64,000 nt of DNA, from positions 1 through 64,000 of the IMG/VR virus record IMGVR_UViG_3300044987_001050. One strand, written 5' to 3'. The stretch is from a virus. The translations under genes were made by a program, and so were the position numbers. The notes beneath the pieces are model-generated. The model searched no databases. It saw only the letters and a list, made by a program, of their open reading frames with translations, and was not told the DNA's origin. This document shows, in pieces, positions 1-64,000 of the stretch (positions within the stretch are counted from its first letter, which is position 1; every line of letters starts with the position of its first letter).

Positions 1-2
1 AG

Positions 3-284
3 TGTATTAACAGACGCGGGATTCCAGACCGGGTCTCGTTCGATCATGATCTTCACTTCGAGCACATTAGGCATTTCGTCGAGCACACGATGACAACTGG
101 ATACATCGAGTACGCAAACTTCACGGAGAAGACAGGCAAACACTGCGCTGACTTTCTCGTGAACCGAGTCTTCGAGATTGACTACCCAGCTCCGATTTGT
201 TATGTTCACACCGCGAACCACATCGGCCGCAAAGAAATTCGTAAATCCCTGTTTAGAATAGCAGGCAACAACATCACTTCATGA
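3..284 (+). CDS. cREC-like receiver-fold protein, 5' truncated by window edge
   Basis: The frame is open from the window edge to the stop at 282-284, so the gene starts upstream. Residues read before the first ATG (position 90) include SFDHDLHF. This, together with VHTANHIGRKEI near the end, resembles the cyclic-phosphate-processing receiver (cREC) family, whose members carry a (S)xDHDL motif and a late VHSxNPxGR motif. The ATG at 90 would remove the DHDL half, so it is unlikely to be the true start. It overlaps the next gene by 4 bases (ATGA). The role in the phage is unknown; the family link is from motif memory only. Confidence 0.6.
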   Translation, partial: CINRRGIPDRVSFDHDLHFEHIRHFVEHTMTTGYIEYANFTEKTGKHCADFLVNRVFEIDYPAPICYVHTANHIGRKEIRKSLFRIAGNNITS

Positions 285-811
285 TCAACAAGATATTTTT
301 CGATCTCGACGAGACATTGCTTCATACCGAGGTTAACAACGATCCCGGCCAAGAGTGCTTCGTGCATAAATTCGACGGCTCGGACAAAACATACTACACA
401 ATCTTTCGGCCGAGCGCACTGAGTCTTCTCGCGTTCGCGCGCTCGCTCGTGGGCAATGAGAACGTCTATGCCCTAACAACTGGCACACGTGACTATGCTG
501 AACGCCTCAACGAAGCCGGCAAGTTTGGATGGCGCAACGATCAGATCATCGCGCGAGAAGACATTGAAGCTCATCAGTGGTATGGTGCATACGGCCAGGT
601 CAATTGTAACCAACACAAGACGCTTGCAAACAGCAGGAACGTATTGATCGACAATCTACCTTCTCGCGAAAACGAGAAAAAGATGTCTCTGATAGGGATA
701 GGCATCCCGAGATACATCAAAGTGGAATTCTACTGGGGCGTCAATTTCCCCGATGATCCTTTCGAGGAAGAAGTCAAGGAAGCCCTAACACGTCTACACA
801 ATGAAGAATAG
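281..811 (+). CDS. HAD-superfamily phosphatase, FCP1/NIF-like
   Basis: A 176-aa HAD-fold protein. The nucleophile motif is at residues 8-12 (DLDET), the motif II threonine lies in LTTGT (65-69), a candidate motif III lysine is K113, and IDN (123-125) fits motif IV. This order and the short spacing resemble the cap-less FCP1/NIF-like branch, which removes phosphate from proteins or small molecules. The substrate cannot be told from sequence. ATGA overlap with the receiver-like gene upstream suggests translational coupling. Confidence 0.75.
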   Translation: MINKIFFDLDETLLHTEVNNDPGQECFVHKFDGSDKTYYTIFRPSALSLLAFARSLVGNENVYALTTGTRDYAERLNEAGKFGWRNDQIIAREDIEAHQWYGAYGQVNCNQHKTLANSRNVLIDNLPSRENEKKMSLIGIGIPRYIKVEFYWGVNFPDDPFEEEVKEALTRLHNEE

Positions 812-1091
812 AACAATCATCACGTGCATCGTCTATACCGAAATGGAACTGAACGCGGATTCGCGTGTTATCGGCTGGTGGTCTACTATTGAAGACGCTT
901 TGATCGGTCTCGGGCACTTCGGAGACGAATGCAAATGGTCATACGCGCTCTTCGAAGAATTCTACGAGGGCTTTCATCCATGGACTAGGCAAAAGATGTG
1001 GATGAAGTATGACAACACTGATCACGAATGGAAAGTTTATCATCCAGAAGAAAGCGACTTTACTCGCTGCATCAACCACGCCATTGGTTGA
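801..1091 (+). CDS. Hypothetical protein, Trp/Tyr-rich
   Basis: A 96-aa acidic, aromatic-rich soluble protein (for example residues 25-28 GWWS and a later FHPWTRQKMWMKYD stretch). No family recognised. It starts inside the last codons of the HAD gene (11-base overlap), so the two are probably co-translated. Confidence 0.6.
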   Translation: MKNRTIITCIVYTEMELNADSRVIGWWSTIEDALIGLGHFGDECKWSYALFEEFYEGFHPWTRQKMWMKYDNTDHEWKVYHPEESDFTRCINHAIG

Positions 1092-1103
1092 TAAATACTA
1101 CTG

Positions 1104-1241
1104 ATGTATGAGGTAGATGATGAACAACCAATCTATACACGTCTTGATAAGATACTAATCGTAATCGTCGGCTTTCTTTTTAGCTTAATCGTAATTTGCT
1201 GCTTCTGTTCTTATGAACTCTATTCCTTCTTCAACCCCTAA
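1104..1241 (+). CDS. Small single-pass membrane protein (45 aa)
   Basis: A 45-aa frame with a charged N-terminus (MYEVDDEQ) followed by one strongly hydrophobic helix (ILIVIVGFLFSLIVICC). Its end overlaps the start of the SLOG gene at 1213 by 29 bases. It fills an otherwise empty gap and resembles other tiny one-helix membrane proteins in this window. Function unknown. Confidence 0.5.
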   Translation: MYEVDDEQPIYTRLDKILIVIVGFLFSLIVICCFCSYELYSFFNP

Positions 1242-1770
1242 GCGATACTACGCGGGCATCGGTTCTCGTGAGACGCCTCTCGCGGTCCGGAAGCAGATGA
1301 CGAGTCTCGCTGAAATACTCGAAGGATTCTATGGGTTTACGTTGCGGTCGGGTAATGCTGATGGAGCTGACCAAGCATTCGCTCTTGGTGTAGATACTAA
1401 AGCAGATATCTGGTTGCCGTGGCCAACATTCAATAAAGAGTTTCGTAAGGTCAAGCCACTACATAACTACATCGAGATATCTGATTATGACGTGGAAGCA
1501 GAAACTTCTGTTAATGCGTACCATCCCAAGGGACCACTTCTCGGGCCCAAGTCGAGACAGTTCATGGCTCGTAATTATCGGCAAGTGATTGGCCTGAATG
1601 AGCCCAACTCCGAGTTCGTCATCGCATGGACCGAAGGCGGCGCAATGGCAGGCGGAACTGCTCAAGCGATGCGTATCGCTAAGAAGCATAACATCACGGT
1701 CGTCAACATGTTCGGTGATGTTTCGGCACAGCAAGTCATCGACTACCTTTCAATCTGGCATGAGCTCTAA
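1213..1770 (+). CDS. SLOG-domain protein, DprA-like nucleotide-binding fold
   Basis: A 185-aa protein with GIGSRETP at residues 15-22 and RSGNADGADQAF at 45-56, the two glycine-rich signatures of phage SLOG/DprA-like Rossmann proteins. A second glycine-rich stretch (TEGGAMAGGTAQA) follows near residue 140. SLOG domains bind nucleotides or nucleotide-derived signals, and DprA itself loads RecA on ssDNA. This stand-alone phage form lacks the extra DprA domains. In a genome rich in NAD/ADP-ribose enzymes, a nucleotide-ligand role is plausible but is inference. Confidence 0.75.
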   Translation: MNSIPSSTPKRYYAGIGSRETPLAVRKQMTSLAEILEGFYGFTLRSGNADGADQAFALGVDTKADIWLPWPTFNKEFRKVKPLHNYIEISDYDVEAETSVNAYHPKGPLLGPKSRQFMARNYRQVIGLNEPNSEFVIAWTEGGAMAGGTAQAMRIAKKHNITVVNMFGDVSAQQVIDYLSIWHEL

Positions 1771-2143
1771 ACCCAAGACAAAGCTTTATTGGCTTCACGA
1801 TGTCTCAAAGGAGACTCTGTTAACCATGGGAGTAAGACCCTCTTCTATCTGCGAGAACATTACGGTAGACAGCCTTACTCAGTGCGAGATGACACTGTCT
1901 CAAGCGAAGTCGCTCATCCCTAAAGAGACTCCTTACTGCTACAAAACTATCGGCATGGGCGATGGGAAACCAAAGTTCGTGTACTGCCCTTACTGGGACA
2001 AGATTCAGCAGTTCCCTCATCAAGGAAATGGTTACTGCCACTTCATGGCAAAAGGCGATGATGCAATGGGCGGTCTGCTCTGGGATCAGATCAAGGAGTG
2101 CGGAGTTTCAGACGATCCCGGCCCTGAGCCTGATGACTTTTAG
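1760..2143 (+). CDS. Hypothetical protein
   Basis: A 127-aa protein starting MSSKPKTKLYWLHDV, with the ATG inside the stop region of the SLOG gene. The frame is open further upstream, but that part shadows the SLOG gene, so the ATG at 1760 is preferred. Several Cys/His residues (CYKT, CPYW, GNGYCHFM) could bind metal, and the C-terminus is acidic (DDPGPEPDDF). No family recognised. Confidence 0.6.
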   Translation: MSSKPKTKLYWLHDVSKETLLTMGVRPSSICENITVDSLTQCEMTLSQAKSLIPKETPYCYKTIGMGDGKPKFVYCPYWDKIQQFPHQGNGYCHFMAKGDDAMGGLLWDQIKECGVSDDPGPEPDDF

Positions 2144-2144
2144 A

Positions 2145-2173
2145 TTTACTTTTCGTCCTTGATTTGATACAAT
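2145..2173 (+). promoter_or_regulatory. Sigma70-type promoter for RNA ligase 1
   Basis: TTTACT (2145-2150), 17-base spacer, TACAAT (2168-2173), with an extended -10 TGA just before it. The predicted start is about 2180, only a couple of bases before the ATG at 2182, so the mRNA should be nearly leaderless. Confidence 0.8.
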
Positions 2174-2181
2174 ACTTCATA

Positions 2182-3276
2182 ATGATACTCCCTGACCAAG
2201 AAACCTTTGACTACAAAGAGTGCACCATTGGCGGTGACCTTTGCTGGCTAATTCAGCCGCAGCGCATGGGTGTAAAGTGGACTGATGAGAATGCGCGGTT
2301 TCGTTCTGCGATAGTTCGTCAGTCAGACAACCTGGTTATCTCTCAGGGGTTCCGCAAGTTTGTTAACTTCCATGAGACTCCATCATTTGAGCCATGGCAA
2401 AATCAATGGCCTGTTGAAGCGCGTCACAAGATCGACGGATCGCTTCTGATTGTCTCCAAGTACAAAGGCGAACTTATCATCCGCACCCGTGGAACCATCG
2501 ATGCTCGCAAGATGCCGAACGGCCATGAGATTGATTTGCTAATCGAGAAGCATCCGGATGCATTTGACAACGGATGGCTTAACCGCGAGATGCATTCATT
2601 CTTGTTTGAGTGGACTACTCCAACAAACATCATCGTGATCCGTGAAGACACGAAGCCCACGCTTCGACTGATCGGTATTGTTGATCATGCGACCGCTTGG
2701 TATGAAAACCAAACTACACTCGACATCGTTGCTGAAAAGCTGAATGTTCTTCGACCGCTTCCGTATGACTTCAAGAATGTCATCGAGTGCCGATCAACAG
2801 TGATGCCTTGGAAGGGCAAGGAAGGTGTCGTGATCTATTCACCATGCGGACAAATCCTCAAGAAGTTTAAGTCTACTGAGTACAACGATATGCACCGTTT
2901 GGCTGCAGGTCTATCAACTATCGGCGGTATCCTCGAGACCTATCTGAATGCCCCTGAGTACTTCGAGACAGTTGATGAGTTCCGAACGTATGTTGAAACT
3001 ACCGCTGACTTTGAAATAGCGGAGCGCAACATGCCTTTCATTGAGAGCGTGATTGATGCTTATGAGCATGTCCTCAATAATATGCAACTAGGTCAGATGT
3101 TTGTTGATAACATGCTAGAGGATGGATGGCCTATAGCCGTTGCTGATCAAGCAAAGCATATCATCAAGCATCTCAGCCAGTATCCACGCGCCTTCGCATT
3201 CAACCATCTTCACAAGCGCCCCGTTGAGAAGCAACTCATCAAGAACGCAATGAAACACCACCTCGGCATCCGATGA
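2182..3276 (+). CDS. rnlA: T4 Rnl1-like RNA ligase
   Basis: A 364-aa ATP-dependent RNA ligase of the T4 RnlA type, which seals 5'-phosphate to 3'-OH RNA ends, for example in tRNA cut by host anticodon nucleases. Motif I is KIDGS (83-87, adenylated lysine K83). Motif IIIa is LFEW (141-144), motif IV is EGVVIY (214-219) and motif V is KKFK (227-230). The start at 2182 is chosen over an upstream TTG (2164) because that TTG lies within the promoter -10 region. The following STEYNDMHRL fits the Rnl1 C-terminal domain start. No partner polynucleotide kinase is seen next to it. Confidence 0.85.
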   Translation: MILPDQETFDYKECTIGGDLCWLIQPQRMGVKWTDENARFRSAIVRQSDNLVISQGFRKFVNFHETPSFEPWQNQWPVEARHKIDGSLLIVSKYKGELIIRTRGTIDARKMPNGHEIDLLIEKHPDAFDNGWLNREMHSFLFEWTTPTNIIVIREDTKPTLRLIGIVDHATAWYENQTTLDIVAEKLNVLRPLPYDFKNVIECRSTVMPWKGKEGVVIYSPCGQILKKFKSTEYNDMHRLAAGLSTIGGILETYLNAPEYFETVDEFRTYVETTADFEIAERNMPFIESVIDAYEHVLNNMQLGQMFVDNMLEDGWPIAVADQAKHIIKHLSQYPRAFAFNHLHKRPVEKQLIKNAMKHHLGIR

Positions 3277-3662
3277 AAAAGATAACACACTTTGAGCGAG
3301 ACGATGGTCGTATCTTCGGCAAGAATGAGAATGGAACTTTCTCGCTTCTTCCAGTGGATCCTGACCACCTCAACCATGAGTATACTGAGGAGGCATTGCT
3401 GAGATGCAAGCCCGAGATTCAGCCTGTTTATGAAAAGTGCGGATGCCATTTCTGCACTGAAATAATCCCAAGAGAGCAACGGATTCGTGAAGCGTTGCCG
3501 CCTTCGCTGCACGCAGATCTTGAGTACATCCTATCTGCATACGGAGCAGACTCGCTTGACAAGGATGTCGCCGAAGCGAAACTCGATGGCGAATGGCCAG
3601 GCTGGGAATGGATGAAAGAAGCAAAGGAGAAACAGCATGAAATACTTTCCACTAAACTTTGA
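3273..3662 (+). CDS. Hypothetical protein with CxC/CHFC cysteines
   Basis: A 129-aa protein overlapping the RNA ligase stop by 4 bases. It has a cysteine cluster (CGCHFC) and an IPREQRIREALPP stretch. The spacing could hold a metal, but no full zinc motif is evident. No family recognised. Confidence 0.6.
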   Translation: MKKITHFERDDGRIFGKNENGTFSLLPVDPDHLNHEYTEEALLRCKPEIQPVYEKCGCHFCTEIIPREQRIREALPPSLHADLEYILSAYGADSLDKDVAEAKLDGEWPGWEWMKEAKEKQHEILSTKL

Positions 3663-4179
3663 ATACAACCAAGGCATTCCGATTAACTCCCACCCAGGAG
3701 CATTTGGCGCTGCCCGCAAATTTAACTTCCACGAGGGTGTTGATCTCTACGGAAAGGCCGGAACCTTTGTCTATGCAATCAATCCGGGTGTTGTCATCTC
3801 GAACGAACGATTCACTGGTCCTGATGTAGGCCATCCTTGGTGGCTATCTACTGATGCTGTCACGATCAAATCTGACACTGAGTACTTCGTGTATGGCGAA
3901 CTTAAGTCAGCTCTTAAGGTTGGCCATGTCGTTAGTGCAGGCGACTGCATTGGCGTGCTAGTTCCCGTTCTTCCGCCTGAGAAGATTCGTGCCGACATTC
4001 CTAAGCATTCGAACGTGATGCTTCACCTTGAGAAGTGGAACTTCAAGTATAACGAATCAATTGGGTGGCGAGCATGGACAACTCGCGAGAATAGACCCGA
4101 ATGGCTTGAAGATCCAACTAATGATCTCATCGAAGTCCTACTTTCAAAACACCGCCGTATAGAACTACTTACCGTATGA
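3637..4179 (+). CDS. M23-like (LytM) metallopeptidase fold protein
   Basis: A 180-aa protein with HEGVDLYG at 32-39, matching the first zinc-binding motif (HxGxD) of M23 endopeptidases. The beta-barrel pattern AGTFVYAINPGVV follows, and HLE at 130-132 is similar to the second motif (HxH). M23 enzymes cut peptide cross-links in murein. The second motif is imperfect, so activity is uncertain. There is no signal peptide or wall-binding domain, so a cytosolic or holin-assisted role is possible. It overlaps both neighbours. Confidence 0.6.
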   Translation: MKYFPLNFEYNQGIPINSHPGAFGAARKFNFHEGVDLYGKAGTFVYAINPGVVISNERFTGPDVGHPWWLSTDAVTIKSDTEYFVYGELKSALKVGHVVSAGDCIGVLVPVLPPEKIRADIPKHSNVMLHLEKWNFKYNESIGWRAWTTRENRPEWLEDPTNDLIEVLLSKHRRIELLTV

Positions 4180-4322
4180 AACGGCCTGAAGGAACATTTA
4201 GATTATGCGATGCTGAGAATTTCGCCGTTCAATCAGCAAAGTTGTTTGTCGGCTTTATGAAATTCTGTTGGATTTCCATAGTAGCAGGCAGTATTTTAGT
4301 CATCATCAGTCAACACACATGA
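4176..4322 (+). CDS. Small membrane protein (48 aa)
   Basis: A 48-aa frame linked by ATGA overlaps to both neighbours. The C-terminal half is one hydrophobic helix (FCWISIVAGSILVIIS); the N-terminus is polar and basic. The tight coupling supports a real gene. Function unknown; holin-like accessory or host-membrane modifier are options without evidence. Confidence 0.5.
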   Translation: MKRPEGTFRLCDAENFAVQSAKLFVGFMKFCWISIVAGSILVIISQHT

Positions 4323-4546
4323 ACAGCCAAGAACTATTTGAAGACCGCGTCTTCTGTGATTATTTCATCAAAGGGATTTCCTTTGCTGAGCCCAGACAAT
4401 TTGCGGACACACGTAACGACCTCTTCAAGGACAAGCTCTGTGAGCGAACTCCTAATGGACTAGATTATGTTAGGCCAGAGATCAGCGCGATGTGGAACGG
4501 CTGGAAGCTCGCAATCAAATTTCACGACCGACTAACTCATGAGTAA
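4319..4546 (+). CDS. Hypothetical protein (75 aa)
   Basis: Starts MNSQELFEDRVF at the ATGA overlap with the small membrane protein; an earlier in-frame ATG (4268) would lie deep inside that gene. Soluble, mixed charge, with a MWNGWKLAIKFHDR tail often seen in phage proteins of unknown role. Confidence 0.6.
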   Translation: MNSQELFEDRVFCDYFIKGISFAEPRQFADTRNDLFKDKLCERTPNGLDYVRPEISAMWNGWKLAIKFHDRLTHE

Positions 4547-4796
4547 CCATCCGCAATACACGCGCGTCCTGCGCTTGCCTAACAATTCATCAATACTCAA
4601 GACTCGCGAGATTGAACTCGCAGACTTTGTCTACACAGGCGTTGACGAAGAAATGGACACGGCTCTTGTCATAAAGAATCGGTATGGCCCGAGCGGAAGA
4701 ATGAGTCTAGCTCGCGCTCGTGAATGGATGACTCATACTCTTTGGTATGATGTTATTCAAGAGAACCAAAACCCGTGCAATGAAATCCCTCTTTAG
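4539..4796 (+). CDS. Hypothetical protein (85 aa)
   Basis: An 85-aa soluble protein overlapping the previous gene by 8 bases. No recognised domain. It is the last gene before a promoter at 4800. Confidence 0.55.
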   Translation: MSNHPQYTRVLRLPNNSSILKTREIELADFVYTGVDEEMDTALVIKNRYGPSGRMSLARAREWMTHTLWYDVIQENQNPCNEIPL

Positions 4797-4799
4797 TGA

Positions 4800-4828
4800 T
4801 TTACATTCAGCTAAATGTGTGATAAGAT
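4800..4828 (+). promoter_or_regulatory. Sigma70-type promoter
   Basis: TTTACA (4800-4805), 17-base spacer ending GTGA, TAAGAT (4823-4828). It lies directly after the stop of the upstream gene and about 20 bases before the ATG at 4849. It probably drives the run of genes that includes coaB and coaC. Confidence 0.75.
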
Positions 4829-4848
4829 TCAACTGAACTAAAACCAAT

Positions 4849-5121
4849 ATGTGGCCATTCAATAAAAAGAAAATCGTGAAGCCTGCTACTCCTCAGCGCA
4901 GACGCTATGACAATGACTCAAACTCCAACGCATCTGCTATGATTGCTGCGGATACATTGCTTGACACTGTTATGCTCGCGTCTGTAATGTCAGACCCAGC
5001 ACCAGTCTATCACAATCACGCCGAGGCTTATGACTGCGGATCGTCATACAGTTCTGGCTCGTCATACGACTCAGGCAGCAGCGATTGCGGTGGGTGTGAC
5101 TGTGGAGGAGGAGGCGACTAA
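4849..5121 (+). CDS. Small protein with Ser/Gly/Cys-rich tail
   Basis: A 90-aa protein with a basic N-terminus (MWPFNKKK) and a tail rich in Ser, Gly and Cys ending CGGCDCGGGGD. The repeated SSYSSGSSYDSGSS-type tail ending in a Cys/Gly cluster may bind metal or be disordered. First gene after the promoter at 4800. Function unknown. Confidence 0.6.
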   Translation: MWPFNKKKIVKPATPQRRRYDNDSNSNASAMIAADTLLDTVMLASVMSDPAPVYHNHAEAYDCGSSYSSGSSYDSGSSDCGGCDCGGGGD

Positions 5122-5122
5122 T

Positions 5123-5944
5123 ATGTCAGAACTTTCAGACAGACTCGAAACGGCTGAGATGCTGAACTTTGGTAATCCCGTCAACTACGCCGGGCCTTAT
5201 TACCAAAACACCATCTCTGTTATTCGGAAGTCGGACTTCGACTTTTTCCAGCCATACATCAGAGCGGCTCGGTCCGATCGAAAGAAGGACGCCGCTCTTG
5301 CTGAAGAAGTTCGACAACTTCCAGGCAGACTGTTTGATCGACTATTTTTCTTCGATGCCGGGTATAGTTATGTGCTGCCCGATAAAGTCTTGGAAAGTGC
5401 TGAGCAAATTCATAAGTACTTTGTTTCCAATCACCACATTCTGATTGGGCCGCAGTGCAAATACTCAGGCCAGTACATTCATCGTGATGGTGACGTCTCT
5501 GATAGGAATAACATCTTCAATGAATTGGTAACCACCGCTAACTATAAATTCTTCGGGCGGTCTTCGCTTATCGTTGAAGGAGTAGAGTTCTTTGTTAGGA
5601 TGTTCCGAGTCGAAGGCGAGTATGATCTTCCTTGGCTCACGGTCTATCCGCGGAAAATGCGCGGGATTCTGCTCGGCATTTACAACTCGGATGATGAAGA
5701 CAACGATGAGTATCACGACATTCTTCACTTCTTCGATCAAGAGACAGGCGAGTTTGATTATGAGTCAGGCATCATCTTTGCTAAGGATGTTGACGACGAC
5801 GAAGAAGTTGAACGTGAGATCGAAGACTGGGTTCACGAGTATGTCGACCCTGAAGACGACAACGTAACCATCACAGTTGTCGAAGATGAGCGAGGGTCGC
5901 CTGTCAAACTCGACAACGCTCTCACAGTAACAATTGACTTATGA
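5123..5944 (+). CDS. Hypothetical acidic protein
   Basis: A 273-aa acidic protein (start MSELSDRLETAEM at 5123; the open frame upstream is a shadow of the previous gene). The C-terminal third is strongly acidic (DDEDNDEYHD, DVDDDEEVEREIED). No family recognised. It overlaps coaB by 4 bases, so it belongs to the same operon. Confidence 0.6.
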   Translation: MSELSDRLETAEMLNFGNPVNYAGPYYQNTISVIRKSDFDFFQPYIRAARSDRKKDAALAEEVRQLPGRLFDRLFFFDAGYSYVLPDKVLESAEQIHKYFVSNHHILIGPQCKYSGQYIHRDGDVSDRNNIFNELVTTANYKFFGRSSLIVEGVEFFVRMFRVEGEYDLPWLTVYPRKMRGILLGIYNSDDEDNDEYHDILHFFDQETGEFDYESGIIFAKDVDDDEEVEREIEDWVHEYVDPEDDNVTITVVEDERGSPVKLDNALTVTIDL

Positions 5945-6606
5945 AGACACTAATCACATCAGGCGGATGCAAGGTTCCGATCGACGATGTTCGCCACATC
6001 GGTAACTTTTCGTCGGGACGCTACGGCATCGAGATCGCAAAGGGATTCACTGATTACACAGATGAAGTAATCTTGTTCCGCGAAAAGGGATCGGCATTCT
6101 TTGATGAGAACTGGTGTGACCTGCATAACGCAGAAGACACTTTCACCAACATGGAGTATCGTGATTACTTCGAGTATCTCGAAGTGAAAAAGATCATCAC
6201 GCAGTGGAGGCCTGATGTCATCATCTCAGCCGCGGCTATTTCCGATTATATCGTGGATAAGACAGAAGGCAAGATCTCATCGGCTGGCGATGAACTTGTG
6301 ATCCGGCTTCGCAAAGGCGAGAAGGTCATTCAGTCGTTCCGTGCGCTTGCTCCGAATGCAATCATCGTCGGATTCAAACTGCTCGTCTCGCCGACTGATG
6401 ACGAGAAGTGGATGGCAATCAACAAAGTCTTTGACTCAGGCGTGAACTACGTCGTCTATAACGACCTAACAGAACTGAGAAAAGGCAATCCTCAGCGATA
6501 CGTTTATCGGCGTGACTCGCTCGGCATCATTCTCGCGGGCGTCTTGCAACGTGGCTGGGAACTCGCGAATATCGTCGAAGACAAATTCAAAGGGAAGATT
6601 CTATGA
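5941..6606 (+). CDS. coaB: Phosphopantothenate--cysteine ligase-like (CoaB domain)
   Basis: A 221-aa stand-alone CoaB domain. In CoA synthesis CoaB joins 4'-phosphopantothenate to cysteine using CTP or ATP. Visible motifs are ITSGG at 5-9, PIDDVRHIGNFSSG at 13-26 (the nucleotide-binding VR.I.N.SSG signature), AAAISDY at 97-103 and VGFKL at 143-147. In most bacteria CoaB is fused behind CoaC; here it is separate and placed before coaC, overlapping it by 4 bases. Together the pair covers both steps from phosphopantothenate to phosphopantetheine. A phage role in boosting CoA or a related thiol is inference. Confidence 0.85.
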   Translation: MKTLITSGGCKVPIDDVRHIGNFSSGRYGIEIAKGFTDYTDEVILFREKGSAFFDENWCDLHNAEDTFTNMEYRDYFEYLEVKKIITQWRPDVIISAAAISDYIVDKTEGKISSAGDELVIRLRKGEKVIQSFRALAPNAIIVGFKLLVSPTDDEKWMAINKVFDSGVNYVVYNDLTELRKGNPQRYVYRRDSLGIILAGVLQRGWELANIVEDKFKGKIL

Positions 6607-7154
6607 AAATTTTGTTAGGAGTCACAGGTTCAATCGCATCAGTCCTAACAGACAAGATGCTTAGCGAGTTGTCGGCTGCAGGCCATACGACGGCACTTGT
6701 AGTAACACTGTCTGCACTAAAGATCGGCGAGAACTATTCGAAGGAAGTCGAAAGCCTTAAGAATTCAGACGCATACTATGATGACACACATGAGTGGTCT
6801 CGGTACAAAACTGATCAAGAGGTACTTCACATCGGGCTGACTAAGTGGGCCGACATTTTCGTCGTTGCTCCATGCTCAGCTAACACGCTCGCAAAGATTG
6901 CAAATGGGCTGTGTGACAATCTCCTAACATGTTGCGCTCGCGCGTGGCCAATCGAGAAGAAGAGAATGATCATCGCTCCTGCAATGAATACCCAAATGTG
7001 GAAGCATCCAATCACTCATGAGCATGTGCATGCCGTGAAGCAATGGGATGTCGAGATCGTCTATCCTCAAACCAAGAAACTTTACTGTGGAGATGAAGGG
7101 CCTGGTGCAATGGCTGATATCTCCGACATCCTCAAACGAATAGACTACCAATGA
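6603..7154 (+). CDS. coaC: Phosphopantothenoylcysteine decarboxylase-like flavoprotein (CoaC)
   Basis: A 183-aa HFCD-family flavoprotein. CoaC decarboxylates phosphopantothenoylcysteine to 4'-phosphopantetheine using FMN. Signatures are VTGSIAS (7-13), HIGLTKWAD (76-84, with catalytic-type H76), APCSANTLAK (89-98, the PASANT motif), PAMNTQMW (126-133) and CGDEGPGAM (162-170, with the active-site Cys region). All key elements are intact. Split order coaB-coaC suggests acquisition or rearrangement. Related HFCD enzymes act on peptidyl cysteines, but the coaB neighbour favours CoA. Confidence 0.88.
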   Translation: MKILLGVTGSIASVLTDKMLSELSAAGHTTALVVTLSALKIGENYSKEVESLKNSDAYYDDTHEWSRYKTDQEVLHIGLTKWADIFVVAPCSANTLAKIANGLCDNLLTCCARAWPIEKKRMIIAPAMNTQMWKHPITHEHVHAVKQWDVEIVYPQTKKLYCGDEGPGAMADISDILKRIDYQ

Positions 7155-7486
7155 GCGTCCACGACGAACACCGCAGAACTTACACTTGCTCTCGATGCAA
7201 GCAAACATTCCGTGCAGGATCTGAATACTTGCACGGCACAGGAATATGCACACCCACACTCGCTGATATGGCACTAGCAGAAGCAAACAAGAAACCCGCG
7301 GCAGTACCAGCTCCGCGACGCAATCTCGCGCTCGAGAATTACATCGCGTTAGGACAGGCTATCGAGGATTCAGGCGGGAGACCGTTTGTCGTTCTCGAAC
7401 AGTTCAAGCCTTTACTCGACATTCTAGCGTCCAACAAGATCTCAATCAAAGCAAAGCATGAATCCGCTCTCCTTCAGAATCCGTGA
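7151..7486 (+). CDS. Zn-finger-like hypothetical protein
   Basis: A 111-aa protein with CSRCKQTF followed by H and C (YLHGTGICTP), a probable CxxC...HxxxxxC zinc finger at residues 13-33. The rest is helical with no recognised domain. ATGA overlap with coaC. Confidence 0.6.
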   Translation: MSVHDEHRRTYTCSRCKQTFRAGSEYLHGTGICTPTLADMALAEANKKPAAVPAPRRNLALENYIALGQAIEDSGGRPFVVLEQFKPLLDILASNKISIKAKHESALLQNP

Positions 7487-7838
7487 TATTGCAAACAACT
7501 GCTTTGAGTATCATCAAGTAGGATGCCGCCAATTCTTGATAGGTCTCGATGGTATTGTCTATGACGGGCAAGGAAATCCGTATGACGAGAAATACATCAT
7601 CAATCGGTGGTGCGGACTCGTAACATATCTGTCCGACTATATCTATGAAGGCGACATGGTTGAATACTATCAGGGCTCGGGGTTCTCGTCCCGTGGGCCT
7701 TACTTCGCAACAATCGAGTTCTTCAATTACGGCTGGTGCTTTCGAGAGAAGGGCGGCTTCTTTCCAACGCCAATGTACAATGTTGAAGACATTCGCGTGA
7801 TCGGAAACATTTATGACGGACTTAACAAAGATGAATGA
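7458..7838 (+). CDS. YopX-family protein
   Basis: A 126-aa protein with the YopX layout: YLSDYIYEGDMVEYY around residues 57-71 and a closing VIGNIYDG near 114-121. YopX proteins are common small phage and prophage proteins of unknown biochemical role. A second copy is at 10868. It overlaps both neighbours. Confidence 0.7.
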   Translation: MNPLSFRIRDIANNCFEYHQVGCRQFLIGLDGIVYDGQGNPYDEKYIINRWCGLVTYLSDYIYEGDMVEYYQGSGFSSRGPYFATIEFFNYGWCFREKGGFFPTPMYNVEDIRVIGNIYDGLNKDE

Positions 7839-8064
7839 TAACGCGCTAGAAATACTAAACGCGATTCGACGGCAGCTGCCGGTTGGCTACATTCCTAATC
7901 ACACAAACGAGAACTTGCCAGCGATGGTTGCATATCACGTTGAACGATCCGCAAGGTTAGGCAAGATTGAGGATGAAGCATCCGCCATGCTTGAAGACGA
8001 TGATGGCATCGACATTAAAACAGCGATTCAGTTCCTAGCAGAAATCGTTGATGCGGCTGATTGA
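7831..8064 (+). CDS. Hypothetical protein (77 aa)
   Basis: A small acidic helical protein starting MNDNALEILNAIRRQL. An alternative ATG at 7813 would add six residues and more overlap. The sequence VGYIPNHTNENLPAMVAYHVE is of a type common in phage early genes. No function known. Confidence 0.55.
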   Translation: MNDNALEILNAIRRQLPVGYIPNHTNENLPAMVAYHVERSARLGKIEDEASAMLEDDDGIDIKTAIQFLAEIVDAAD

Positions 8065-8072
8065 TTTTCGTA

Positions 8073-8101
8073 TTTACATTCGTGCATTGATTTGATACAA
8101 T
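8073..8101 (+). promoter_or_regulatory. Sigma70-type promoter
   Basis: TTTACA (8073-8078), 17-base spacer ending TTTGA, TACAAT (8096-8101). The ATG at 8107 begins 6 bases after the -10 box, where transcription should start, so the mRNA is predicted leaderless. It is nearly the same promoter as the one at 2145. Confidence 0.85.
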
Positions 8102-8106
8102 TCGGC

Positions 8107-8421
8107 ATGCCTGAAACGGATTCGCTTAAATATGTTCGAGAGCACATTGCTTTAGGAACTGGCTGGACATTCGTGTTAGCGCACGACTCAAAGTATTGGA
8201 CAGACCCATCAGGTCGCTATGTTGGCGGTGGGACGCATGACCCACTTCCAAAGTACATAGACTCTCTCGAGGACATTCAGGAAGCCGTGAAAAGCTTGAG
8301 TCCTACTCAATTCCGCGAATGGAAATCTGCGCTTTGCAATGTTTGTGCTGCTCTTGGGCATGATCCTATCATTGCTTCCGCGCATTCCCGGACGCTCGCA
8401 CTTTACAAAATTCTCCCTTGA
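8107..8421 (+). CDS. Hypothetical protein, possibly phage ABA-sandwich type
   Basis: A 104-aa protein whose start at 8107 is set by the promoter (an in-frame TTG at 8092 lies within it). The sequence LPKYIDSLEDIQEAVKSL followed by SRTLALYKIL resembles the phage 'ABA sandwich' family, which pairs a Y(S/L)xD(I/L)xA segment with a terminal ATARxRAxAxL helix. The match is weak. Probably co-transcribed with the PRPP-synthetase-like gene 14 bases downstream. Confidence 0.5.
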   Translation: MPETDSLKYVREHIALGTGWTFVLAHDSKYWTDPSGRYVGGGTHDPLPKYIDSLEDIQEAVKSLSPTQFREWKSALCNVCAALGHDPIIASAHSRTLALYKILP

Positions 8422-8434
8422 ACTATAACACGTA

Positions 8435-9355
8435 ATGAACATCAAATCACAAACATTTCACCCCTACGTCATTAACTTAAGTCCTGGATTTGCGCCGATG
8501 CCGTCAAACCATGACCCGCTTGAGTTCAACCTCTCGACCTTTCCCGGCGGAGAGCCGCACTTCTTTTTCAAGAATGTCCCGTCAAACGCGCGCGATCTTG
8601 TCATCACTCAACGGTATAACACCGTCGCTGACCTGATGCTTATCATCATCGTGAATGATGCCGCCCGCCGAGCCGGATTCACGAACATCGAGCTGGTGCT
8701 ACCTTACTTCCCAGGAGCAAGACAAGACCGTGTTTGCAATCCTGGCGAGGCGTTGACTGTGAAGGTCTTTGCCGACCTCATCAACGGTTGCAACTTCTCG
8801 AAGGTCTATATTTACTCGCCGCACTCCGAGGTTACACCTGCCGTCATCAATAACGTCGAGTTGATTGAGCGTGACGAGAAGTTCTTGCACGAGCTAATCG
8901 TGAAGTGCAATTACCACACATACAAAGAGATCAACATCGTCTGCCCTGACGCAGGCGCAGGTAAGCGAGTGTCCAAACTCGCGAAGAGTGTCGCCACCGA
9001 ATTTCCTAAACTTAAGGTGAACCTCATTCGGTGTGAGAAGGTTCGCGATGTTGTCACGGGCGAACTCAAGGAGTTCTTCGTGCAAGCGGATAACCTTGAT
9101 TTCTATCCGACAATCATTTGTGATGACATCGTTGCATACGGCGGAACCTTCAGGGGACTTGGTTCGGCTCTTCAGAAAAAGAGCGCGGGCGACCTCACCT
9201 TGTTCACATCTCACGCCGATTGCATCGAAGGCCTTGAAGCGATGGCGAAATACTTCACGCATGTCTTCACGTCCAACTCCAAACAAGACTGGACTTTGTC
9301 GCATCTGCCGCCCAACGTATCCGACAGGTTCACGTGCTTCAAGATCTACCTATAA
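8435..9355 (+). CDS. prs: Ribose-phosphate pyrophosphokinase-like protein (PRPP or ADPR-PP synthetase)
   Basis: A 306-aa phosphoribosyltransferase-fold protein of the Prs family, which transfers pyrophosphate from ATP to C1 of ribose-5-phosphate. LVLPYFPGARQDRVCNPGEA (88-107) matches the PYxxYxRQDR ATP-binding segment. YIYSPHSEVTP (125-135) matches the metal-binding DxH region. CPDAGAGKR and DDIVAYGGT match the later PDxG and PRPP-loop motifs. It is the natural partner of the NAMPT-like gene at 14302. In the described phage NARP1 pathway a Prs homologue makes ADP-ribose-pyrophosphate instead of PRPP; sequence alone does not decide which reaction applies here. Confidence 0.85.
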   Translation: MNIKSQTFHPYVINLSPGFAPMPSNHDPLEFNLSTFPGGEPHFFFKNVPSNARDLVITQRYNTVADLMLIIIVNDAARRAGFTNIELVLPYFPGARQDRVCNPGEALTVKVFADLINGCNFSKVYIYSPHSEVTPAVINNVELIERDEKFLHELIVKCNYHTYKEINIVCPDAGAGKRVSKLAKSVATEFPKLKVNLIRCEKVRDVVTGELKEFFVQADNLDFYPTIICDDIVAYGGTFRGLGSALQKKSAGDLTLFTSHADCIEGLEAMAKYFTHVFTSNSKQDWTLSHLPPNVSDRFTCFKIYL

Positions 9356-9358
9356 ACA
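9351..9358 (+). promoter_or_regulatory. Late-promoter-like TATAAACA
   Basis: TATAAACA directly over the prs stop, ending 4 bases before the ATG at 9363. One mismatch to the T4 late consensus TATAAATA. Such short A/T sites occur by chance, so this is a weak call on its own. Confidence 0.3.
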
Positions 9359-9362
9359 CACT

Positions 9363-9641
9363 ATGAAAATAACATTGCTATTAGCTGCCATTGCAGCAAC
9401 TTTATTTACCACATCATGTACTGAAAACGCCCGCGCGAAAGCTTGGGGCGGTACAGCAACCGTCGATCTCGCACCTAACACAAAGCTCATCGGAGCAACG
9501 TGGAAGGAAGCTGATCTTTGGTACCTCACTCGGCCAATGCGCGCCGATGAAGTAGCCGAAACCTCTTCGCTCATCGAGCAATCCAATTTCGGCCTTGTCG
9601 AAGGCAAGGTCGTCTTCAAAGAAAACAAAACAAACAACTAA
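9363..9641 (+). CDS. Small lipoprotein
   Basis: A 92-aa protein with a signal peptide and lipobox (LLLAAIAATLFTTSC, Cys near residue 19), so it should be lipidated and exported. The start at 9363 gives the compact signal peptide; the longer open frame upstream is a prs shadow. The mature part is unrecognised. Phage lipoproteins often act in superinfection exclusion or lysis (o-spanins), but no such evidence is seen here. Confidence 0.65.
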   Translation: MKITLLLAAIAATLFTTSCTENARAKAWGGTATVDLAPNTKLIGATWKEADLWYLTRPMRADEVAETSSLIEQSNFGLVEGKVVFKENKTNN

Positions 9642-9642
9642 T

Positions 9643-10137
9643 ATGGGAGCACCAGAAACACAAGAAGAAGTGCGTAGCACTAAAATCACGGTCAAAGCGG
9701 AAACTGATATTCCTGCCGTATGGCCGCGTTTCGTCGTCCGTAAGAAGACGACTGTCGGCATTCGCGCAAGCAAAGGCGTCGAAGAGTTCAAGGTGTCTTG
9801 GCAAGACGCAACCCTCGTGTCGGATCCTGCTGTGGATCTCATCATCGTTCAGCCTAACGGAACCGAGTATCCATGCAAGAAGGACATCTTCTTCTCGACG
9901 TATACTCCCGTGCCGGCCATCAGCAATGAGGATTTGATCGCAGGCTACAAGTTCGTGAAGAGCGCGACCACGACGATCGTTCCGATTCCGCAACGATTCG
10001 ATGTCACTATCCAAACGCTCGAAGGAGTGCTTCCGGTTGTGACCTATCCTGACTACATCGCTATCGGCGCGGTCGGCGAACTCTACGCCAACACGAAGCA
10101 ATTCGTTGATGACAACCTCGAGTTCGTCAATCAATAA
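9643..10137 (+). CDS. Hypothetical protein (164 aa)
   Basis: Starts MGAPETQEEV immediately after the lipoprotein stop; the upstream frame is a shadow. The middle region (PNGTEYPCKKDIFFSTY) resembles phage proteins in which a '(D)G.xYP...(D)xFxxTY' segment follows a beta-rich domain. Function unknown. Confidence 0.55.
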   Translation: MGAPETQEEVRSTKITVKAETDIPAVWPRFVVRKKTTVGIRASKGVEEFKVSWQDATLVSDPAVDLIIVQPNGTEYPCKKDIFFSTYTPVPAISNEDLIAGYKFVKSATTTIVPIPQRFDVTIQTLEGVLPVVTYPDYIAIGAVGELYANTKQFVDDNLEFVNQ

Positions 10138-10145
10138 CATAAGCG

Positions 10146-10364
10146 ATGTCTAGCCGTAAAGAACATATCCTGATCTGTGATTTATGCGACAAGCAAAAGA
10201 CAGACAACGGTGCAACTTATTACGGCGGGCATCCATTCTCCGGCTGGTTTCACGTAACTATTCACGGAGGATCGACACGATTAGAGGAACTGCAGAAGAA
10301 ACGCGAGTTTGACTTCTGCAGTTCCGATTGTGTCCTAACATATTTCAAACAAGATGAACGCTGA
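10146..10364 (+). CDS. Small zinc-binding protein
   Basis: A 72-aa protein with CDLC near residue 11 and FCSSDC near residue 57, a four-cysteine CxxC...CxxxC arrangement typical of a zinc ribbon. Possible nucleic-acid or protein adaptor; no family name can be given. Confidence 0.6.
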   Translation: MSSRKEHILICDLCDKQKTDNGATYYGGHPFSGWFHVTIHGGSTRLEELQKKREFDFCSSDCVLTYFKQDER

Positions 10365-10626
10365 CCAACTACAGGAATTCAAAGATAAGTTTGATCATAT
10401 GCTCGCGGAGACAACTGATGAGGAACTCTTCGAGTTCTTCGAGAAAAGTCGGCTTGAGCGTCTTTCCAGAATACGCGTGCCCCAAGGTTACCGCCTTTTG
10501 AAGGACGGTGAAATCACGCAAGTCGGTGATCTATACAACTCAGGAGATGGGTACTGGATTCTTTATGATGACGGCCCTTATGAGTGGACTGATACTGAGG
10601 ACTACCTAATGATTCGACTGCTATGA
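10354..10626 (+). CDS. Hypothetical protein (90 aa)
   Basis: N-terminal helix followed by a small beta domain (GYRLLKDGEITQVGDLY) that recurs in many phage proteins with unknown function. Overlaps the genes on both sides. Confidence 0.55.
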   Translation: MNADQLQEFKDKFDHMLAETTDEELFEFFEKSRLERLSRIRVPQGYRLLKDGEITQVGDLYNSGDGYWILYDDGPYEWTDTEDYLMIRLL

Positions 10627-10871
10627 CAACAATTGAAAAGATTCAGAGGGTTGCCACATTGCGCGGCAACAAGTATATGTCGCCTGAGATGATAGCGGAA
10701 GACTCTCGCTTGCTCGATGAACTCGAGAGGGATGGCAGTGTTGTCGATGTAGGAAGGTTTGCGCGTTCGACATTCGTATGTGGCTTTGACTTCCCGGAGG
10801 ACTGTCGCGAAGAATACGAACGCGTGTATCACGAGGCATGGGTCAAACAAATGAGAGGAGCACTGACATGA
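10623..10871 (+). CDS. Hypothetical protein (82 aa)
   Basis: A charged helical protein, ATGA-coupled to both neighbours. No recognised motif. Confidence 0.55.
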   Translation: MTTIEKIQRVATLRGNKYMSPEMIAEDSRLLDELERDGSVVDVGRFARSTFVCGFDFPEDCREEYERVYHEAWVKQMRGALT

Positions 10872-11278
10872 AGAAACAATTCCCATTTGATGCCCGCGTC
10901 TTCGATCATGGGACAGGCATCTTTCTGCAGCCTGAGATCAACGGGAACCCGTTTGAGATTTGGCAGGACGGCACTGCATACGTCCTGCGGCTAAATCACC
11001 CCGACTTTCATGTATGCCACTACGCAGGCGTTGATAAGAGAGGCACAAAGGTTTATGAAGGCGACATCGTCGAGTGCAAGTCAACTCTTGATCAGCGGAC
11101 AGTCTCATCTCGCAATAAAATCATGCGTGATCCGGTCACAGGCGAGTTCTATGTGCATGACCGCGCACCATTTCCATGCCGTGTTGATATGAATGCAGTA
11201 GCTAGCTTCTATACCTGTGTCGGCAACTCCTACGAGAAGACAGGCCCACAAGAACCGATATTCGAAAAAGATCAATAG
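10868..11278 (+). CDS. YopX-family protein (second copy)
   Basis: A 136-aa protein starting MKKQFPFDAR with the clear YopX core HYAGVDKRGTKVYEGDIVE (51-69). It is preceded by a good Shine-Dalgarno sequence (AGAGGAG), unusual in this window. Diverged from the YopX gene at 7458; the two may be old paralogues. Confidence 0.72.
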   Translation: MKKQFPFDARVFDHGTGIFLQPEINGNPFEIWQDGTAYVLRLNHPDFHVCHYAGVDKRGTKVYEGDIVECKSTLDQRTVSSRNKIMRDPVTGEFYVHDRAPFPCRVDMNAVASFYTCVGNSYEKTGPQEPIFEKDQ

Positions 11279-11286
11279 ATACTACT

Positions 11287-11568
11287 ATGAAGATAACATG
11301 TGAATGCCTCGTCACGAGGAACAAAGAAAGTGGATTACTCGAGCCTCTCACGCTTGAGTTCCCGGATGATCGCGTTGAGGAAATGCGACTTATCTCCCGT
11401 GCAGGTTGGGAGTCTGGCCGTCGCTTTAAGCTAGGGCTTGCATCGATGGAAAAGGACATGGGTATTTCGACAAAGGATCCTCTTGCATCGGCCGGAGAGC
11501 GAACCGCGGCCGCTATTGTCCGTCGTGATTTCAAGCAGGAATTCATGGGAAAACCGACGGAGTCGTAA
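11287..11568 (+). CDS. Hypothetical protein (93 aa)
   Basis: A soluble protein with no recognised domain. Last gene of its run: a hairpin terminator and a new promoter follow directly. Confidence 0.55.
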   Translation: MKITCECLVTRNKESGLLEPLTLEFPDDRVEEMRLISRAGWESGRRFKLGLASMEKDMGISTKDPLASAGERTAAAIVRRDFKQEFMGKPTES

Positions 11569-11593
11569 CTGATTGATTCTCAATAAACACCAG

Positions 11594-11630
11594 AAAAATG
11601 CACAAATTTCACGATTTGTGCATTTTTCTT
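11594..11630 (+). terminator. Rho-independent terminator-like hairpin
   Basis: A perfect 14-bp inverted repeat (arms 11594-11607 and 11614-11627, loop of 6) ending in a T-rich run. A/T-rich and bidirectional in form. The -35 box of the next promoter begins 2 bases after it. Confidence 0.8.
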
Positions 11631-11631
11631 G

Positions 11632-11660
11632 TTTACAAGCCCTGAATAGTTTGTTAGAAT
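11632..11660 (+). promoter_or_regulatory. Sigma70-type promoter
   Basis: TTTACA (11632-11637), 17-base spacer ending TTTGT, TAGAAT (11655-11660). ATG at 11673, so the leader is about 5-6 bases. Confidence 0.85.
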
Positions 11661-11672
11661 TTGCTGTACCCG

Positions 11673-11996
11673 ATGAAAATCACCACCACCACCGCCCTTG
11701 TCCGAGGCCGCACCGAAAAGAAATTTTTCCTCAACGGAATTCTGATCGCCGAACATCAGGTCGGGACTGAACTTTACTGCAAGATCACAAAGGGCACGCG
11801 CTCGAACCTTCGGACCGAACCGAAGAAAACGCACTACTTCCGCTGGGCCCATTCGACCCTCCGCGAAATCCTCGGCGACAAGTACAAGTCCGAAGACTTC
11901 CGGGTTTCATATCCCGACCTCAGCTGGGGCTACACGGGCGGGTATCATACCGCCAAGTCGGTCAAAGAACTTTTCACCGCAATCTTTTCTCGGTAA
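11673..11996 (+). CDS. Hypothetical protein (107 aa)
   Basis: Starts MKITTTTALVRG; a TTG at 11661 in frame lies next to the -10 box and is unlikely. A basic beta-rich protein with many Lys/Arg/His residues. Monocistronic, as it is bounded by a promoter and a hairpin. Function unknown. Confidence 0.65.
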   Translation: MKITTTTALVRGRTEKKFFLNGILIAEHQVGTELYCKITKGTRSNLRTEPKKTHYFRWAHSTLREILGDKYKSEDFRVSYPDLSWGYTGGYHTAKSVKELFTAIFSR

Positions 11997-12008
11997 CATG
12001 GTGTACAA

Positions 12009-12060
12009 GAGGCGGTCTCCGACCAATGATTTCTGAGATCACGGAGACCGCCTCATTCCT
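12009..12060 (+). terminator. Terminator-like hairpin
   Basis: A perfect 13-bp G/C-rich inverted repeat (12009-12021 and 12042-12054, 20-base loop) followed by a pyrimidine-rich ATTCCTTTCCT. The loop is long and the T run weak, so termination may be partial; an mRNA-processing or regulatory stem is also possible. Confidence 0.6.
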
Positions 12061-12068
12061 TTCCTACA

Positions 12069-12296
12069 ATGAAAACGTTAACTTACACTCGCCTTCCTTC
12101 GGAGTTCGACTCCTGTCCGTACCAAGTCGTCAAAGAATTTAACGGCGGGTGTCAGACAGTCGCAGGCTTCTCCGGTTCGATTGAAGGTGATGCACATTGC
12201 ATGGCCCTCAACGCGGCAAACACCGACCCCAGTTTTTACTATGCACTTGAAATGGGCGGCGACGGCCCTTGGGACGGTTTCACCGACGAAGACTAA
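12069..12296 (+). CDS. Hypothetical acidic protein (75 aa)
   Basis: A small protein with an acidic end (GPWDGFTDED). No motif recognised. No Shine-Dalgarno sequence is visible before the ATG, and no promoter of the TTTACA type precedes it. Confidence 0.55.
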   Translation: MKTLTYTRLPSEFDSCPYQVVKEFNGGCQTVAGFSGSIEGDAHCMALNAANTDPSFYYALEMGGDGPWDGFTDED

Positions 12297-12314
12297 CAAG
12301 TATCATCCTACATT

Positions 12315-13247
12315 ATGAGCACTCACGCAAAACTGATGAAGACGCTGAAGCGCAAGCCTTCCGTTCACAATCCTGTGAACTTCGAGCCGAGTGATTACAA
12401 GATCATCGGCTACTTCGACAATGTCCCGCCGCAAGCAAGCCCGATGATTGACTGGGCCGATCCTGATTCGGCTCACTACTTTCGTCAGATGCGCATGAAT
12501 TGGGAATCCGACTTCAAGGCGCTCTTCCCGAACGGAAATGCTTACAAGTGCCAACACTGCGGACAAGGCAATGTCCGGTATGTTGTTGCCGCGATTCACG
12601 AGAAGACGGGCGAGCATGTTTGTTTCGGCGACATCTGCTGTGAGCGCCTCAACTTCGAGGACCACAACGCATTCGCGGCCGCGCAAATCCGGTCGAAAGC
12701 GCAAGCTGCTCTGAAACGGCACAAGCTTGAGCAAGACCAAGCAGACTTCCTCAAGGCGAATCAATCATTCGCTGAAGCGCTCAAAGAGGCCCGGTCGAAT
12801 CCCGATGCCCATTCCCGCAATCACTTTGCTTCGGACATCGCGCACAAGTTCCTGACTTACGGGTCCCTCTCCGAAAAGCAGGTTGCCGCATTCATTTCCT
12901 CTATCGCGCGCGACCTCAAGTACATTGCTGACAAAGCGGCTGACGCTGCTGCGGCTCCTACACTTCCTCCGTTCGTCGAAGGCAACAAGATTTCCATGAC
13001 CGGCGAGATCCTCAGCATCAAGACCCAATACGGCGCTTATGGACCCTGCGTGAAGATGCTGGTCAAGTTGCTTGACGGCAACAAGGTTTGGGGTTCCCTG
13101 CCTTCCGGCTTAGGCGATGCAGCTGTGGGCGACAAGGTCACCTTCACGGCAACGGTCACCAAGTCCGACACCGACGAACACTTCGGATTCTTCAAGCGCC
13201 CAACCAAAGCGGGCATCGAGCAGAAGAAGGAACAACTCATCTCATGA
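12315..13247 (+). CDS. Zn-ribbon plus OB-like domain protein
   Basis: A 310-aa protein. The N-terminal third has a zinc-ribbon-like CQHCGQGN followed by a second pair in GDICCERL. The middle is helical and Ala-rich. The C-terminal part (ISMTGEILSIKTQYGAYGPC through KVWGSLPSG, then GDKVTFTATVTKSDTDEHFG) looks like an OB-type beta barrel. Proteins with this ending (FGFFKRP) are common in phages and are suspected nucleic-acid binders. Function unproven. Confidence 0.65.
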   Translation: MSTHAKLMKTLKRKPSVHNPVNFEPSDYKIIGYFDNVPPQASPMIDWADPDSAHYFRQMRMNWESDFKALFPNGNAYKCQHCGQGNVRYVVAAIHEKTGEHVCFGDICCERLNFEDHNAFAAAQIRSKAQAALKRHKLEQDQADFLKANQSFAEALKEARSNPDAHSRNHFASDIAHKFLTYGSLSEKQVAAFISSIARDLKYIADKAADAAAAPTLPPFVEGNKISMTGEILSIKTQYGAYGPCVKMLVKLLDGNKVWGSLPSGLGDAAVGDKVTFTATVTKSDTDEHFGFFKRPTKAGIEQKKEQLIS

Positions 13248-13408
13248 AAACATCGTACCCTAACGTCACTGAAATGACCGAGGACGAATTGCTCGATGAA
13301 CTCATCGACCTCATCCGGTCATCGAAGGTCCACAACTTCTACGACCGGAAACGCTTCCGGGTCGTCGCTTCTCAACTCAAGAAACTCGGATTCAAACTAA
13401 CTCCATGA
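13244..13408 (+). CDS. Small hypothetical protein (54 aa)
   Basis: ATGA overlap with the upstream gene and another with the downstream one. Acidic first half (MTEDELLDELIDLI) and basic second half. Function unknown. Confidence 0.55.
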   Translation: MKTSYPNVTEMTEDELLDELIDLIRSSKVHNFYDRKRFRVVASQLKKLGFKLTP

Positions 13409-13692
13409 AAGACGCCATTGAAAAATTCCTCGTCGCCTTGAACGCCAAGTTCCCGAAGGGAGACAAACCGTACTCCGAAGGGTTCATGCTTGTGCCTGGC
13501 CGCAAGTACACCAAGGTATGCTGCGAACGAACTGGCACGCCGTGTTCTGCATACGCCTTCATTGATAACACCACAGGCGATCTATTCAAGCCTGCTGGAT
13601 TCAACGCTCCGGCCAAGCATGCACGAGGCAACATCAATGATGAGTCTGGGCTTGGGGCCTGCGGACAATTCGGCGTTGCTTACCGCCGCTAA
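13405..13692 (+). CDS. Hypothetical phage protein (95 aa)
   Basis: Contains GRKYTKVCC, AYAFIDNTTGDLFKPAGF and APAKHARGN, a pattern seen in a widespread family of small phage proteins (KYTK...AFxDxxTGxxxKxAxxxAPA). No biochemical role is known to me. End of a run; a promoter follows. Confidence 0.6.
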   Translation: MKDAIEKFLVALNAKFPKGDKPYSEGFMLVPGRKYTKVCCERTGTPCSAYAFIDNTTGDLFKPAGFNAPAKHARGNINDESGLGACGQFGVAYRR

Positions 13693-13701
13693 TAAATTGA
13701 A

Positions 13702-13730
13702 TTTACATTAGGCTATAAACAGTTTACAAT
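13702..13730 (+). promoter_or_regulatory. Sigma70-type promoter
   Basis: TTTACA (13702-13707), 17-base spacer, TACAAT (13725-13730). ATG at 13739 is 9 bases past the -10 box: nearly leaderless. Confidence 0.75.
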
Positions 13731-13738
13731 CATTCGTA

Positions 13739-13921
13739 ATGAATAACTACATTGCTGCATACGCTATCCTGACGATACTTGCACTTTGGTGTGCGATCTA
13801 TCTATGTTTCTATCAACGGCAGGACGACAAAGTGGCCATTCATGCGCATCGCATTCATTTGTCTAGGCATGTCAATTGCGCCCTGCTTCATCGGCGGTAC
13901 CCAAATCGCGCACAAGCGTGA
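13739..13921 (+). CDS. Small membrane protein overlapping the next gene
   Basis: A 60-aa frame with an N-terminal membrane helix (YAILTILALWCAIYLCF) directly behind a promoter. Its last third overlaps the 13842 gene in another frame and looks like non-selected sequence. It may be a true overlapping gene pair, or the helix may once have been joined to the next frame by a frameshift. Confidence 0.45.
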   Translation: MNNYIAAYAILTILALWCAIYLCFYQRQDDKVAIHAHRIHLSRHVNCALLHRRYPNRAQA

Positions 13922-14060
13922 TCAAGAATCCTATGCTGCTTGGGTGAAACACACCGAGAATCCCAACAAGCTTTCGCTCGACGAATGGAAAGCTCTCAAC
14001 CGAAACTACGTGCCACGCTCCAAACATGAGCGCCGCACGATGCAACCTGAAACCGACTGA
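13842..14060 (+). CDS. Exported or membrane-anchored small protein
   Basis: A 72-aa frame starting MRIAFICLGMSIAPCFIGG, a short signal or anchor, followed by a charged, helical region (HKRDQESYAAWVKHTENP). It overlaps the preceding frame by 80 bases. The layout of a membrane protein overlapped by a second exported protein recalls spanin pairs, but the lipobox is poor. Confidence 0.5.
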   Translation: MRIAFICLGMSIAPCFIGGTQIAHKRDQESYAAWVKHTENPNKLSLDEWKALNRNYVPRSKHERRTMQPETD

Positions 14061-14062
14061 TC

Positions 14063-14269
14063 ATGAAAGTATCTCTATTTACACTGCTGTTAGCCTTACT
14101 ATGTTCATGTGAACCGAAGCGTCCAATCACAGCTGAGGATGAAGCACCTCCAAGATTTGAAATAAGAGAAGACACTAGCGCATACAGTCGCGCTGTCTTT
14201 ATCCTCCGTGATACTAAAACAAACACTGAATACCTATCGTTCGATGAAGCAATCATCAAACTTGACTAA
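14063..14269 (+). CDS. Small lipoprotein (68 aa)
   Basis: Signal peptide with lipobox (LLLALLCSC, Cys near residue 16), then a short polar domain. One of several lipoproteins in the window. It sits just before the NAMPT-like gene. Function unknown. Confidence 0.65.
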   Translation: MKVSLFTLLLALLCSCEPKRPITAEDEAPPRFEIREDTSAYSRAVFILRDTKTNTEYLSFDEAIIKLD

Positions 14270-14301
14270 TCTCATATAACACCACACCACATAAACACAT
14301 A

Positions 14302-16164
14302 ATGAAATTGTTTGCACCACTGCTTGTGGACGGTTACAAGACCGGACACAAAGACCAATACCCCGCTAATGCTCGCGTCGTGTTCTCGAACATGACTCCG
14401 CGCGGATCCCGCACAGGACTTGCCTCTGTCATCTTCTTCGGCCTCCAATACTTCCTCAAGGAGTATGTGATCAAGAACTGGAACGACTCGTTCTTCTCCC
14501 AACCGATTGAGTCCGTCGTGAAACGATATGCTCGTCGCCTCAACGGTTACCTCGGCCCGAACGGCATCGGTGACCAACATATTCGCGACCTGCACAAGCT
14601 GGGATATCTCCCGCTTGAGTTCTGGGCATTGCCCGAGGGATCGAACGTACCGCTTCGTGTTCCGATGTATGTCGTGTTCAACACACGGCCTGACGTCATG
14701 CCTGACGCCGTCTTTGCTTGGATCACCAACTCCATCGAGACGATTGCTTCCACCACGATTTGGTTGCCTACTACTTCGGCTACTACTGCGCTCGCGTATC
14801 GCAAGTTGCTCAACCGTTGGGCTAACGACACGAATCCCGAGATGATCGACTTCGTGCCATGGCAAGGACACGACTTCAGTTTCCGCGGCCACACCTCTTG
14901 CGAATCTGCAATCACGTCTGCCGCAGGCCACTTGCTGTCCTTCACCGGCACCGACACGGTCCCAGTGATCGACTTCCTCGAGGAATACTACAACGCGGAT
15001 TCCGACAAGGAACTCGTGGGTGGTTCGGTTGCTGCAACGGAGCACAGCGTCATGTGCATGGGCATGGCTAACGCCAAGGACACCGTGATTCCTGCTCGTG
15101 CAGGCCATCCTCTTCAGGGCGCGCTTGATACATTCAAGGATAAAGCACCGAATCTTTATGATCTTGCTAGCCAAGTTGACGAGACCTTTGACGCTAGTAA
15201 GTCATATAGCTCAACTGACACTGATGGGCATCCGTGGGACTCGTGCTATTACTTCAACGTGTCTGATGGGAAGATCGTTTCTGTTGGAGAAAATACCCCA
15301 CGTGGTGGAGGCAGTTTTTGGACTGAAGGAATGCAATACGATACTCCTGAGCAGATCATCAAGTCTGAAGGCACCGACGAAGTTGAAACCTTCCGCCGCT
15401 TGATCGAAGACCTCTATCCTGCTGGGTTCGTCTCCATCGTGTCCGACACGTGGGACTTCTGGAATGTGGTCGACCCTGAGAACGGCATCTGCGTTCAACT
15501 CAAGGATAAGATCATGGCCCGTGAAGGCAAGGTTGTCATCCGTCCTGACTCCGGAGATCCGGTGAAGATCGTGTCGGGTTATATGCACGACGAGCTCGAT
15601 GTCGACATCCTCGGCAACTACTTCGACCGCGAAACGAAACGGCCGCTGACCGAGAATGAAGTCAAAGGCATGGTCGTCTGCTTGTATGAAATCTTCGGCG
15701 GTTCAGAAACCACGACGGGTTACATCCAACTCGATCCACACATCGGCGCTATCTATGGTGACTCGATCACGCTTGACCGCGCGCAGCAAATCTGTGAACG
15801 TCTCGCGAAGAAAGGGTTTGCCTCGACCAACGTCGTCTTCGGTATCGGTTCATACACCTATCAGTACGTCACACGCGACACCTACGGGTTCGCCGTGAAG
15901 TCCACCTACGGTGAAGTTGAAGATGAAGACGGAACTGTCCGCGGCATCGAGATCTTCAAGGATCCCAAGACCGACGACGGTTTGAAGAAATCTGCGAAGG
16001 GCCTCACCGCCGTCTTCGAGCAGGACGGAACCTTCGTAATGAAGGATCAAGCCACCTGGGATGAAGTCAAGAACTGCGCGTTCGTGAAGGTCTTCTCGAA
16101 TGGTAAGATCACGCGTGACTGGACTCTCGCTGAAGTCCGCGCCACCGTCGCGAAGAACCTGTAA
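14302..16164 (+). CDS. nadV: Nicotinamide phosphoribosyltransferase-like protein with inserted segment
   Basis: A 620-aa NAMPT/NadV-family enzyme; typical members are roughly 460-500 aa. NAMPT makes NMN from nicotinamide and PRPP. Matches include DGYKTGHKDQYP near the start, EFWALPEGSNVPL, ATEHSVM (246-252, with the catalytic-type His at 248), SDTWDFW (381-387), VVIRPDSGDP (411-420) and YGDSITLDR with GSYTYQYVTRDT later. About 105 residues (254-358) between ATEHSVMCMG and the TFRRLI helix are extra. With the Prs-like gene at 8435 this forms an NAD+-making pair; in phage NARP1 the homologue is Namat, which uses ADPR-PP to make NAD+ directly. No promoter of the TTTACA type precedes it; a strong hairpin follows. 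Confidence 0.88.
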   Translation: MKLFAPLLVDGYKTGHKDQYPANARVVFSNMTPRGSRTGLASVIFFGLQYFLKEYVIKNWNDSFFSQPIESVVKRYARRLNGYLGPNGIGDQHIRDLHKLGYLPLEFWALPEGSNVPLRVPMYVVFNTRPDVMPDAVFAWITNSIETIASTTIWLPTTSATTALAYRKLLNRWANDTNPEMIDFVPWQGHDFSFRGHTSCESAITSAAGHLLSFTGTDTVPVIDFLEEYYNADSDKELVGGSVAATEHSVMCMGMANAKDTVIPARAGHPLQGALDTFKDKAPNLYDLASQVDETFDASKSYSSTDTDGHPWDSCYYFNVSDGKIVSVGENTPRGGGSFWTEGMQYDTPEQIIKSEGTDEVETFRRLIEDLYPAGFVSIVSDTWDFWNVVDPENGICVQLKDKIMAREGKVVIRPDSGDPVKIVSGYMHDELDVDILGNYFDRETKRPLTENEVKGMVVCLYEIFGGSETTTGYIQLDPHIGAIYGDSITLDRAQQICERLAKKGFASTNVVFGIGSYTYQYVTRDTYGFAVKSTYGEVEDEDGTVRGIEIFKDPKTDDGLKKSAKGLTAVFEQDGTFVMKDQATWDEVKNCAFVKVFSNGKITRDWTLAEVRATVAKNL

Positions 16165-16183
16165 GTATCGTTGCCAACAAATT

Positions 16184-16228
16184 GGAGAGGGCGCCAATCC
16201 CTTGTCGGGCGCCCTCTCCTTCTCCTTT
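16184..16228 (+). terminator. Terminator hairpin after nadV
   Basis: A perfect 12-bp G/C-rich inverted repeat (16184-16195 and 16208-16219) followed by TTCTCCTTTA. It ends the nadV transcript or reduces read-through into the small genes behind it. Confidence 0.75.
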
Positions 16229-16387
16229 ATGAAAAACAAAAACACCAACACTGTTTTAGGAATCGCAGCCGTTGCAACGGTCGCTTACTTTGTAGCCGAT
16301 TTCATTCGCACGAAGTATGACCGCATTTACCGCATCGCTGCAGGCGAATCCTTCTACGAGAAAACGCATCACAAGAAACACAAATGA
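16229..16387 (+). CDS. Small membrane protein (52 aa)
   Basis: Starts MKNKNTNTVLGIAAVATVAYF just after the hairpin; one membrane helix then a basic tail ending in HHKKHK. Overlaps the following lipoprotein by 4 bases. Function unknown. Confidence 0.6.
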   Translation: MKNKNTNTVLGIAAVATVAYFVADFIRTKYDRIYRIAAGESFYEKTHHKKHK

Positions 16388-16701
16388 ATCGAAAATCATA
16401 CGCTCACCTTGCTTCGGTATTTACCGTCATCGCAACACTTTTTCTGTTCGGCGCCTGCTCTAGCCGAGAAGATGGTTCGGCTAGCCCGACCGCGCTCGCC
16501 TCTCGTCAGCTGGTTGTTGAGAACTTCGGCAAGGAAGTATATGCACTCAACAGCAAAGGTACAGACTTCATTTCTCGCTGCCCTGATGGTTCTGTTTGGC
16601 ACGTCGTTGTCTGCTGGAGCTATAATGACAAGAAGCTTGAGGTATTTGCACGGACTCAAATCTTCCCCGAGACTGTGCCTATGCCAGCCGAAGAGCCATG
16701 A
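16384..16701 (+). CDS. Lipoprotein (105 aa)
   Basis: Signal peptide with a good lipobox (VIATLFLFGACSS, Cys near residue 25). The mature domain of about 80 residues is unrecognised. Coupled by ATGA to both neighbours, so it is made together with the membrane protein before it. Confidence 0.65.
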   Translation: MNRKSYAHLASVFTVIATLFLFGACSSREDGSASPTALASRQLVVENFGKEVYALNSKGTDFISRCPDGSVWHVVVCWSYNDKKLEVFARTQIFPETVPMPAEEP

Positions 16702-16874
16702 CACTCGACGTGACAACTTATCCTGACGAGCCGCATCCTGACAACGAGCGTGAATGGAAGAAGTGGTGGGTTGCCAAGATGTTTCGTCCGGATGAGCCAT
16801 TCTCCGATTGGGAATGGGTTCATCGCTGCTGGAGAGAAACCAAAGCAAGACTGCCCAAAGAACAAACACCATGA
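16698..16874 (+). CDS. Small Trp-rich protein (58 aa)
   Basis: A 58-aa frame joined to both neighbours by ATGA overlaps. It has seven Trp residues (EWKKWWVAKMF, DWEWVHRCWRE), no signal peptide and no recognised domain. Confidence 0.55.
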   Translation: MTLDVTTYPDEPHPDNEREWKKWWVAKMFRPDEPFSDWEWVHRCWRETKARLPKEQTP

Positions 16875-17176
16875 AGATCACGGCGACATTACATTCCTAC
16901 GCTTACGCCTCCGACCTCCATCAGTTCATTCCATTCTATAATCGGCAGGTCATACTCGAACGTAACAAGCATGGGAATCTGAATGTCACGCACATGACAA
17001 ATCCTTACGCACGAGACAAGACATACCTCTTCAAGTGGGACGCGCAGAACAAGTTGACATTCAACAAGAGAGGCGAATGCATTTGCTTTACCGAGCCTAA
17101 GCAAAGATTTAGTCAATGTCCATATCCGAAACTTTCTAACATCACGACCACATATAATGAAAACGCTACAGATTGA
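16871..17176 (+). CDS. Hypothetical protein (101 aa)
   Basis: Starts MKITATLHSYAY at an ATGA overlap; the frame upstream is a shadow. Beta-rich, Tyr/Asn-rich, no recognised domain. Confidence 0.55.
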   Translation: MKITATLHSYAYASDLHQFIPFYNRQVILERNKHGNLNVTHMTNPYARDKTYLFKWDAQNKLTFNKRGECICFTEPKQRFSQCPYPKLSNITTTYNENATD

Positions 17177-17564
17177 AATGTTCGACGACAACTTCCCGTT
17201 CCTCGCAACCCATGCTAAACGCGAGTATGAGGCAGCACAGAATCCAATTCCTGAGAGAGGCCGGAGAGTACTCAATGATGTTCTTAGCGTCATCAAGAAG
17301 AATGCGACCGCGGGTTACATCAGCGTGTATGCGCATCGGTATCACGCGAATTCAATCTCATACACTGCCAAGCCTATCAATTTCCGCGAGAGGTGGGCTG
17401 CCTATTGGAATGAGAGCGACTACGGTCCATCCGGCGTCCGCATTGAGCTGAATGATGCTGACATCACCTTCGTTGTTGACACTCTCGGAGATTGCGGTTA
17501 CAATGTATCTGAGGTTAAGGAGGTCGGTTTTACGATATCCTTCACCGTTTCATGGAACTCTTAA
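17157..17564 (+). CDS. Hypothetical protein (135 aa)
   Basis: A soluble protein overlapping the previous gene by 20 bases. Possibly alpha/beta (AGYISVYAHRYHANSISY, VGFTISFTVSW). No family recognised. Confidence 0.55.
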   Translation: MKTLQIEMFDDNFPFLATHAKREYEAAQNPIPERGRRVLNDVLSVIKKNATAGYISVYAHRYHANSISYTAKPINFRERWAAYWNESDYGPSGVRIELNDADITFVVDTLGDCGYNVSEVKEVGFTISFTVSWNS

Positions 17565-17566
17565 TT

Positions 17567-17815
17567 ATGATCAACCTCATTACACAAGCAGTCACGGCAG
17601 CGCTTCCTGAGAATAACATTACGTTCATTCGTGACGACGAGAAGTCAACACAATTCAATCCGGTCTTCCAGATCTGTGTTGATGAAAAGCCTGCCATTCT
17701 ATTCAACACCGCGATCATTAACAAGATCGAAAAACCTATAAGCGAGGTCGTAATGTCAATCATCAACGGCATCGTTGCCCAACTCGTTCAAAGAATTTCA
17801 CCACCTACACCATGA
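17567..17815 (+). CDS. Hypothetical protein (82 aa)
   Basis: Starts MINLITQAV two bases after the previous stop; an upstream ATG (17552) would overlap the previous gene. Ends in a helix (VMSIINGIVAQLVQ). It shares a loose pattern with the next gene (MINxLTxxL start, C-terminal Ile-rich helix), so the two may be distant duplicates. Confidence 0.5.
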   Translation: MINLITQAVTAALPENNITFIRDDEKSTQFNPVFQICVDEKPAILFNTAIINKIEKPISEVVMSIINGIVAQLVQRISPPTP

Positions 17816-18072
17816 TCAACACACTCACCAAAGTCCTGAAAGATTACTTTCGGCAGGACGGCGTCTTCCTAGAAGTTAACCATGACCGCGAGAAGAGCGA
17901 GCAACGGAATGGGATGTACTACACAATCACAAATCAGGACGAGTATGTCATGGACTTCGACTTGGTCGAGATGACTGATGACTATCGTGCTTCGACCATC
18001 AGCTATGATCAGATGTGCGCTGAGGTTCTCGAAGTGCTTATAGATATAATTGAAGCAAAACTCGAAGCATGA
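17812..18072 (+). CDS. Hypothetical protein (86 aa)
   Basis: ATGA-coupled on both sides. Acidic, ends in the helix VLEVLIDIIEAKLEA. Similar in outline to the preceding gene. Function unknown. Confidence 0.55.
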   Translation: MINTLTKVLKDYFRQDGVFLEVNHDREKSEQRNGMYYTITNQDEYVMDFDLVEMTDDYRASTISYDQMCAEVLEVLIDIIEAKLEA

Positions 18073-18344
18073 AATTTCCCGAGGGATTCTTTCAGTTAAC
18101 ATTTCCTGGCTACTTCTGGCATCCAGAATCGCATCAACTATTCTCGATTAAGTCGGGCGTGTTGAAGCCTCTTAAGTTGCAAAAGTGGCGACACGAATTT
18201 CGGTATGGTCATGGCCGCCTCGTGAAAGAGTTCAACTACTCAATCTCTCATCAAGGCAAGGCAATCACATTGCCGATAAAAGACTTGGTGAATAACATGC
18301 ACATATCTGACAAACAAGAAATCTTAATAGCGCCATGCCAGTAA
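18069..18344 (+). CDS. Hypothetical protein (91 aa)
   Basis: Aromatic-rich N-terminus (GFFQLTFPGYFWHPE) followed by LFSIKSGVLKPLK and YSISHQGKAITLP, repeated small beta hairpins of the kind found before HNH domains in phage proteins, but no HNH motif is present. No function assigned. Confidence 0.5.
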   Translation: MKFPEGFFQLTFPGYFWHPESHQLFSIKSGVLKPLKLQKWRHEFRYGHGRLVKEFNYSISHQGKAITLPIKDLVNNMHISDKQEILIAPCQ

Positions 18345-18535
18345 GAATAGTTGATCCCACTCCAGATCCTAAGGTCGAGAAGCAGATAAGCTGCAAACAA
18401 TGCGGAGCGCGTCTCGCGTATGTCCCGCTTGATATTCTCAGGAGTACTTCACGTGACATCTCAGGGTGTTCCGAAACCATTAAATACATCGTGTGTCCTA
18501 ACTGTGGCTCGCACGTAACGATCTCATCATACTAA
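18335..18535 (+). CDS. Zinc-ribbon protein (66 aa)
   Basis: Two CxxC knuckles: CKQC near residue 20 and CPNC near residue 57, a complete zinc ribbon. Its last base overlaps the next start codon (TAATG). Confidence 0.65.
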   Translation: MPVRIVDPTPDPKVEKQISCKQCGARLAYVPLDILRSTSRDISGCSETIKYIVCPNCGSHVTISSY

Positions 18536-18828
18536 TGCATAACATCATACCCGCCGTAATTGAAGCCTCTGTAGCCGAATGGGCTGAAGGCGACTTCGAC
18601 ATTCGCTTTGAACGTGAAGTTGATCCAATTGACTTTAGCGCTAGACACCGTCTGTATGTCGCAGGAGTTAAGACCGAGTCTTATATTCCAGGCGACATTG
18701 CCTATGATATTGATTACGGCATGAGAATGTCTGGCAAGCCGTTGTCAGGAGAAGAGCTCTACCACGAAGTCCACACGATCGTCAACAACGTAATCTGCAA
18801 TGAAGTCCATCCAGTCATTCCCGCCTAA
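18535..18828 (+). CDS. Hypothetical protein (97 aa)
   Basis: An acidic protein of mixed alpha/beta type with no recognised motif. It overlaps the next gene by 29 bases. Confidence 0.55.
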   Translation: MHNIIPAVIEASVAEWAEGDFDIRFEREVDPIDFSARHRLYVAGVKTESYIPGDIAYDIDYGMRMSGKPLSGEELYHEVHTIVNNVICNEVHPVIPA

Positions 18829-19291
18829 CAGATCTGACGTCTACTCATCACGTACTCGCGGCCACGTCTCTGTATTCCTCGCAGGCTCGATCGAGATGGG
18901 TCTCGCTGATGAGTGGCAACAGCGAGTAGTCGATGCATTTCCTGAAGACGTCACCTTTCTGAATCCTCGCCGCAAGGACTGGGACTCTTCGTGGGATGAC
19001 AATTCTCCTGAGCTCGACGAACAAATCAATTGGGAGCTCGAAAATCTCGCGGAAGCGGACATCATCTTCATGTATTTCGATCCTAACACAAAGGCACCTA
19101 TCACGCTGCTCGAACTCGGCATTCATCTCGAGAAGAGATCGAACCTTGTAGTGTGTTGTCCCGACGGCTATTGGAAGAAAGCCAATGTCAAGTCTACTAG
19201 CAAGCGGTATGCCTCTCCGGTCTTTAACACCTTCGAAGAAGCACTTAAGATGTTAGGCGAGTACATCGACTACAGAATCAGATTCCAATGA
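18800..19291 (+). CDS. Nucleoside 2-deoxyribosyltransferase-like protein
   Basis: A 163-aa protein with VFLAGSIEMG at 25-34 and ADIIFMYFDPNTKAPITLLELGIHL (86-110 region, with candidate nucleophile E105). This matches the phage branch of the nucleoside 2-deoxyribosyltransferase family, which cuts or swaps bases on deoxynucleosides and includes DNMP N-glycosidases. It could salvage nucleotides or handle NAD-like glycosidic bonds; substrate not predictable. Confidence 0.75.
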   Translation: MKSIQSFPPNRSDVYSSRTRGHVSVFLAGSIEMGLADEWQQRVVDAFPEDVTFLNPRRKDWDSSWDDNSPELDEQINWELENLAEADIIFMYFDPNTKAPITLLELGIHLEKRSNLVVCCPDGYWKKANVKSTSKRYASPVFNTFEEALKMLGEYIDYRIRFQ

Positions 19292-19782
19292 GTCTATTCA
19301 CGTCCAAATTTGAACGCGCCCGTCTTTGGGATTCGATCAGAGCTTACTTCAATCCCAGGCAGAAGTGGTTGACTGATCGAATTCCCAACACGTGGTGTGA
19401 CAAGACTGAGCTCATCCCGGATCTGTTATTCACGTGTCTCATCGACTTCGTTGAAAGCGAGAAGGGCACTGATCAGCTCAATGTGGATTGGAGTGATGAC
19501 TTAGCGGCTGGTTACATCACGCAAGAGTATGTGGATTCTATCAACACGATTTATAGCGAGATCCAATCAGCTTATGAATATGCTAAGAATGAACGGCCTC
19601 TGTTAATCAAAGCACATGAGGATTCTTATCCTGATGTTGTCATCGATGACAACGGTATCCGCACCTCACTTCCATACGAGGAAGCTTATCGCGAGAATAA
19701 CAGACTTGAAGCATTGCTCGAGAAGCGTGACTACGAAACAATGCACACAATCATCAAACACGTCGGAGTATTTTGGACATGA
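19288..19782 (+). CDS. Hypothetical protein (164 aa)
   Basis: A mainly helical, acidic protein coupled by ATGA to the deoxyribosyltransferase-like gene. No family recognised. Confidence 0.55.
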   Translation: MSLFTSKFERARLWDSIRAYFNPRQKWLTDRIPNTWCDKTELIPDLLFTCLIDFVESEKGTDQLNVDWSDDLAAGYITQEYVDSINTIYSEIQSAYEYAKNERPLLIKAHEDSYPDVVIDDNGIRTSLPYEEAYRENNRLEALLEKRDYETMHTIIKHVGVFWT

Positions 19783-20213
19783 AACACACACTCGAACTAC
19801 ACTACTACATTCAGAACTGCGGAGACGGATCCGCGTCAGTAACATTTTGTGAATCGGAACAGCTAGCTGACTTCGATCAAGATGAAGACAACGGATGGGG
19901 AGAACCTTGCACGGGTTCAATCACATTCGAATCGGACTCGCCCATCACTGTCAAAGAAGACATCATGACTCATGCGAAGTATCTGCTTGAGCTGATTGAT
20001 GCCGAGAACGATGATAAGATCGTTAAGTTCATCGAAGAGTTCTATCCTGACGGGGCGCCTGGTTGGACTGTCGAGATTGATGACACTTACAAAGACAAGA
20101 CTTACTGCTGCAACAAGGTTTATGCTAACGGAGTTTTCGTTGATACGCTACTCCGCCGCAAGGAAGAATCTGGAGCAGTACTTCACGAATTCCTGAACAT
20201 TCCCGTACTATGA
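19779..20213 (+). CDS. Hypothetical protein (144 aa)
   Basis: Starts MKHTLELHYYIQNCGDGSA at the overlap with the previous stop. The opening resembles phage proteins that begin with a beta strand and NCGDGSAxxxF(x)ES, a small widespread family without known function. Acidic. Confidence 0.55.
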   Translation: MKHTLELHYYIQNCGDGSASVTFCESEQLADFDQDEDNGWGEPCTGSITFESDSPITVKEDIMTHAKYLLELIDAENDDKIVKFIEEFYPDGAPGWTVEIDDTYKDKTYCCNKVYANGVFVDTLLRRKEESGAVLHEFLNIPVL

Positions 20214-20518
20214 TCAAGCCAGGATATATCTTCGGTGAGTACCTGCCGATCATGGTTGGTAAGACTGATGTCGGTAAGAGCAAGATCGGTGAGACTTACA
20301 TTAAGCCATCGACTTGGCTACCAACACCTCCTCACCCACGCGAAGCCTATTACGATAAACGCAAGCGCTGCCCGTGCTGTTATGGAACTTGGCTGAGCCA
20401 AACGCTCGTCGGCTATACATTTGATATGTCGAAGCCTGAAGAATTTGAAGACAGAAATGAAGCGAGATGCCAAGCATGCGGCTGGGTTGGTCTCGTTCAC
20501 GACATGACACCACTATGA
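20210..20518 (+). CDS. Zinc-ribbon protein (102 aa)
   Basis: CPCC near residue 49 and CQAC near residue 88 form a likely zinc ribbon (treble-clef type also possible). ATGA-coupled to neighbours. Confidence 0.6.
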   Translation: MIKPGYIFGEYLPIMVGKTDVGKSKIGETYIKPSTWLPTPPHPREAYYDKRKRCPCCYGTWLSQTLVGYTFDMSKPEEFEDRNEARCQACGWVGLVHDMTPL

Positions 20519-20748
20519 AAGATTCAGTTTTTGATAAGCTCGTCATCATGGACTGGTGCAAGCTCTGGTCTGAGATCAATACTATGGAAGCTTACTCAGC
20601 CGATTGTGATGACGCCCAAGGAATCATCACTGTTATATGCGCGCCCGACGGAGACGTTCATCTGATGATGGATGATCACGAGAGAATGGACTTTAAAGGA
20701 GACCCAGGATTCCGAGCAAGAACATATTTTGGAGGCGGCAACCAATAA
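20515..20748 (+). CDS. Hypothetical protein (77 aa)
   Basis: Starts MKDSVFDKLV at the ATGA overlap. Acidic, Met/Asp-rich. No motif recognised. The next 77 bases are non-coding apart from a 14-codon frame not worth calling. Confidence 0.5.
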   Translation: MKDSVFDKLVIMDWCKLWSEINTMEAYSADCDDAQGIITVICAPDGDVHLMMDDHERMDFKGDPGFRARTYFGGGNQ

Positions 20749-20825
20749 CGTGTCCGCCGAGCGCTTCTGCTTCTCGCGCTTGCAATGAAAGAAGACGCTG
20801 ACCCTAACATAAATGACACACCACC

Positions 20826-21515
20826 ATGAACTTCACAGAAAAGAAAGAATCATTAGAATCATTTGAGGACAGGATGATGTCCTTGTATCCATCGCTGTTT
20901 CCAAAGGATGAGAACGGAATCACGGTCCCACCCTCGTGTGGCATGTGGTGTCCTCCTGGTTGGCAACACCTCGTCGAACGGTTATGTTCTGCGCTTGATT
21001 ACCAAGTAAAGACGCCTCGGCAACTTCAGAAGTGGGCGCTGTTATTTGAGGTGCATAACTTCATATTCAAGAAGATGTTTGCGCCTATCAACAACTGGAT
21101 CTACCGTCGTGTTGATCCGTTCGAGAGTATGCATTGGAGAGACGGCAAGCGTGAAAACTGGACAATGATTCATCCTGAAACACGGACACGAATCGAAGCT
21201 GAACATCCTAAACGAGTCGCGATTTGTTCGCTCCTGCGAAAAGTTTCTCTCGCGCTCCGGCCGAAGATGCGGTGGAATTATGTCAAGGTTCCGCCTATTA
21301 CGATTGACCAAGTCAAAGAAAAGTTCGGCACGCTCCGTTTCTATTATGAGGGCGGCGATGAACGTACCGCTGCCATGATCTCGATGGTCGAGCGTATCTC
21401 GGAAGTCACGTGCGAGGAATCCGGTGCGCCTGGAACATCATGTGTTCGTGGCGGATGGTGGAAGACTTTGAGCCCTGAGGTTGCCAAGAACCTCGGGTAT
21501 ACTCCTGCCAAGTAA
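20826..21515 (+). CDS. Conserved phage protein with QVKEKFGTLRFY motif
   Basis: A 229-aa protein. The C-terminal third has QVKEKFGTLRFYYEGGD, followed by a degenerate Cys pair (TCEESGAPG), a pattern in a common phage family where the Cys residues form a zinc knuckle. Here the knuckle reads CEESG rather than CExCG, so metal binding may be lost. Role unknown. Followed by a strong terminator. Confidence 0.6.
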   Translation: MNFTEKKESLESFEDRMMSLYPSLFPKDENGITVPPSCGMWCPPGWQHLVERLCSALDYQVKTPRQLQKWALLFEVHNFIFKKMFAPINNWIYRRVDPFESMHWRDGKRENWTMIHPETRTRIEAEHPKRVAICSLLRKVSLALRPKMRWNYVKVPPITIDQVKEKFGTLRFYYEGGDERTAAMISMVERISEVTCEESGAPGTSCVRGGWWKTLSPEVAKNLGYTPAK

Positions 21516-21531
21516 CATCATCTCTGCTAGG

Positions 21532-21562
21532 AAGAGCGGCCGTCATTGGCCGCTCTTTTTTT
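21532..21562 (+). terminator. Strong rho-independent terminator
   Basis: A perfect 10-bp inverted repeat (21532-21541 and 21548-21557, 6-base loop) running into seven T residues. The best canonical terminator in the window. Confidence 0.9.
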
Positions 21563-21572
21563 CACTTTAGAA

Positions 21573-21601
21573 TTGACACTCGTTTTCATCTATGTTAAAA
21601 T
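21573..21601 (+). promoter_or_regulatory. Consensus promoter with no clear gene behind it
   Basis: TTGACA (21573-21578), 17-base spacer, TAAAAT (21596-21601). It is the only promoter here with a perfect TTGACA. No clear gene begins within 200 bases; another promoter at 21795 serves the next gene. A small RNA or leader is possible. Confidence 0.7.
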
Positions 21602-21768
21602 ACATACCAATCCAATCCTCAATTGTTGCTCAATCTGCTCAATCTGCTCAATCTCGACAATGTTGCATATATGATTCAATAACATCCTTTATGTACAATC
21701 TATCGAACATTATGAAGGCAATGAAATCATCCGAAGGATGGCACAAAGGTACTCCGAAGAGAGGTTAG
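21592..21768 (+). CDS. Doubtful small ORF in a non-coding-looking interval
   Basis: A 58-aa frame whose ATG lies inside the spacer of the promoter above, so the two cannot both be used as drawn. Three tandem GCTCAATCT units (about 21627-21653) encode AQS repeats. The end (GWHKGTPKRG) is basic. A shorter start at 21691 would give 25 aa. The 319-base interval 21516-21834 otherwise holds only a terminator and two promoters. Confidence 0.25.
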   Translation: MLKYIPIQSSIVAQSAQSAQSRQCCIYDSITSFMYNLSNIMKAMKSSEGWHKGTPKRG

Positions 21769-21794
21769 AGTCTAAAATCCGGGTCACAATTTGA

Positions 21795-21823
21795 TTTACA
21801 AACCAAGAATAGTTTGTTAGAAT
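21795..21823 (+). promoter_or_regulatory. Sigma70-type promoter
   Basis: TTTACA (21795-21800), 17-base spacer ending TTTGT, TAGAAT (21818-21823). ATG at 21835, leader about 5 bases. Very close to the promoters at 11632 and 31888 in sequence. Confidence 0.85.
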
Positions 21824-21834
21824 TTGTCATACCG

Positions 21835-22008
21835 ATGGAACTGCCACCACTGCTTGAAACCAATGAATTCGGCGAAGTCCAATATATGTTTGCTATGAAA
21901 CCACAAAAGACCTCGCAAGAGCTTGAGATCGAAAGAGTCGAGCGGAACGCGGCAAAGTGGGCTAAACGTAAACAACGTGCTGCTGAATACAAAAAGAAGA
22001 AAATCTGA
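21835..22008 (+). CDS. Small basic protein (57 aa)
   Basis: Starts MELPPLLETNEF; a TTG at 21814 lies in the promoter. The second half is a highly charged helix ending in KKKKI. Function unknown. Shares one base with the next start (TGATG). Confidence 0.55.
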   Translation: MELPPLLETNEFGEVQYMFAMKPQKTSQELEIERVERNAAKWAKRKQRAAEYKKKKI

Positions 22009-22232
22009 TGTCTGAAAAAGTGCTCAACAACGGTCTATACTTCCTTTGTGGAATCATGTGTATGACCATGATCTCTCGAATCTTTGAGACGCATACTAAA
22101 GCGTATGCTCGTGGTGTTGATGACACAATGCAAGAAGCTTTGGAGAATGGTGTTGCTCAAAAAGAACTCACCGCTGAAAATCAAATCGTGATCCGCTGGA
22201 TCGAAACTCACAAACTCGGATATGAAAACTAA
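22008..22232 (+). CDS. Small membrane-anchored protein (74 aa)
   Basis: N-terminal hydrophobic helix (GLYFLCGIMCMTMIS) and an acidic helical tail. This layout could place the tail in the cytoplasm or periplasm. Function unknown. Confidence 0.55.
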   Translation: MSEKVLNNGLYFLCGIMCMTMISRIFETHTKAYARGVDDTMQEALENGVAQKELTAENQIVIRWIETHKLGYEN

Positions 22233-22560
22233 ATTGCTACTGCTCGCATCAACTTTGATCTCATTAACACTCACCTCTTGTGAGTCTCCAAATGATCCCG
22301 GCCCGATTTCTCGCACTAAGGATAACATCGAGTCTCCTCAGACAATTGGAACACTTCCTGATGGTCGTGTTATTAAGATGTTTGAGCGTGATCGCGGCGG
22401 TATGCATAATCACTTCATCTATTTCGTTGAGAATGGTGATGGCAAGTCCCTAACAATTTCGACCAACACAGAAGTATCTGCTGGTAAATCCACTCGCAAT
22501 GAAACAACCGTTCTTATCGACGGAGTGAAATATGCCCCACTTGAAAAGAATGAAAACTAA
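22222..22560 (+). CDS. Lipoprotein (112 aa)
   Basis: Signal peptide with lipobox (LISLTLTSC, Cys near residue 19). The mature domain has GTLPDGRVIKMFERDRG, MHNHFIYFVE and a later TTVLIDG, a beta-rich fold. Such small phage lipoproteins with an HxHxIY(F/V) element are often seen as superinfection or cor-like candidates, which is unproven here. Confidence 0.65.
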   Translation: MKTKLLLLASTLISLTLTSCESPNDPGPISRTKDNIESPQTIGTLPDGRVIKMFERDRGGMHNHFIYFVENGDGKSLTISTNTEVSAGKSTRNETTVLIDGVKYAPLEKNEN

Positions 22561-22774
22561 AGTCAACATCAATATCGGCATACTTGGTTTCATATTCATT
22601 GCACTCAAGCTATTTGGAATTGTTTCCTGGCCGTGGATTTGGGTACTCGCCCCTTTCTGGATTGGAATAGTTCTGCTGCTCGCAATCTGGGGCTTTGTTG
22701 CAATCGTTGCATTTCTCGCTCTCATTGCATTCAACACAGGTAACGTCACAATCACCAAACGCACAAAACCATGA
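22550..22774 (+). CDS. Two-helix membrane protein
   Basis: A 74-aa protein from MKTKVNINIG (an ATG at 22532 would add six residues). Two membrane helices: LGFIFIALKLFGIV and WVLAPFWIGIVLLLAIWGFV. This motif (VLKLxGxxxWxWxWVxAPxWI) is common in phage membrane proteins of unknown role; holin-like function is possible. Confidence 0.6.
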   Translation: MKTKVNINIGILGFIFIALKLFGIVSWPWIWVLAPFWIGIVLLLAIWGFVAIVAFLALIAFNTGNVTITKRTKP

Positions 22775-22923
22775 AAGCACACAATATACTATTCTTCATA
22801 GGGCTACCATTCTTCATAGCATCAGGATTCGCAGGAGACCTCTTGATGGTCGGAGTTGCTTGGGGTCTTGCTATCTCCGGCGTCTGCATTGAGATTGCGG
22901 CAATTGTGAAGTACAACGAATAA
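22771..22923 (+). CDS. Small membrane protein (50 aa)
   Basis: A 50-aa hydrophobic frame with two likely helices (ILFFIGLPFFIASGFAG and LMVGVAWGLAISGVCIEI), ATGA-coupled to the preceding membrane protein. Possibly made with it as a pair. Confidence 0.55.
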   Translation: MKAHNILFFIGLPFFIASGFAGDLLMVGVAWGLAISGVCIEIAAIVKYNE

Positions 22924-22925
22924 TT

Positions 22926-23450
22926 ATGAAACTGTCAAAACTTGTCAACGAAACGATTGAAGCGAACTGGGAAACCATGATGATTCGCGCATGCAAGAAG
23001 AACAAGTACTCACCGTATGCGCTTCGCCGCATCTACGCCGTGTCTCGTGCTCTTCCTCTTTCATACACTCCAGTTGAGTATGCGACCTATGGTCTGATGG
23101 AAATCATCACGAAGCACAATTTGGTCCGTGATTGGCATGAGTTCATCATCGAGATCGACCAGAAGCGGACTGCTTATTGGTATCGGTTCTGGTCGAATCA
23201 CGAAAGCCGCGAAATGCCTTTTCCTGAAGCATTTCTCATGCAGTGCACCAACTTGATTGCCCGCACCGAGGTTTCAAAACTTCCTGCTTACCGCTCACCC
23301 GCTTGGTTTCGGAATCGGTATCCGCACGATGAAGAAAATGATTCTCTGCCGATGTCGAACTGTTGCGGTGCTTATGCTGAAGGTGCTGAGGATATCGGCA
23401 TGTGTCCTGATTGTCACGAGCACTGTGAGTTTGAACAAGCCGAGGCGTGA
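22926..23450 (+). CDS. Hypothetical protein with C-terminal zinc knuckle
   Basis: A 174-aa protein; the C-terminus has NCCGA...MCPDCHEHCEF, a two-knuckle zinc-binding tail often found in phage proteins. The N-terminal 130 residues are helical and aromatic-rich. Function unknown. Confidence 0.6.
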   Translation: MKLSKLVNETIEANWETMMIRACKKNKYSPYALRRIYAVSRALPLSYTPVEYATYGLMEIITKHNLVRDWHEFIIEIDQKRTAYWYRFWSNHESREMPFPEAFLMQCTNLIARTEVSKLPAYRSPAWFRNRYPHDEENDSLPMSNCCGAYAEGAEDIGMCPDCHEHCEFEQAEA

Positions 23451-23458
23451 TTATTTGA

Positions 23459-23487
23459 TTTACTTCTTCCTCATTACTTGATAGAAT
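23459..23487 (+). promoter_or_regulatory. Sigma70-type promoter
   Basis: TTTACT (23459-23464), 17-base spacer ending CTTGA, TAGAAT (23482-23487). ATG at 23499, leader about 5 bases. Confidence 0.8.
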
Positions 23488-23498
23488 ATCGTATACCG

Positions 23499-24005
23499 AT
23501 GAAAGATATCCTTGATGATTTCCAAACGCAGACGAAGCTTGTCAAGCTCGCGCATGACATTGCATCAAAAGCGCACGCTGGGCAAAAGCGCAAAGAGGGC
23601 GTTCCTTACATCACGCATCCCGAAGCAGTTGCACAGATTGTTGACACGGAGTTCTACACCCTGATGCCTACCTCCGAGGCAGCCCGCAACATTTGGGCGC
23701 CGATGAAAAATTACATCATCATGGCAGCTCTCCTGCACGACACCATCGAGGATACATACGTCACGTCTGAACTTCTTCGTCAGGCGGGTTTCCCTATCAT
23801 GGTCATCGAGATGGTTCAGATCGTCACGAAACGGCCGAACGAGAACTACTTCGACTTCGTCATGCGCATTCAAGAGTCCGGCCATGTCGGAGCGAAGATG
23901 GTAAAGCTTGCTGACCTTCGCCATAACATGTCTGATTTAGGAGAAGGTTCAATGAAGGATAAATATCGTCTTGCTGAACATATCCTCGCATTCTTCAACA
24001 AATGA
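23499..24005 (+). CDS. SpoT/MESH1-like HD hydrolase
   Basis: A 168-aa HD-domain protein. AHAGQKRKEGVPYITHP (25-41, H40), LLHDTIEDT (78-86, HD at 80-81 and ED at 84-85) and VKLADLRHN (135-143) match the (p)ppGpp hydrolase domain of SpoT and small alarmone hydrolases. MESH1-type relatives also remove the 2'-phosphate of NADPH. It could strip alarmones during infection, or act on NADPH in line with the NAD genes. Start at 23499 set by the promoter. Confidence 0.8.
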   Translation: MKDILDDFQTQTKLVKLAHDIASKAHAGQKRKEGVPYITHPEAVAQIVDTEFYTLMPTSEAARNIWAPMKNYIIMAALLHDTIEDTYVTSELLRQAGFPIMVIEMVQIVTKRPNENYFDFVMRIQESGHVGAKMVKLADLRHNMSDLGEGSMKDKYRLAEHILAFFNK

Positions 24006-24208
24006 AAACACCTACAAAGAAAGTTGTGAACAAAGCCAAGAAGGACATCGTTGAGATCGACGGCACGCTGGGTCTCCTCCGCGAGAACTGGATGGTGTGT
24101 TCCGAAAAGAATAAATCGAAGTACATGGGCTTGATTGATCGCATGCTTGACGAGCGTTTGCTTTGCATGGCGACTCGTGATGGGAAAGAAATTACAACGG
24201 ATGTCTGA
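24002..24208 (+). CDS. Small charged protein (68 aa)
   Basis: A Lys-rich helical protein between the HD hydrolase and the phosphoesterase, overlapping both. No motif. Confidence 0.55.
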   Translation: MKTPTKKVVNKAKKDIVEIDGTLGLLRENWMVCSEKNKSKYMGLIDRMLDERLLCMATRDGKEITTDV

Positions 24209-24920
24209 TTCAATTCCAGTCTATATCGTCGGCGATGTGCACGGCAGGTTTGATCTTTTGCAACAAGAGATCAAGCGGTTCGACATTCGCAACTGCATAA
24301 TCATTTGTGTAGGCGATCTTGGTTTGGGTTTTCATTGGAAGACTGATCCTAAGAAGGAACAGCGCATTCATGCTCAGCAAAATCAGTGGTTCGGCCGTCG
24401 TAACATTAAGTTCTATTCGATTCGCGGCAATCACGATGATCCTCAATTCTTTACGGGCAAGACACGTATTGCCTACAAGAACTTCGAGATGATCGAGGAT
24501 TACACGACATTCAATATCAACGGCGAACGATTCTTATTCATCGGCGGAGCAATCTCTGTCGACCGCTCGGGCAATCACCGCAAGGAGGGATTCAGTTACT
24601 GGAAAGATGAACCGCTCGTATTCAAGCCTTGGCTCATCAAGGAATGCGATGTGTTGATCACGCACTCCGCCCCGACTTGGAATGGTCCGCTTTCCAAAGA
24701 TGGGTTACGCGAATTCGCGGATTGGGAAAATTGTGACAAGAGTCTTTGGGATGAGTGCTTACAAGAACGCAAGGATATAAGTCACATCGTTCGTGAATCG
24801 AAAGCAAAGATGCATTACTGCGGTCACTTCCATTCATATCATTGGGTTGAACAATGCAACTGCTATTCAACGATCCTCGCCATTCTCCAATTCAAAGAAC
24901 ATAGAATGCTTATATCATGA
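24201..24920 (+). CDS. Calcineurin-like metallophosphoesterase
   Basis: A 239-aa phosphoesterase. GDVHGRF (11-17), GDLG (38-41), GNHDD (76-80), THSAP and CGHFHSYH supply the two-metal site in the family order. Members include diadenosine-polyphosphate hydrolases and protein phosphatases such as lambda PP. Start at MSDSIPVYIVGDVHG is preferred, as the earlier ATG lies further into the previous gene. Substrate unknown. Confidence 0.8.
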   Translation: MSDSIPVYIVGDVHGRFDLLQQEIKRFDIRNCIIICVGDLGLGFHWKTDPKKEQRIHAQQNQWFGRRNIKFYSIRGNHDDPQFFTGKTRIAYKNFEMIEDYTTFNINGERFLFIGGAISVDRSGNHRKEGFSYWKDEPLVFKPWLIKECDVLITHSAPTWNGPLSKDGLREFADWENCDKSLWDECLQERKDISHIVRESKAKMHYCGHFHSYHWVEQCNCYSTILAILQFKEHRMLIS

Positions 24921-25168
24921 AACTGTTTACATTCCTAACACTCGCGGTTTGCGTCGCGACTAATCAATCGTGCATGACCACTTATTCTGCAAAGGGATAT
25001 CCTGTGCAATCAGTCGATCCTGGCGTGGCGACGGCCGCAATCATCGGCGCAGGTGCTGTCGGGTTCGTACTCGGTTCTGCTAATTACGGATGTGAACCTT
25101 ATTACGGTGCTTATGGACAAGTCGGCTACTTTCGCCCATACTCTCACGGACACTACTCTTGCTACTAA
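24917..25168 (+). CDS. Exported Gly/Tyr-rich protein, possible lipoprotein
   Basis: Signal-like N-terminus (MKLFTFLTLAVCVATNQSC) with a possible lipobox, then a hydrophobic glycine-rich segment (AAIIGAGAVGFVLGSA) and a Tyr/Gly/His-rich tail (YYGAYGQVGYF). It may insert into or coat a membrane. Function unknown. Confidence 0.55.
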   Translation: MKLFTFLTLAVCVATNQSCMTTYSAKGYPVQSVDPGVATAAIIGAGAVGFVLGSANYGCEPYYGAYGQVGYFRPYSHGHYSCY

Positions 25169-25169
25169 C

Positions 25170-25547
25170 ATGATTACATTTACCACTATCGCCATTTTCG
25201 GATTCGTTCACTGGCTCTTCGACTTCTTTCTTCAGACCGACGAGCAGTCAAAAGGAAAGTCTCACAGTTACAAGATGTTGTCACAACACGTCGGTGTTTA
25301 TACACTCGGCTTGCTCGTGATGGCTATATTCACTCCGGCGCTGAATGTAGCGCCGCATATCTTCTTTGGCTGGGTTGCATTCAACGGTCTCGCTCACTTC
25401 TTTACTGACTACATCACGTCACGCGCGACGTCTCTGTTATGGAAAGATGGCGCAGTTCATGACTTCTTCGTAACCGTCGGCATTGACCAATACATTCACA
25501 GCTTCACGCTGTTTGGTTCACTCACATACGTACTGAAATATCTATGA
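25170..25547 (+). CDS. DUF3307 family membrane protein
   Basis: A 125-aa protein with three to four membrane helices. HWLFDFFLQTDEQSKGKS (14-31) is the DUF3307 signature (H..(A/F)DF.LQTD..). HxFxDY appears again in the middle helix (LAHFFTDY), suggesting a metal-dependent membrane enzyme. DUF3307 has no firmly known function. The start at 25170 follows the previous stop directly. Confidence 0.7.
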   Translation: MITFTTIAIFGFVHWLFDFFLQTDEQSKGKSHSYKMLSQHVGVYTLGLLVMAIFTPALNVAPHIFFGWVAFNGLAHFFTDYITSRATSLLWKDGAVHDFFVTVGIDQYIHSFTLFGSLTYVLKYL

Positions 25548-25858
25548 AAACTGCAATAGGCGAAGAGCCGCAAACACCGATGGATGTCGTGAACATCCTT
25601 AACTCAAACTACTTCGACATCAATGAAGATTGTATGCTCGTTCCGTTCTCGTTCTCATCGAACGGATTCTGCGACCTCATTCTTTTCATGGAGTATCCTC
25701 TTTGGTCATCCGAGGCTGACGGCTGGGATTACGATGATGAGGACGAAGGCATGGGCGATCCGCTGCCGTTGATCGACACTGTTAAGAAGCTCTACGTCGA
25801 GCTTCATAGCCGCATCGCTGGAGCGACTCCAGACAAACTTTTCATTACTGAGGACTAA
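25544..25858 (+). CDS. Hypothetical acidic protein (104 aa)
   Basis: Asp/Glu-rich central loop (WDYDDEDEGMGD). ATGA overlap with the DUF3307 gene. No family recognised. Confidence 0.55.
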   Translation: MKTAIGEEPQTPMDVVNILNSNYFDINEDCMLVPFSFSSNGFCDLILFMEYPLWSSEADGWDYDDEDEGMGDPLPLIDTVKKLYVELHSRIAGATPDKLFITED

Positions 25859-25862
25859 TCAG

Positions 25863-26216
25863 ATGGGACTAGGACTTGGATTTAGTTGCAGCCGCAGTAA
25901 TGAATCACGTGTTGAGTATGTCTCAACTGAGCGTGAAATCGCTCCGAAAGATGTTGACACAGGCGTGAACCCGAATCCCTACAACTTCAAGGTTAGGTGG
26001 GCGTCGGCCGTGAATGGAAACACTATCATGAAGGTGAACTATCCGAACTGCACGACGTTCGGTGGTGATAAGCTTCTGCTGCTTCGTGGTATTTGGCCTA
26101 TGACTATGCACAAACTTGACCCACACTTCTTTGAAGGAGATCATCCTGTCATCGCTAGATTCAAACCTGATGCTGCTGGCGAAAAGCTTGCGGATATCTG
26201 CGCACGATCATTATGA
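25863..26216 (+). CDS. Hypothetical protein (117 aa)
   Basis: Soluble; begins MGLGLGFSCSRSNES, which is not a clear signal peptide. Possibly a small beta domain (FKVRWASAVNGNTIMKVNY). No family recognised. Confidence 0.5.
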   Translation: MGLGLGFSCSRSNESRVEYVSTEREIAPKDVDTGVNPNPYNFKVRWASAVNGNTIMKVNYPNCTTFGGDKLLLLRGIWPMTMHKLDPHFFEGDHPVIARFKPDAAGEKLADICARSL

Positions 26217-26500
26217 AAAGAGTAACACGAAACGAAGCAGACTTCTCGGACGTATTTGAGTTCGCGAAAGAAACGCTAGGTCATGAATGGAATCGGTGCT
26301 GTGATCTATTTCACGGGTCGGAATTCTTCAGTTATCAAAGGTACGATGACTTCGAACTTGAGGAACTTGAGGCAGAGGAAAAGGAAATGACCGCGGATCC
26401 CGATGACTTCGACTTCCTCTGTGATTTGGGCTTGGCTCGCCGCATCATGATTGCTTATATGAAAGCGAAGAAAGTAAAAACCTGCCGCATCTACTCATGA
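26213..26500 (+). CDS. Hypothetical acidic protein (95 aa)
   Basis: ATGA-coupled both sides; acidic middle (ELEELEAEEKEM). No motif. Confidence 0.55.
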   Translation: MKRVTRNEADFSDVFEFAKETLGHEWNRCCDLFHGSEFFSYQRYDDFELEELEAEEKEMTADPDDFDFLCDLGLARRIMIAYMKAKKVKTCRIYS

Positions 26501-26811
26501 ACGCACACAAAGAAGAAGTAAAGGTCGCGGATTTGATTCTCGAGAGCGTGGTCAAGACATTGTCCGAAGCGTTAGCCGCTGATGGATATGCGCTTGAGCG
26601 ATTGTTCCGAAATCGAGTTGAGTGCAATGATGCAATGGGAGACCATCCGCATATCGTCACCGGGAAGATCGGACAAACCACAACACTTAGCACGCTAGGT
26701 CTTATCAACGGGATCGTCGGCGCTCTCACAGGTCATCGTGTTGCTATGATGGTGCCCGACGATTCGGACTCTCCTATCGGCTTTACGAGATATATGCCCC
26801 CTAAAAATTGA
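26497..26811 (+). CDS. Hypothetical protein (104 aa)
   Basis: Helical N-terminus, a Gly/Thr-rich centre (IGQTTTLSTLGLINGIVGALTG) that could be a weak amphipathic or membrane segment. Last gene before the promoter at 26813. Confidence 0.5.
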   Translation: MNAHKEEVKVADLILESVVKTLSEALAADGYALERLFRNRVECNDAMGDHPHIVTGKIGQTTTLSTLGLINGIVGALTGHRVAMMVPDDSDSPIGFTRYMPPKN

Positions 26812-26812
26812 A

Positions 26813-26841
26813 TTTACATTCCCAAGAATCTGATATAGAAT
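26813..26841 (+). promoter_or_regulatory. Sigma70-type promoter
   Basis: TTTACA (26813-26818), 17-base spacer, TAGAAT (26836-26841). ATG at 26861, leader about 13 bases without a visible Shine-Dalgarno sequence. Confidence 0.8.
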
Positions 26842-26860
26842 CATACATCGCAATAACACA

Positions 26861-27814
26861 ATGAACACAACTGAAATTGAAAGAAAGAAGGAGAAGAAAC
26901 TTGATCGGTCGCACTGGATGTGTCGCATTCAAAAGTTTGCTTTTAACATCGACGCGCCAACATACTACATGGGCTACTGCCCGTTCTTCTGGATGACGTG
27001 GCTAGCTCTGCTTGTCTCGCCGTTCGTCGCGCTTTTCAATCTAGTGACTATCCCGGCAACATGGGCATGGGTTAACACTGCCGAGCCTGTGAAGGAGTAT
27101 CGGCGAACTACCCGTGAAGCGCTTGAATCGACTCCGCTTCAGCCGTCATTCGCACAAATGCTACAGATGCAATATATGCGTGACGACGAACTCACTGGCT
27201 GGGATTTGTGGTCGCCTCGGGCTGAACTATTCTCGAACCTTACAGAATGTAAGCGCATCGAAGTTTGGCTGAAGCAGAATCCTAACTGGAAAAAGGAATG
27301 GCTTGCGAAGGCTAAGGCATGGGATGTTGCACACATCGAAGCAGTTCATGCTTACAACAAACTCAAGAAGGTCCGTGCCGCTCGCCTATCAAAGGTTAAC
27401 CGACTCGCCTCAACATGCGGATCAGCTATCTTCAAGGTTCTCATCCCGCTCTCTATCTTTCTTGCGGTATCAGGCGGTGGCTATGGCGTATACACAATTG
27501 CTATCGAGATTAGTCTCGCGAGTTACGTCTTGGCTCTCTGCATACTTACATTAGCAGCTGCTGCGGCCGTCTTAGCCAACATCCTTTGGGACGCGCTCAA
27601 AACCATTCTTGACATTCGAGCGAAGAACAAGATGGCTGTTGAGGACGACAAGATCCCGACCCTAACATGGTGGGACAAGTTCTGCTCCAAGTTCTCGGCG
27701 GTCACTGAATTCATTCACGACACAGTCGCGATTACTTACAAGCAGGAATGTCCGCTCATCATCTGGGGCGACGAAACCGGTCCTATCCAAAAACGAAACA
27801 AGAATACACAATGA
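26861..27814 (+). CDS. Multi-pass membrane protein (317 aa)
   Basis: Basic N-terminus, a hydrophobic region around residues 44-75 (WMTWLALLVSPFVALFNLV), a long polar loop, then a second hydrophobic block (VLIPLSIFLAVSGGGYGVYT and an Ala/Leu-rich helix). No recognised family. Large for a phage membrane protein of unknown role. First gene of its operon; possibly early, since its promoter is host-like. Confidence 0.65.
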   Translation: MNTTEIERKKEKKLDRSHWMCRIQKFAFNIDAPTYYMGYCPFFWMTWLALLVSPFVALFNLVTIPATWAWVNTAEPVKEYRRTTREALESTPLQPSFAQMLQMQYMRDDELTGWDLWSPRAELFSNLTECKRIEVWLKQNPNWKKEWLAKAKAWDVAHIEAVHAYNKLKKVRAARLSKVNRLASTCGSAIFKVLIPLSIFLAVSGGGYGVYTIAIEISLASYVLALCILTLAAAAAVLANILWDALKTILDIRAKNKMAVEDDKIPTLTWWDKFCSKFSAVTEFIHDTVAITYKQECPLIIWGDETGPIQKRNKNTQ

Positions 27815-28017
27815 TCATCAAGTTCAAAAGCAAGAAAGATTTCAACACCGCGGTAACATATCTAATCAATCAGACGTTCTGCTTCGATCAACACGACACC
27901 TCGAACTCGCTGCGGTTCTTCATCGAATCATCGGCGGAACGAGCAATGTCGGAACTGAGCACCGTTCATAACATCACGTCTGTATTCGAAGAAGATCTGC
28001 TTCCAGCTATTGCATGA
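27811..28017 (+). CDS. Hypothetical protein (68 aa)
   Basis: Starts MIIKFKSKKDFNTAV at an ATGA overlap. Small alpha/beta protein. It directly precedes the Pth2-like gene, ATGA-coupled. Confidence 0.55.
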   Translation: MIIKFKSKKDFNTAVTYLINQTFCFDQHDTSNSLRFFIESSAERAMSELSTVHNITSVFEEDLLPAIA

Positions 28018-28427
28018 ATACCAAGCAGGTCATCGTGGTCCGCAAGGACCTCAATATGAGGAAGGGCAAGATGTGTGCGCAGGCATCGCATGCCTCTATG
28101 TCCTTCCTCACTAAGGCTGGCGGAGTAGTTGACGTGCCGCACTCGATGTACGGAATGAAGTTCCAAACCGGAGACCTGTTAGGCCATGCCGATGAAATGG
28201 ATCACTGGCTCAACAACTCCTTCAAGAAGATTGTCTGTTCCGTGAACTCTGAAGCTGAACTCATTGATCTGCACGTGAAGGCGATAAGCTTAGGCTTGGT
28301 ATCACATCTTATCACGGACAACGGCGCAACCGAGTTCAATGGAATTCCAACAAAGACTTGCTTGGCAATCGGCCCACACTGGGATGAAAAGTTCGAGAAC
28401 CTAACATCTCATCTTCCGCTGCTATGA
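28014..28427 (+). CDS. Pth2-type peptidyl-tRNA hydrolase-like protein
   Basis: A 137-aa PTH2 fold. VVRKDLNMRKGKMCAQASHA (8-27) matches the Pth2 active-site block (V.R.DL.M..GK.aAQ..HA), and ITDNGATEF with PTKTCLAIGP matches the C-terminal D.G.T....PTxTxLxIGP. Pth2 frees peptides from tRNA. It is typical of archaea and eukaryotes, and bacterial-type homologues occur in phages. It may recycle tRNA during infection. Confidence 0.8.
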   Translation: MNTKQVIVVRKDLNMRKGKMCAQASHASMSFLTKAGGVVDVPHSMYGMKFQTGDLLGHADEMDHWLNNSFKKIVCSVNSEAELIDLHVKAISLGLVSHLITDNGATEFNGIPTKTCLAIGPHWDEKFENLTSHLPLL

Positions 28428-28522
28428 ACGCTGCTCAATGGACATTTCTAATCATTATCGTCGCACTCATTGTGATCGAGCTCGGTCTATCCTTTTACTT
28501 TGACAAGAAAGACAACCAATAA
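28424..28522 (+). CDS. Tiny single-helix membrane protein (32 aa)
   Basis: A 32-aa frame, ATGA-coupled to the Pth2-like gene: one membrane helix (WTFLIIIVALIVIELGLSF) then FDKKDNQ. It fills the gap exactly up to the next gene, supporting translation. Confidence 0.5.
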   Translation: MNAAQWTFLIIIVALIVIELGLSFYFDKKDNQ

Positions 28523-28523
28523 C

Positions 28524-28754
28524 ATGGTCATTCCTGAAGATCCTCCTGAAGCATACGAAGACTACTTCGTCACTGATCTTGACGTGTGTGCAAACAAAGC
28601 AGACTTTTTGGCAAATGCTCTTGACTCGCTTCGTCATACTCATCCTAACTTATCGGATTCAGACAAAGAAGAAATTTGGCAAATGGTTCTTACTCTCACG
28701 GGTTTCTCTGCTGCACTCTGGCGTATCCGCGTTTTAACCGAACCTGAAGATTGA
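28524..28754 (+). CDS. Hypothetical protein (76 aa)
   Basis: Starts MVIPEDPPEAYEDY one base after the previous stop. Acidic, helical. Last gene before the promoter at 28757. Confidence 0.5.
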   Translation: MVIPEDPPEAYEDYFVTDLDVCANKADFLANALDSLRHTHPNLSDSDKEEIWQMVLTLTGFSAALWRIRVLTEPED

Positions 28755-28756
28755 TA

Positions 28757-28785
28757 TTTACAAGTGCCTCTAAATTTGTTACTAT
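28757..28785 (+). promoter_or_regulatory. Sigma70-type promoter for PEP-CTERM gene
   Basis: TTTACA (28757-28762), 17-base spacer ending TTTGT, TACTAT (28780-28785). ATG at 28817, leader about 25 bases. Confidence 0.75.
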
Positions 28786-28816
28786 TTGTTCCTACCACAA
28801 CCACATAAACCAAAAT

Positions 28817-29404
28817 ATGAAATTGACAACACTATTCGCTATGGCTTGCTTACTCGTGACTCCGCTTACGGGTGCAACGATTACTGCCACGCTTGACAGC
28901 ATCAACCCAACCACAACCACTCAGGGCACCTACACTGGCAAGCCCTTCACTGATATCTACTCAGGCGCGTTGACATTCACGGTCGGCTCCGGCGACTCGT
29001 TTCTTGCCTTTTGTGCTGAGCCTGCGTCCACAATCTCACTTGGCGAAACCGTAACATACACGCTCACGCCGCTAACACGGACTGACCTCGCACAGATCAT
29101 GTCGGTGTACTATGCTTCTCCGCGGGATACACTGAATGCTCAAGGAGCGCAATGGGCAATCTGGGAACTGTTGACGGACAACAAACCCGACCTCGAGAAA
29201 GGCAAGGTGATGCTGCCCGAGGGTGCAGTTCGAGACAAGGCTGATGAATATCTTGATGCTTATGAGGACGCAGTCCCGGCATCAAACATCGTGTGGTTGT
29301 CATCGTCGGATCGGCAGGATATGATTGCCTGCATTCCTGAGCCGCAACCTGCTCTGCTCGTCGGCACATTTGGTATCATTGCACTTCTTCGCCGCCGCAA
29401 ATGA
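28817..29404 (+). CDS. PEP-CTERM exported protein with thioester-like domain
   Basis: A 195-aa secreted protein. Residues 1-20 form a signal peptide. The C-terminus IPEPQPALLVGTFGIIALLR (173-192) plus RRK is a PEP-CTERM sorting signal: PEP at 174-176, one helix, Arg cluster. Host exosortase recognises this and passes the protein across the envelope. The mature domain has FCAEP (C66) and AQGAQWAIWEL (108-118), recalling Cys-Gln thioester adhesin domains in which a TQxAIW element carries the Gln. This would put a phage protein on the host surface or in its matrix. The start at 28817 is fixed by the signal peptide. Confidence 0.82.
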   Translation: MKLTTLFAMACLLVTPLTGATITATLDSINPTTTTQGTYTGKPFTDIYSGALTFTVGSGDSFLAFCAEPASTISLGETVTYTLTPLTRTDLAQIMSVYYASPRDTLNAQGAQWAIWELLTDNKPDLEKGKVMLPEGAVRDKADEYLDAYEDAVPASNIVWLSSSDRQDMIACIPEPQPALLVGTFGIIALLRRRK

Positions 29405-29655
29405 AACTCCTTCTGCTCAATCTTCTGTTATGGTTCAGCGGCAATCAAGATAAGCCTGACTGCGTTGCTGACATCTCGGACTCTGCTAAGGCGGTGATCG
29501 AGTCATATTCAGCGAAGGACTCGAAAGGCGAGGAGATCATTGCCCCGCCTCTGAATCTGCCTGACCTTTTGATGGAGCCGCTGCGCATGCCAGTTCTTCC
29601 TCCTCTCCCAATCATTCCAATCAACCCCAAGCCAGTAACAGACGTTAATCCATGA
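29401..29655 (+). CDS. Exported Pro-rich small protein
   Basis: An 84-aa protein with a short hydrophobic start (MKLLLLNLLLWFSG) and a Pro-rich C-terminal half (MPVLPPLPIIPINPKP). ATGA-coupled to the PEP-CTERM gene, so it may work with it in the envelope. Not recognised. Confidence 0.55.
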   Translation: MKLLLLNLLLWFSGNQDKPDCVADISDSAKAVIESYSAKDSKGEEIIAPPLNLPDLLMEPLRMPVLPPLPIIPINPKPVTDVNP

Positions 29656-29930
29656 ACCGTGTTAAGTTAACAGTATCCGACGAATCAGGAAAAACATTAT
29701 GTAAGATCGGCACGTCAATCGACGATCCAGCCGGTCTCGAATATACTGATGCGGAACTAGCAGACGCACTCACTGGGATGGCTTACACTTTGAATGAAGC
29801 GCACAAGCATCGGTCTGATGCGCTTACCGCTAAATGGGCAGCGGTGTTAGGAGCTGAATCGAGTACCAACAAAACTGCTATGCTTCTCGAAGCTCAGGAA
29901 ACTCCGTTCTTCCCACCTGGCAACTGCTAA
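29652..29930 (+). CDS. Hypothetical protein (92 aa)
   Basis: A soluble protein (MNRVKLTVSDESGKTL...), helical C-terminal part. ATGA overlap with the Pro-rich gene. No family recognised. Confidence 0.55.
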   Translation: MNRVKLTVSDESGKTLCKIGTSIDDPAGLEYTDAELADALTGMAYTLNEAHKHRSDALTAKWAAVLGAESSTNKTAMLLEAQETPFFPPGNC

Positions 29931-29936
29931 TACATT

Positions 29937-30146
29937 ATGATCACCATCTTTGCATCTGTGGCCGAAGGGCCTGAACGCAACTACTCGCGCATCGGTAACA
30001 TCTATCAGATGATACTCAATCCTGCTAATATCTCTTACATCATTGTGACTGAACATATCATCGCAATGAACAATGGAACATTCTTGAGTGTTGCTGCTGC
30101 TGAGCTTAAGAGGATCACTCTACGAATCGCACCTGAACTAGCATAA
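29937..30146 (+). CDS. Hypothetical protein (69 aa)
   Basis: A small protein of beta and helix (MITIFASVAEG...). No motif recognised. Confidence 0.5.
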   Translation: MITIFASVAEGPERNYSRIGNIYQMILNPANISYIIVTEHIIAMNNGTFLSVAAAELKRITLRIAPELA

Positions 30147-30148
30147 AC

Positions 30149-30574
30149 ATGAACGACCTATCACGAGCCTGGAAAGGCGAGATCGAAGAAATCGAGCGCC
30201 GCAAGGCAGCAATCGTTGCAAAGGCTAAAGAGGTTGAACGTGTTCAAGCATTCACGAAATGCGTTGTTGAACTGGCCTCTCAAGGTTGGATATTTAGGAA
30301 GGTTGATCAGTGGCACCCGCATAACAACGACACTTGGATTGAGCATGTCTTCAAGTCGCCTCGTATGAAGTCGTTTGCGCCTTACTCAACAAAGGATGAC
30401 CTGATAACTCTCGAGGCAAGGATCATGGGAGCCTATGTTATGTCTGATGTAGGTAACGCTCGCTATCCACTGATTGATGATGCCCGCCGAGTTCTCGCGG
30501 AGTTCTTCCTAACAAACCCAAGCGCATCTATCGAAGATGCACCAAAACTCACTGTCTCATGCAGTATCTCGTAA
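30149..30574 (+). CDS. Hypothetical protein (141 aa)
   Basis: An N-terminal charged helix (EEIERRKAAIVAKAKEVERV) leads into an aromatic-rich domain. Possibly coiled-coil. Function unknown. Confidence 0.55.
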   Translation: MNDLSRAWKGEIEEIERRKAAIVAKAKEVERVQAFTKCVVELASQGWIFRKVDQWHPHNNDTWIEHVFKSPRMKSFAPYSTKDDLITLEARIMGAYVMSDVGNARYPLIDDARRVLAEFFLTNPSASIEDAPKLTVSCSIS

Positions 30575-30777
30575 TCAACAACAGCAAGAACGGGCTTTAT
30601 TCAATTGTCGAGCAGTACCAACTGTTCGATGATCGAGAGGAAGCATCACGGCATTACTTCGAAATCGGCGGAGATTCTGGATGGATTTCATTGTCTGATA
30701 AACCTGGCATGGCTTCAATGACTCGGTCTGGCTTGATCGATGTTCTATTCATTCCAATCGTTTCTGAAACTAACTAA
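30559..30777 (+). CDS. Hypothetical protein (72 aa)
   Basis: A small acidic alpha/beta protein overlapping the preceding gene by 16 bases; its stop overlaps the next start (TAATG). Confidence 0.5.
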   Translation: MQYLVINNSKNGLYSIVEQYQLFDDREEASRHYFEIGGDSGWISLSDKPGMASMTRSGLIDVLFIPIVSETN

Positions 30778-31313
30778 TGAGAATCAATCTATACGCCGGG
30801 CCTGGAGCTGGCAAGTCAACTACAGCAGCTATGTTATTCGCAAAGCTGAAAATCGCAGGCTATTCAATTGAGCTTGTCTCGGAATACGTCAAGGCTTGGG
30901 CAATCGCTAAGCGAGCACCGGTCGGATTCGATCAAGTTTATCTGATGGGCAAGCAACTTCAGTATGAGTATCGCTTCCTCTCGAATGGAATTAAGAACGT
31001 GATCACTGACTCGCCTGTGTTGCTTTCAGCATGTTACACTCGCGCGAATTATCCTGACCTCATCAATGTAGCTGATCACATGGACGGCATCGTGATGGAA
31101 TATGAACGGCAACATCCTGCGATTAACATCTTTCTCGATCGCGGAGATAAGGAATACAAGACCGAAGGCCGATTCCAAAGCAAGGAAGGCGCGCAACGGA
31201 TTGACAACGTTGTCCGCGATACGCTCAACAGGCTAGGTTTGGTCTACACAACATTCTCATTCTACGACAACGATGCAATCTTCGAGTTCATCAAAGCAAA
31301 TGCAACCTCATGA
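30777..31313 (+). CDS. P-loop kinase, AAA_28/NadR-kinase-like
   Basis: A 178-aa protein with Walker A GPGAGKST (8-15), EYVKAWA, DQVYLMGKQ and ITDSPVLLS (Walker B-like). This pattern fits the AAA_28 group that includes the ribosylnicotinamide kinase domain of NadR and deoxynucleoside kinases. It sits next to a NADAR gene, so a nucleoside or NR kinase role is attractive but not proven. Confidence 0.7.
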   Translation: MRINLYAGPGAGKSTTAAMLFAKLKIAGYSIELVSEYVKAWAIAKRAPVGFDQVYLMGKQLQYEYRFLSNGIKNVITDSPVLLSACYTRANYPDLINVADHMDGIVMEYERQHPAINIFLDRGDKEYKTEGRFQSKEGAQRIDNVVRDTLNRLGLVYTTFSFYDNDAIFEFIKANATS

Positions 31314-31834
31314 AATCTCCTAAGGATTACGGATACGTCCTACACAAGAACCTCTGCCTCTTTCAGAAGGGACCGCTGTCTCAATGGTGGGGTGGCTACC
31401 CAGGACAGAACTCAAGCTTCGTTCCTGAAGGCGGAGGCGAAACATATAACTGTGCTGAACAATGGATGATGACTGTGAAGGCTGTGTTGATGGGCGATGA
31501 AGAAACCGCTCAGCTTATCCTAGCTGAAAAGAATCCTGCCAATCATAAGGCGCTGGGACGGCAGATCAAAAACTTCGACTCCGCACTTTGGGACAAACAT
31601 AAGGAGAAGGCGGTGTATCTTGGCAACCTCTTCAAGTTCAGACAGAACGCCGACATCCGAGAATTCCTTATCTCCTTTCCGCGCAACACGATCTTTGCTG
31701 AAGCCGCACCTTGGGATAATGTCTGGGGAATCGGACTTGGACCGACTGATCCGGCTGCGCTCGATCAGTCGAAATGGAAGGGTCAAAATCTGCTCGGAAA
31801 GGCGATTCAGAAGGTCCACCGAGAATTGCTGTAA
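31310..31834 (+). CDS. NADAR (YbiA-like) protein, copy 1
   Basis: A 174-aa NADAR domain. YNCAEQWMMTVKA (46-58, E50), AAPWDNVWGIGLG (132-144) and KGQNLLGKA (157-165) match the family (aEqwm..KA, D..WG.G, NxLG). NADAR proteins act on NAD- or ADP-ribose-linked substrates: YbiA cleaves a riboflavin intermediate, and NADARs near DarT1 remove ADP-ribose from guanine in DNA. A second copy is at 40758. Followed by terminator and promoter. Confidence 0.85.
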   Translation: MKSPKDYGYVLHKNLCLFQKGPLSQWWGGYPGQNSSFVPEGGGETYNCAEQWMMTVKAVLMGDEETAQLILAEKNPANHKALGRQIKNFDSALWDKHKEKAVYLGNLFKFRQNADIREFLISFPRNTIFAEAAPWDNVWGIGLGPTDPAALDQSKWKGQNLLGKAIQKVHRELL

Positions 31835-31855
31835 CTGATTGATTCTTAACAAATT

Positions 31856-31885
31856 CACAAAATTCATCATTTTGTGCATTTTTCT
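31856..31885 (+). terminator. Terminator-like hairpin
   Basis: An 8-bp inverted repeat (31856-31863 and 31869-31876, 5-base loop) followed by CATTTTTCTT. Weaker stem than its counterpart at 11594. Confidence 0.65.
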
Positions 31886-31887
31886 TG

Positions 31888-31916
31888 TTTACAAGCCGAG
31901 AATTGTTTGTTAGAAT
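31888..31916 (+). promoter_or_regulatory. Sigma70-type promoter
   Basis: TTTACA (31888-31893), 17-base spacer ending TTTGT, TAGAAT (31911-31916). First ATG at 31931, leader about 8 bases. Confidence 0.85.
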
Positions 31917-31930
31917 CTGGTGTACCCACC

Positions 31931-32032
31931 ATGAAAACGCTCGCCAACACACCGGCCTACCTCGTAGTCGAACTTGCGATTTATACCTTCGCCGCCATCG
32001 CGATTCAAACCTTCGTGATGTTCGTCAAATAA
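31931..32032 (+). CDS. Tiny membrane protein (33 aa)
   Basis: A 33-aa frame (MKTLANTPAYLVVELAIYTF...) with a single membrane helix, the first gene after a strong promoter. Promoter placement supports translation. Function unknown. Confidence 0.55.
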   Translation: MKTLANTPAYLVVELAIYTFAAIAIQTFVMFVK

Positions 32033-32050
32033 CGTTCACCACCTTTCGTC

Positions 32051-32287
32051 ATGAAAACAAACATTCTCGTCAAAAACAAAACCCGCATTGTCGCGCTTGA
32101 CAAAGCAACCCAGCGTGAACTGCTTGAAGCCAAGTCGAACACGCTCGCGACAATCAAGAAATGGGAAGACCGCGTTGCTGCTGGCATGACCCTCGGAACC
32201 GCTGGAGTCATCGCGACAATGAAAAATCATTTGAGTTCGATCGTCGTCGAGATCGCTTCCCGTGTTGGTAAGAAAGCAAAAGCATGA
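32051..32287 (+). CDS. Small basic helical protein (78 aa)
   Basis: Lys/Ala-rich helices; ATGA overlap with the next gene. No recognised motif; a nucleic-acid or protein-binding role is possible given the charge. Confidence 0.55.
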   Translation: MKTNILVKNKTRIVALDKATQRELLEAKSNTLATIKKWEDRVAAGMTLGTAGVIATMKNHLSSIVVEIASRVGKKAKA

Positions 32288-32484
32288 ATTTTGAACCGCT
32301 CAACTACTACTCGGCGAAGCGCATTCGCGAGGACAAGGCATTCACGATTGAATTGCCGGTCACGCCTCAATCCGCGCCTGACGGCAAGCGCGAGAAAGAT
32401 GCTTGTGAATCGCTCGTCGCCCGTGGCTTCCTCGTCGAAGTCAACCGCAACATCTTCGTCAAGAATTACCGCGCCCCGAAATGA
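32284..32484 (+). CDS. Hypothetical protein (66 aa)
   Basis: A basic small protein, ATGA-coupled on both sides. No motif. Confidence 0.55.
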   Translation: MNFEPLNYYSAKRIREDKAFTIELPVTPQSAPDGKREKDACESLVARGFLVEVNRNIFVKNYRAPK

Positions 32485-32672
32485 GACAACGCCTATTCAC
32501 GAATGAATACAAAGTCGGTGATGAAGTCGCGATCATTCGTGCTCGGCACGGCTGGCATGACGGCCAAACCGAAGGAAAGATCATTCGCCTCTCTACTCAT
32601 GAAGCGATTGTCATGACCGAAGACCACTCACAATACGAAATCGAACATCCCCGAGACATCAGAAAATTATGA
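32481..32672 (+). CDS. Small SH3/KOW-like protein (63 aa)
   Basis: VGDEVAIIRARHGWHDGQTEGKI and a following strand pattern (AIVMTEDHSQYEIEH) suggest a small SH3-like or KOW beta barrel, a fold common in RNA- or protein-binding adaptors. ATGA-coupled. Confidence 0.5.
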   Translation: MRQRLFTNEYKVGDEVAIIRARHGWHDGQTEGKIIRLSTHEAIVMTEDHSQYEIEHPRDIRKL

Positions 32673-33562
32673 AAGGCAACAAATACGACAACCTCTTCGG
32701 AGACGACCGCGATTGGATCGAAGACGCTTTGCGCGACTATGAAGTCCCGGACGGCGTGATCAACGAGATCGGCGCACACTTCATCGTACTGCAAACCAAG
32801 CTCGACAAGCTCGAGGCTGAGAAGGTGAACAAGCGAGACATCTTTGCTGAGATCGCGGCAGATTATGATGGTGATGATGATTTCAGAAGATACTTCAAGA
32901 AGATCGCAGATGAAGATGTGTTTTCACACCTCACGCCCAAGAATGCAACGCCAACAGTATCTGAGATCATGGACTTGTGGCCTGCCGGAACTGAAGTGAA
33001 GTACAACACATTCATCGAAGCCACTCGTCTCAAGGTCGCAGTAACTGTGACTCATGATGGAGCGCTCGCTTTCTTCAAGTATGATTGGAAGACCGCTGAG
33101 CCATACAGTTCTAACGGACGAGACAACCTGATCGACTGGCTTGGAAACCTTGGCCATGCTCAACTCGTCGCGCTCAAGAAGAAGCTGAAGAAGAACATCC
33201 AACGGACGGTCGATATTGCAAAGGCTCGAAAGCCGGTCAAGATCATCAAGCGCGAGCCACACATTCAGTCGCTCAAGACTGGCAAATTCTTTTCACTCAC
33301 TCCGAATACAATCGCCGATCTGTGGCCTATCGGCATGAGTGTTAAGTATACGCACAAGCGCACTCAAACCGAACGTAATTTTCTCAGGACTGGTCACGAT
33401 ACCCTGCGTGTGACTGATTATCAACTTGAGTCTGGGCGGAATATCCCTCAGGGAACTCGCCCACTATTCGCATTCCTCCGTGAACTCAACCGCGAGAAAA
33501 AGCGCAAACTGCTCAAGCGGATCTTCAAGAACCGTCAAAGAAAGCGTGATTCTATCCACTGA
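32669..33562 (+). CDS. Protein with an internally repeated domain
   Basis: A 297-aa protein. Its two halves share a pattern: DLWPAGTEVKY ... LIDWLGNLG ... LKKKLKKN (around 106-180) and DLWPIGMSVKY ... LFAFLRELN ... LLKRIFKN (around 218-290). This looks like an old tandem duplication of a roughly 75-aa unit, each ending in a basic helix. N-terminal 90 residues are acidic and helical. No known family recognised; basic helices hint at nucleic-acid contact. Confidence 0.6.
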   Translation: MKGNKYDNLFGDDRDWIEDALRDYEVPDGVINEIGAHFIVLQTKLDKLEAEKVNKRDIFAEIAADYDGDDDFRRYFKKIADEDVFSHLTPKNATPTVSEIMDLWPAGTEVKYNTFIEATRLKVAVTVTHDGALAFFKYDWKTAEPYSSNGRDNLIDWLGNLGHAQLVALKKKLKKNIQRTVDIAKARKPVKIIKREPHIQSLKTGKFFSLTPNTIADLWPIGMSVKYTHKRTQTERNFLRTGHDTLRVTDYQLESGRNIPQGTRPLFAFLRELNREKKRKLLKRIFKNRQRKRDSIH

Positions 33563-33573
33563 AAATAATTTTG

Positions 33574-33602
33574 TTTACAAGTCGGCTAAAATTTATTAGA
33601 AT
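33574..33602 (+). promoter_or_regulatory. Sigma70-type promoter
   Basis: TTTACA (33574-33579), 17-base spacer, TAGAAT (33597-33602). ATG at 33628, leader about 19 bases. It drives the operon with the potassium channel. Confidence 0.8.
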
Positions 33603-33627
33603 TAACCGTACCCCAAACCACTACATT

Positions 33628-34062
33628 ATGAAAAAGACTGCTGAAATCACTTCGATCCGTCCACGGCTTCACTCCAATCGTGAACGGTACTTGCCTTCAG
33701 GTTGTGTTGTGCATGTTGATTGCAACGCGACAAACCTCATCGATTCCTTCTTTTCCGAAAACGAAATTTACTTGCTTGGCTTCAAGTGTAAGACTTGGGG
33801 CAAGGTTTCCAGGCTTGGAACGAAGGCGACGATTGTTTCACTCCGCGAAATCTTTGGCGACGACACGTCAATCAAGTGGAGCCGCACGGCAGGTTGTGCA
33901 TGCGGTTGCTCGCCAGGATATCGTGTTGGGAACCTGCCGTATGGCTCGCCCTACACTAACAAGAATATGAGCGTGAAGGTCGTGACCGACGTCTCCGCTA
34001 TCAAAGGCGCTCTCCCAGGATTCAAGATTGATCTTGACAAAGAAATCGCGAAGAACTCATGA
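33628..34062 (+). CDS. Hypothetical Cys-rich protein (144 aa)
   Basis: Starts MKKTAEITSIRPRL. Contains AGCACGCSPGYRVG, a CxCxC cluster recurring in phage proteins that may bind metal. It is ATGA-coupled to the channel gene but has no visible link to ion transport. Confidence 0.6.
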   Translation: MKKTAEITSIRPRLHSNRERYLPSGCVVHVDCNATNLIDSFFSENEIYLLGFKCKTWGKVSRLGTKATIVSLREIFGDDTSIKWSRTAGCACGCSPGYRVGNLPYGSPYTNKNMSVKVVTDVSAIKGALPGFKIDLDKEIAKNS

Positions 34063-34715
34063 GTCTGACTTACAAGAGATTCCTCAACATGTTAGCCGTG
34101 ATCTCGGTCGCGGCTTACTTTGTTGAAGTAGGATTGGAAATGGAAGGCGACCTCCGCTTCCTAATCCTCGAGCGATGCGTTGCCATCATCTTCACAATCG
34201 AACTGTTCATTCAGCTCAAACGGGAGACCGCTTATTGGAAGACAGGCGAGTTTATCGTTGACATCCTCTCGATCCTACCGTTCTATGTCGGCTTCTTTGT
34301 TCCTGCTCAATACCTCGGAATCATTCGAACACTCCGAGTCTTTCGACTGCTCAAACTCTTCTGGCATAATGATTCATTCACGGTCATGAAGAATGCCTTT
34401 GCGCTTGCTTGGCCATCAGTGAGGAACGTCGGCTTCTGCTTGATATGTCTCGCCCTCTTCTGTTCCGCCATCCTCTTCCAAGTTGAGCCGACTACATTCG
34501 GGTCAATCGGCAACACGCTCTACTTCGTATTGACAACTATCACGACCATCGGCTTCGGTGACTACTCGCCTAAGACCGGACTCGGAAAGGCAATCACGAT
34601 CTTCCTACTGTATGGTCCGTCGCTGATGGTCTGCGGATCCTTAATAGGCGTCGTCTGCTCCTCATATCAAACCTCTCTTGAACAATTCAACAAAACCAAA
34701 CATGAATCCGATTGA
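34059..34715 (+). CDS. Voltage-gated-type potassium channel subunit
   Basis: A 218-aa protein with full six-helix Kv-channel architecture. Approximate helices: S1 8-25, S2 33-53 (E48), S3 63-81 (D68), S4 86-100, S5 122-141, S6 176-202. S4 carries a charge at every third position: R90, R93, R96, K99. The pore has the filter TIGFGD (163-168), the potassium-selective signature. It has no cytoplasmic gating domain. Four copies should form a host-membrane channel that would dissipate or set membrane potential. Codon use looks like that of its neighbours. Confidence 0.9.
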   Translation: MSLTYKRFLNMLAVISVAAYFVEVGLEMEGDLRFLILERCVAIIFTIELFIQLKRETAYWKTGEFIVDILSILPFYVGFFVPAQYLGIIRTLRVFRLLKLFWHNDSFTVMKNAFALAWPSVRNVGFCLICLALFCSAILFQVEPTTFGSIGNTLYFVLTTITTIGFGDYSPKTGLGKAITIFLLYGPSLMVCGSLIGVVCSSYQTSLEQFNKTKHESD

Positions 34716-35067
34716 ACTAACCCGCGAAATGATCGAAGACTGCATTCTCAACTCGAAGGTATTTCGAGATGCGATCATCGACAACATTATGCTTGCTCAG
34801 AAGCCGAACCTCCACGAGGAACTGCTGAAAGCCATGCATGATTCGGTTCAGCCCAACCACATCGGCGGCGGTACCACGATGAACAAGATCGCTTTCATCA
34901 AGGCAATCCGCGAACTCTCACAGAAACGCGCCCGCGAGTTCGTTGAACAGTATCCGTCGATCATCTCAGGTTCTGAATACTTTGGTCCTGGCGGCGCGTC
35001 GACCTTGGGCCTCGCTGATTCGAAGCACCTCGCCGAATCCTACATCTCGCTCCATTACCGCCCATGA
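34702..35067 (+). CDS. Hypothetical protein (121 aa)
   Basis: Starts MNPIELTREMIED, overlapping the channel's end by 14 bases. Helical; a Gly-rich break (HIGGGTTMNK) divides it. No family recognised. Confidence 0.55.
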   Translation: MNPIELTREMIEDCILNSKVFRDAIIDNIMLAQKPNLHEELLKAMHDSVQPNHIGGGTTMNKIAFIKAIRELSQKRAREFVEQYPSIISGSEYFGPGGASTLGLADSKHLAESYISLHYRP

Positions 35068-35429
35068 TGGCCAACGTTTTCATTACACGCACTAAGGGTA
35101 CCCGCCGTCCTTCGCGCTACGCTGCCTTTGAGGCAAAGATGCGCGAGGAACAACACAAGCGGATGAAGGAGATCGGCACGCCCACGATGTCTGAACTCAA
35201 AGAACGGGTCGAGGCGGCTGGCTATCACTTCGGTACCGCTATCAGGAACGAGTTTGTCAATATGTACCCAGCTGGGTATGTCGACAAAGCGGGTGAGAAC
35301 CGCAAGTGTTGGGTGACATGGCATCCCACTAAAACCGAGAAGGCAACCCACATCTCGAAGAACTTCGACACACTAACCTACCGCCCGTTGCTCGACGACG
35401 ATTTCTGCTTACCCCTACACATGCGATGA
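35064..35429 (+). CDS. Hypothetical protein (121 aa)
   Basis: Basic N-terminus (TRTKGTRRPSRYAAFEAKMR) and a small C-terminal domain. ATGA-coupled both sides. No motif. Confidence 0.55.
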   Translation: MMANVFITRTKGTRRPSRYAAFEAKMREEQHKRMKEIGTPTMSELKERVEAAGYHFGTAIRNEFVNMYPAGYVDKAGENRKCWVTWHPTKTEKATHISKNFDTLTYRPLLDDDFCLPLHMR

Positions 35430-35695
35430 TACCTCTATTCCAAACGATTGACGTGCACGAAGTGCTTGACCTCCCGATTGTCTTGCGTGACATGACGAAG
35501 ACCCTTCGGTATTCATACATAGATCTATACGACCGCTATGAAGAAGCGGTCTTCTATGCCTCGAGTTCAACCGCGGATCAGCATATGCTCGATAGTTTTC
35601 GGACTAACCCTCCCAAGCCGCCGACATGCGACGATGTTAGGAGTTACGACTTCACCGCTTTAGGCAACACCCTTTTCGTTTACGGAATCATATGA
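35426..35695 (+). CDS. Hypothetical protein (89 aa)
   Basis: A soluble small protein, ATGA-coupled both sides. No recognised motif. Confidence 0.55.
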   Translation: MIPLFQTIDVHEVLDLPIVLRDMTKTLRYSYIDLYDRYEEAVFYASSSTADQHMLDSFRTNPPKPPTCDDVRSYDFTALGNTLFVYGII

Positions 35696-35898
35696 AAGCA
35701 CCAATCACAGTAACAATCACCGGCTTCGTTTCAATGGAACACGCAGAGGCTTGGGCCGCATGGTATGATGGCTCAGGCGAGCAACAGTCAGACGACTGGC
35801 TCGAGGAATGTGATGTTCCATCTGCATACCTCAAAGGCCCGCCGATCATCGAAGAAAACAACATCACGCTGGCCCTTCACGATCTCCCGCGTGGATGA
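35692..35898 (+). CDS. Hypothetical protein (68 aa)
   Basis: Acidic small protein with a ferredoxin-like strand start (ITVTITGFVSMEHAEAWAAWY). Last gene before the promoter at 35907. Confidence 0.55.
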   Translation: MKAPITVTITGFVSMEHAEAWAAWYDGSGEQQSDDWLEECDVPSAYLKGPPIIEENNITLALHDLPRG

Positions 35899-35906
35899 AA
35901 ATCTGA

Positions 35907-35935
35907 TTTACATCCTCACCAAAATTTGATATAAT
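35907..35935 (+). promoter_or_regulatory. Consensus sigma70-type promoter, leaderless
   Basis: TTTACA (35907-35912), 17-base spacer ending TTTGA, perfect TATAAT (35930-35935). ATG at 35943 lies 7 bases after the -10 box, on the expected start point. Clear leaderless candidate. Confidence 0.9.
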
Positions 35936-35942
35936 AACACAA

Positions 35943-37010
35943 ATGAAAATCGCTTCTGTAGAAAAACTAATTTCTGTTGAACCGCATCCAAATGCGGACC
36001 GTCTTGATCTCGTCAAGGTGTTGGGTTACCAATGCGTGACCGAAAAGGGCCTGCATTCCGCTGGCGACCTCATCATCTACATTCAGCCTGACTCTGTCTT
36101 GCCTGAAGATGCAGCATGGGCTGAGGGCTATCGCAAGTACTCTCCTGGTCGTATCAAGGCCGTGAAGCTCCGCGGTGAATTCTCGGAAGGCATCATCGTG
36201 AAGTTCGAGCAAGTTGGTTTGGCTAATTCCTACGGGACTGAAGGATTTGATGTTGCTGAATTGCTTGGCGTCAAACACTACGAGCCACCGCTTCCCCAAG
36301 ATCTTTCTGCAAAGGGTGCCCTTCCTTTCGGCATCCCGAAGACCGACGAAGAGCGTTGGGAGAACATCACGGGCCGCTTGCCTTTCGGTGAGAAGGTTGA
36401 TGTGTCTCTGAAGATCGACGGCCAATCATGGTCTGCATATTACAATGTCAAGACAAAGGAGTTCGGCGTGCTGGGCCGCACGATGGAATACAAGGAAGAG
36501 TGCTCCAACCGTTACACAGCACAGATCGAACGGTATGACATCAAGAACAAGCTTGTTCAATACTGCACTGAGCTTGGCATGTCGCTTTGTATCCGAGGCG
36601 AGTCTTATGGCGATGGCCTTCAAGCGCACTCATTCAATCCGCATGCGAAGGAAAAGGCAGGTCTTGCTATCTTCTCCGTATATCTCATCGATGAACGCCG
36701 CTACGCTCGTAAAGGTCATCCGTTCTATTACCCGCTTGTTGCTGAACAACTCGGCCTTCCAACTGTGCCAATCCTCGAGCGTGACGTGGTGCTTACACAG
36801 GAACTCATCGACAAGTACTCCGTTGGTCTCAAGAAGATTGACGGCAAGCCATTCGAAGGCGTCGTGATCAACCACGGTGACTACGTCATCGAGCGCGAGT
36901 CGAACATCATGGTTTGCCCTGACGGAGTTGAACGCGATGTTGGCGGCGCAAAGACATACGTTGCTCATTCCTTCAAGGTCATCTCGAAGCACTACGATTC
37001 ACAGAAGTGA
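35943..37010 (+). CDS. Rnl5/DraRnl-like RNA ligase
   Basis: A 355-aa ligase of the type seen in Deinococcus DraRnl. An N-terminal OB-like domain (ISVEPHPNADRLDLVKVLG, VLPED) precedes the nucleotidyltransferase core: motif I KIDG (157-160, K157), RGE (218-220), EGVVIN (305-310) and SFKVIS (343-348). Such ligases seal 3'-OH/5'-P RNA ends, in some cases only if the 3'-OH strand end is RNA. With the Rnl1-type ligase at 2182 the phage has two distinct RNA sealing enzymes. Confidence 0.85.
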   Translation: MKIASVEKLISVEPHPNADRLDLVKVLGYQCVTEKGLHSAGDLIIYIQPDSVLPEDAAWAEGYRKYSPGRIKAVKLRGEFSEGIIVKFEQVGLANSYGTEGFDVAELLGVKHYEPPLPQDLSAKGALPFGIPKTDEERWENITGRLPFGEKVDVSLKIDGQSWSAYYNVKTKEFGVLGRTMEYKEECSNRYTAQIERYDIKNKLVQYCTELGMSLCIRGESYGDGLQAHSFNPHAKEKAGLAIFSVYLIDERRYARKGHPFYYPLVAEQLGLPTVPILERDVVLTQELIDKYSVGLKKIDGKPFEGVVINHGDYVIERESNIMVCPDGVERDVGGAKTYVAHSFKVISKHYDSQK

Positions 37011-37601
37011 TCCGTGTTTGAGCAAAAGATAACGCGATACTCCGGTAAGCTGCTCTGCTTCAATAATGCTAGAGAAGGTCTTGCCGGAGTATTCAATCTT
37101 CTTTGATGTATGCCGCTTTGAACTTATAGACATTTTTCTACGAGTAGCATCGGAAGCAGAAGATCCCAATTTAGCAATAGACAAATTTTTCCTATGCTCG
37201 TCTGAGAATGTCATTCCTTTCTTAGCAACAGATATTCGTCTGCGTGATTCATCAGATCGCTTGCATGATGCCGGATGCTCTTTCCCAAATTTGCCAACAA
37301 GCCGCTGACCATTCTCTCTAGTAAATCCACCAAGCCCGCCTGGTTTTAAGTTATACACATTTCCACTTGAGATGAATTCATCTGTTACTAATTCACGTTC
37401 TTTAGCATATGCTTCAGTCGCGTTGTCAAACTCATGAAGCGTAACTCTTTTGAATTTTGATCTTCCGTGTTTCTTGATTGCTCTAGAGATTAGAGTGCCT
37501 GAACCAAGATAGTCATCATGATCTCCGCCATTTCTATGAACACCAATGTAAATTTTGCCAGTCTCTAAATTAGTAGTTTCATACACGATGTACATAACCA
37601 T
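36999..37601 (-). CDS. GIY-YIG homing endonuclease with NUMOD repeats
   Basis: A roughly 200-aa free-standing endonuclease, the only credible minus-strand gene. The N-terminal core has MYIVYETTN and KIYIGVHRNG (the GIY and YIG elements). NUMOD3 DNA-binding repeats follow (FGKEHPASCKRSDESRRRIS, MTFSDEHRKNLSIAKLG, ATRRKMSISSKRH). A NUMOD1-like helix-turn-helix ends the protein (GKTFSSIIEAEQLTGVSRY). It starts at ATG 37601 or 37595, behind a GGAAATAAAT stretch. It converges with and overlaps the RNA ligase gene by 12 bases. Its A/T-rich composition differs from the neighbours, in line with recent insertion. Confidence 0.9.
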   Translation of the reverse strand: MVMYIVYETTNLETGKIYIGVHRNGGDHDDYLGSGTLISRAIKKHGRSKFKRVTLHEFDNATEAYAKERELVTDEFISSGNVYNLKPGGLGGFTRENGQRLVGKFGKEHPASCKRSDESRRRISVAKKGMTFSDEHRKNLSIAKLGSSASDATRRKMSISSKRHTSKKIEYSGKTFSSIIEAEQLTGVSRYLLLKHGSLL

Positions 37602-37613
37602 ATTTATTTCCAA

Positions 37614-37979
37614 ATGAGTGACACTTCAAGAGGCGGAGACGCCTACATCCCGTCTATGACGTGGGCCTACGCAGCTGAAGAGTTGCGTAGGCTCGCCTCG
37701 CAATTTACAATAGAGCGTAAGCAAGATCTTGAGAACAAGTTCATGTTTCGTATTGTGAGCGTTCAAAAGAAGCGGACTGATAAACCCGCCATCCCAGTGC
37801 ATATAAATTTTGATATGCACACGAAAACGATGCAACAGCAAGAGACCCAAGCGATTCTTTCGACGTTCGATCAACTCGATGCGCTCGTCGAGAAATGCGA
37901 CCGGCTCGAGCATGAGCGCGATCTTTGGAAAGCCGAAGCAGAACGTTGGCGGGAAATCGCCATGACGAAAGAAGACTAA
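37614..37979 (+). CDS. Coiled-coil hypothetical protein (121 aa)
   Basis: Starts divergently next to the homing endonuclease. The C-terminal half is a coiled coil (LVEKCDRLEHERDLWKAEAE). Such tails are common in phage accessory proteins. Its last base overlaps the next start (TAATG). Confidence 0.6.
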   Translation: MSDTSRGGDAYIPSMTWAYAAEELRRLASQFTIERKQDLENKFMFRIVSVQKKRTDKPAIPVHINFDMHTKTMQQQETQAILSTFDQLDALVEKCDRLEHERDLWKAEAERWREIAMTKED

Positions 37980-38344
37980 TGTGTTTCATCCCGCCGCCTG
38001 CGCCACCTGCACCTCCGTCGCCTCGCAATATAGTTCACTGCCGAGGTTGCAACTCTCTAGTTGATGCTAGCGTCTGGGGAGACCTTTGCTCAATTTGTGT
38101 TGTCACTGGAGGAAAAAGTCCTCCGGCTGTAGAAGAGACTGTCTCACCTGGGTGGCATCCAACATCAATTCAAATAAAAGGTTGGGAACCTACATTACGT
38201 CCACAACGACCACTCCGAACGTCTCGTGAAGTTGTTTGTGAATCGCCTAAGGCGCCGATGTCATTCCAAGAGGAGATGGACGCAGCTCTTGCCTTTAATC
38301 CATTACAAGATTTGATTTTACAACGCACGAAGAATGTGATATAA
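37979..38344 (+). CDS. Zinc-ribbon protein with Pro-rich start
   Basis: A 121-aa protein: Pro-rich N-terminus (MCFIPPPAPPAPPSP), a zinc ribbon of CRGC near residue 21 and CSIC near residue 37, then a low-complexity C-terminus whose codons overlap the next promoter. Function unknown. Confidence 0.6.
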   Translation: MCFIPPPAPPAPPSPRNIVHCRGCNSLVDASVWGDLCSICVVTGGKSPPAVEETVSPGWHPTSIQIKGWEPTLRPQRPLRTSREVVCESPKAPMSFQEEMDAALAFNPLQDLILQRTKNVI

Positions 38345-38345
38345 T
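38317..38345 (+). promoter_or_regulatory. Consensus promoter for hydroxymethylase gene, leaderless
   Basis: TTTACA (38317-38322), 17-base spacer ending GTGA, TATAAT (38340-38345). ATG at 38353, 7 bases after the -10 box. It overlaps the 3' end of the upstream gene. Confidence 0.88.
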
Positions 38346-38352
38346 TACTAAT

Positions 38353-39102
38353 ATGCTACCAATCTATAAAGTTGCCGACATTCGGCAAGCATTCGTTGAA
38401 AAATACCTAAGAGGAGATATCGTAACAAATGACACAGGTTCGTTGTCCGGTGCTGATACAGTCGAGATCCTCGGCGCTTCATTCATTGCTGACGAGTCTG
38501 CAATCTTTGGTGTACCCAACTATCCTTACATCCAAAACGAGATTGATTGGTACATCTCGAAGTCGCTCAACGTGAATGACATTCCTGGCGAGGTGCCTAA
38601 GATCTGGAAGGCGGTTGCTTCTCCTGATGGTCTCATCAACTCGAACTACGGGTACCTCATCTTCTCCAAAGAAAACGGTGCACAGGTTTGCAATGTCATC
38701 GACACGCTATTGCAGTCGCCGTCGTCTCGACGTGCAACAATGATCTACACGCGGCCGACAATGCATGTTGATTTCAACACGAATGGCATGCAAGATTTCG
38801 TTTGCACGAACGCCGTGCAGTACATCATTCGCAACAATCGACTGCACGTGATCGTTCAGATGCGCTCTAACGACGCATGGGCAGGCTTCCGCAATGACCT
38901 GGCTTGGCAACTCTTCGTTCAGAAGTTTGTGCTTTATGCTTTGAATGCGCCACGTTTCAACAGCTTATATGAGCTAGGTGATGTTCATTGGCAGGTGTCA
39001 TCGTTGCACGTCTACCAACGCCAATTCTATTTGCTCGATCACTTCGCGAAGACGGGCGAACACCACATCACGCTCGAAAACTATAACAAGCTTTACAAAT
39101 GA
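38353..39102 (+). CDS. Deoxycytidylate hydroxymethylase-like (thymidylate synthase family)
   Basis: A 249-aa ThyA-fold protein. INSNYGY (95-101), SRRA (125-128), a Cys in DFVCTNAVQY (C151, the nucleophile position) and RSNDAWAGFRNDLAW (171-185) align with TS. In that last block D182 falls where TS has the Asn that reads dUMP (E. coli N177). T4 dCMP hydroxymethylase has Asp there, and this switch selects dCMP. ThyX is encoded separately at 51569, so this gene is not needed for dTMP. Predicted product is 5-hydroxymethyl-dCMP for modified DNA. The start is fixed by the promoter. Confidence 0.8.
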   Translation: MLPIYKVADIRQAFVEKYLRGDIVTNDTGSLSGADTVEILGASFIADESAIFGVPNYPYIQNEIDWYISKSLNVNDIPGEVPKIWKAVASPDGLINSNYGYLIFSKENGAQVCNVIDTLLQSPSSRRATMIYTRPTMHVDFNTNGMQDFVCTNAVQYIIRNNRLHVIVQMRSNDAWAGFRNDLAWQLFVQKFVLYALNAPRFNSLYELGDVHWQVSSLHVYQRQFYLLDHFAKTGEHHITLENYNKLYK

Positions 39103-39359
39103 ACATGGCTGAACAACATCGTGAAGACATCATCACCAAGGCAGAGGTTGAGGCTGAGCTTGATCAGCTATTAGGCAAGATCAGAAGCGAGCGCCAGCCT
39201 AACACACGCGGAGTTATGCTCCTAACACAATTCCTCGCAGGCCTGATGTTACAGTATGGAAATATTGATCAGTCCAAGCTTGACGCTCACGAGTTTATGT
39301 TTTGGCTTACTCATAATGGCGACGGAACTCTAATCACCCCGGCAATCAAAAACGCATGA
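39099..39359 (+). CDS. Hypothetical protein (86 aa)
   Basis: Acidic and helical, ATGA-coupled to the hydroxymethylase gene and to the next gene. No motif. Confidence 0.55.
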   Translation: MNMAEQHREDIITKAEVEAELDQLLGKIRSERQPNTRGVMLLTQFLAGLMLQYGNIDQSKLDAHEFMFWLTHNGDGTLITPAIKNA

Positions 39360-39625
39360 CAACATATCAAACAATTCAGGAAGTACTTGAGAAGGTAATC
39401 GGCGAAGCTAATACGCCTGAGCTGCGCGCAAAGGTTACGAAAGAACTTGAGGATCGTCTGAAGGAGTGTGTTCGTATCAAAGTCATTTGCGACGAGACTA
39501 CTAATCCGCCGTCAGTGATTTATATGAATGAGTTGCGCGGGATTGTCATTAAGGGAGATGCTAAGAAACCTGAAGAGACACAGTACCGATTCAGGATTAG
39601 TTCAACCGGAATAAATGTTGTATGA
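39356..39625 (+). CDS. Hypothetical protein (89 aa)
   Basis: A two-part small protein: N-terminal helices then beta strands. ATGA-coupled both sides; no family recognised. Confidence 0.55.
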   Translation: MTTYQTIQEVLEKVIGEANTPELRAKVTKELEDRLKECVRIKVICDETTNPPSVIYMNELRGIVIKGDAKKPEETQYRFRISSTGINVV

Positions 39626-39822
39626 TAACACTTGAAAACATTAACAAGCAAGACGCGTGTAAGAACCTGCTCGAGTCTCCAGCACCTATCGTTGTTGGCC
39701 GCCTAATCGATGATATCCGCGCGTACATTTCGTTCGTGGACGCGCTTACTAAGCAAGTAAGGATTCATCCTATTGATGAAGACGATCTGAACGAACTAAT
39801 CGACAAACACATACCTTCATGA
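39622..39822 (+). CDS. Hypothetical protein (66 aa)
   Basis: A small acidic helical protein in the hydroxymethylase operon, ATGA-coupled. Confidence 0.5.
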   Translation: MITLENINKQDACKNLLESPAPIVVGRLIDDIRAYISFVDALTKQVRIHPIDEDDLNELIDKHIPS

Positions 39823-40121
39823 AGATGGCATCCTTAATAGAAACTCGCGAGCAGAAAAAGATCTGCTCATTGATAAACGAACTCGAAGAAATCCTTTTCA
39901 AGCATGTTGATTCGCCTGGCGTAGACATAACAGACCTCGAGATACCAAATCAACTTGTAAGACATGTAGCTCGTCAGATGTTGTTTCATACAAAGGCTTT
40001 TCCTGGCGTTCATGATCTCGACTATTCTCGTCTTGGCGTGCTAGCAATAACTCCGCCCAACTTCTCGATCAACTATTACACCACCTGGGCCTTCCAAGAA
40101 ATTTACGACAATGCTGTTTAA
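39819..40121 (+). CDS. Hypothetical protein (100 aa)
   Basis: Helical protein; overlaps the HAD gene by 11 bases. No motif. Confidence 0.55.
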   Translation: MKMASLIETREQKKICSLINELEEILFKHVDSPGVDITDLEIPNQLVRHVARQMLFHTKAFPGVHDLDYSRLGVLAITPPNFSINYYTTWAFQEIYDNAV

Positions 40122-40497
40122 GAAAGGTGATCCTATTGCGGTTGACTTCGATGGAACTTGCGTAACACACGAATATCCGAAGGTCGGTCGATTCATCGGT
40201 GCACAGAAAGTGTTGCATCGTATTGTTGCTGAGGGCGGTAAGCTTATCTTATGGACAATGCGAAGCGGCGAACATCTCGATGATGCGCTTGCTTGGTTTG
40301 ACGAGAATGATATTCCGCTCTACGGTATTCAGGTAAACCCAGGCCAGTACACATGGACGACTAGTCCTAAGGCGTATGCAAAGATTTACATCGATGATGC
40401 CGCGCTTGGTTGTCCCATGAAGCCAGGCTTTAAAGATGAACGTCCTTTCGTTGACTGGGACGCAGTAGAACTCTTACTATTCGGAAACAATGCATAA
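40111..40497 (+). CDS. HAD-fold hydrolase, BT4131-like
   Basis: A 128-aa HAD protein with VDFDGTCV (11-18; D12, D14 as nucleophile and acid) and LILWTMRSG as motif II. IDDAALGCP near the end is the motif IV region. Such short HADs are frequent in phages and Bacteroides; substrates vary. In this operon it could dephosphorylate a nucleotide or sugar. Confidence 0.75.
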   Translation: MLFKKGDPIAVDFDGTCVTHEYPKVGRFIGAQKVLHRIVAEGGKLILWTMRSGEHLDDALAWFDENDIPLYGIQVNPGQYTWTTSPKAYAKIYIDDAALGCPMKPGFKDERPFVDWDAVELLLFGNNA

Positions 40498-40825
40498 AGA
40501 AGACCTCCAAGAAATCGTTGACTTGTCCGATATGTTAACGACCGACATCGAAAGTTTCATCGGCGAGTTCAACGATGAACTAACGAGAAGTCGACTCACG
40601 GAAATCATGCGAATGTACTTCGTTAGAGTTCGCGCGATAACACGTCTTCCGATTGACATCAACAAGATTGGGTTGTGCAACATCAGTAAGATAGCGCCAA
40701 CTATTGGATCTGACTTTGGTTTACCTACAGACAGATCTGAAAACGAAATAAGAGCTAATGCATACACCCAAAGTGCCTTTCGAGATATCTCCCGCATTAT
40801 TGAAGACAATCAAGTTTCGTCCTGA
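40490..40825 (+). CDS. Hypothetical protein (111 aa)
   Basis: A soluble helical protein. Its 3' end overlaps the NADAR gene by 68 bases. No family recognised. Confidence 0.5.
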   Translation: MHKEDLQEIVDLSDMLTTDIESFIGEFNDELTRSRLTEIMRMYFVRVRAITRLPIDINKIGLCNISKIAPTIGSDFGLPTDRSENEIRANAYTQSAFRDISRIIEDNQVSS

Positions 40826-41285
40826 TGGGTACGTGGACAATTGGTTCTCGAACATGTTACCATTCGATCACCCGCTTGTCGTTGACGGAATAACATACTT
40901 CTCGGTCGAGAATTTTTACCAAGCTTCAAAGATTGAGGCATACCGGCGCGAGTTGCGCGTCGAGATTGCAAGCATGAGCCCGCCTAAGTCGAAGGCATGC
41001 TTCCGGAGGGAACCTGACAAGTTTGTCGTGATGCAGGATTGGACGACGGGCCGCAAGCTCCGAACAATGCAGTATGCGCTCAACTGGAAGTTCTTGCCAG
41101 GCACGTCATGGCACGAGAAGCTTATGCAAACCCAAGCCGATCCTATCATTGAGTTCAACAACTGGAACGACACGTTCTGGGGCTGGGACATCAGGAAGGA
41201 GACAGGCTCAAATCATTTAGGCAGACTACTGATGGAAATGCGCGCGCGGTTTGCTCAAAGCACGCTCGACTCTTTCATGTCATAA
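40758..41285 (+). CDS. NADAR (YbiA-like) protein, copy 2
   Basis: A 175-aa NADAR domain closer to the family consensus than copy 1: NWFSNMLPF (28-36), SVENFYQASK (49-58, E51), NNWNDTFWGWD (134-144) and NHLGRLLME (152-160). The start at 40758 overlaps the previous gene by 68 bases, but no nearer ATG keeps the FSNM element. Possible roles are ADP-ribose removal from DNA or a nucleotide N-glycosidase. It sits inside the DNA-modification block, unlike copy 1. Confidence 0.85.
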   Translation: MHTPKVPFEISPALLKTIKFRPDGYVDNWFSNMLPFDHPLVVDGITYFSVENFYQASKIEAYRRELRVEIASMSPPKSKACFRREPDKFVVMQDWTTGRKLRTMQYALNWKFLPGTSWHEKLMQTQADPIIEFNNWNDTFWGWDIRKETGSNHLGRLLMEMRARFAQSTLDSFMS

Positions 41286-41290
41286 TGTTA

Positions 41291-41319
41291 TTTACATATG
41301 ACGTCCAATAGTGTATAAT
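41291..41319 (+). promoter_or_regulatory. Consensus promoter, leaderless
   Basis: TTTACA (41291-41296), 17-base spacer, TATAAT (41314-41319). ATG at 41327, 7 bases after the -10 box. It drives the DUF1599-to-glycosyltransferase run. Confidence 0.88.
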
Positions 41320-41326
41320 CATAAAA

Positions 41327-41695
41327 ATGGAAATACTCAGCGTTAACACAGTAAAAGAAACCGAAGCGATGCGCGTCCTTGACGAGTGCCGTGCAACGAT
41401 GGAAAAGAAGGGGAACGATTATCAGAATCCGCACTCGCGTATTCGACAAGCGGACTATTATCCTGCAGGCGTTGCGACGATACTTGACATCGTGCATGCC
41501 AAGGTTCTCCGCATGAGGTCCGTCATCGAAGCGATGGAGAACGATCCTAACTACGTCCCCAACTTCGAATCGTTCGAAGACTCATGCAAGGATGCAATCA
41601 ATTACCTTGCCTTCGGTGTCTCATACTCTCGCGGCAAGATTGATGGCCAAGATCCTTCGCGAGATTTTCTTAACCGCATGACACGCAAAGCATGA
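41327..41695 (+). CDS. DUF1599 nucleotide-modification-associated protein
   Basis: A 122-aa helical protein with KKGNDYQN, ATILDIVHAKVLRMRS and FEDSCKDAINYLAFG. This fits DUF1599 (nucleotide modification associated domain 1), which in phages often sits next to genes for modified nucleotides. The exact activity is unknown. Placement directly before the sugar cassette strengthens that link. Confidence 0.75.
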   Translation: MEILSVNTVKETEAMRVLDECRATMEKKGNDYQNPHSRIRQADYYPAGVATILDIVHAKVLRMRSVIEAMENDPNYVPNFESFEDSCKDAINYLAFGVSYSRGKIDGQDPSRDFLNRMTRKA

Positions 41696-42204
41696 ACATA
41701 ACATGTCCTTTCAGGCACGTCGTCACCGACGTTGATGGTGTCCTCACGGACGGTTCATTTCATTATTCCCCTGACGGTAAAACGCACAAGGTCTTTGGGC
41801 CGCATGATTCTGACGGTGTCAAGATCTTTCGTCGTTTGGGAATTGCTGTCTATGCGATCTCGGCGGATAAGCGTGGGTTTCCAATCACGCTAGCGAGGAT
41901 GAATGACATGAATGTCCCCATTGAATATGTTACTGAGAACAACCGATATCGGTTTGTCGCAGATAAGTTTGTGTTAGGCGATACATGCTTCATCGGTGAT
42001 GGCATTTTCGACGCGGCCCTCCTCGCGGATTGTTCATTCTCGTTCTCTCCATCGAACGCGCCTGACTTCGTTCGACAATATGCTAAGCACAACTGCAAAG
42101 CCCGCGGCGGTAACGGTGTCCTTCTTGAAGCAGCACTATATACTATCAGCACCTGGTTCCCCAATGAACTTGATGCCCTACTTAAAGACCTAAGACTACT
42201 ATGA
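41692..42204 (+). CDS. KdsC-like HAD phosphatase
   Basis: A 170-aa cap-less HAD of the KdsC/YrbI type: DVDGVLTDG (13-21), a long Gly-Pro-containing loop (FGPHDSDGVKIFRRLGI), AISADKRG and FIGDGIFDAAL for motif IV. KdsC removes phosphate from 8-carbon KDO-8-P; related enzymes act on other sugar phosphates. Here it may free a pentose or hexose before re-activation by the kinase-transferase fusion. ATGA-coupled both sides. Confidence 0.8.
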   Translation: MNITCPFRHVVTDVDGVLTDGSFHYSPDGKTHKVFGPHDSDGVKIFRRLGIAVYAISADKRGFPITLARMNDMNVPIEYVTENNRYRFVADKFVLGDTCFIGDGIFDAALLADCSFSFSPSNAPDFVRQYAKHNCKARGGNGVLLEAALYTISTWFPNELDALLKDLRLL

Positions 42205-42725
42205 AGATCATCCTCGACGAAATGACTCGAATGGGCGACGCCCTCGACACAAAAGAAGTTCAGACATACGTTAACTCTCTCGCGTATAGGTTAATATCCA
42301 AGCCAGCTATCGTAGGTCTCGCGGCGGGTCGTATGGGATACGCGTTGCGAGCATTCATCATGCGCCTCAATCACATGGGTTTCAACGCAAGCATGATAGG
42401 CGACACGAACGTCCCTCTTATCACCGCGAATGATATCGTGCTCGTGAACAGTTCATCAGGTGAAACTCCGTCGATCCTTTTGTATGTTAAGCAAGCCCGT
42501 GACGCAGGTTCGCGTGTTTACACGACGACGTGCAACCCGATGTCGTCCATCGGCAGACTATCACATGAAGTTATTCCTCTCCCGAAAATCAATTCGGTTC
42601 AGCTGATGAAGTCGGCTTACGAACAATTCTCGATGCTGTTATATGATCACATCGTCATGGAGCTTTCATCAAAACTAAACCTAGACCCTGAGTTCACGAC
42701 TCATAATCACTCAATCCTCGAATAA
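42201..42725 (+). CDS. SIS-domain sugar-phosphate isomerase (HxlB/KdsD-like)
   Basis: A 174-aa SIS domain: GLAAGRMGYALRAFIMRLNH, GDTNVPLITANDIVLVNSSS and SGET, followed by TTTCNPMSSIG and a C-terminal helical pair. Closest in pattern to 6-phospho-3-hexuloisomerase, and also to arabinose-5-phosphate isomerase (KdsD core). It would interconvert a ketose phosphate and an aldose or other ketose phosphate. Confidence 0.8.
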   Translation: MKIILDEMTRMGDALDTKEVQTYVNSLAYRLISKPAIVGLAAGRMGYALRAFIMRLNHMGFNASMIGDTNVPLITANDIVLVNSSSGETPSILLYVKQARDAGSRVYTTTCNPMSSIGRLSHEVIPLPKINSVQLMKSAYEQFSMLLYDHIVMELSSKLNLDPEFTTHNHSILE

Positions 42726-43417
42726 TGAAACCTATCTTCGGCGCATCAGTTATATGCATGGATCACCTCAACCTCGAACGCGATGTTCGGTTGTGTGCTG
42801 AACTCGGAGTCGACTACCTCCACCTCGACGCAATGGACGGCCATGCCGTTCCTCGTTATGGTGTCTATCCTGAGCAGGTTGCACGCATCGCGACCATCAC
42901 TGACCTCCCGCTTGACCTTCACCTCATGGTGTCGGATGTCGAGTTCGCGATTAGTCAGTTCGATATCTCGAAGGTCAGGACAGTAACATTCCACTTGAAC
43001 GGTAATGAAGGGCGAGCGCTTTACCTCATGGACAAGATTCGTGAAAAAGGAGCACGGCCAGGCCTTGTCATGAACCTTGACATGCCGCTCTACGCGTTGC
43101 ACCGCTTGATTGACAACGGAGAACTTGACCTCGTGATGTTCATGGGTATTCATCCTGGTGTACTCGTTCAAACGGCACGTCCTGAAACAGTTACTGATGA
43201 CATATTCGGCTTCCTCTCGGTTTATCCTAACGTCGAGATCCAAATCGACGGCGCTCTTAACTTCGACACCTTCGAACAATTTAGGAACGACGGCGTTGAT
43301 TCATTCGTCGGCGGGACGGGCACTATATATAAGAACGTAGATCGCAACACAAACTGGGAAACCCAAGAAGCGATCATCCGCACGAACATGCAACGCATCA
43401 AATCATTTCTCCAGTAA
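42725..43417 (+). CDS. Ribulose-phosphate 3-epimerase-family protein
   Basis: A 230-aa TIM-barrel epimerase. YLHLDAMDGHAVPRYG (31-46) is the RPE metal-site signature (hLDxMDGxFVPN variant). LDLHLMV and FMGIHPG are further matches, and QIDGALNF with VGGTGTIY supply the phosphate-binding end. RPE swaps ribulose-5-P and xylulose-5-P; allulose-6-P epimerases are related. The VPRY variant differs from the usual VPN, so substrate may differ too. Confidence 0.8.
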   Translation: MKPIFGASVICMDHLNLERDVRLCAELGVDYLHLDAMDGHAVPRYGVYPEQVARIATITDLPLDLHLMVSDVEFAISQFDISKVRTVTFHLNGNEGRALYLMDKIREKGARPGLVMNLDMPLYALHRLIDNGELDLVMFMGIHPGVLVQTARPETVTDDIFGFLSVYPNVEIQIDGALNFDTFEQFRNDGVDSFVGGTGTIYKNVDRNTNWETQEAIIRTNMQRIKSFLQ

Positions 43418-45000
43418 TGTATAAAGTCGTAATCCCATCTGCCGGGTTAGGTTCACGCGTCGCCGCGCATTCGCCTAACATCAACAAAGCACTAATCACG
43501 ATTGGCAACAAGCCTGTCATCTCGCACGTCATCGACAAGTTCAAGAAGGACGTCGAGATCGTTGTGTTATTAGGTCATCACGGATCTTACGTAAGGCAAT
43601 CGCTCGAGGCGATCTATCCTGACCGTAAGATCTCTTTCGTTGACGTCGAGCTTTATCAAGGTGAAGGATCCGGACTTGGTCTTACGTTAGGATGCGCCGA
43701 ACATCTGTTGCAGTGCCCATTCATATTCATCTCGAACGACACAATCATTCCTGATGAAGTCATTGATCTTGACCCTAACATCACGGGCAATTGGATGGCT
43801 TACTATACCGCGACAAAAGCTGACTCGTTTAACACGTCGGTCTACCGCACCGTCGAGATTGACAACGGTGTTGTGACAAACATCAACCCGAAGGGAATCG
43901 TATGCCCTAACATTTATGTTGGTCTATGCGGTGTCAAAGATTATGACGGTTTCTGGAAGAGCATGGACAACCCGCGTGCGATTCCTGTCGGCGAATCATA
44001 CGGGCTTAAGTTTCTCAATAACATCAAAGCGATTCCTGTCCCATCATGGTGCGACACCGGGAACGTCGAATCACTTCTTAAGACGCGTGAACTGCTAGAG
44101 ACTCACGAGTTCAACATCGTTCACAAGAATGATGAGGCTATCTGGTTTTACGATAACCGCGTGATCAAGTTCAGTGTTGACGATAAGTTCATTGCTGATC
44201 GAGTCAAGCGCCTTCAAGGATTGGGCAATCAAATCTTTCCTTCACTGATCCACGTTGACAAGAACCTCTACGTCTATAACCGAATCGTCGGCGATGTTGT
44301 AAGCAAGACACTCAATGGGACTAACGTCATCGACATCCTCGACTTCGCGAAGAAGGAGATGTGGGATAACACTTCGAATGCTACGCCTGAACTCGTCGAG
44401 GCGTGTTATTCGTTCTACCGTGATAAGACGTTCAAGCGTGTCCAACAATTCTTCGACGTCTTTGAGTGTGTTGACACGGTGGACACGATTAACGGCGTGA
44501 CGATTCCGCCAATGTATGTGCTGCTTAATCGCGTTGATTGGCGCGACCTATGTGATCATCCGCATGCCTCGAAGTATCATGGCGACTTCCACAACGAAAA
44601 CATTCTAGTCACGCCGTCCGGCAATCCAATGCTGATCGACTGGCGCCAAAACTTTGGGTATGATAACCTAGACATCGGCGATGCATACTATGACTTCGCT
44701 AAGTTCATGCACGGGCTCATTGTTTCTCACCATCAGATTTTGTGCAACCACTTTACGGTCGAGCGAGATTCCTCGAATAACATCACGATAGATATTTTAC
44801 GGCCACACCGTTTAGTCGAAGCTGAGGAGACGTTCGTGAAGTGGCTGAAGGAGAATAATTATGACGCATCGCGCGTGAGATTGCTTACCGCACTAATCTT
44901 CCTGAACATCGCAGCGCTTCATGAGTATCCTTACTCGCTATACCTATTCTATCTTGGCAAACATCTACTGAACAAATACCTAGTCTCGACACTATCATGA
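43417..45000 (+). CDS. Nucleotidyltransferase-kinase fusion (MurU-AmgK-like)
   Basis: A 527-aa two-domain enzyme. Residues 1-225: sugar-1-phosphate nucleotidyltransferase (AGLGSR 9-14, PNINKALITIGNKPVI, SNDTIIP). Residues 230-527: aminoglycoside/choline-kinase fold with catalytic HGDFHNEN (388-395) and the metal Asp in LIDW (D408). MurU and AmgK of murein recycling are separate proteins of just these two families, in which a kinase phosphorylates the anomeric carbon and a transferase makes an NDP-sugar. Here both steps are fused. The sugar is unknown. Confidence 0.82.
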   Translation: MYKVVIPSAGLGSRVAAHSPNINKALITIGNKPVISHVIDKFKKDVEIVVLLGHHGSYVRQSLEAIYPDRKISFVDVELYQGEGSGLGLTLGCAEHLLQCPFIFISNDTIIPDEVIDLDPNITGNWMAYYTATKADSFNTSVYRTVEIDNGVVTNINPKGIVCPNIYVGLCGVKDYDGFWKSMDNPRAIPVGESYGLKFLNNIKAIPVPSWCDTGNVESLLKTRELLETHEFNIVHKNDEAIWFYDNRVIKFSVDDKFIADRVKRLQGLGNQIFPSLIHVDKNLYVYNRIVGDVVSKTLNGTNVIDILDFAKKEMWDNTSNATPELVEACYSFYRDKTFKRVQQFFDVFECVDTVDTINGVTIPPMYVLLNRVDWRDLCDHPHASKYHGDFHNENILVTPSGNPMLIDWRQNFGYDNLDIGDAYYDFAKFMHGLIVSHHQILCNHFTVERDSSNNITIDILRPHRLVEAEETFVKWLKENNYDASRVRLLTALIFLNIAALHEYPYSLYLFYLGKHLLNKYLVSTLS

Positions 45001-46238
45001 ATATTCTAATCGGCAAAACAGGCCGCTCTATTTACTTCAACTCGAACAGTCGTGGGTTCACGGCCGGTGATGAAGAGGCGCCTATGTTATATCGGCTCCT
45101 CGCGAAAAGAAATCCCGAGCATACGTTCTATCTTATCGGCAGGTCCGACATTACACGGATGCGTGACAAGGAGACGACGGGTTCGCTATCATCCTTCTTC
45201 GATGAAGTTGAGGAGGAAGAAATCGACGAAGGTTTGCCGCCTAACATAATCAACCTCTTCGACGACTGGACGAACAAGGTTACGATTGATGATCATGTTT
45301 GGCTCGAGGAAAAGATTCGTCGACTGGACCTGAAGTTCGATGCAGGTGTTATTTTCATCGGACCTACGCCAGCCGTGGGAATTCCTAATGTAGGCATTGA
45401 ACGCCTTGACGGAAAAGGAAAGGCGAAGACACTGGAGATGTTTCAAAAGTACTATGCTGGCATTGTGCATACGCTCAATTGGACGAACACGCCGTTCATC
45501 TCAATATGTTCAGACCCTAAGTATGCTCCGCAATACGCACGCGATATCATCAATGATGAACGGGTAGTGCTTAGTCAAATCAACCAAACATACGCGCGCA
45601 AACGAATCAAGTCATACGAGGAGTCGTTGACGTTGCGTGACGTCAAGCTGAAGTACATTTACTCCGGAATCGAAACTGTCTTCCTGCTTGGCGAGAAAAA
45701 GATTGAATGGCTTGACCGTCCAAAGACGAACAAGTTTGTCATTGGCCTTAATGGCGGTCTATCTCGTGATGAGTTCATCAAGGATTGGATTCTCAAGGGT
45801 GATACGACGGGCATTAAGGTTTATGGCGAATGGGCGGACGAGTTCACGACGGGTTGGCCCGATGTCTTTGAGAACAAGAGTATCCGGTCGGTCGAGGACG
45901 TGTTCCTCAATTCGCGTTACACGATCATTGCGCCTCCGCATAAACCAACAGGAAACTTCGTAACTCAAAAGTTCTGGAAGATGATTTACTATGGCATCAT
46001 CCCGTTCTTCCATCCAAATTACGATACCGACAACATCTTCAACGTGCCAGCTATCCTTCGAGTTAAGACACCCAAGGATATGTGGGAACGAATCAAATTC
46101 CTTGACGAGAATCCCGAGACATATAAGCTCGTGCAGAAGCGGCTGTATGACATGCTTGACGACAGCTACTTCAACGGAGACTTCCTTTACAACGTCGTCA
46201 AGACGAACCTCGAGCAGTACACCGGCGTCGTTCTATAA
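44997..46238 (+). CDS. Glycosyltransferase-like protein (GT-B type)
   Basis: A 413-aa protein ATGA-coupled to the NDP-sugar enzyme. The N-terminal half has alternating strands and helices typical of a Rossmann domain (FYLIGRSDIT, DAGVIFIGPTPAVG). The C-terminal half (FVIGLNGGLS, IKVYGEWADEF, YTIIAPPHKPTGNF, YYGIIPFFHP) resembles the donor-binding domain of GT-B glycosyltransferases, including phage DNA glucosyltransferases. Overall identity to a known family cannot be shown by eye. It is the obvious user of the NDP-sugar. Confidence 0.65.
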   Translation: MNILIGKTGRSIYFNSNSRGFTAGDEEAPMLYRLLAKRNPEHTFYLIGRSDITRMRDKETTGSLSSFFDEVEEEEIDEGLPPNIINLFDDWTNKVTIDDHVWLEEKIRRLDLKFDAGVIFIGPTPAVGIPNVGIERLDGKGKAKTLEMFQKYYAGIVHTLNWTNTPFISICSDPKYAPQYARDIINDERVVLSQINQTYARKRIKSYEESLTLRDVKLKYIYSGIETVFLLGEKKIEWLDRPKTNKFVIGLNGGLSRDEFIKDWILKGDTTGIKVYGEWADEFTTGWPDVFENKSIRSVEDVFLNSRYTIIAPPHKPTGNFVTQKFWKMIYYGIIPFFHPNYDTDNIFNVPAILRVKTPKDMWERIKFLDENPETYKLVQKRLYDMLDDSYFNGDFLYNVVKTNLEQYTGVVL

Positions 46239-46240
46239 CC

Positions 46241-46248
46241 TATAAATC
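46241..46248 (+). promoter_or_regulatory. Late-promoter-like TATAAATC
   Basis: One mismatch to TATAAATA, 10 bases before the ATG at 46259 and directly after the glycosyltransferase stop. Confidence 0.45.
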
Positions 46249-46258
46249 AAATCAGCCA

Positions 46259-47509
46259 ATGAATAAACAAACCAAAATTACATACGCGCCAATCATCCCG
46301 CTAATCGGTGGTGAACCTCTGGGTGTTATGACAGCACTCAATGGGCAACTGCCTGAGTATGTGTTATCATATTCGCCTTTCGCCGACAACGATTCGCACT
46401 ACATCAAATATCTCCGTGATGTTAAGGGATTCACGGGTGACTATGCTGTCATCGATGATCCTGCATTCGAGAACTATGTTCCAAAGCAGGTTGATGTTGT
46501 CATGAGCACTTGCCCGTGTGCAGGCTTGTCGTCGTTGTCCGTTGCATCGTCAGCTGATTCGCCCGTGAACGAATGGCTTTACACCTCGGCTGAGTATGTG
46601 TTATCTACCGTGAAGCCCAAGGTCTTCTGGGGAGAAAACGCGCCGCGTCTATTCTCATCGTTCGGTAAGCCCGTTGCTGATAAGCTTCATGCAATCGGTA
46701 AGAAGTACGGATATTCGCTCAACCTTTACTACACGGAGTCTAAGCTGCATGGCCTTTGCCAGAAGCGTCCGCGTACATTCTACTTCTTCACACAATCCGA
46801 AGTTGCTCCTATCTTCAAAACCTGGAGACGCGATCTCAATCCTGTTGAGGACATCCTCAAGAAGAAGACACTCAAGAAGGATCCAATGAATGTTCTCATC
46901 AACAAAGCGGACCCAATGGATAACCCATGGGTTGCATACGCGGTTGAGAAGGTCGGCGGCGGAACACTCAAAGGTGTTTATGATTACATCGAAGAAACGC
47001 AGAACCTCATCAACGGTGCGGACGGCGACTTCGGTCAGTCACTCCCAGAGGTTGCTGATTGGATGGACGCACAGGACAAACCTACGTTCTCGCATGTCGC
47101 GAAGCGCGCACGCGCAATGCAAGGCAAGCTTGATGACGGCAAAGGTTATTGGTCGCACGGCGTCACGATGTCGAAGGGTGCTATCCCATCGTTGATCGGC
47201 GCAATGCCAGGTTCGTTAATCAATCCATTCACAGGGACATTCCTAACACTTCGTGATTGTCTTCGAATCATGGGTATGCCCGAGGACTTCAATCTCGCGT
47301 CCGAGAATCCTGTTTCGAAGTCTAACCACATTTGTCAGAACGTGCCGGTGACAACTGCGCGTGACATGATGGACGGCATTCTTCAATACTTGAACGACGA
47401 TTGCGAGTTCTCTAACTCCGATTACATCAAGCAGTCTAACCGAAACTTCTCGGTCATCTCAGTCAACGCCCAAAAGGAAACTACGGCGTCCCTTGATTCC
47501 TTCTTCTAA
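46259..47509 (+). CDS. C5-cytosine methyltransferase-like protein
   Basis: A 416-aa protein with a recognisable C5-MTase motif series: PLIGGEPLG (motif I), CPCAGLS (motif IV, C87 as nucleophile), GENAP (126-130, ENV-like motif VI), QKRPRTF (168-174, motif VIII), FLTLRDCLRIMGMPEDF (motif IX-like) and CQNVPV (motif X-like). Such enzymes form 5-methylcytosine, and relatives are rewired to make other C5 groups. In a genome with a hydroxymethylase this may modify leftover cytosine or have another C1 donor. Confidence 0.78.
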   Translation: MNKQTKITYAPIIPLIGGEPLGVMTALNGQLPEYVLSYSPFADNDSHYIKYLRDVKGFTGDYAVIDDPAFENYVPKQVDVVMSTCPCAGLSSLSVASSADSPVNEWLYTSAEYVLSTVKPKVFWGENAPRLFSSFGKPVADKLHAIGKKYGYSLNLYYTESKLHGLCQKRPRTFYFFTQSEVAPIFKTWRRDLNPVEDILKKKTLKKDPMNVLINKADPMDNPWVAYAVEKVGGGTLKGVYDYIEETQNLINGADGDFGQSLPEVADWMDAQDKPTFSHVAKRARAMQGKLDDGKGYWSHGVTMSKGAIPSLIGAMPGSLINPFTGTFLTLRDCLRIMGMPEDFNLASENPVSKSNHICQNVPVTTARDMMDGILQYLNDDCEFSNSDYIKQSNRNFSVISVNAQKETTASLDSFF

Positions 47510-47531
47510 TACACACACCACACAATAACAT

Positions 47532-48608
47532 ATGTCAGCAATACTCGACAAACTCAAGAAGAACTCCCGCGTCAAATCCGCGGAGATCCTATGTGACTCA
47601 CCTTTCTTTGGAAAGGTTGAGTTGACGACAACGCCAGTGCCGATGATCAACGTCGCGCTCTCAGGCTCACTTAACGGTGGTCTCGCTTCAGGCCTTACTG
47701 TTCTTGCAGGTCCATCCAAACACTTCAAGACAAGCTATGCGTTGCTTATGGCCGCGGCATATCTGAACAAGCACAAGGACGCATGTCTGATGTTCTATGA
47801 TTCGGAATTCGGTTCGCCTCAAGCATACTTCGAATCGTTCGGGATTGATCCTGCGCGTGTTCTACACATTCCTATCAAGGATGTCGAGGAGCTGAAGTTC
47901 GACCTTGTCAACCAACTTGAAAACCTTGATCGGAAAGACAAGGTCATTATCATCATCGACTCAATTGGTAACCTTGCATCGAAGAAGGAGTTGGAGGACG
48001 CAATCGACGCGAAGTCGGTCACGGACATGTCGCGTGCAAAGTCGATCAAAGGCTTGTTCCGTATGGTCACGCCGTTCCTCACGATCAAGGATGTTCCTTG
48101 CTTGGCCGTGAACCACACATATCAAGAGATGGGCTTGTTCCCGAAAGCAGTCGTCTCAGGTGGTACTGGCATCTATTACTCCGCATCCAACATTTGGATC
48201 GTCGGTCGTCAACAAGACAAGGTAGGTACTGAGGTTCAAGGTTATCACTTCGTCATCAATGTCGAGAAGAGCCGGTTCGTCAAGGAGAAGTCCAAGATTC
48301 CGATTTCGGTTTCATGGGACGGCGGCATCGACAAGTACTCAGGTTTGCTTGACCTTGCGTTGGAAGCAGGTTTCATTCAGAAGCCATCCGCCCAATTCTG
48401 TCAGTTGCTTGACTTTGCGACCGGAGAGTTTGGTACTGCGAAGGTTCGTCCTAAGGCAATCCCTGATTCGTACTTTGCTGAACTGGTCAACTATCAACCC
48501 TTCGCGGACTACATCACGAACAAGTACACGATCGGACTTCGTCAAATGATCTCAGACGACTCAGACGAAGTTGGTCCTGACACGGATGAGGAGGACGAAG
48601 ATGCCTAA
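47532..48608 (+). CDS. uvsX: UvsX/RecA-family recombinase
   Basis: A 358-aa T4 UvsX-type strand-exchange protein. Walker A GPSKHFKT (60-67), Walker B-type VIIIIDSIG, a loop L2 region (AVVSGGTGIYYSASNIW) and an acidic C-terminal tail (DTDEEDEDA) as in UvsX/RecA. It assembles on ssDNA for recombination-dependent replication and repair. Starts MSAILDKLKK; no Shine-Dalgarno sequence visible. Confidence 0.92.
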   Translation: MSAILDKLKKNSRVKSAEILCDSPFFGKVELTTTPVPMINVALSGSLNGGLASGLTVLAGPSKHFKTSYALLMAAAYLNKHKDACLMFYDSEFGSPQAYFESFGIDPARVLHIPIKDVEELKFDLVNQLENLDRKDKVIIIIDSIGNLASKKELEDAIDAKSVTDMSRAKSIKGLFRMVTPFLTIKDVPCLAVNHTYQEMGLFPKAVVSGGTGIYYSASNIWIVGRQQDKVGTEVQGYHFVINVEKSRFVKEKSKIPISVSWDGGIDKYSGLLDLALEAGFIQKPSAQFCQLLDFATGEFGTAKVRPKAIPDSYFAELVNYQPFADYITNKYTIGLRQMISDDSDEVGPDTDEEDEDA

Positions 48609-48891
48609 CACCAAGATAGTCCAAGTCGACATCGAATTCTCGCGTGTCAGATGGTTAGGCGAACGCACTAATGAAGTTCATCAACTTATCCGAGATGAAC
48701 TTATCAAGTACAGTGCTGAGCGTGGTAGGCAAGCGCCTACCCAGGTCATGGTTGAGGTGTCGCCTAACCTAGCAAACGAGTTGAGCTTTGGTGACGCAAC
48801 CAACTTCAACTGTAGCCTGCTAGGCGTGCCTGTTAGGTTCTCCGTGAATTGGACACTCATCAGGAATTTCATTCGACTAACCATTTCTTGA
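48601..48891 (+). CDS. Hypothetical protein (96 aa)
   Basis: Starts MPNTKIVQVD, overlapping the uvsX end. Alpha/beta with a beta-rich C-terminus (CSLLGVPVRFSVNW). Sits between recombinase and helicase but matches no known T4 replication accessory factor by eye. Confidence 0.55.
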   Translation: MPNTKIVQVDIEFSRVRWLGERTNEVHQLIRDELIKYSAERGRQAPTQVMVEVSPNLANELSFGDATNFNCSLLGVPVRFSVNWTLIRNFIRLTIS

Positions 48892-48920
48892 TTTACATGG
48901 AAGAGGAAATAGATTACAAT
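48892..48920 (+). promoter_or_regulatory. Sigma70-type promoter overlapping the next start codon
   Basis: TTTACA (48892-48897), 17-base spacer, TACAAT (48915-48920). The -35 box shares its last A with the ATG at 48897. Used as a promoter, it would start the mRNA near 48927, after that ATG, so it may serve the helicase gene at 49186 instead. Confidence 0.6.
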
Positions 48921-49232
48921 TTTGTAGAACACGCCGATTCGACTCTTTACTCGATTCGATTGATGACCGGCAATTGGGCTGGTGTTATTTACACTTATGG
49001 GCGTGTTTCTATTAGGGAGGATCGGCGCAACGACACTGCAGTCCTCTCATTTGATTACCGCATCGAAGATGTAGGTGACACCTCATTCGCACCAGAAGAT
49101 CTGGAGACGAGTGATGCGTTTAGAAATATGATAGGTGATATCCTTGCCGATATCCTATCAAGTGAAGAAATACATATAGGCAAAGATGCAACCAAATTTA
49201 CAGACGATAATCGTAAAGGGACTACTCCATGA
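48897..49232 (+). CDS. Hypothetical protein (111 aa), start uncertain
   Basis: Acidic protein with no known motif. ATG 48897 (MEEEIDYNFVEH) lies inside the promoter above; ATG 48963 (MTGNWAGVIYTYG) would follow it with a leader of about 36 bases. Overlaps the helicase start by 47 bases. Confidence 0.5.
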   Translation: MEEEIDYNFVEHADSTLYSIRLMTGNWAGVIYTYGRVSIREDRRNDTAVLSFDYRIEDVGDTSFAPEDLETSDAFRNMIGDILADILSSEEIHIGKDATKFTDDNRKGTTP

Positions 49233-50577
49233 TGAGACATTCTGCCGTAAGGCGTTACCACACATAAAGCCTGAATACTTTGAGGGCGAGCATCGAGTTG
49301 TTTATGATCTGATTCTTAAGTTCATTTCCAAGTATAACAAGCTGCCTAACTCTGCAGTACTTGACATTGAATTCCGCGCATCAAATCATAACGTAGGCGC
49401 TGACACGATCAACGTCGCGAAACTAATCTCCGACGTTGATACGCCAGAGATTGTTGAGTATGATTGGTTAGTTGACTCGACCGAGAAGTGGTGTAAGGAC
49501 CGTGCAGTCTACATCGCAATCATGGAGTCGATTCAGATCATCGACGGCAAGGCTGAAGGTAAGGCGGAGGGGATGATTCCTGACATCCTCTCGAAGGCGC
49601 TTGCAGTAACATTCGACACTAACGTAGGCCACGACTACCTCGAGGACGCGGAGAAGCGGTATGATTACTATCACCGCGTCGAGGATAAGATTGCGTTCGA
49701 CATCGACATGTTGAACAAGATCACGAACGGCGGTGTATCGCGCAAGACATTGAACATCATTCTTGCAGGTACTGCCGTGGGTAAGTCGCTCGCTATGTGT
49801 CACCTCGCGGCTGCGGCGATGGCCCAAGGTCGTAGTGTGTTATACATCACGATGGAAATGGCGGAGGAAAAGATCGCTGAACGTAATGATGCTAACCTCT
49901 TCGACATCAACATTGATCAGATCACGAACCTCTCGAAGGAGATGTTCAATCACAAGATCAAAGGCATTGCTGCAAAGACACACGGCAAGCTGATCATCAA
50001 GGAATATCCAACAGGAGCTGCTCATGCCGGACACTTCCGGGCGCTCCTGATGGAACTGAAGCTGAAGAAGAACTTCGTTCCTGACATCATCTTCATCGAC
50101 TACCTGAACATTTGTGCATCGTCTCGAATCAAAGGTGGAGCTGAAGGCGGTACATACTCGCTCATCAAGTCGATTGCTGAAGAGCTTCGCGGTTTGGCGG
50201 TCGAGTTCAATGTTCCGATTTGGTCAGCCACGCAGGTCACTCGATCCGGGTATGCCTCGTCCGACGTTGAAATCACGGACACGTCTGAATCATTCGGTCT
50301 TCCTGCAACAGCGGACTTGATGATCGCCTTGATGTCAACTGAACAACTCGAGAAGATGGGTCAGATCATGATTAAGCAACTCAAGAATCGTTACAATGAT
50401 GTAGGCAAGTACAAGCGATTCACGGTCGGTGTTGATCGAGCTAAGATGCGGTTGTATGACATTGCTGACCCAATGGCTAACATCGCGAACGAGTCGTCCT
50501 CGCAATCAAATGTCGTGCAGACACCGTTCAGCGCAGGTAAGCCCGAACGAAAACAGTTCACTGGATTCAAGACATGA
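49186..50577 (+). CDS. DnaB/gp41-type replicative helicase
   Basis: A 463-aa hexameric helicase. The N-terminal domain (1-170) binds primase in the family. The RecA-like core has Walker A AGTAVGKS (194-201), LYITMEMAEEKIAERNDANL (DnaB motif), Walker B DIIFIDYLN and a later ATQVTRSG arginine/sensor region. Ring helicase that unwinds at the fork. No primase is seen in this window. Confidence 0.92.
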   Translation: MQPNLQTIIVKGLLHDETFCRKALPHIKPEYFEGEHRVVYDLILKFISKYNKLPNSAVLDIEFRASNHNVGADTINVAKLISDVDTPEIVEYDWLVDSTEKWCKDRAVYIAIMESIQIIDGKAEGKAEGMIPDILSKALAVTFDTNVGHDYLEDAEKRYDYYHRVEDKIAFDIDMLNKITNGGVSRKTLNIILAGTAVGKSLAMCHLAAAAMAQGRSVLYITMEMAEEKIAERNDANLFDINIDQITNLSKEMFNHKIKGIAAKTHGKLIIKEYPTGAAHAGHFRALLMELKLKKNFVPDIIFIDYLNICASSRIKGGAEGGTYSLIKSIAEELRGLAVEFNVPIWSATQVTRSGYASSDVEITDTSESFGLPATADLMIALMSTEQLEKMGQIMIKQLKNRYNDVGKYKRFTVGVDRAKMRLYDIADPMANIANESSSQSNVVQTPFSAGKPERKQFTGFKT

Positions 50578-50768
50578 GCGAAATAGTTATCATACATGGA
50601 CGTAAGTGGGTGATGACGGATATCCCAGCGCCTGACTATTCGAAGACTATCTTCCGCCCGCATCCATTCAAATTCAAATACAGATATGCAAGTAAAACTA
50701 ATGACACTGAACGAGCCGAACCTAAATGGGCTGACCTACTCAACGGATGTCGTAAAGAAGGCGATTGA
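50574..50768 (+). CDS. Small hypothetical protein (64 aa)
   Basis: ATGA overlap with the helicase. The last 28 residues lie in the following gene's region in a different frame. Its start position argues for a gene; its C-terminus is doubtful. Confidence 0.45.
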   Translation: MSEIVIIHGRKWVMTDIPAPDYSKTIFRPHPFKFKYRYASKTNDTERAEPKWADLLNGCRKEGD

Positions 50769-51030
50769 TGAATACATCGCAAGAGGCAAGCCTATGCTAA
50801 TTCAGCGTGCATTCAGCAGGGAAGCAGGCGTGAATCTTGAGAACGTATGCGGCGAAGTCAAAGACATTCAGTTCAACGACTTCGAAATGTCTGGCACGGT
50901 CCATCTGTTTCCAAATGATGAGGCCCTTCGCGCTTTACATGTTAGGCCCGCCTTTGTTGGTCGTATAGAAGAAGGCATGGTAAAAGACATCGAACTACTC
51001 TCATTCAACTTTACAGCTGACCCGGCATGA
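50686..51030 (+). CDS. Hypothetical protein (114 aa)
   Basis: Starts MQVKLMTLNEPNLNG. LNEPNLNGxxYxxDVVKKAI recalls the start of phage prohead-protease/capsid-region proteins, where 'NxNGRxYP' begins the domain, but it is too short for a protease and no catalytic triad is evident. Function unassigned. Confidence 0.55.
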   Translation: MQVKLMTLNEPNLNGLTYSTDVVKKAIDEYIARGKPMLIQRAFSREAGVNLENVCGEVKDIQFNDFEMSGTVHLFPNDEALRALHVRPAFVGRIEEGMVKDIELLSFNFTADPA

Positions 51031-51203
51031 AGAAGATAAGACGATGGGTAATCGGCCCCTGCTCAATATGTGGAAACGAGTTTGAGCGGTACGAGCCGAG
51101 ACGCGAATGTAGTTACTGTAACCCCTTTGCCCAAACCAATGAGCCTGTCATACAACCGCCACAAAGATCAGGTCGCGCTCGAGCGCGCGCGAACACGCGT
51201 TAA
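51027..51203 (+). CDS. Small zinc-ribbon protein (58 aa)
   Basis: CSIC near residue 12 and CSYC near residue 28 form a ribbon; Arg-rich C-terminus (RSGRARARANTR). ATGA-coupled to the gene before; overlaps the next by 65 bases. Confidence 0.5.
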   Translation: MKKIRRWVIGPCSICGNEFERYEPRRECSYCNPFAQTNEPVIQPPQRSGRARARANTR

Positions 51204-51408
51204 GACCGAAAACAATAAGTGGGAACAAGGATCATCTCCTAATATAGAACGCATCGAGAAGCGGGCACGACATCTCAAGGATACTCCGACACCATGCTCA
51301 TGCGAGATGTGTCGTAACCCAAGACGATCACGTTGGGCAAACGGAACAAGCAAGCTCACGATGCAAGAAAGAAAAGCTCTTAGTAACATAAACCAAACAG
51401 AACAATGA
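51139..51408 (+). CDS. Small conserved phage protein with CSCxMCRNPRR
   Basis: Start MSLSYNRHKDQV is chosen from several. The C-terminus CSCEMCRNPRRSRW is a known small-protein signature in phages with a likely metal-binding CxCxxC; function unknown. ATGA-coupled to the next gene. Confidence 0.6.
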   Translation: MSLSYNRHKDQVALERARTRVKTENNKWEQGSSPNIERIEKRARHLKDTPTPCSCEMCRNPRRSRWANGTSKLTMQERKALSNINQTEQ

Positions 51409-51572
51409 ACGAAAAAGAACAAGCAATCGCCGATAAGTTTCTAAACTCAATTGATTTTGCGAATGTCAATGAAAGGCAGGAGGCAATCTATGTGTATCAG
51501 TCATTCCTCGGTGCTGTCCAAACGCGCCTTCAGATTGAGGCACAAAATATTGAAAACAGAAAGCAAGCATGA
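51405..51572 (+). CDS. Small helical protein (55 aa)
   Basis: A 55-aa charged helix-rich frame, ATGA-linked to the genes on both sides, directly before thyX. Function unknown. Confidence 0.5.
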   Translation: MNEKEQAIADKFLNSIDFANVNERQEAIYVYQSFLGAVQTRLQIEAQNIENRKQA

Positions 51573-52396
51573 TCACAACAAAAATCATCGCTGACTCGAT
51601 CTCAACATCAGGCAAACGCATCACGACGTTTGAACTTGAGTATCCTCGGTTCATTCATTCGGAGTTCATGACTCACCGAATGATCTCGAAGAACGCCGCA
51701 TCATCGCGCGCAATTCCTATCGAGACCATGATCAAGCAGGTCACGGAGAATCCAGCATGGCCTGTCTTCTGGGGCAAGAACCAAGCAGGCATGGCTGCAA
51801 CAGAAGAGCTTACTGGAGCTGCTCTGTATAACGCCAAACAGATTTGGATTGAAGCTCGTGATTCAGCGATCTATAACGTAAAAGAAATGGTCAAGCAGGG
51901 TCTGCACAAACAGATTGCTAACCGCATGCTCGAGCCGTGGGCGCACATCAAGGTTGTGGCTACTGCCACTGACTGGGATAACTTCTTCCATCTACGCCGA
52001 CATCCTGCAGCTCAGCCTGAGATTCATGCGCTCGCGGATTCGATGTGGGACCTTTATTCAATCAACACGCCTGACTTGAAGTATGTTGACGAGTACCATC
52101 TTCCGTATGTGTCTGACGAAGACAAGAAGCGGTACACACTTGACGAGTGCATCAAATTGTCTGCATCGTTGTGCGCTCAGGTTTCATACCGTAAGACTGA
52201 TGAGTCACTTGAGAAAGCGCTGTTGATCTATGATCGTTTAGTCGCATCGACGCCAGTCCATGCTTCTCCGTTCGAGCATCAAGCTTCGCCATCATTGCTT
52301 TCGTCTGAGAGATCAGGGAACTTCAATGGTTGGGTTCAGTATCGGCAGTCTCTACCAAAGAATGTATGTAATGTCTACAACGGAATAACTGAATGA
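51569..52396 (+). CDS. thyX: FAD-dependent thymidylate synthase
   Basis: A 275-aa ThyX-like protein. THRMISKNAASSR (35-47) matches the ThyX signature RHRxxSxNxxSxR, with Thr in place of the first Arg. ThyX methylates dUMP to dTMP using methylene-THF and flavin. The C-terminal SPSLLSSERSGNFNGWVQYR corresponds to the region closing the active site. Its presence explains why the separate ThyA-family enzyme can be devoted to dCMP. Confidence 0.82.
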   Translation: MITTKIIADSISTSGKRITTFELEYPRFIHSEFMTHRMISKNAASSRAIPIETMIKQVTENPAWPVFWGKNQAGMAATEELTGAALYNAKQIWIEARDSAIYNVKEMVKQGLHKQIANRMLEPWAHIKVVATATDWDNFFHLRRHPAAQPEIHALADSMWDLYSINTPDLKYVDEYHLPYVSDEDKKRYTLDECIKLSASLCAQVSYRKTDESLEKALLIYDRLVASTPVHASPFEHQASPSLLSSERSGNFNGWVQYRQSLPKNVCNVYNGITE

Positions 52397-52656
52397 AAAC
52401 ATTTAGAGAATTCGTAAATACGCCGTTGCCTAACAAGATAGTTGTGCCGAAGGAGCCTGACACTACTTTTAGAGATGGCGGCTCGTTGGGTTACTATGTG
52501 AAGAACAAGGATGAATGCGGCTTTCAGTTAGTTGTGCAGGACTTCTCGATAGGAGCAAAGCGAAATAACACGGAAGGAACGTGGTATGCGAGACAACCAT
52601 CGCCTGATCACTTAGAAAAGCATCCGATTGATATGCAGCAGCTTCAGTTCGTATAA
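52393..52656 (+). CDS. Small protein with capsid-targeting-like N-terminus
   Basis: Starts MKTFREFVNTPLPNK, resembling the MKTxxEF/MKSFxEF capsid-targeting starts of T4-like internal proteins. The remaining 75 residues are unrecognised. ATGA-coupled to thyX, so it may instead be an ordinary early gene. Confidence 0.5.
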   Translation: MKTFREFVNTPLPNKIVVPKEPDTTFRDGGSLGYYVKNKDECGFQLVVQDFSIGAKRNNTEGTWYARQPSPDHLEKHPIDMQQLQFV

Positions 52657-52659
52657 ATA
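52652..52659 (+). promoter_or_regulatory. T4-like late promoter TATAAATA
   Basis: Exact TATAAATA over the stop of the upstream gene, 27 bases before the ATG at 52687. This is the consensus used by the T4 gp55 sigma. Confidence 0.7.
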
Positions 52660-52686
52660 ACCGCAATAGCCACAACATCTAATCAT

Positions 52687-54234
52687 ATGCTAAGTTTCAA
52701 ATCATTTCTAGAAGAAGGCTTTGCTCCGGCCTCGCTCGACAAAGTTGGTGACGTTATCACCAAGTATCTCAAAAGACAGACAGGAATGAGAATGTTCCGT
52801 CTACACGGCGTTGAACAATTCGAGGGCGGCGGTAAGCATCGCGGTTACGGCATTCGTTGGATGTTTCCTCAGAAGAATCAATCACTTCGTCTTAACTGGA
52901 AGCAACCAACAGGCGTTGGCATTGCTGAGTTAAACTCAATCACGTATTGGAACGGTAAAGAATCTCGCCCATACGTTATTACGTTCAACAATCCTGTGTC
53001 TATTGTCAAGGCTCTTCCTATCGTAGCTGACATCCTCAAGACATCGACTGTTCCTAATGAGATCATCACGATGCCTGACGGCGTACCGCTCAACGAATCT
53101 TTTATTGAAGGTTCGTCAGTCATATCAGAAGCTGGTGCGCCGGCGTCATTTGGCATGCCTGAAATTTTCGATGGTGTTCTCGATCTAATTCAAGAGCCTA
53201 ACTTTACAAAGGGAAAGATTCACGGTCGTTACAAAGGTGCTGGCGTAAAAATCTTTGATGAACTTGAACGCCGGTATCCCGAGCTTATTGCAAAACAAGG
53301 TACCGCTTACGCATGGTGGGGCAAGGCTCGCGACATCAGCGCGATGAAGAAGCAACGCGATGATGTTCTCAAGGCTATCGGTGCTGAAACTGCAACTGTT
53401 ACACGTGGCAATGCTAAGGAAGATTACCCTGAGCAAGATGCTCAAGCTGATAAGCTCGAAGATCAGCGCGAACGCCTAACATACGAGCAGCAACAGAAGG
53501 ACCTAGTCAATCTCGTCAAGTGGATGGTTTCTGGCGCAACAAATGCAATCTTCGTCGCAGGACGCGGTGGTGTCGGTAAGACGGTACCTGTTATGCGCAC
53601 GCTTGCTGGCATGGGATATGTTGACGGAAAGAACATGTTCGTCAACAAAGGCTCTATCTCAGCATCAGGTCTATACAGCCTTCTCTACCGTTACCAAAAT
53701 GAACTCGTTGTATTCGATGACTCGGATGCTGTGTTCGGTGACCAAGAAGGTCGTAACGTTCTCAAGGCAGCGACCGACACTCAGAAATTCCGTAAGCTCG
53801 TTTGGAGTAAGCGTGGCGCGAGTGTCATGAACCCGGACGACTATACGAAAGACGAAATCCTTGATGCTGGTGCAGTCCCTCAATGGTTTGAGTTCACGGG
53901 TCGTATCGTTTTCATCTCGAACCTTAAGATGGATAAACTTGATCCTGACGGAGCTCTCCGCACGCGTGGTTATATGATCACGATTGACCCGACCGATCAA
54001 GAGTTGTTCGACTTTATGAAGATCATTGCACCTGATACCGAACTTGAAGAAGGTCTTACACTCGATCTAAAATCTCGTTTGCACGTCGCGGATCTTATTG
54101 CTAAAACTACTTCGAAGGAGCCACCAAGTCTTCGAATGCTTGTCCGCGGTCTAAATACATACGCGTCTGCAATCAAATCAGGCAGCTCATTGACCGATGC
54201 TGAAATGGCCCGCATGATTTCTACCTACGCATAA
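52687..54234 (+). CDS. AAA+ ATPase with capsid-targeting-like N-terminus
   Basis: A 515-aa protein. Its start MLSFKSFLEEGFAPA resembles a T4-like capsid-targeting peptide with a possible prohead-protease site (LEE before G). The ATPase core has Walker A GRGGVGKT (292-299) and Walker B-type LVVFDDSDAVF. The middle holds a coiled acidic linker. Preceded by an exact late promoter. The set suggests an ATPase packed in the head and delivered with DNA. Confidence 0.75.
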   Translation: MLSFKSFLEEGFAPASLDKVGDVITKYLKRQTGMRMFRLHGVEQFEGGGKHRGYGIRWMFPQKNQSLRLNWKQPTGVGIAELNSITYWNGKESRPYVITFNNPVSIVKALPIVADILKTSTVPNEIITMPDGVPLNESFIEGSSVISEAGAPASFGMPEIFDGVLDLIQEPNFTKGKIHGRYKGAGVKIFDELERRYPELIAKQGTAYAWWGKARDISAMKKQRDDVLKAIGAETATVTRGNAKEDYPEQDAQADKLEDQRERLTYEQQQKDLVNLVKWMVSGATNAIFVAGRGGVGKTVPVMRTLAGMGYVDGKNMFVNKGSISASGLYSLLYRYQNELVVFDDSDAVFGDQEGRNVLKAATDTQKFRKLVWSKRGASVMNPDDYTKDEILDAGAVPQWFEFTGRIVFISNLKMDKLDPDGALRTRGYMITIDPTDQELFDFMKIIAPDTELEEGLTLDLKSRLHVADLIAKTTSKEPPSLRMLVRGLNTYASAIKSGSSLTDAEMARMISTYA

Positions 54235-54261
54235 CCAACACCTCCCACACGCACCCCTACC

Positions 54262-54723
54262 GTGATTCGCGTCCGCGTTTATAGATGTAAAGATTCTTTA
54301 ACGCGGGCGCGTTTTCGTAAGGCTATCTTTTATTGCCTTGCTAAGCTGTTGCCTAACAAGAAACGGTTAGACCTTAAGATCACGTTCGTCGATGGCTTGA
54401 ATGCAGAAGAAGGCATGGCTGGTTCATGTCAGGTTTGTGATTCGCCATCATCACATAAGCACTCAACCTTTGAGGTGTCGATTGACTCCGCTCTTTCATT
54501 CGAGGATAAGCTGTCAATTCTTTCGCATGAATTGACTCATGTCAAGCAATACGCAAAAGGCGAACTATCATACAATTACAAGAATGCTGATCAAGCGATC
54601 TGGAAAGGTAAATATGTTATGGAGGATACGTATCCATATGAAAAACAACCATGGGAGATTGATGCAGCTAAAGGAGAACTTAAGTTGCTCGATGAACTCC
54701 TGAAAAACAAAATTTGTGACTGA
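54262..54723 (+). CDS. Zincin-like metalloprotease, GTG start
   Basis: A 153-aa protein with HELTH (89-93) in LSHELTHVKQY and a third ligand candidate E132 in PWEIDA, a pairing seen in small phage zincins. No ATG lies upstream of the conserved part; the frame begins at GTG 54262. It may process a phage or host protein. Lies in the late gene block. Confidence 0.75.
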   Translation: MIRVRVYRCKDSLTRARFRKAIFYCLAKLLPNKKRLDLKITFVDGLNAEEGMAGSCQVCDSPSSHKHSTFEVSIDSALSFEDKLSILSHELTHVKQYAKGELSYNYKNADQAIWKGKYVMEDTYPYEKQPWEIDAAKGELKLLDELLKNKICD

Positions 54724-54725
54724 TC

Positions 54726-55760
54726 ATGGCTAACCTTGCACTAAAAGGAGCGGACGGAAAAATCTTTTGGGAAAAGTACGTTAAGAACAATCCTCACTTC
54801 AAGACCAACGAGTTTGAGATTGAGGAAGGAAAGTCAACGCCTCTCTTCACTAAGGAAGGTAACACGCTTAAGGCAACGATCAAGGTTTACAAAGCAGGAA
54901 CGAAACTAAACATCCTTGATTCAAAGCTGGTTATCTTTGGTGATAAGAAGCTTGCATCCGTTAAAATGTCGGGACGCAAAGGATTCGTGCCTATCACGCG
55001 GATCAAGAATCCCACAGAAGGCAACGGCACTCAGTACGAGGCAGACGTTGTCGAACTCATCAATTCAACGATCGAGAGGGTCGGCCCAATCAGCATTAAG
55101 ATCAAAGGTGATTCAAAGATCTATGACGACATATCCTATGCTGTCAAGGTAACGAAGCAACACAAGCAAGCCGCTGGAATTAAGTTCGATCCTAAGTGCG
55201 ATATTATCTTGTGTAAGGATATCAAGAACCCCACCGCACGAGGATCAATTTACATCTCGCATAAGATGGAGGGGGGTGCGGAAGCATTCCAACAATTTTG
55301 CGGACTATCGGAATCAGCGGCAGGCCCTCTCATTAACAGAAATCGTCTTGTTCAAAAATTCTTGTCGATCGTCGCCGAGAATCTTGAAGAGGCTGACCGT
55401 CTTGAGGCGCCGATCATCGCATCGTTCAACGATCCTAAGCTTGCGAACATGGGAATCTTCGGTCCTGAGTACGGCCAGGCATTTTCACTAGCTAATGTGC
55501 AATGCATTGGCCAGGGAAAGGCCGTTCTAAAACTTGGCGGCAATAAGAAGTATTACGAACTGTCTTTTACAAACCACATCAGTTTGAACGGCGACATTCG
55601 ATTATTCTCAGGTCCTTATGTTCCTGTCTTAGGTGCACGATATGGAGGTGACCGATCATTCATTTACAAAGGCATCACCTATAACAAGACACGTGTTGGC
55701 ATTTGGACTTTCAAGAAAATTTTCTCAAATAACGAGAAAACTTTGTTCTACGAACTATAA
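54726..55760 (+). CDS. Large virion-block protein, possible PD-(D/E)xK fold
   Basis: A 344-aa protein. DPKCDIILCKD followed by GSIYISHKMEGGAEAFQQF has the D...(S/H)xK spacing of PD-(D/E)xK nucleases, and EAFQQFCGLSE resembles the region after the catalytic Lys in phage homologues. This is a pattern call; the upstream acidic residue is not certain. Adjacent 55769 shows a similar element. Located among late genes. Confidence 0.5.
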   Translation: MANLALKGADGKIFWEKYVKNNPHFKTNEFEIEEGKSTPLFTKEGNTLKATIKVYKAGTKLNILDSKLVIFGDKKLASVKMSGRKGFVPITRIKNPTEGNGTQYEADVVELINSTIERVGPISIKIKGDSKIYDDISYAVKVTKQHKQAAGIKFDPKCDIILCKDIKNPTARGSIYISHKMEGGAEAFQQFCGLSESAAGPLINRNRLVQKFLSIVAENLEEADRLEAPIIASFNDPKLANMGIFGPEYGQAFSLANVQCIGQGKAVLKLGGNKKYYELSFTNHISLNGDIRLFSGPYVPVLGARYGGDRSFIYKGITYNKTRVGIWTFKKIFSNNEKTLFYEL

Positions 55761-55763
55761 ATG
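55756..55763 (+). promoter_or_regulatory. Late-promoter-like TATAAATG
   Basis: TATAAATG, one mismatch from TATAAATA, 5 bases before ATG 55769; transcript would start at or near the ATG. Confidence 0.55.
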
Positions 55764-55768
55764 GTTTT

Positions 55769-57067
55769 ATGAAATCGTCTTCTAACCTCGCACCTCGCGA
55801 GCTTTATCGTTATGACTGGAGAGTTGAGATGTTCCTCTCCAAGTTTCGGAATCAGGTTCCGTTAACGCTGGTGAATGGCGATGAGTCAGTAACACTTGTG
55901 TTCGATGACAGGATCGAGACACTTATCATGAACCGTTCACGCGATCGGATCGTGCTGCAAGGAACTGACGGCAAGTCATACTCTCTTTCAAGCTTTGCCA
56001 AGACTGCTGAATTTGGCGGTGGGTCAGGTTCAGGCGGCGGTGTCGTCATGACCAAATTGACTGAGGCTGCACAGGCAGTCTATGCACAGTCGCGAATGCT
56101 GCATCGGTATTCGATGGCGCCTGAATACGTTGCCGTGCCGGCAAACCTGTCCGTAGCTTATTCACTTGCTAAAGTCGACGAGACACTTGACGCGATTCTC
56201 AATGATCTCCCATCAGATTGGAAACAATCATGCCTCATTGGTGCTAAGGCATTAAATGACAGTTTTAATGATCACTTCTATCAATTCCATCGTGGATCCG
56301 ATTGGGTAAACTCTCTGGAAGCTCTCTTCAAGAAACTTAACGCAAAAGAGGAGATTTTCTCGAACCTCAACAAGTGGTCGCCCGCTGATATCTACATGAT
56401 CTCTAATTTTGGGATGACGATTGACTTCTCGAGTGTTGAAAGCATCGCTGAATTGAACAAAGTGTTGGTTGACGCAATGGAATCTCGCGACATATTGGGC
56501 GTTTCACTCAAGTATTTGAACCGGGATCCCAAGATCACTTTTCACAATGTCGGTAAAGTCCAAAAAGAGTATCAGCTCGACCGAGTAAGCACTGGTTTGA
56601 CTGGATTCTTTTCAAGCAAGGACGCTCTTATCTATTTCGGCGAGAAGGACAAGATTCAGTTTAGAACATTCCCTGAAACATTCCAAGGCGAGATCAAAGG
56701 CAGGAACGCAAATCATGGCAAGATCTCTTACGGGCCGCTTCAAACGATTCTGAGGTCATTGTCATTGCCACCTTTGTCGGATCAAAAGCAATTGCGGAAA
56801 CGTATTGCCATGAATGATTCTGCTATGCTTGATGAGTTCTACTTCACGTATCGGACGAACGTCAAGAACGAGACGATTGTTTCTATTGACACGTTTACCG
56901 AGACTTGTTTGGCAAAGGGACCTGCTTGGATGTTCTCTAAATTTCTTAGTTTACAATTGGTCAATAACATTGTAAAATTTGGCAACGGAAACGAATTCAT
57001 TACTGCTTGTATTCGGTATGCGTCTTCCTCAAGCGAGCTATCCGCTCCTTTTGTCAAACTTGAATAA
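55769..57067 (+). CDS. Large virion-block protein, possible PD-(D/E)xK fold
   Basis: A 432-aa protein. KWSPADIYMIS (around 208-218) and ILGVSLKYLNRD (around 248-259) fit the PD...(hhGVSLK) pattern of restriction-like endonucleases, with the acidic residue in PAD and the Lys in SLK. A glycine-rich linker (GGGSGSGGGVV) separates an N-terminal 85-residue domain. Function uncertain. Confidence 0.5.
   Translation: MKSSSNLAPRELYRYDWRVEMFLSKFRNQVPLTLVNGDESVTLVFDDRIETLIMNRSRDRIVLQGTDGKSYSLSSFAKTAEFGGGSGSGGGVVMTKLTEAAQAVYAQSRMLHRYSMAPEYVAVPANLSVAYSLAKVDETLDAILNDLPSDWKQSCLIGAKALNDSFNDHFYQFHRGSDWVNSLEALFKKLNAKEEIFSNLNKWSPADIYMISNFGMTIDFSSVESIAELNKVLVDAMESRDILGVSLKYLNRDPKITFHNVGKVQKEYQLDRVSTGLTGFFSSKDALIYFGEKDKIQFRTFPETFQGEIKGRNANHGKISYGPLQTILRSLSLPPLSDQKQLRKRIAMNDSAMLDEFYFTYRTNVKNETIVSIDTFTETCLAKGPAWMFSKFLSLQLVNNIVKFGNGNEFITACIRYASSSSELSAPFVKLE
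56950..56978 (+). promoter_or_regulatory. Possible promoter inside a coding region
   Basis: TTTACA (56950-56955), 17-base spacer, TAAAAT (56973-56978), about 90 bases before the ligase-like gene at 57067. Same geometry as the intergenic promoters, but within a gene, so it may be chance. Confidence 0.3.
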
Positions 57068-57999
57068 TGAAACAGACACAGAAGGTTTATATCAATCATC
57101 TTGATCAGATGAAGCCACTTGCATTTCTATCTCTCATGAAAATGATTGAGACAGAGTTCGACTGCTTCTTAAGGCAATACGACCCATTCGAGTCAAGCGT
57201 CAGAATAACCGAAAAGGTTGACGGATCTGCCCTACGCTTCGGGCTTAACAAACAAGGCGACTTATTTCTTGAGTCCGCCACTTCGCCTCCGATGTTTTCC
57301 GTTGGCGACTTCGAAGCACGTGATAAGTCGAAAGGTTATGACGGCTCAATCGGGAGAAACTTTGACTTCCTACTTCAGGCAATTAGCCGAGACACAAAAT
57401 TGATGGAAGTCCTTCGTAAGTTTTCCAATGACGGGATCAAGATCATTGGTGAAATCATGTTCATGCCGATGGCGCGTGCCCAATCGGACACTATGGCCCG
57501 GTTCATTCGCATTCCGTATTTCAAAGTCGACTTAGGTTACTTGTGGACATTCGTTCCTATCATGGTTCTTGATGGAAAAGGCAACCGCAGCTCCGACGAG
57601 TTCGCGGTGTTCCATGATTTGGTTGGAATCTCTACGTCTGAACGTAAGTATGTTTTGCCTAACACGCACATACGAGAAATTGATTTGACTTCGGAGATCG
57701 AGAATATCAACCGTGATCTTTACGAGTTGAATGATGTGCGTAACTTTGGCTTAATTGAAATCTTGAGCTCACGCAAGAAGGCTGATAAAGTAGCAAAGGC
57801 TGCTCTTAAGTGTGAAGTTCATAAACACCAAGTCATCATACGTGACAAGATACTATCATACATGGACCGAGGCTTGTTCGGTCCATTTATTGAAGGACTC
57901 GTCATTGAATTCCCTGACCGAACTCTACTGAAAGTGATCACTGATAAATTCATCAAAGAAGGACTACAATATGGAAACGACGTTCTCAAAACTAGCTGA
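57067..57999 (+). CDS. Ligase-family nucleotidyltransferase
   Basis: A 310-aa protein with covalent-nucleotidyltransferase motifs: KVDGS (50-54, K50), GEIM (128-131, motif IIIa-like), EGLVIE (276-281, motif IV) and LLKV (287-290, motif V). It lacks an obvious OB domain after motif V, so it may be a minimal RNA/DNA ligase. Overlaps the pol-beta-fold transferase gene by 29 bases. Confidence 0.75.
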   Translation: MKQTQKVYINHLDQMKPLAFLSLMKMIETEFDCFLRQYDPFESSVRITEKVDGSALRFGLNKQGDLFLESATSPPMFSVGDFEARDKSKGYDGSIGRNFDFLLQAISRDTKLMEVLRKFSNDGIKIIGEIMFMPMARAQSDTMARFIRIPYFKVDLGYLWTFVPIMVLDGKGNRSSDEFAVFHDLVGISTSERKYVLPNTHIREIDLTSEIENINRDLYELNDVRNFGLIEILSSRKKADKVAKAALKCEVHKHQVIIRDKILSYMDRGLFGPFIEGLVIEFPDRTLLKVITDKFIKEGLQYGNDVLKTS

Positions 58000-58846
58000 T
58001 GCAGTAAAGCCTAACGGAGGCAATGCTGTCGAAGGCGTGACTCGAATCAATCAAGCGAACGTGTCTTGGACATACACGAACTTTCGCGAGATGCTCGGTG
58101 GGCCGCTATGCTTCAACTCAAGTAATACCGCTATCATCGGCTCAGCAGGTAAGAAGGCTTGGAATGAAACCTCGGGCGATATTGACATTGCGGTCGAAGT
58201 GTATAACAGAGACATGTTGAAGTTCAACATTTTTGATCTATACGTCGAGGAGCTAACGCGCCTAGGTTATGCATTCAAAGACATGAGACAAATCGGCATC
58301 ATCTCTATTGCTTATCCGATCATGAATTACGATGATAAGCAAGAAGGACAACTTGTGCAGATCGACCTCATGGTGGTTGGCTCGCTTGATTATGCAATGT
58401 GGAGTTACTACTCACCACAACATTTGCATTCGGAATACAAAGGTCTTTACCGCAATGAACTGAACTTCTTCATTGCTAAGCATGCTGAACTGCGTCCGAC
58501 TGTCGTTCAAGACGGTATCGTAACTGAGTGGGAACGGTACTGGTTCTCGACAAGCGAAGGGTTGCTTCACGGTAAGCAAACACTGTTATCCGCGAAGACT
58601 GGCAAGATCACGAAGACGCCGCGAGTGCATTACAAGCGGGTTGTCACGAATGATCCTGACGAGGTTGCTCGATTCCTTTATGGACCTGATGTTGACTCAG
58701 ACGGGATCCTAACATTCGAGGACGCGTTGCGAGCAATGAATGGTCCGACGTTTCCTTACAAGGATCGAATCAATGACATCATTGCAGATACTATTAAGGG
58801 CATTGAGAAGAAGGGATATCCTGTCCCTGACCTGCTCCGTATTTGA
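57971..58846 (+). CDS. Pol-beta-fold nucleotidyltransferase
   Basis: A 291-aa protein. GSAGKKAW (57-64), SGDIDIAVEV (68-77, D70 and D72) and VQIDLMVV (129-136, D132) give the GS...DxD...D triad of pol-beta nucleotidyltransferases such as poly(A) polymerases and CCA enzymes. Its product could be added nucleotides on RNA or DNA ends, which the adjacent ligase could then join. Substrate unknown. Confidence 0.78.
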   Translation: METTFSKLADAVKPNGGNAVEGVTRINQANVSWTYTNFREMLGGPLCFNSSNTAIIGSAGKKAWNETSGDIDIAVEVYNRDMLKFNIFDLYVEELTRLGYAFKDMRQIGIISIAYPIMNYDDKQEGQLVQIDLMVVGSLDYAMWSYYSPQHLHSEYKGLYRNELNFFIAKHAELRPTVVQDGIVTEWERYWFSTSEGLLHGKQTLLSAKTGKITKTPRVHYKRVVTNDPDEVARFLYGPDVDSDGILTFEDALRAMNGPTFPYKDRINDIIADTIKGIEKKGYPVPDLLRI

Positions 58847-58858
58847 TAGCAAGGTATG

Positions 58859-58866
58859 TATAAATA
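58859..58866 (+). promoter_or_regulatory. T4-like late promoter TATAAATA
   Basis: Exact TATAAATA, 6 bases before the ATG at 58873, so a leaderless or nearly leaderless late transcript is predicted. Confidence 0.72.
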
Positions 58867-58872
58867 CGGAAT

Positions 58873-59724
58873 ATGGACACCCGTGTTTACGATTTCCGCG
58901 ACCTCATCAGCATTGACCCTGTGATGTGGGGACAAATTGACCCGATTGGGCTGATGACATATCACGCATATAAGCGCCGTCAGAATTATTGTGAGGCTAC
59001 TGATTATTGGGCTGCTCTTGAAAAGGGTTTAGCTGCAACTGACCTTGCAATTCTAAAGCATATCAAGGCTGTTGGGAAGGTGTCGAATAGCGCTAAGAAG
59101 GCGCTGAGTCATATCCTCGACAAAGCGATTAAGTATGACGTAAGCAACAGCAGTGGGTCTTATGATGGTGCTCCGACTGCGATGGCTGTTAAGTTGTTCA
59201 TGCGGTCGATGAATGAAGACGTTGATATGTTAGGCGAGGCCCTAACACCTCAACAACGCATGCATCGCAAAATGGTCATGCGTCGTATTGCTCCTAAGCT
59301 TGCTCGTGCCCGTGCCATTGCAATGAAACGCCGAGGCGGTACCGATGTTCTTAAGCGTCGTGCTCGTGGCCTTGCTCGAACAATGATGGCTCGCAAGTTG
59401 TTGGGCGGTCGTAATAAAGCAGATGTATCTGTCGGTGAACGCGCTCGTATCGAGAAAATCCTTGCCACACGTAAGAAGGGCATTGAGCGACTTGCGACTC
59501 GTTTAGTTCCTACTGTTCGTAAAAAGCAATCCGCTAGATTTGCGCATAAACAAGTTCGTCCTGGGACTGTTACAAAGCCTAAGCATACTCCTGCTACGAA
59601 ACCTGCATCATCAGCTAAGCCGCATCCTTCTAATAAGCCTGCTAAGCATGTGCCTGCACCAGTACCGCCAAAACACATAGCAGCGCCGCCTCCAACAAAG
59701 AACCAATACGCGGATAAATTATAG
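58873..59724 (+). CDS. Highly basic virion-associated protein
   Basis: A 283-aa protein. Residues 125-220 are Arg/Ala-rich helices (LARARAIAMKRRGGTDVLKR, RKKGIERLATRLVPTVRKK). The tail is Lys/Pro-rich. The pattern 'LTPQQRMxRxxxMRR...KxxIERLAxRLxPxVRKxExxR' is common in T4-like cyanophage proteins of the head region. It could bind packaged DNA. Directly behind an exact late promoter. Confidence 0.65.
   Translation: MDTRVYDFRDLISIDPVMWGQIDPIGLMTYHAYKRRQNYCEATDYWAALEKGLAATDLAILKHIKAVGKVSNSAKKALSHILDKAIKYDVSNSSGSYDGAPTAMAVKLFMRSMNEDVDMLGEALTPQQRMHRKMVMRRIAPKLARARAIAMKRRGGTDVLKRRARGLARTMMARKLLGGRNKADVSVGERARIEKILATRKKGIERLATRLVPTVRKKQSARFAHKQVRPGTVTKPKHTPATKPASSAKPHPSNKPAKHVPAPVPPKHIAAPPPTKNQYADKL
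59713..59720 (+). promoter_or_regulatory. Late-promoter-like GATAAATT
   Basis: Two mismatches from TATAAATA, but at the same distance (5 bases) before ATG 59726 as neighbouring late sites. Confidence 0.35.
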
Positions 59725-59725
59725 T

Positions 59726-60553
59726 ATGCCCAAGTTGAAATCATTTAGGTCTTTCACGGAAGAACGCGTAAAATCAATCGTTCTTACGTTCGGCCGCTTT
59801 CAGCCTCCTACCATAGGGCATGAAAAGGTGATTACCAAAATGGCATCACTTGCAAAAGGTAATGCCTACCGTGTCTATACATCCCAGACACAAGACGCAA
59901 AGAAAAATCCATTAACATATTCCGATAAGATCAAGTTCATGCGGAAGATGTTTCCTAAGCATGGCCGTAACATAATCGAGGATGAGTCAATTCGTGATAT
60001 CTTCGGAGCATTAACCAAACTATTCAAGCAAGGATTCACGAAAGCGATTGTTGTCGTAGGGTCTGACCGAATCGACGAGTTCAACCGAATGTTGAATAAG
60101 TACAACGGCGTTGAGGCAAAGCATGGCTTCTATAATTTCAAAGATGGTTTGCAAATCATATCAAGCGGGGAACGTGATCCTGACTCCGATGATGTTGATG
60201 GTATGTCCGCATCAAAGATGAGGGCTGCTGCTGCAGATAACAACATCGAAACTTTCAACAAAGGTGTTCCTAAGGACTTCTCAGAATCTCCTGCGTTGTT
60301 CAATGCTGTGAGGACTGGCATGGGCCTTAAGGAAGCATGGGTACACCGCCAACACATTCAACTCGATCCTGTCTCGGAACAGCGCGAAGAGTTTATCAAA
60401 GGGTCCTTATTTGAAGTAGGCGACCAAGTCAGAATCATTGAATCAAAGGTAGAGGGCGTGATTACTGAGTTGGGTCCTAACTTTGTCGTTGTGCAATCAC
60501 CAGCAGGAACCCAACGTAAGTGGATTACATCAGTCGAGAAACTAAATAAATAA
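59726..60553 (+). CDS. HIGH-family nucleotidylyltransferase, NMNAT-like
   Basis: A 275-aa protein. GRFQPPTIGHEKVI (23-36, TxGH with H32) is the cytidylyl/NMN-adenylyltransferase active site and GMSASKMR (159-166) fits the ISxTxxR region. The C-terminal 60 residues look like a KOW/SH3 barrel (GDQVRIIESKVEGVITELGP). The start MPKLKSFRSFTEER resembles a capsid-targeting peptide. With NAMPT and Prs it could complete NAD+ synthesis (NMN + ATP to NAD+). As such proteins occur in T4-like phage head regions, a virion role is also possible. Confidence 0.75.
   Translation: MPKLKSFRSFTEERVKSIVLTFGRFQPPTIGHEKVITKMASLAKGNAYRVYTSQTQDAKKNPLTYSDKIKFMRKMFPKHGRNIIEDESIRDIFGALTKLFKQGFTKAIVVVGSDRIDEFNRMLNKYNGVEAKHGFYNFKDGLQIISSGERDPDSDDVDGMSASKMRAAAADNNIETFNKGVPKDFSESPALFNAVRTGMGLKEAWVHRQHIQLDPVSEQREEFIKGSLFEVGDQVRIIESKVEGVITELGPNFVVVQSPAGTQRKWITSVEKLNK
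60545..60552 (+). promoter_or_regulatory. Late-promoter-like AATAAATA
   Basis: One mismatch from TATAAATA, 7 bases before ATG 60560. Confidence 0.4.
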
Positions 60554-60559
60554 AGCAGT

Positions 60560-61105
60560 ATGGAAAATCTAAACGAAGTACTATCACCATCCGATCCTGT
60601 CGAAACATGGATCACCGACTTCGTGAAGTCGACCAATCCAAAATTCGAAGGAAAGAGTAAGAAGGAAAGAATCAAGATGGCTCTTGGCGCGCATTACGCG
60701 GCACAAAACAAGAATGAGTCCGTTTCTGATCTTCGTGATAACCGCATCATTGAACTTACGGTTGGTGCACAACATCCAGGCGTTGTGCGTCACTTCATTG
60801 ATTTGAATGAAGGCATCGCGTCGAAGTCAATGCTGACAATCAAGGACGCGTGGGAACAATTTGATTCAACCCTCGTTGAATCGGAAGGCATCACGCCTGG
60901 TTCGGAAGGCAAAGTCAAATGCATTGCTCGTCTCGGGGCATGCCGTGTCGGCGATACGTTCAAAGGTACGTGGAAGCAAGCAGCGTTCAAACATCAGTTG
61001 CGTCTCGACCTTGACGGACTACCAGGTGCTACACAGCACCCAACAATTTTCTTTGATAAGAACACCAAGAAACTAGACATCCCTAAGAGCTTCGAACTAC
61101 TATGA
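60560..61105 (+). CDS. Virion-block hypothetical protein (181 aa)
   Basis: Starts MENLNEVLSPSDPVETWITD with FEGKSKKERIKMALGAHYAA, an element common in T4-like head-region proteins. LNE before V is a possible prohead-protease site. The C-terminal part is beta-rich (IARLGACRVGDTFKGTWKQ). Function unknown. Confidence 0.6.
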   Translation: MENLNEVLSPSDPVETWITDFVKSTNPKFEGKSKKERIKMALGAHYAAQNKNESVSDLRDNRIIELTVGAQHPGVVRHFIDLNEGIASKSMLTIKDAWEQFDSTLVESEGITPGSEGKVKCIARLGACRVGDTFKGTWKQAAFKHQLRLDLDGLPGATQHPTIFFDKNTKKLDIPKSFELL

Positions 61106-62934
61106 AATCACTACGAGAAATGCGCGCAAGCGACATACCAAATGTACCTGCTGCGGCCGAGGTCGTAGATAACGGAACCCCTGCTATTTATGATAACGAT
61201 GGCGAGGCGGATGCAACTGGACATACTCTAATCGCGCTCAATCATATCGCGACTATGGCTGATGACCTCTATACCGCGGTCGGCGATGAAGGCATCGAAC
61301 TGTTGCCTGAAGAGATTGATGCAATCCTGAATTCATTCGATCTCATCTCTAGCATTCATGATAAGCACTCCGAGTTGTATGATATGCCAAGTCAATCATA
61401 CGACGAAGAAGATCTTGCGGGTGCGATGGATGAAGAAAACCAACTTCAGAAAGAAGAGCTTGAACTCGCGGAATCGCTTGCGTGGCAGACGATGGTCAAA
61501 TCATTGGGTGTTGCAGGCTTTAAGATGATGCCGCCCGAGAAGTTTGCGTCCGGATGGAAACCTTCTAGTGGACAGGTTCATCATATGTTCGGCATCCAAA
61601 TGCGTGCTGGTAAGTTTGCTGACACTTACTTCGCGATCACGGACAACGAGGCAAAGCCATACACCATCGTTAATGTTGAAGGTACTACCTCATACGCTGA
61701 ACTCGGCCAGGCACTCGCTGCTATCAAGAAGTTGACGAAGACAGGCACGGTTCAAGAAGGTGTATCTGACGAAGAACATGCGATCTCGGATAAGTTCGTT
61801 CCTACTCCATGGGACATCATCGAAGCATTGGGCGATGAAGAAACGATCCGCCGCATGAATCGAATCAAGGAGTTTGGTGTCGGTCTTGCCCAGGATGTTA
61901 TCGTTGAACACATGATCGAGGAAATTAAGACAGTTGACCTCAATCTCAGTAAGGCTATCGGCGACTTCTATTCTGAACTCAAGGAGGCGTCTAACCCCGC
62001 TCATGGGTTTGCAGTTAGGTACTCCGTCTTCTCTAAGAAGGGCGATGGCCCGATCGTTCACAAGGAGATGTCGTTCCCTACCGCCGAGAAAATGGAGAAA
62101 TGGATGGACACCGCTGAAGACAAGGTTCCTTACTTCCACGAAATCCAATCAACGTCATACCCTCGAAAGAATGAAGATCTTGATGAAATGGTTGACATCG
62201 CTGAAGAGAACGTCGCTCCAGCATTGTGGAAAAAGGTGAAAGAGTTTATTGGTCAAGGCTGGGAACTCCAAGGCTATAAGGGATATCAAATGAGTGCTGA
62301 CGTTGCTCATATGAGAAAAGGAAAGCTTGCAAAACACATCACCGCAAAGGGTGAAATCCAATGGCCACCTGTGAAGAAGGAGTCAGCTGACCTTGTTGAG
62401 AACAAGACTAACTCCGTTCTAACATGGGATGGCGCCAAGGGTCAAATGGATCCTTTCCGTCTCGAGGTTATTGGTCAAGATGGTTCTGTCGTTGCACGCC
62501 TACTCGACAAAGTTCTTCCTGCTGGAAAGGGCAACGTCTATGACGACCAAATCGGATTCAAGTCCACTAAAGAACGCGAAGCCGCTGCGAAGGCGCTTAC
62601 ACAATACTTCAAGGCTGTCAAGGAACAAGACCTAACCATCATTGACCTCGGCGATCTCAACGAAGCATTCGATGAAACGAAGTTCAAGAGACTCGCTATG
62701 ACAGGTCTTGTTCCTGCCGAGGAAGTCAATGGAGTCGTTAGAGCAATGAAGGCACTTGAAGCTGGTAAGACACTTACTCCTGCTCAAAAGGATTTGATCT
62801 CAGGCACCTTCCTAACACTTATTGGACTCGTCACAGGCGACACATCTGTCTTCTCCAAAATTCAAGGAGCTGCTAAGAAGGCGGTATCTGAGGAAGCAAC
62901 TCAGGATTTGGATCGGAAACAATCAAACGCGTAA
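61102..62934 (+). CDS. Large virion-block protein (610 aa)
   Basis: Starts MKSLREMRASDIPNVPA, similar to capsid-targeting peptides (LRE before M). Rich in acidic helices and apparently modular, with EELELAESLAWQTMVKSLG starting a second module. No family recognised. A large internal head protein or scaffold-like protein are options. ATGA-coupled to the preceding gene. Confidence 0.6.
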   Translation: MKSLREMRASDIPNVPAAAEVVDNGTPAIYDNDGEADATGHTLIALNHIATMADDLYTAVGDEGIELLPEEIDAILNSFDLISSIHDKHSELYDMPSQSYDEEDLAGAMDEENQLQKEELELAESLAWQTMVKSLGVAGFKMMPPEKFASGWKPSSGQVHHMFGIQMRAGKFADTYFAITDNEAKPYTIVNVEGTTSYAELGQALAAIKKLTKTGTVQEGVSDEEHAISDKFVPTPWDIIEALGDEETIRRMNRIKEFGVGLAQDVIVEHMIEEIKTVDLNLSKAIGDFYSELKEASNPAHGFAVRYSVFSKKGDGPIVHKEMSFPTAEKMEKWMDTAEDKVPYFHEIQSTSYPRKNEDLDEMVDIAEENVAPALWKKVKEFIGQGWELQGYKGYQMSADVAHMRKGKLAKHITAKGEIQWPPVKKESADLVENKTNSVLTWDGAKGQMDPFRLEVIGQDGSVVARLLDKVLPAGKGNVYDDQIGFKSTKEREAAAKALTQYFKAVKEQDLTIIDLGDLNEAFDETKFKRLAMTGLVPAEEVNGVVRAMKALEAGKTLTPAQKDLISGTFLTLIGLVTGDTSVFSKIQGAAKKAVSEEATQDLDRKQSNA

Positions 62935-62938
62935 GATA

Positions 62939-63061
62939 ATGAAACTACCTTTTCGTATTCCTACCTATCCCTTCGGGATCCGTTGGAGATCTATTAAGAT
63001 TCCAACATGCAACATTTATGTCGTGTTAAATACAATCAGTAGGTGCTTAATCAATATCTGA
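62939..63061 (+). CDS. Doubtful small ORF (40 aa)
   Basis: A basic 40-aa frame (MKLPFRIPTYPFGIRW...) starting 5 bases after the previous stop. Weak evidence beyond position. The rest of the gap to 63123 shows no clear element. Confidence 0.3.
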   Translation: MKLPFRIPTYPFGIRWRSIKIPTCNIYVVLNTISRCLINI

Positions 63062-63123
63062 ATCAATTTGGATTCGCATTGTTCGGCGCAGATTCTAATT
63101 TATTTTAACACTTCCGGATTCAC

Positions 63124-63528
63124 ATGTCAATTCAAAACCTTCGTAACCCGAATATTCTAATCAAGCCTAAGGTTGATCTCAACGAGAAGAACTTTGTTCT
63201 GTTTGCGGCAAAGAATTACATAAACCCGCGCGTTCTTGACCAAGAAGAGTTCGAGGAAGATCTGATTCGCTTCAAATACTTAAAGCGGTTGTTCAATCGT
63301 TACAAGGAAAAGAACGAATTGCAGGAGCGCTTGATTCTGAATCACTTGACTGTCATTCACAACGTGTTCAGTTTACAAGCAGCAACTGAAATGTGTTTCT
63401 TCAAAATTGATTCTGTCATGTGGCCAACCTTGAAAACATTTCTGCTATATCTTAACCTTTTACATCCTGACGAATACAAGACAATCCCATCCGATATGTT
63501 TGTCGTCAAAAAACTTCAGCGACTATGA
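63124..63528 (+). CDS. Conserved T4-like head-region protein (134 aa)
   Basis: LDQEEFEEDLIRFKYLKRLF and LQERLILNHLTVIHNVF match a small protein found near structural genes in many T4-like cyanophages and relatives. Mostly helical. Function unknown. ATGA-coupled to the next gene. Confidence 0.7.
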   Translation: MSIQNLRNPNILIKPKVDLNEKNFVLFAAKNYINPRVLDQEEFEEDLIRFKYLKRLFNRYKEKNELQERLILNHLTVIHNVFSLQAATEMCFFKIDSVMWPTLKTFLLYLNLLHPDEYKTIPSDMFVVKKLQRL

Positions 63529-64000
63529 GTTTACTTTCACGCGGTGCCGACACTTTCTATGCCTTCCGATTCCTTCGACTGTTAACCACAGCATGGGAGG
63601 ACACTGGCGCGTTCAAAGCAGGATTGCTTGATAAGGACGGCAAGGTATTGCGGCAACCTGCGAACCCAGACGAAAGGTCGGTCTATAACATTTTTCACAA
63701 GCTCGTCTTCAATGTAAAGCGATTGGTCAACAAGGTTCCTTTCGGGAAGACGACCATTGCTTCATATCTAACCGCGCTTTACCTAATCAAAGAACACACG
63801 TCAATGACTGACGCTGAGATCCAAGCAGTTCTTTCTGAGGCAACTAACGTTGAATTTCCTGCCCTAACTGAATCAGCTGAGAATGGTTTGATGCCAGGTC
63901 TATTCAGTCTTAGCCGTGATCTGCTGCATCCAGCAACCGCTTCGCCAATCATTCGGCGCGGTTCTCTTGTCGAAGTAGCTGACTCAGTTGAGCCATGCGG
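63525..64000 (+). CDS. T4-like head-region protein, 3' truncated by window edge
   Basis: Starts MSLLSRGADTFYAFRFLRLL; the frame runs off the window. 'ADTFYAFRFLRLLTTxWEDTGAFKAGLLDxxGK' and 'VYNIFHKLVFNVKRLVNKVP' match a family common in T4-like phages next to the previous gene, usually annotated as hypothetical or structural. Confidence 0.7.
   Translation, partial: MSLLSRGADTFYAFRFLRLLTTAWEDTGAFKAGLLDKDGKVLRQPANPDERSVYNIFHKLVFNVKRLVNKVPFGKTTIASYLTALYLIKEHTSMTDAEIQAVLSEATNVEFPALTESAENGLMPGLFSLSRDLLHPATASPIIRRGSLVEVADSVEPC

What the first reader, a model, noticed from the sequence alone, without database searches (positions are those of the whole stretch)
41327..46238. Six-gene cassette for making and using an activated sugar
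DUF1599, KdsC-like phosphatase, SIS isomerase, RPE-type epimerase, NTase-kinase fusion and GT-like protein overlap like one operon behind one promoter. In order they could convert a ketose phosphate to a free sugar, phosphorylate C1, form an NDP-sugar and transfer it. Next to a hydroxymethylase, the acceptor is likely 5-hydroxymethylcytosine, analogous to arabinosylated DNA in T4-like RB69. The enzyme set and fusion look new.
Basis: inference. Interest (0 to 1): 0.92.

Follow-up and report, generated by a model that had tools for sequence, protein, structure and literature searches.

The report
Phage sugar-on-DNA donor gene cassette
An uncultured phage carries a tight operon that very probably builds an unusual activated sugar and attaches it to hydroxymethylated cytosines in its own DNA; the general trick is known from phages T4 and RB69, but this way of making the sugar, and probably the sugar itself, has not been described in phage DNA.

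Summary
Six overlapping genes lie at 41327-46238, downstream of an exact TTTACA-N17-TATAAT promoter that also precedes the phage's hydroxymethylase. That hydroxymethylase is 55% identical to T4 gp42 and has the dCMP-type Asp. The last gene, unmatched by Pfam or PHROGs, folds with high confidence; its six best PDB matches are all T4 DNA beta-glucosyltransferase. In viral contigs found by the isomerase or epimerase alone, those with this transferase carry a dCMP-type hydroxymethylase wherever testable (12 of 12); the four without it lack one (0 of 4). The phosphatase-isomerase-epimerase-NTase/kinase set also occurs in bacterial glycan clusters. So the phage probably recruited a bacterial nucleotide-sugar cassette to decorate 5-hydroxymethylcytosine.

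The NTase-kinase fusion is not new (RB69, Thanatos, many bacteria). RB69's arabinose is now reported on 5-hydroxycytosine. The isomerase is HxlB-like, not arabinose-5-phosphate isomerase; with the epimerase, this points to a C3-epimerised sugar (xylose/lyxose or allose/altrose type), not arabinose. The sugar's identity is not shown. New variant of a known kind.

The parts
38317..38345 (+). promoter-like site TTTACA-N17-TATAAT before the hydroxymethylase
   Evidence: one of only three exact copies in the window, 0.00 expected in shuffles
38353..39102 (+). dCMP hydroxymethylase (thymidylate synthase family, T4 gp42 type), makes 5-hydroxymethyl-dCMP
   Evidence: 55% identity to T4 gp42 over 213 aa, E 4e-85; Cys146, Thr147 and Asp177 (E. 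coli ThyA numbering) conserved
41291..41319 (+). promoter-like site TTTACA-N17-TATAAT at the head of the cassette
41327..41695 (+). DUF1599 / Nmad1-like protein, nucleotide-modification associated; probably part of the hydroxymethyl-dCMP supply, not of the sugar route. Relatives suggest the real start may be about 14 codons downstream
   Evidence: 7 of 13 relatives match PF07659, best E 2e-7; near the HMase in 27 of 29 testable loci; no relation to T4 gp56 dCTPase detected
41692..42204 (+). KdsC/KDN9P-type HAD phosphatase; predicted to remove the terminal phosphate of the sugar phosphate
   Evidence: NCBIfam E 6.5e-22 and 2e-16; PDB KdsC E 2e-30; DxD and GDxxxD motifs invariant
42201..42725 (+). 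SIS-domain sugar-phosphate isomerase of the HxlB/6-phospho-3-hexuloisomerase type
   Evidence: TIGR03127 E 1e-33, below cut-off; PDB YckF/HxlB 1.5e-45 against KdsD 2e-6; family alignment with invariant His and Glu
42725..43417 (+). ribulose-phosphate / allulose-6-phosphate 3-epimerase family protein
   Evidence: PF00834 E 1e-34; His33, Asp35, His66 and Asp175 invariant in phage relatives; PDB RPE and AlsE 1e-45 to 1e-48
43417..44106 (+). N-terminal nucleotidyltransferase domain of the fusion (boundary approximate)
   Evidence: PDB HddC, GalU, LicC, RmlA; GxGxR...K signature, Asp108 and Asp213 invariant
44107..45000 (+). C-terminal APH-type kinase domain of the fusion; predicted anomeric (C1) sugar kinase
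   Evidence: PF01636 E 6e-6; HGDxxxEN and DxRQ motifs invariant; model pLDDT 88.8
44997..46238 (+). DNA glycosyltransferase, distant relative of T4 beta-glucosyltransferase
   Evidence: model pLDDT 87.1, pTM 0.87; Foldseek top six PDB matches all T4 BGT, best E 1.7e-8; family profile against PDB best hit T4 BGT E 6e-4; hhalign against T4 BGT E 1.5e-5
46259..47509 (+). cytosine-C5-methyltransferase homologue, constant neighbour of the hydroxymethylase; role unknown
   Evidence: PF00145 E 3e-14; 29 of 29 testable loci also carry the dCMP hydroxymethylase; catalytic motifs kept, motif I altered

Best explanation
The locus is the sugar arm of a T4-like DNA hypermodification. Upstream, a dCMP hydroxymethylase makes 5-hydroxymethyl-dCMP, which is phosphorylated and polymerised into phage DNA. 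The operon makes the donor in five steps: (1) the RPE-family enzyme epimerises C3 of a host ketose phosphate; (2) the HxlB-like SIS enzyme isomerises the product; (3) the KdsC-like phosphatase frees the sugar; (4) the kinase domain phosphorylates C1; (5) the fused nucleotidyltransferase forms an NDP-sugar. The last protein, with the fold of T4 beta-glucosyltransferase, transfers that sugar to the hydroxymethyl group of cytosine in DNA, which should shield the DNA from nucleases. Shown by computation: families, motifs, the transferase fold, operon and promoter structure, conserved linkage. Inferred: the order of reactions, the substrates, the sugar, and protection. If the start is ribulose-5-P the product would be a xylose- or lyxose-type pentose; if fructose-6-P, an allose- or altrose-type hexose. 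I slightly favour a pentose.
For: Hydroxymethylase: 55% identical to T4 gp42 but only 25% to the RB69 relative. All 69 phage-side relatives carry Asp177, Cys146 and Thr147; Asn177 to Asp is the documented switch to dCMP (PMC8670742). Transferase: T4 BGT is the top match by profile, aligns by profile-profile comparison, and fills the top six places by fold. Linkage, seeded only by the isomerase or epimerase: 21 contigs, 14 with the transferase, 3 cut off before it could be seen, 4 without it. A dCMP-type TS relative is on 12 of 12 testable contigs with the transferase and on 0 of 4 without it. No glycan export genes were recognised around the window cassette; the neighbours are UvsX, DnaB-like helicase and ThyX. 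The separate ThyX leaves the TS-family enzyme free for hydroxymethylation. Bacterial clusters hold the same four genes without hydroxymethylase, transferase or C5-MTase homologue. In IMG/VR the slot between hydroxymethylase and C5-MTase homologue holds alternative donor genes: a HAD-APH protein plus a CTP_transf_like cytidylyltransferase, with or without a GalE-like epimerase. The shared exact promoter precedes both hydroxymethylase and cassette.
Against: No chemistry was measured and the virus is uncultured. Pfam matches of the transferase family are to generic Glyco_trans_1_2 and GT10, not to the T4 family, and identity to T4 BGT is about 10%. The ribose-binding Glu272 of T4 BGT (role from memory) is Lys in the window protein. 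All module contigs share ancestry, so the counts are not independent. The SIS and RPE scores fall below the curated equivalog cut-offs, so their substrates are open. A host RPE exists already, so why the phage carries one is inferred.
Confidence: 0.8

Rival explanations
1. The cassette makes D-arabinose, as in RB69: ribulose-5-P to arabinose-5-P by the SIS enzyme, phosphatase, C1 kinase, NTase, transfer to cytosine. The RPE only feeds ribulose-5-P.
For: Same overall logic and a related NTase-kinase in RB69, whose DNA carries arabinose (PMC6024577, PMC13390438). RPE could draw from xylulose-5-P.
Against: The SIS enzyme family matches HxlB at 1.5e-45 and the arabinose-5-P isomerase KdsD only at 2e-6. 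RB69 has a KdsD/GutQ-like SIS, no RPE or KdsC-like neighbour was matched there, and its transferase ORF003c is not hit by the window transferase profile.
Confidence: 0.2
2. The activated sugar goes to a host surface glycan (lipopolysaccharide or capsule) to block superinfection, as with seroconverting phages.
For: The same four genes sit in bacterial surface-glycan clusters, and viral glycan clusters carry the NTase-kinase or the SIS-RPE pair as well (L267, L268).
Against: Viral contigs with the BGT-like transferase carry the dCMP-type hydroxymethylase in 12 of 12 testable cases, those without the transferase in 0 of 4. The transferase folds like T4 BGT. No flippase, polymerase or other glycosyltransferases were recognised next to the window cassette.
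Confidence: 0.08
3. The transferase uses host UDP-glucose and the four enzymes serve something else, such as sugar salvage for energy or PRPP during infection.
For: T4 needs no donor genes; the window phage also carries PRPP synthetase and NAMPT homologues, so it manipulates pentose and NAD metabolism.
Against: The genes overlap with each other and with the transferase and are conserved beside it across divergent contigs (NTase-kinase down to 38% identity). A fused nucleotidyltransferase has no place in salvage. Other phages of this kind have other donor-making genes in the same slot.
Confidence: 0.08
4. The acceptor is 5-hydroxycytosine (RB69 type) rather than 5-hydroxymethylcytosine.
For: RB69 and relatives use a thymidylate-synthase relative to make 5-hydroxy-dCMP (PMC13390438), and some distant modules (L022, L034, L039) have diverged TS-family enzymes.
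Against: The window enzyme is 55% identical to T4 gp42 and 25% to RB69 ORF048c.
Confidence: 0.07

Closest known systems
T4 dCMP hydroxymethylase (gp42) plus DNA beta-glucosyltransferase
   Same: Hydroxymethylase 55% identical with the dCMP-type Asp; transferase shares the BGT fold and aligns over BGT residues 87-332.
   Different: T4 uses host UDP-glucose and has no donor-making genes. The transferase is only about 10% identical and has Lys at the position of T4 Glu272.
RB69 / Mosigvirus arabinosyl-cytosine module (ORF053c-052c, ORF055c, ORF048c, ORF003c) and Shewanella phage Thanatos TH1_060-TH1_063
   Same: NTase-kinase fusion of the same family (iterated profile E 3e-50 and 1e-79), a SIS isomerase in RB69, a TS-family cytosine enzyme, location near UvsX and replication genes in RB69.
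   Different: KdsD-like rather than HxlB-like SIS; no RPE or KdsC-like neighbour matched; transferase ORF003c not matched; acceptor now reported as 5-hydroxycytosine (PMC13390438).
Bacterial KdsC-SIS-RPE-NTase/kinase cassettes in glycan clusters (Ignavibacteriae L182, SAR86 L191, Clostridia L192/L205/L216/L221, L241, L242, Chlamydiae L246)
   Same: The same four families; the same gene order in L182 and L191.
   Different: No hydroxymethylase, no BGT-like transferase and no C5-MTase homologue; glycan-cluster genes are the neighbours where seen.
Pseudoalteromonas phage vB_Psh_XG4 and Enterococcus Denvervirus 9183 / Planchet loci
   Same: TS-family enzyme with Asp177, NTase-kinase and the same transferase family, in this order; XG4 also has the C5-MTase homologue.
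   Different: No KdsC-SIS-RPE; they have a small HAD protein and a second glycosyltransferase-like or nucleotide-sugar-synthetase-like protein.

Membership tests
T4-type 5-hydroxymethylcytosine synthesis (dCMP hydroxymethylase) | TS fold with catalytic Cys and Asp at ThyA position 177; close to gp42 | tested here: met
   55% identity, Cys146, Asp177
T4-type 5-hydroxymethylcytosine synthesis (dCMP hydroxymethylase) | dCTPase and hydroxymethyl-dCMP kinase encoded as well | tested here: inconclusive
   A thymidylate-kinase-like gene is at 30777-31313; no gp56-like dCTPase recognised; DUF1599 is not related to gp56 by hhalign; not every gene was scanned and 19 kb of the record was not read
DNA beta-glucosyltransferase (T4 BGT) family | fold of T4 BGT | tested here: met
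   top six PDB matches, E 1.7e-8 to 3.3e-7, TM 0.45-0.63
DNA beta-glucosyltransferase (T4 BGT) family | match to family sequence models and active-site residues | tested here: inconclusive
   profile E 6e-4 and hhalign E 1.5e-5 to T4 BGT, but Pfam prefers Glyco_trans_1_2 / GT10, and T4 Glu272 is Lys
DNA beta-glucosyltransferase (T4 BGT) family | transfer of a sugar to 5hmC in DNA | not testable with these tools
   needs enzymology
RB69-type arabinosylation | NTase-kinase fusion plus SIS isomerase beside the cytosine enzyme | tested here: met
RB69-type arabinosylation | KdsD-like arabinose-5-phosphate isomerase | tested here: not met
   HxlB 1.5e-45 against KdsD 2e-6
RB69-type arabinosylation | ORF003c-type arabinosyltransferase | tested here: not met
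   no match between the window transferase profile and ORF003c
RB69-type arabinosylation | arabinose on cytosine in virion DNA | not testable with these tools
   uncultured virus
6-phospho-3-hexuloisomerase (HxlB) | NCBIfam equivalog cut-off (160 bits) | tested here: not met
   116.7 bits; so subfamily resemblance, not necessarily the same function
Ribulose-phosphate 3-epimerase | family fold and metal-binding His/Asp set | tested here: met
   below the equivalog cut-off of rpe (115.9 against 212.6 bits), so the substrate is open
Host surface-glycan modification cassette | export, polymerase or membrane glycosyltransferase genes alongside | tested here: not met
   none of these recognised around the window cassette among the genes scanned

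The most novel reading that the evidence does not exclude
Phages with this locus carry, on 5-hydroxymethylcytosine, a sugar not yet reported in DNA (not glucose, gentiobiose or arabinose). It is made from a C3-epimerised ketose phosphate by a cassette captured from bacterial glycan pathways, and the slot between hydroxymethylase and C5-MTase homologue is a general docking site where different donor-sugar cassettes are exchanged.
Probability: 0.5. Interest if true: 0.75.

Novelty: new variant of a known kind. Interest (0 to 1): 0.62.

Why it matters
It would show that phages assemble DNA-glycosylation systems from interchangeable parts: a fixed core (hydroxymethylase, DUF1599, BGT-like transferase, C5-MTase homologue) plus a donor-sugar cassette taken from bacterial surface-glycan pathways. 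It predicts a family of unknown sugar-modified cytosines in uncultured phages, gives a concrete gene list for each, and offers new DNA glycosyltransferases as reagents. It makes the open question of how phages make non-glucose donors for DNA directly testable by five-step reconstitution.

Tried and rejected
Reading DUF1599 as a sugar enzyme or as a T4 gp56-type dCTPase: hhalign found no relation to gp56 (E 0.53), no solved relative was found, and it sits near the hydroxymethylase where this cassette is absent.

Reading the transferase as an RB69 ORF003c relative: no match.

Finding the cassette in cultured phages: RPE and SIS searches of 50,697 phage records returned only distant matches (23-34% identity), mostly in fragments or bacterial-looking records, and none of these records is among the few that hold the NTase-kinase family.

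Identifying the sugar from bacterial clusters: the neighbours (glycan genes, a Methyltransf_23 protein, and a GatZ/KbaZ-like aldolase in clusters that lack SIS/RPE) gave no known sugar; a literature search for the HxlB plus RPE combination in O-antigen clusters gave nothing.

Reading the NTase donor nucleotide from solved relatives: HddC, LicC, GalU and RmlA are all comparable, so UDP, CDP, GDP and dTDP stay open.

Searching the window record with the T4 BGT protein directly found nothing; the relation appears only with a family profile or fold.

Gene trees: 9 of 10 phage NTase-kinases form a clade and L040 groups with Firmicutes, but the RPE, SIS and KdsC trees are not congruent enough to claim one transfer of the whole block.

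The 2025 preprint on glycosylated 5-hydroxycytosine biosynthesis cited in PMC13390438 was not held, so its pathway could not be compared.
Full report
OBSERVATION. The window is part of an 83,186-base virus record. Directly upstream (41291-41319) is TTTACA-N17-TATAAT. The pattern occurs exactly three times in the window against 0.00 expected in shuffles; a second copy is directly before the hydroxymethylase at 38353. The third copy precedes an RNA-ligase-like gene. The operon does not stop at 46238: a cytosine-C5-methyltransferase homologue follows after 20 bp and UvsX after another 22 bp.

WHAT THE GENES ARE. Gene 1 is DUF1599-like: the window protein itself does not reach Pfam, but 7 of 13 relatives match PF07659, 'Nucleotide modification associated domain 1'. 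Gene 2 belongs to the KdsC/KDN-9-phosphatase group of HAD phosphatases, with both Asp motifs invariant. Gene 3 is a SIS enzyme whose nearest characterised group is HxlB: solved relative YckF at 1.5e-45, arabinose-5-phosphate isomerase KdsD at 2e-6. It stays below the HxlB equivalog cut-off. Gene 4 is an RPE-family epimerase with its His/Asp metal ligands invariant. Gene 5 is a two-domain protein: a sugar-1-phosphate nucleotidyltransferase like HddC/GalU/LicC and an APH-type kinase, both with intact motifs. Gene 6 had no Pfam or PHROG match.

THE TRANSFERASE. A family of 25 relatives from IMG/VR gave a confident model of gene 6 (pLDDT 87.1, pTM 0.87). Its six best matches among 350,542 solved chains are all T4 DNA beta-glucosyltransferase, best E 1.7e-8. 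The family profile searched against the PDB puts the same enzyme first at 6e-4, and hhalign gives 1.5e-5 over T4 residues 87-332. In the viral structure library the second match is a protein annotated as DNA beta-glucosyltransferase. Caution: individual members score weakly with generic Glyco_trans_1_2 and GT10 in Pfam, and identity to T4 BGT is about 10%. T4 Arg269 and Glu272 correspond to Lys325 and Lys328 in the window protein. Lys or Ser stands at the Glu272 position in every transferase beside a KdsC-type cassette except one of two in L033, whereas the readable transferases beside other donor genes have Glu. I read this as donor specificity; it is inference, and shared ancestry may explain it.

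THE ACCEPTOR. The TS-family protein at 38353-39102 is 55% identical to T4 gp42 (E 4e-85) but only 25% to its RB69 counterpart. All 69 phage-side relatives compared have Cys146, Thr147 and Asp177 where E. coli thymidylate synthase has Cys, His and Asn. Asn177 to Asp is the documented change from dUMP to dCMP (PMC8670742). The phage has a separate ThyX, so thymidylate synthesis does not need this enzyme. 5-Hydroxymethyl-dCMP is therefore the expected product.

CONSERVATION AND SPECIFICITY. Searching IMG/VR with the NTase-kinase, transferase or C5-MTase homologue returned many contigs with the same order: hydroxymethylase, (DUF1599), KdsC, SIS, RPE, NTase-kinase, transferase, C5-MTase homologue. 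Searching only with the SIS or RPE family gave 21 contigs. Fourteen have the BGT-like transferase, three end before it could be seen, four lack it. On the twelve contigs with the transferase that are long enough to test, all carry a dCMP-type TS relative. The four without the transferase carry none on 76 to 208 kb of sequence. Three of those four place the SIS-RPE pair among glycan-cluster or tail-region genes. The contigs are related, so this is a strong association and not a formal probability.

ORIGIN. Bacteria from several phyla hold the same four genes in glycan clusters, with identical order in an Ignavibacteriae and a SAR86 genome, and never with the hydroxymethylase, transferase or C5-MTase homologue in the 80 loci examined. 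Nine of ten phage NTase-kinases form one clade; one (L040) groups with Firmicutes. Recruitment of a bacterial cassette is the simplest reading.

A DOCKING SLOT. Other phage contigs keep the core (hydroxymethylase, DUF1599, BGT-like transferase, C5-MTase homologue) but hold different donor genes: a HAD-APH protein with a CTP_transf_like cytidylyltransferase (L113, L116), the same plus a GalE-like epimerase (L107), or only a distant NTase-kinase (L105, L106, L110, L128). The HAD-APH label is by eye from motifs; Pfam did not match those two proteins. This argues that the middle genes make the donor.

THE SUGAR. Arabinose needs only ribulose-5-P and a KdsD-like isomerase. Here the isomerase is of another type and an epimerase is added. 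The most economical reading is a product that differs at C3: xylose or lyxose from xylulose-5-P, or allose/altrose from allulose-6-P. HxlB and AlsE act on hexulose 6-phosphates and RPE on pentulose 5-phosphates (established family knowledge), so both remain open. The nucleotide of the donor is also open.

COMPARISON. It works like a cross between T4 (hydroxymethylase and BGT fold) and RB69 (phage-made donor through an NTase-kinase). It is not a member of the RB69 system, because the isomerase type and the transferase tested here do not match. The NTase-kinase fusion is not new: RB69 ORF53_52c, Thanatos TH1_060, Denvervirus and many bacterial proteins are relatives. What is new is the four-enzyme donor route in a phage DNA-modification locus, which no cultured phage in 50,697 records shows.

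VERDICT. Real, conserved, and most likely a DNA glycosylation system with a new donor route; sugar unknown. New variant of a known kind. Confidence 0.8 for sugar-on-5hmC by this route, 0.5 for a sugar not yet seen in DNA.

Noticed in passing
window 46259-47509; relatives L016, L033, L105-L178, L259: A cytosine-C5-methyltransferase homologue is tied to the dCMP hydroxymethylase (29 of 29 testable loci), which is odd for a phage that should have replaced cytosine. The family keeps the catalytic Cys, ENAP, QxRxR and QNVP, but motif I reads PLIGG and the match to known enzymes starts after it. It may use another cofactor or act on 5hmC itself.
   Followed up: partly
L107, L113, L116, L105, L106, L110, L128: The slot between hydroxymethylase and C5-MTase homologue holds different donor-making genes in different phages, including a HAD-APH protein with a cytidylyltransferase, with or without a GalE-like epimerase.
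   Followed up: partly
window 44997-46238, residue Lys328; A6: The residue at the position of T4 BGT Glu272 is Lys or Ser in transferases beside KdsC-type cassettes (one exception in L033) and Glu in the readable ones beside other donor genes.
   Followed up: partly
window 35907-35935, 38317-38345, 41291-41319: Three exact TTTACA-N17-TATAAT sites, none expected by chance, each just upstream of a gene (RNA ligase-like, hydroxymethylase, cassette): probably one class of early promoter.
   Followed up: partly
window 8435-9355, 14302-16164, 31310-31834, 40758-41285: PRPP synthetase-like, NAMPT-like and two related proteins (PHROG 1017), one of them matching the NADAR domain: an NAD-salvage and possible counter-defence set in the same phage.
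   Followed up: no
bacterial loci L179, L183, L193, L196, L204: The NTase-kinase also sits with a KdsC-like phosphatase and a GatZ/KbaZ-like aldolase-subunit protein plus a cupin-like protein instead of SIS and RPE, suggesting a second bacterial route to a sugar for the same enzyme.
   Followed up: no
L016 10834-13259; L033 1234-9996: Some modules carry two C5-MTase homologues, and L033 also two BGT-like transferases, perhaps two modifications in one phage.
   Followed up: no
L266 (207 kb contig): A complete KdsC-SIS-RPE-NTase/kinase set without the transferase or hydroxymethylase lies between large genes that look like tail or fibre genes; maybe glycosylation of virion proteins.
   Followed up: no
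RB69 ORF050c (L010 4493-5662): By eye this protein resembles U32 peptidase-family enzymes; since RB69 DNA is now reported to contain 5-hydroxycytosine, it may be worth a look (not tested).
   Followed up: no
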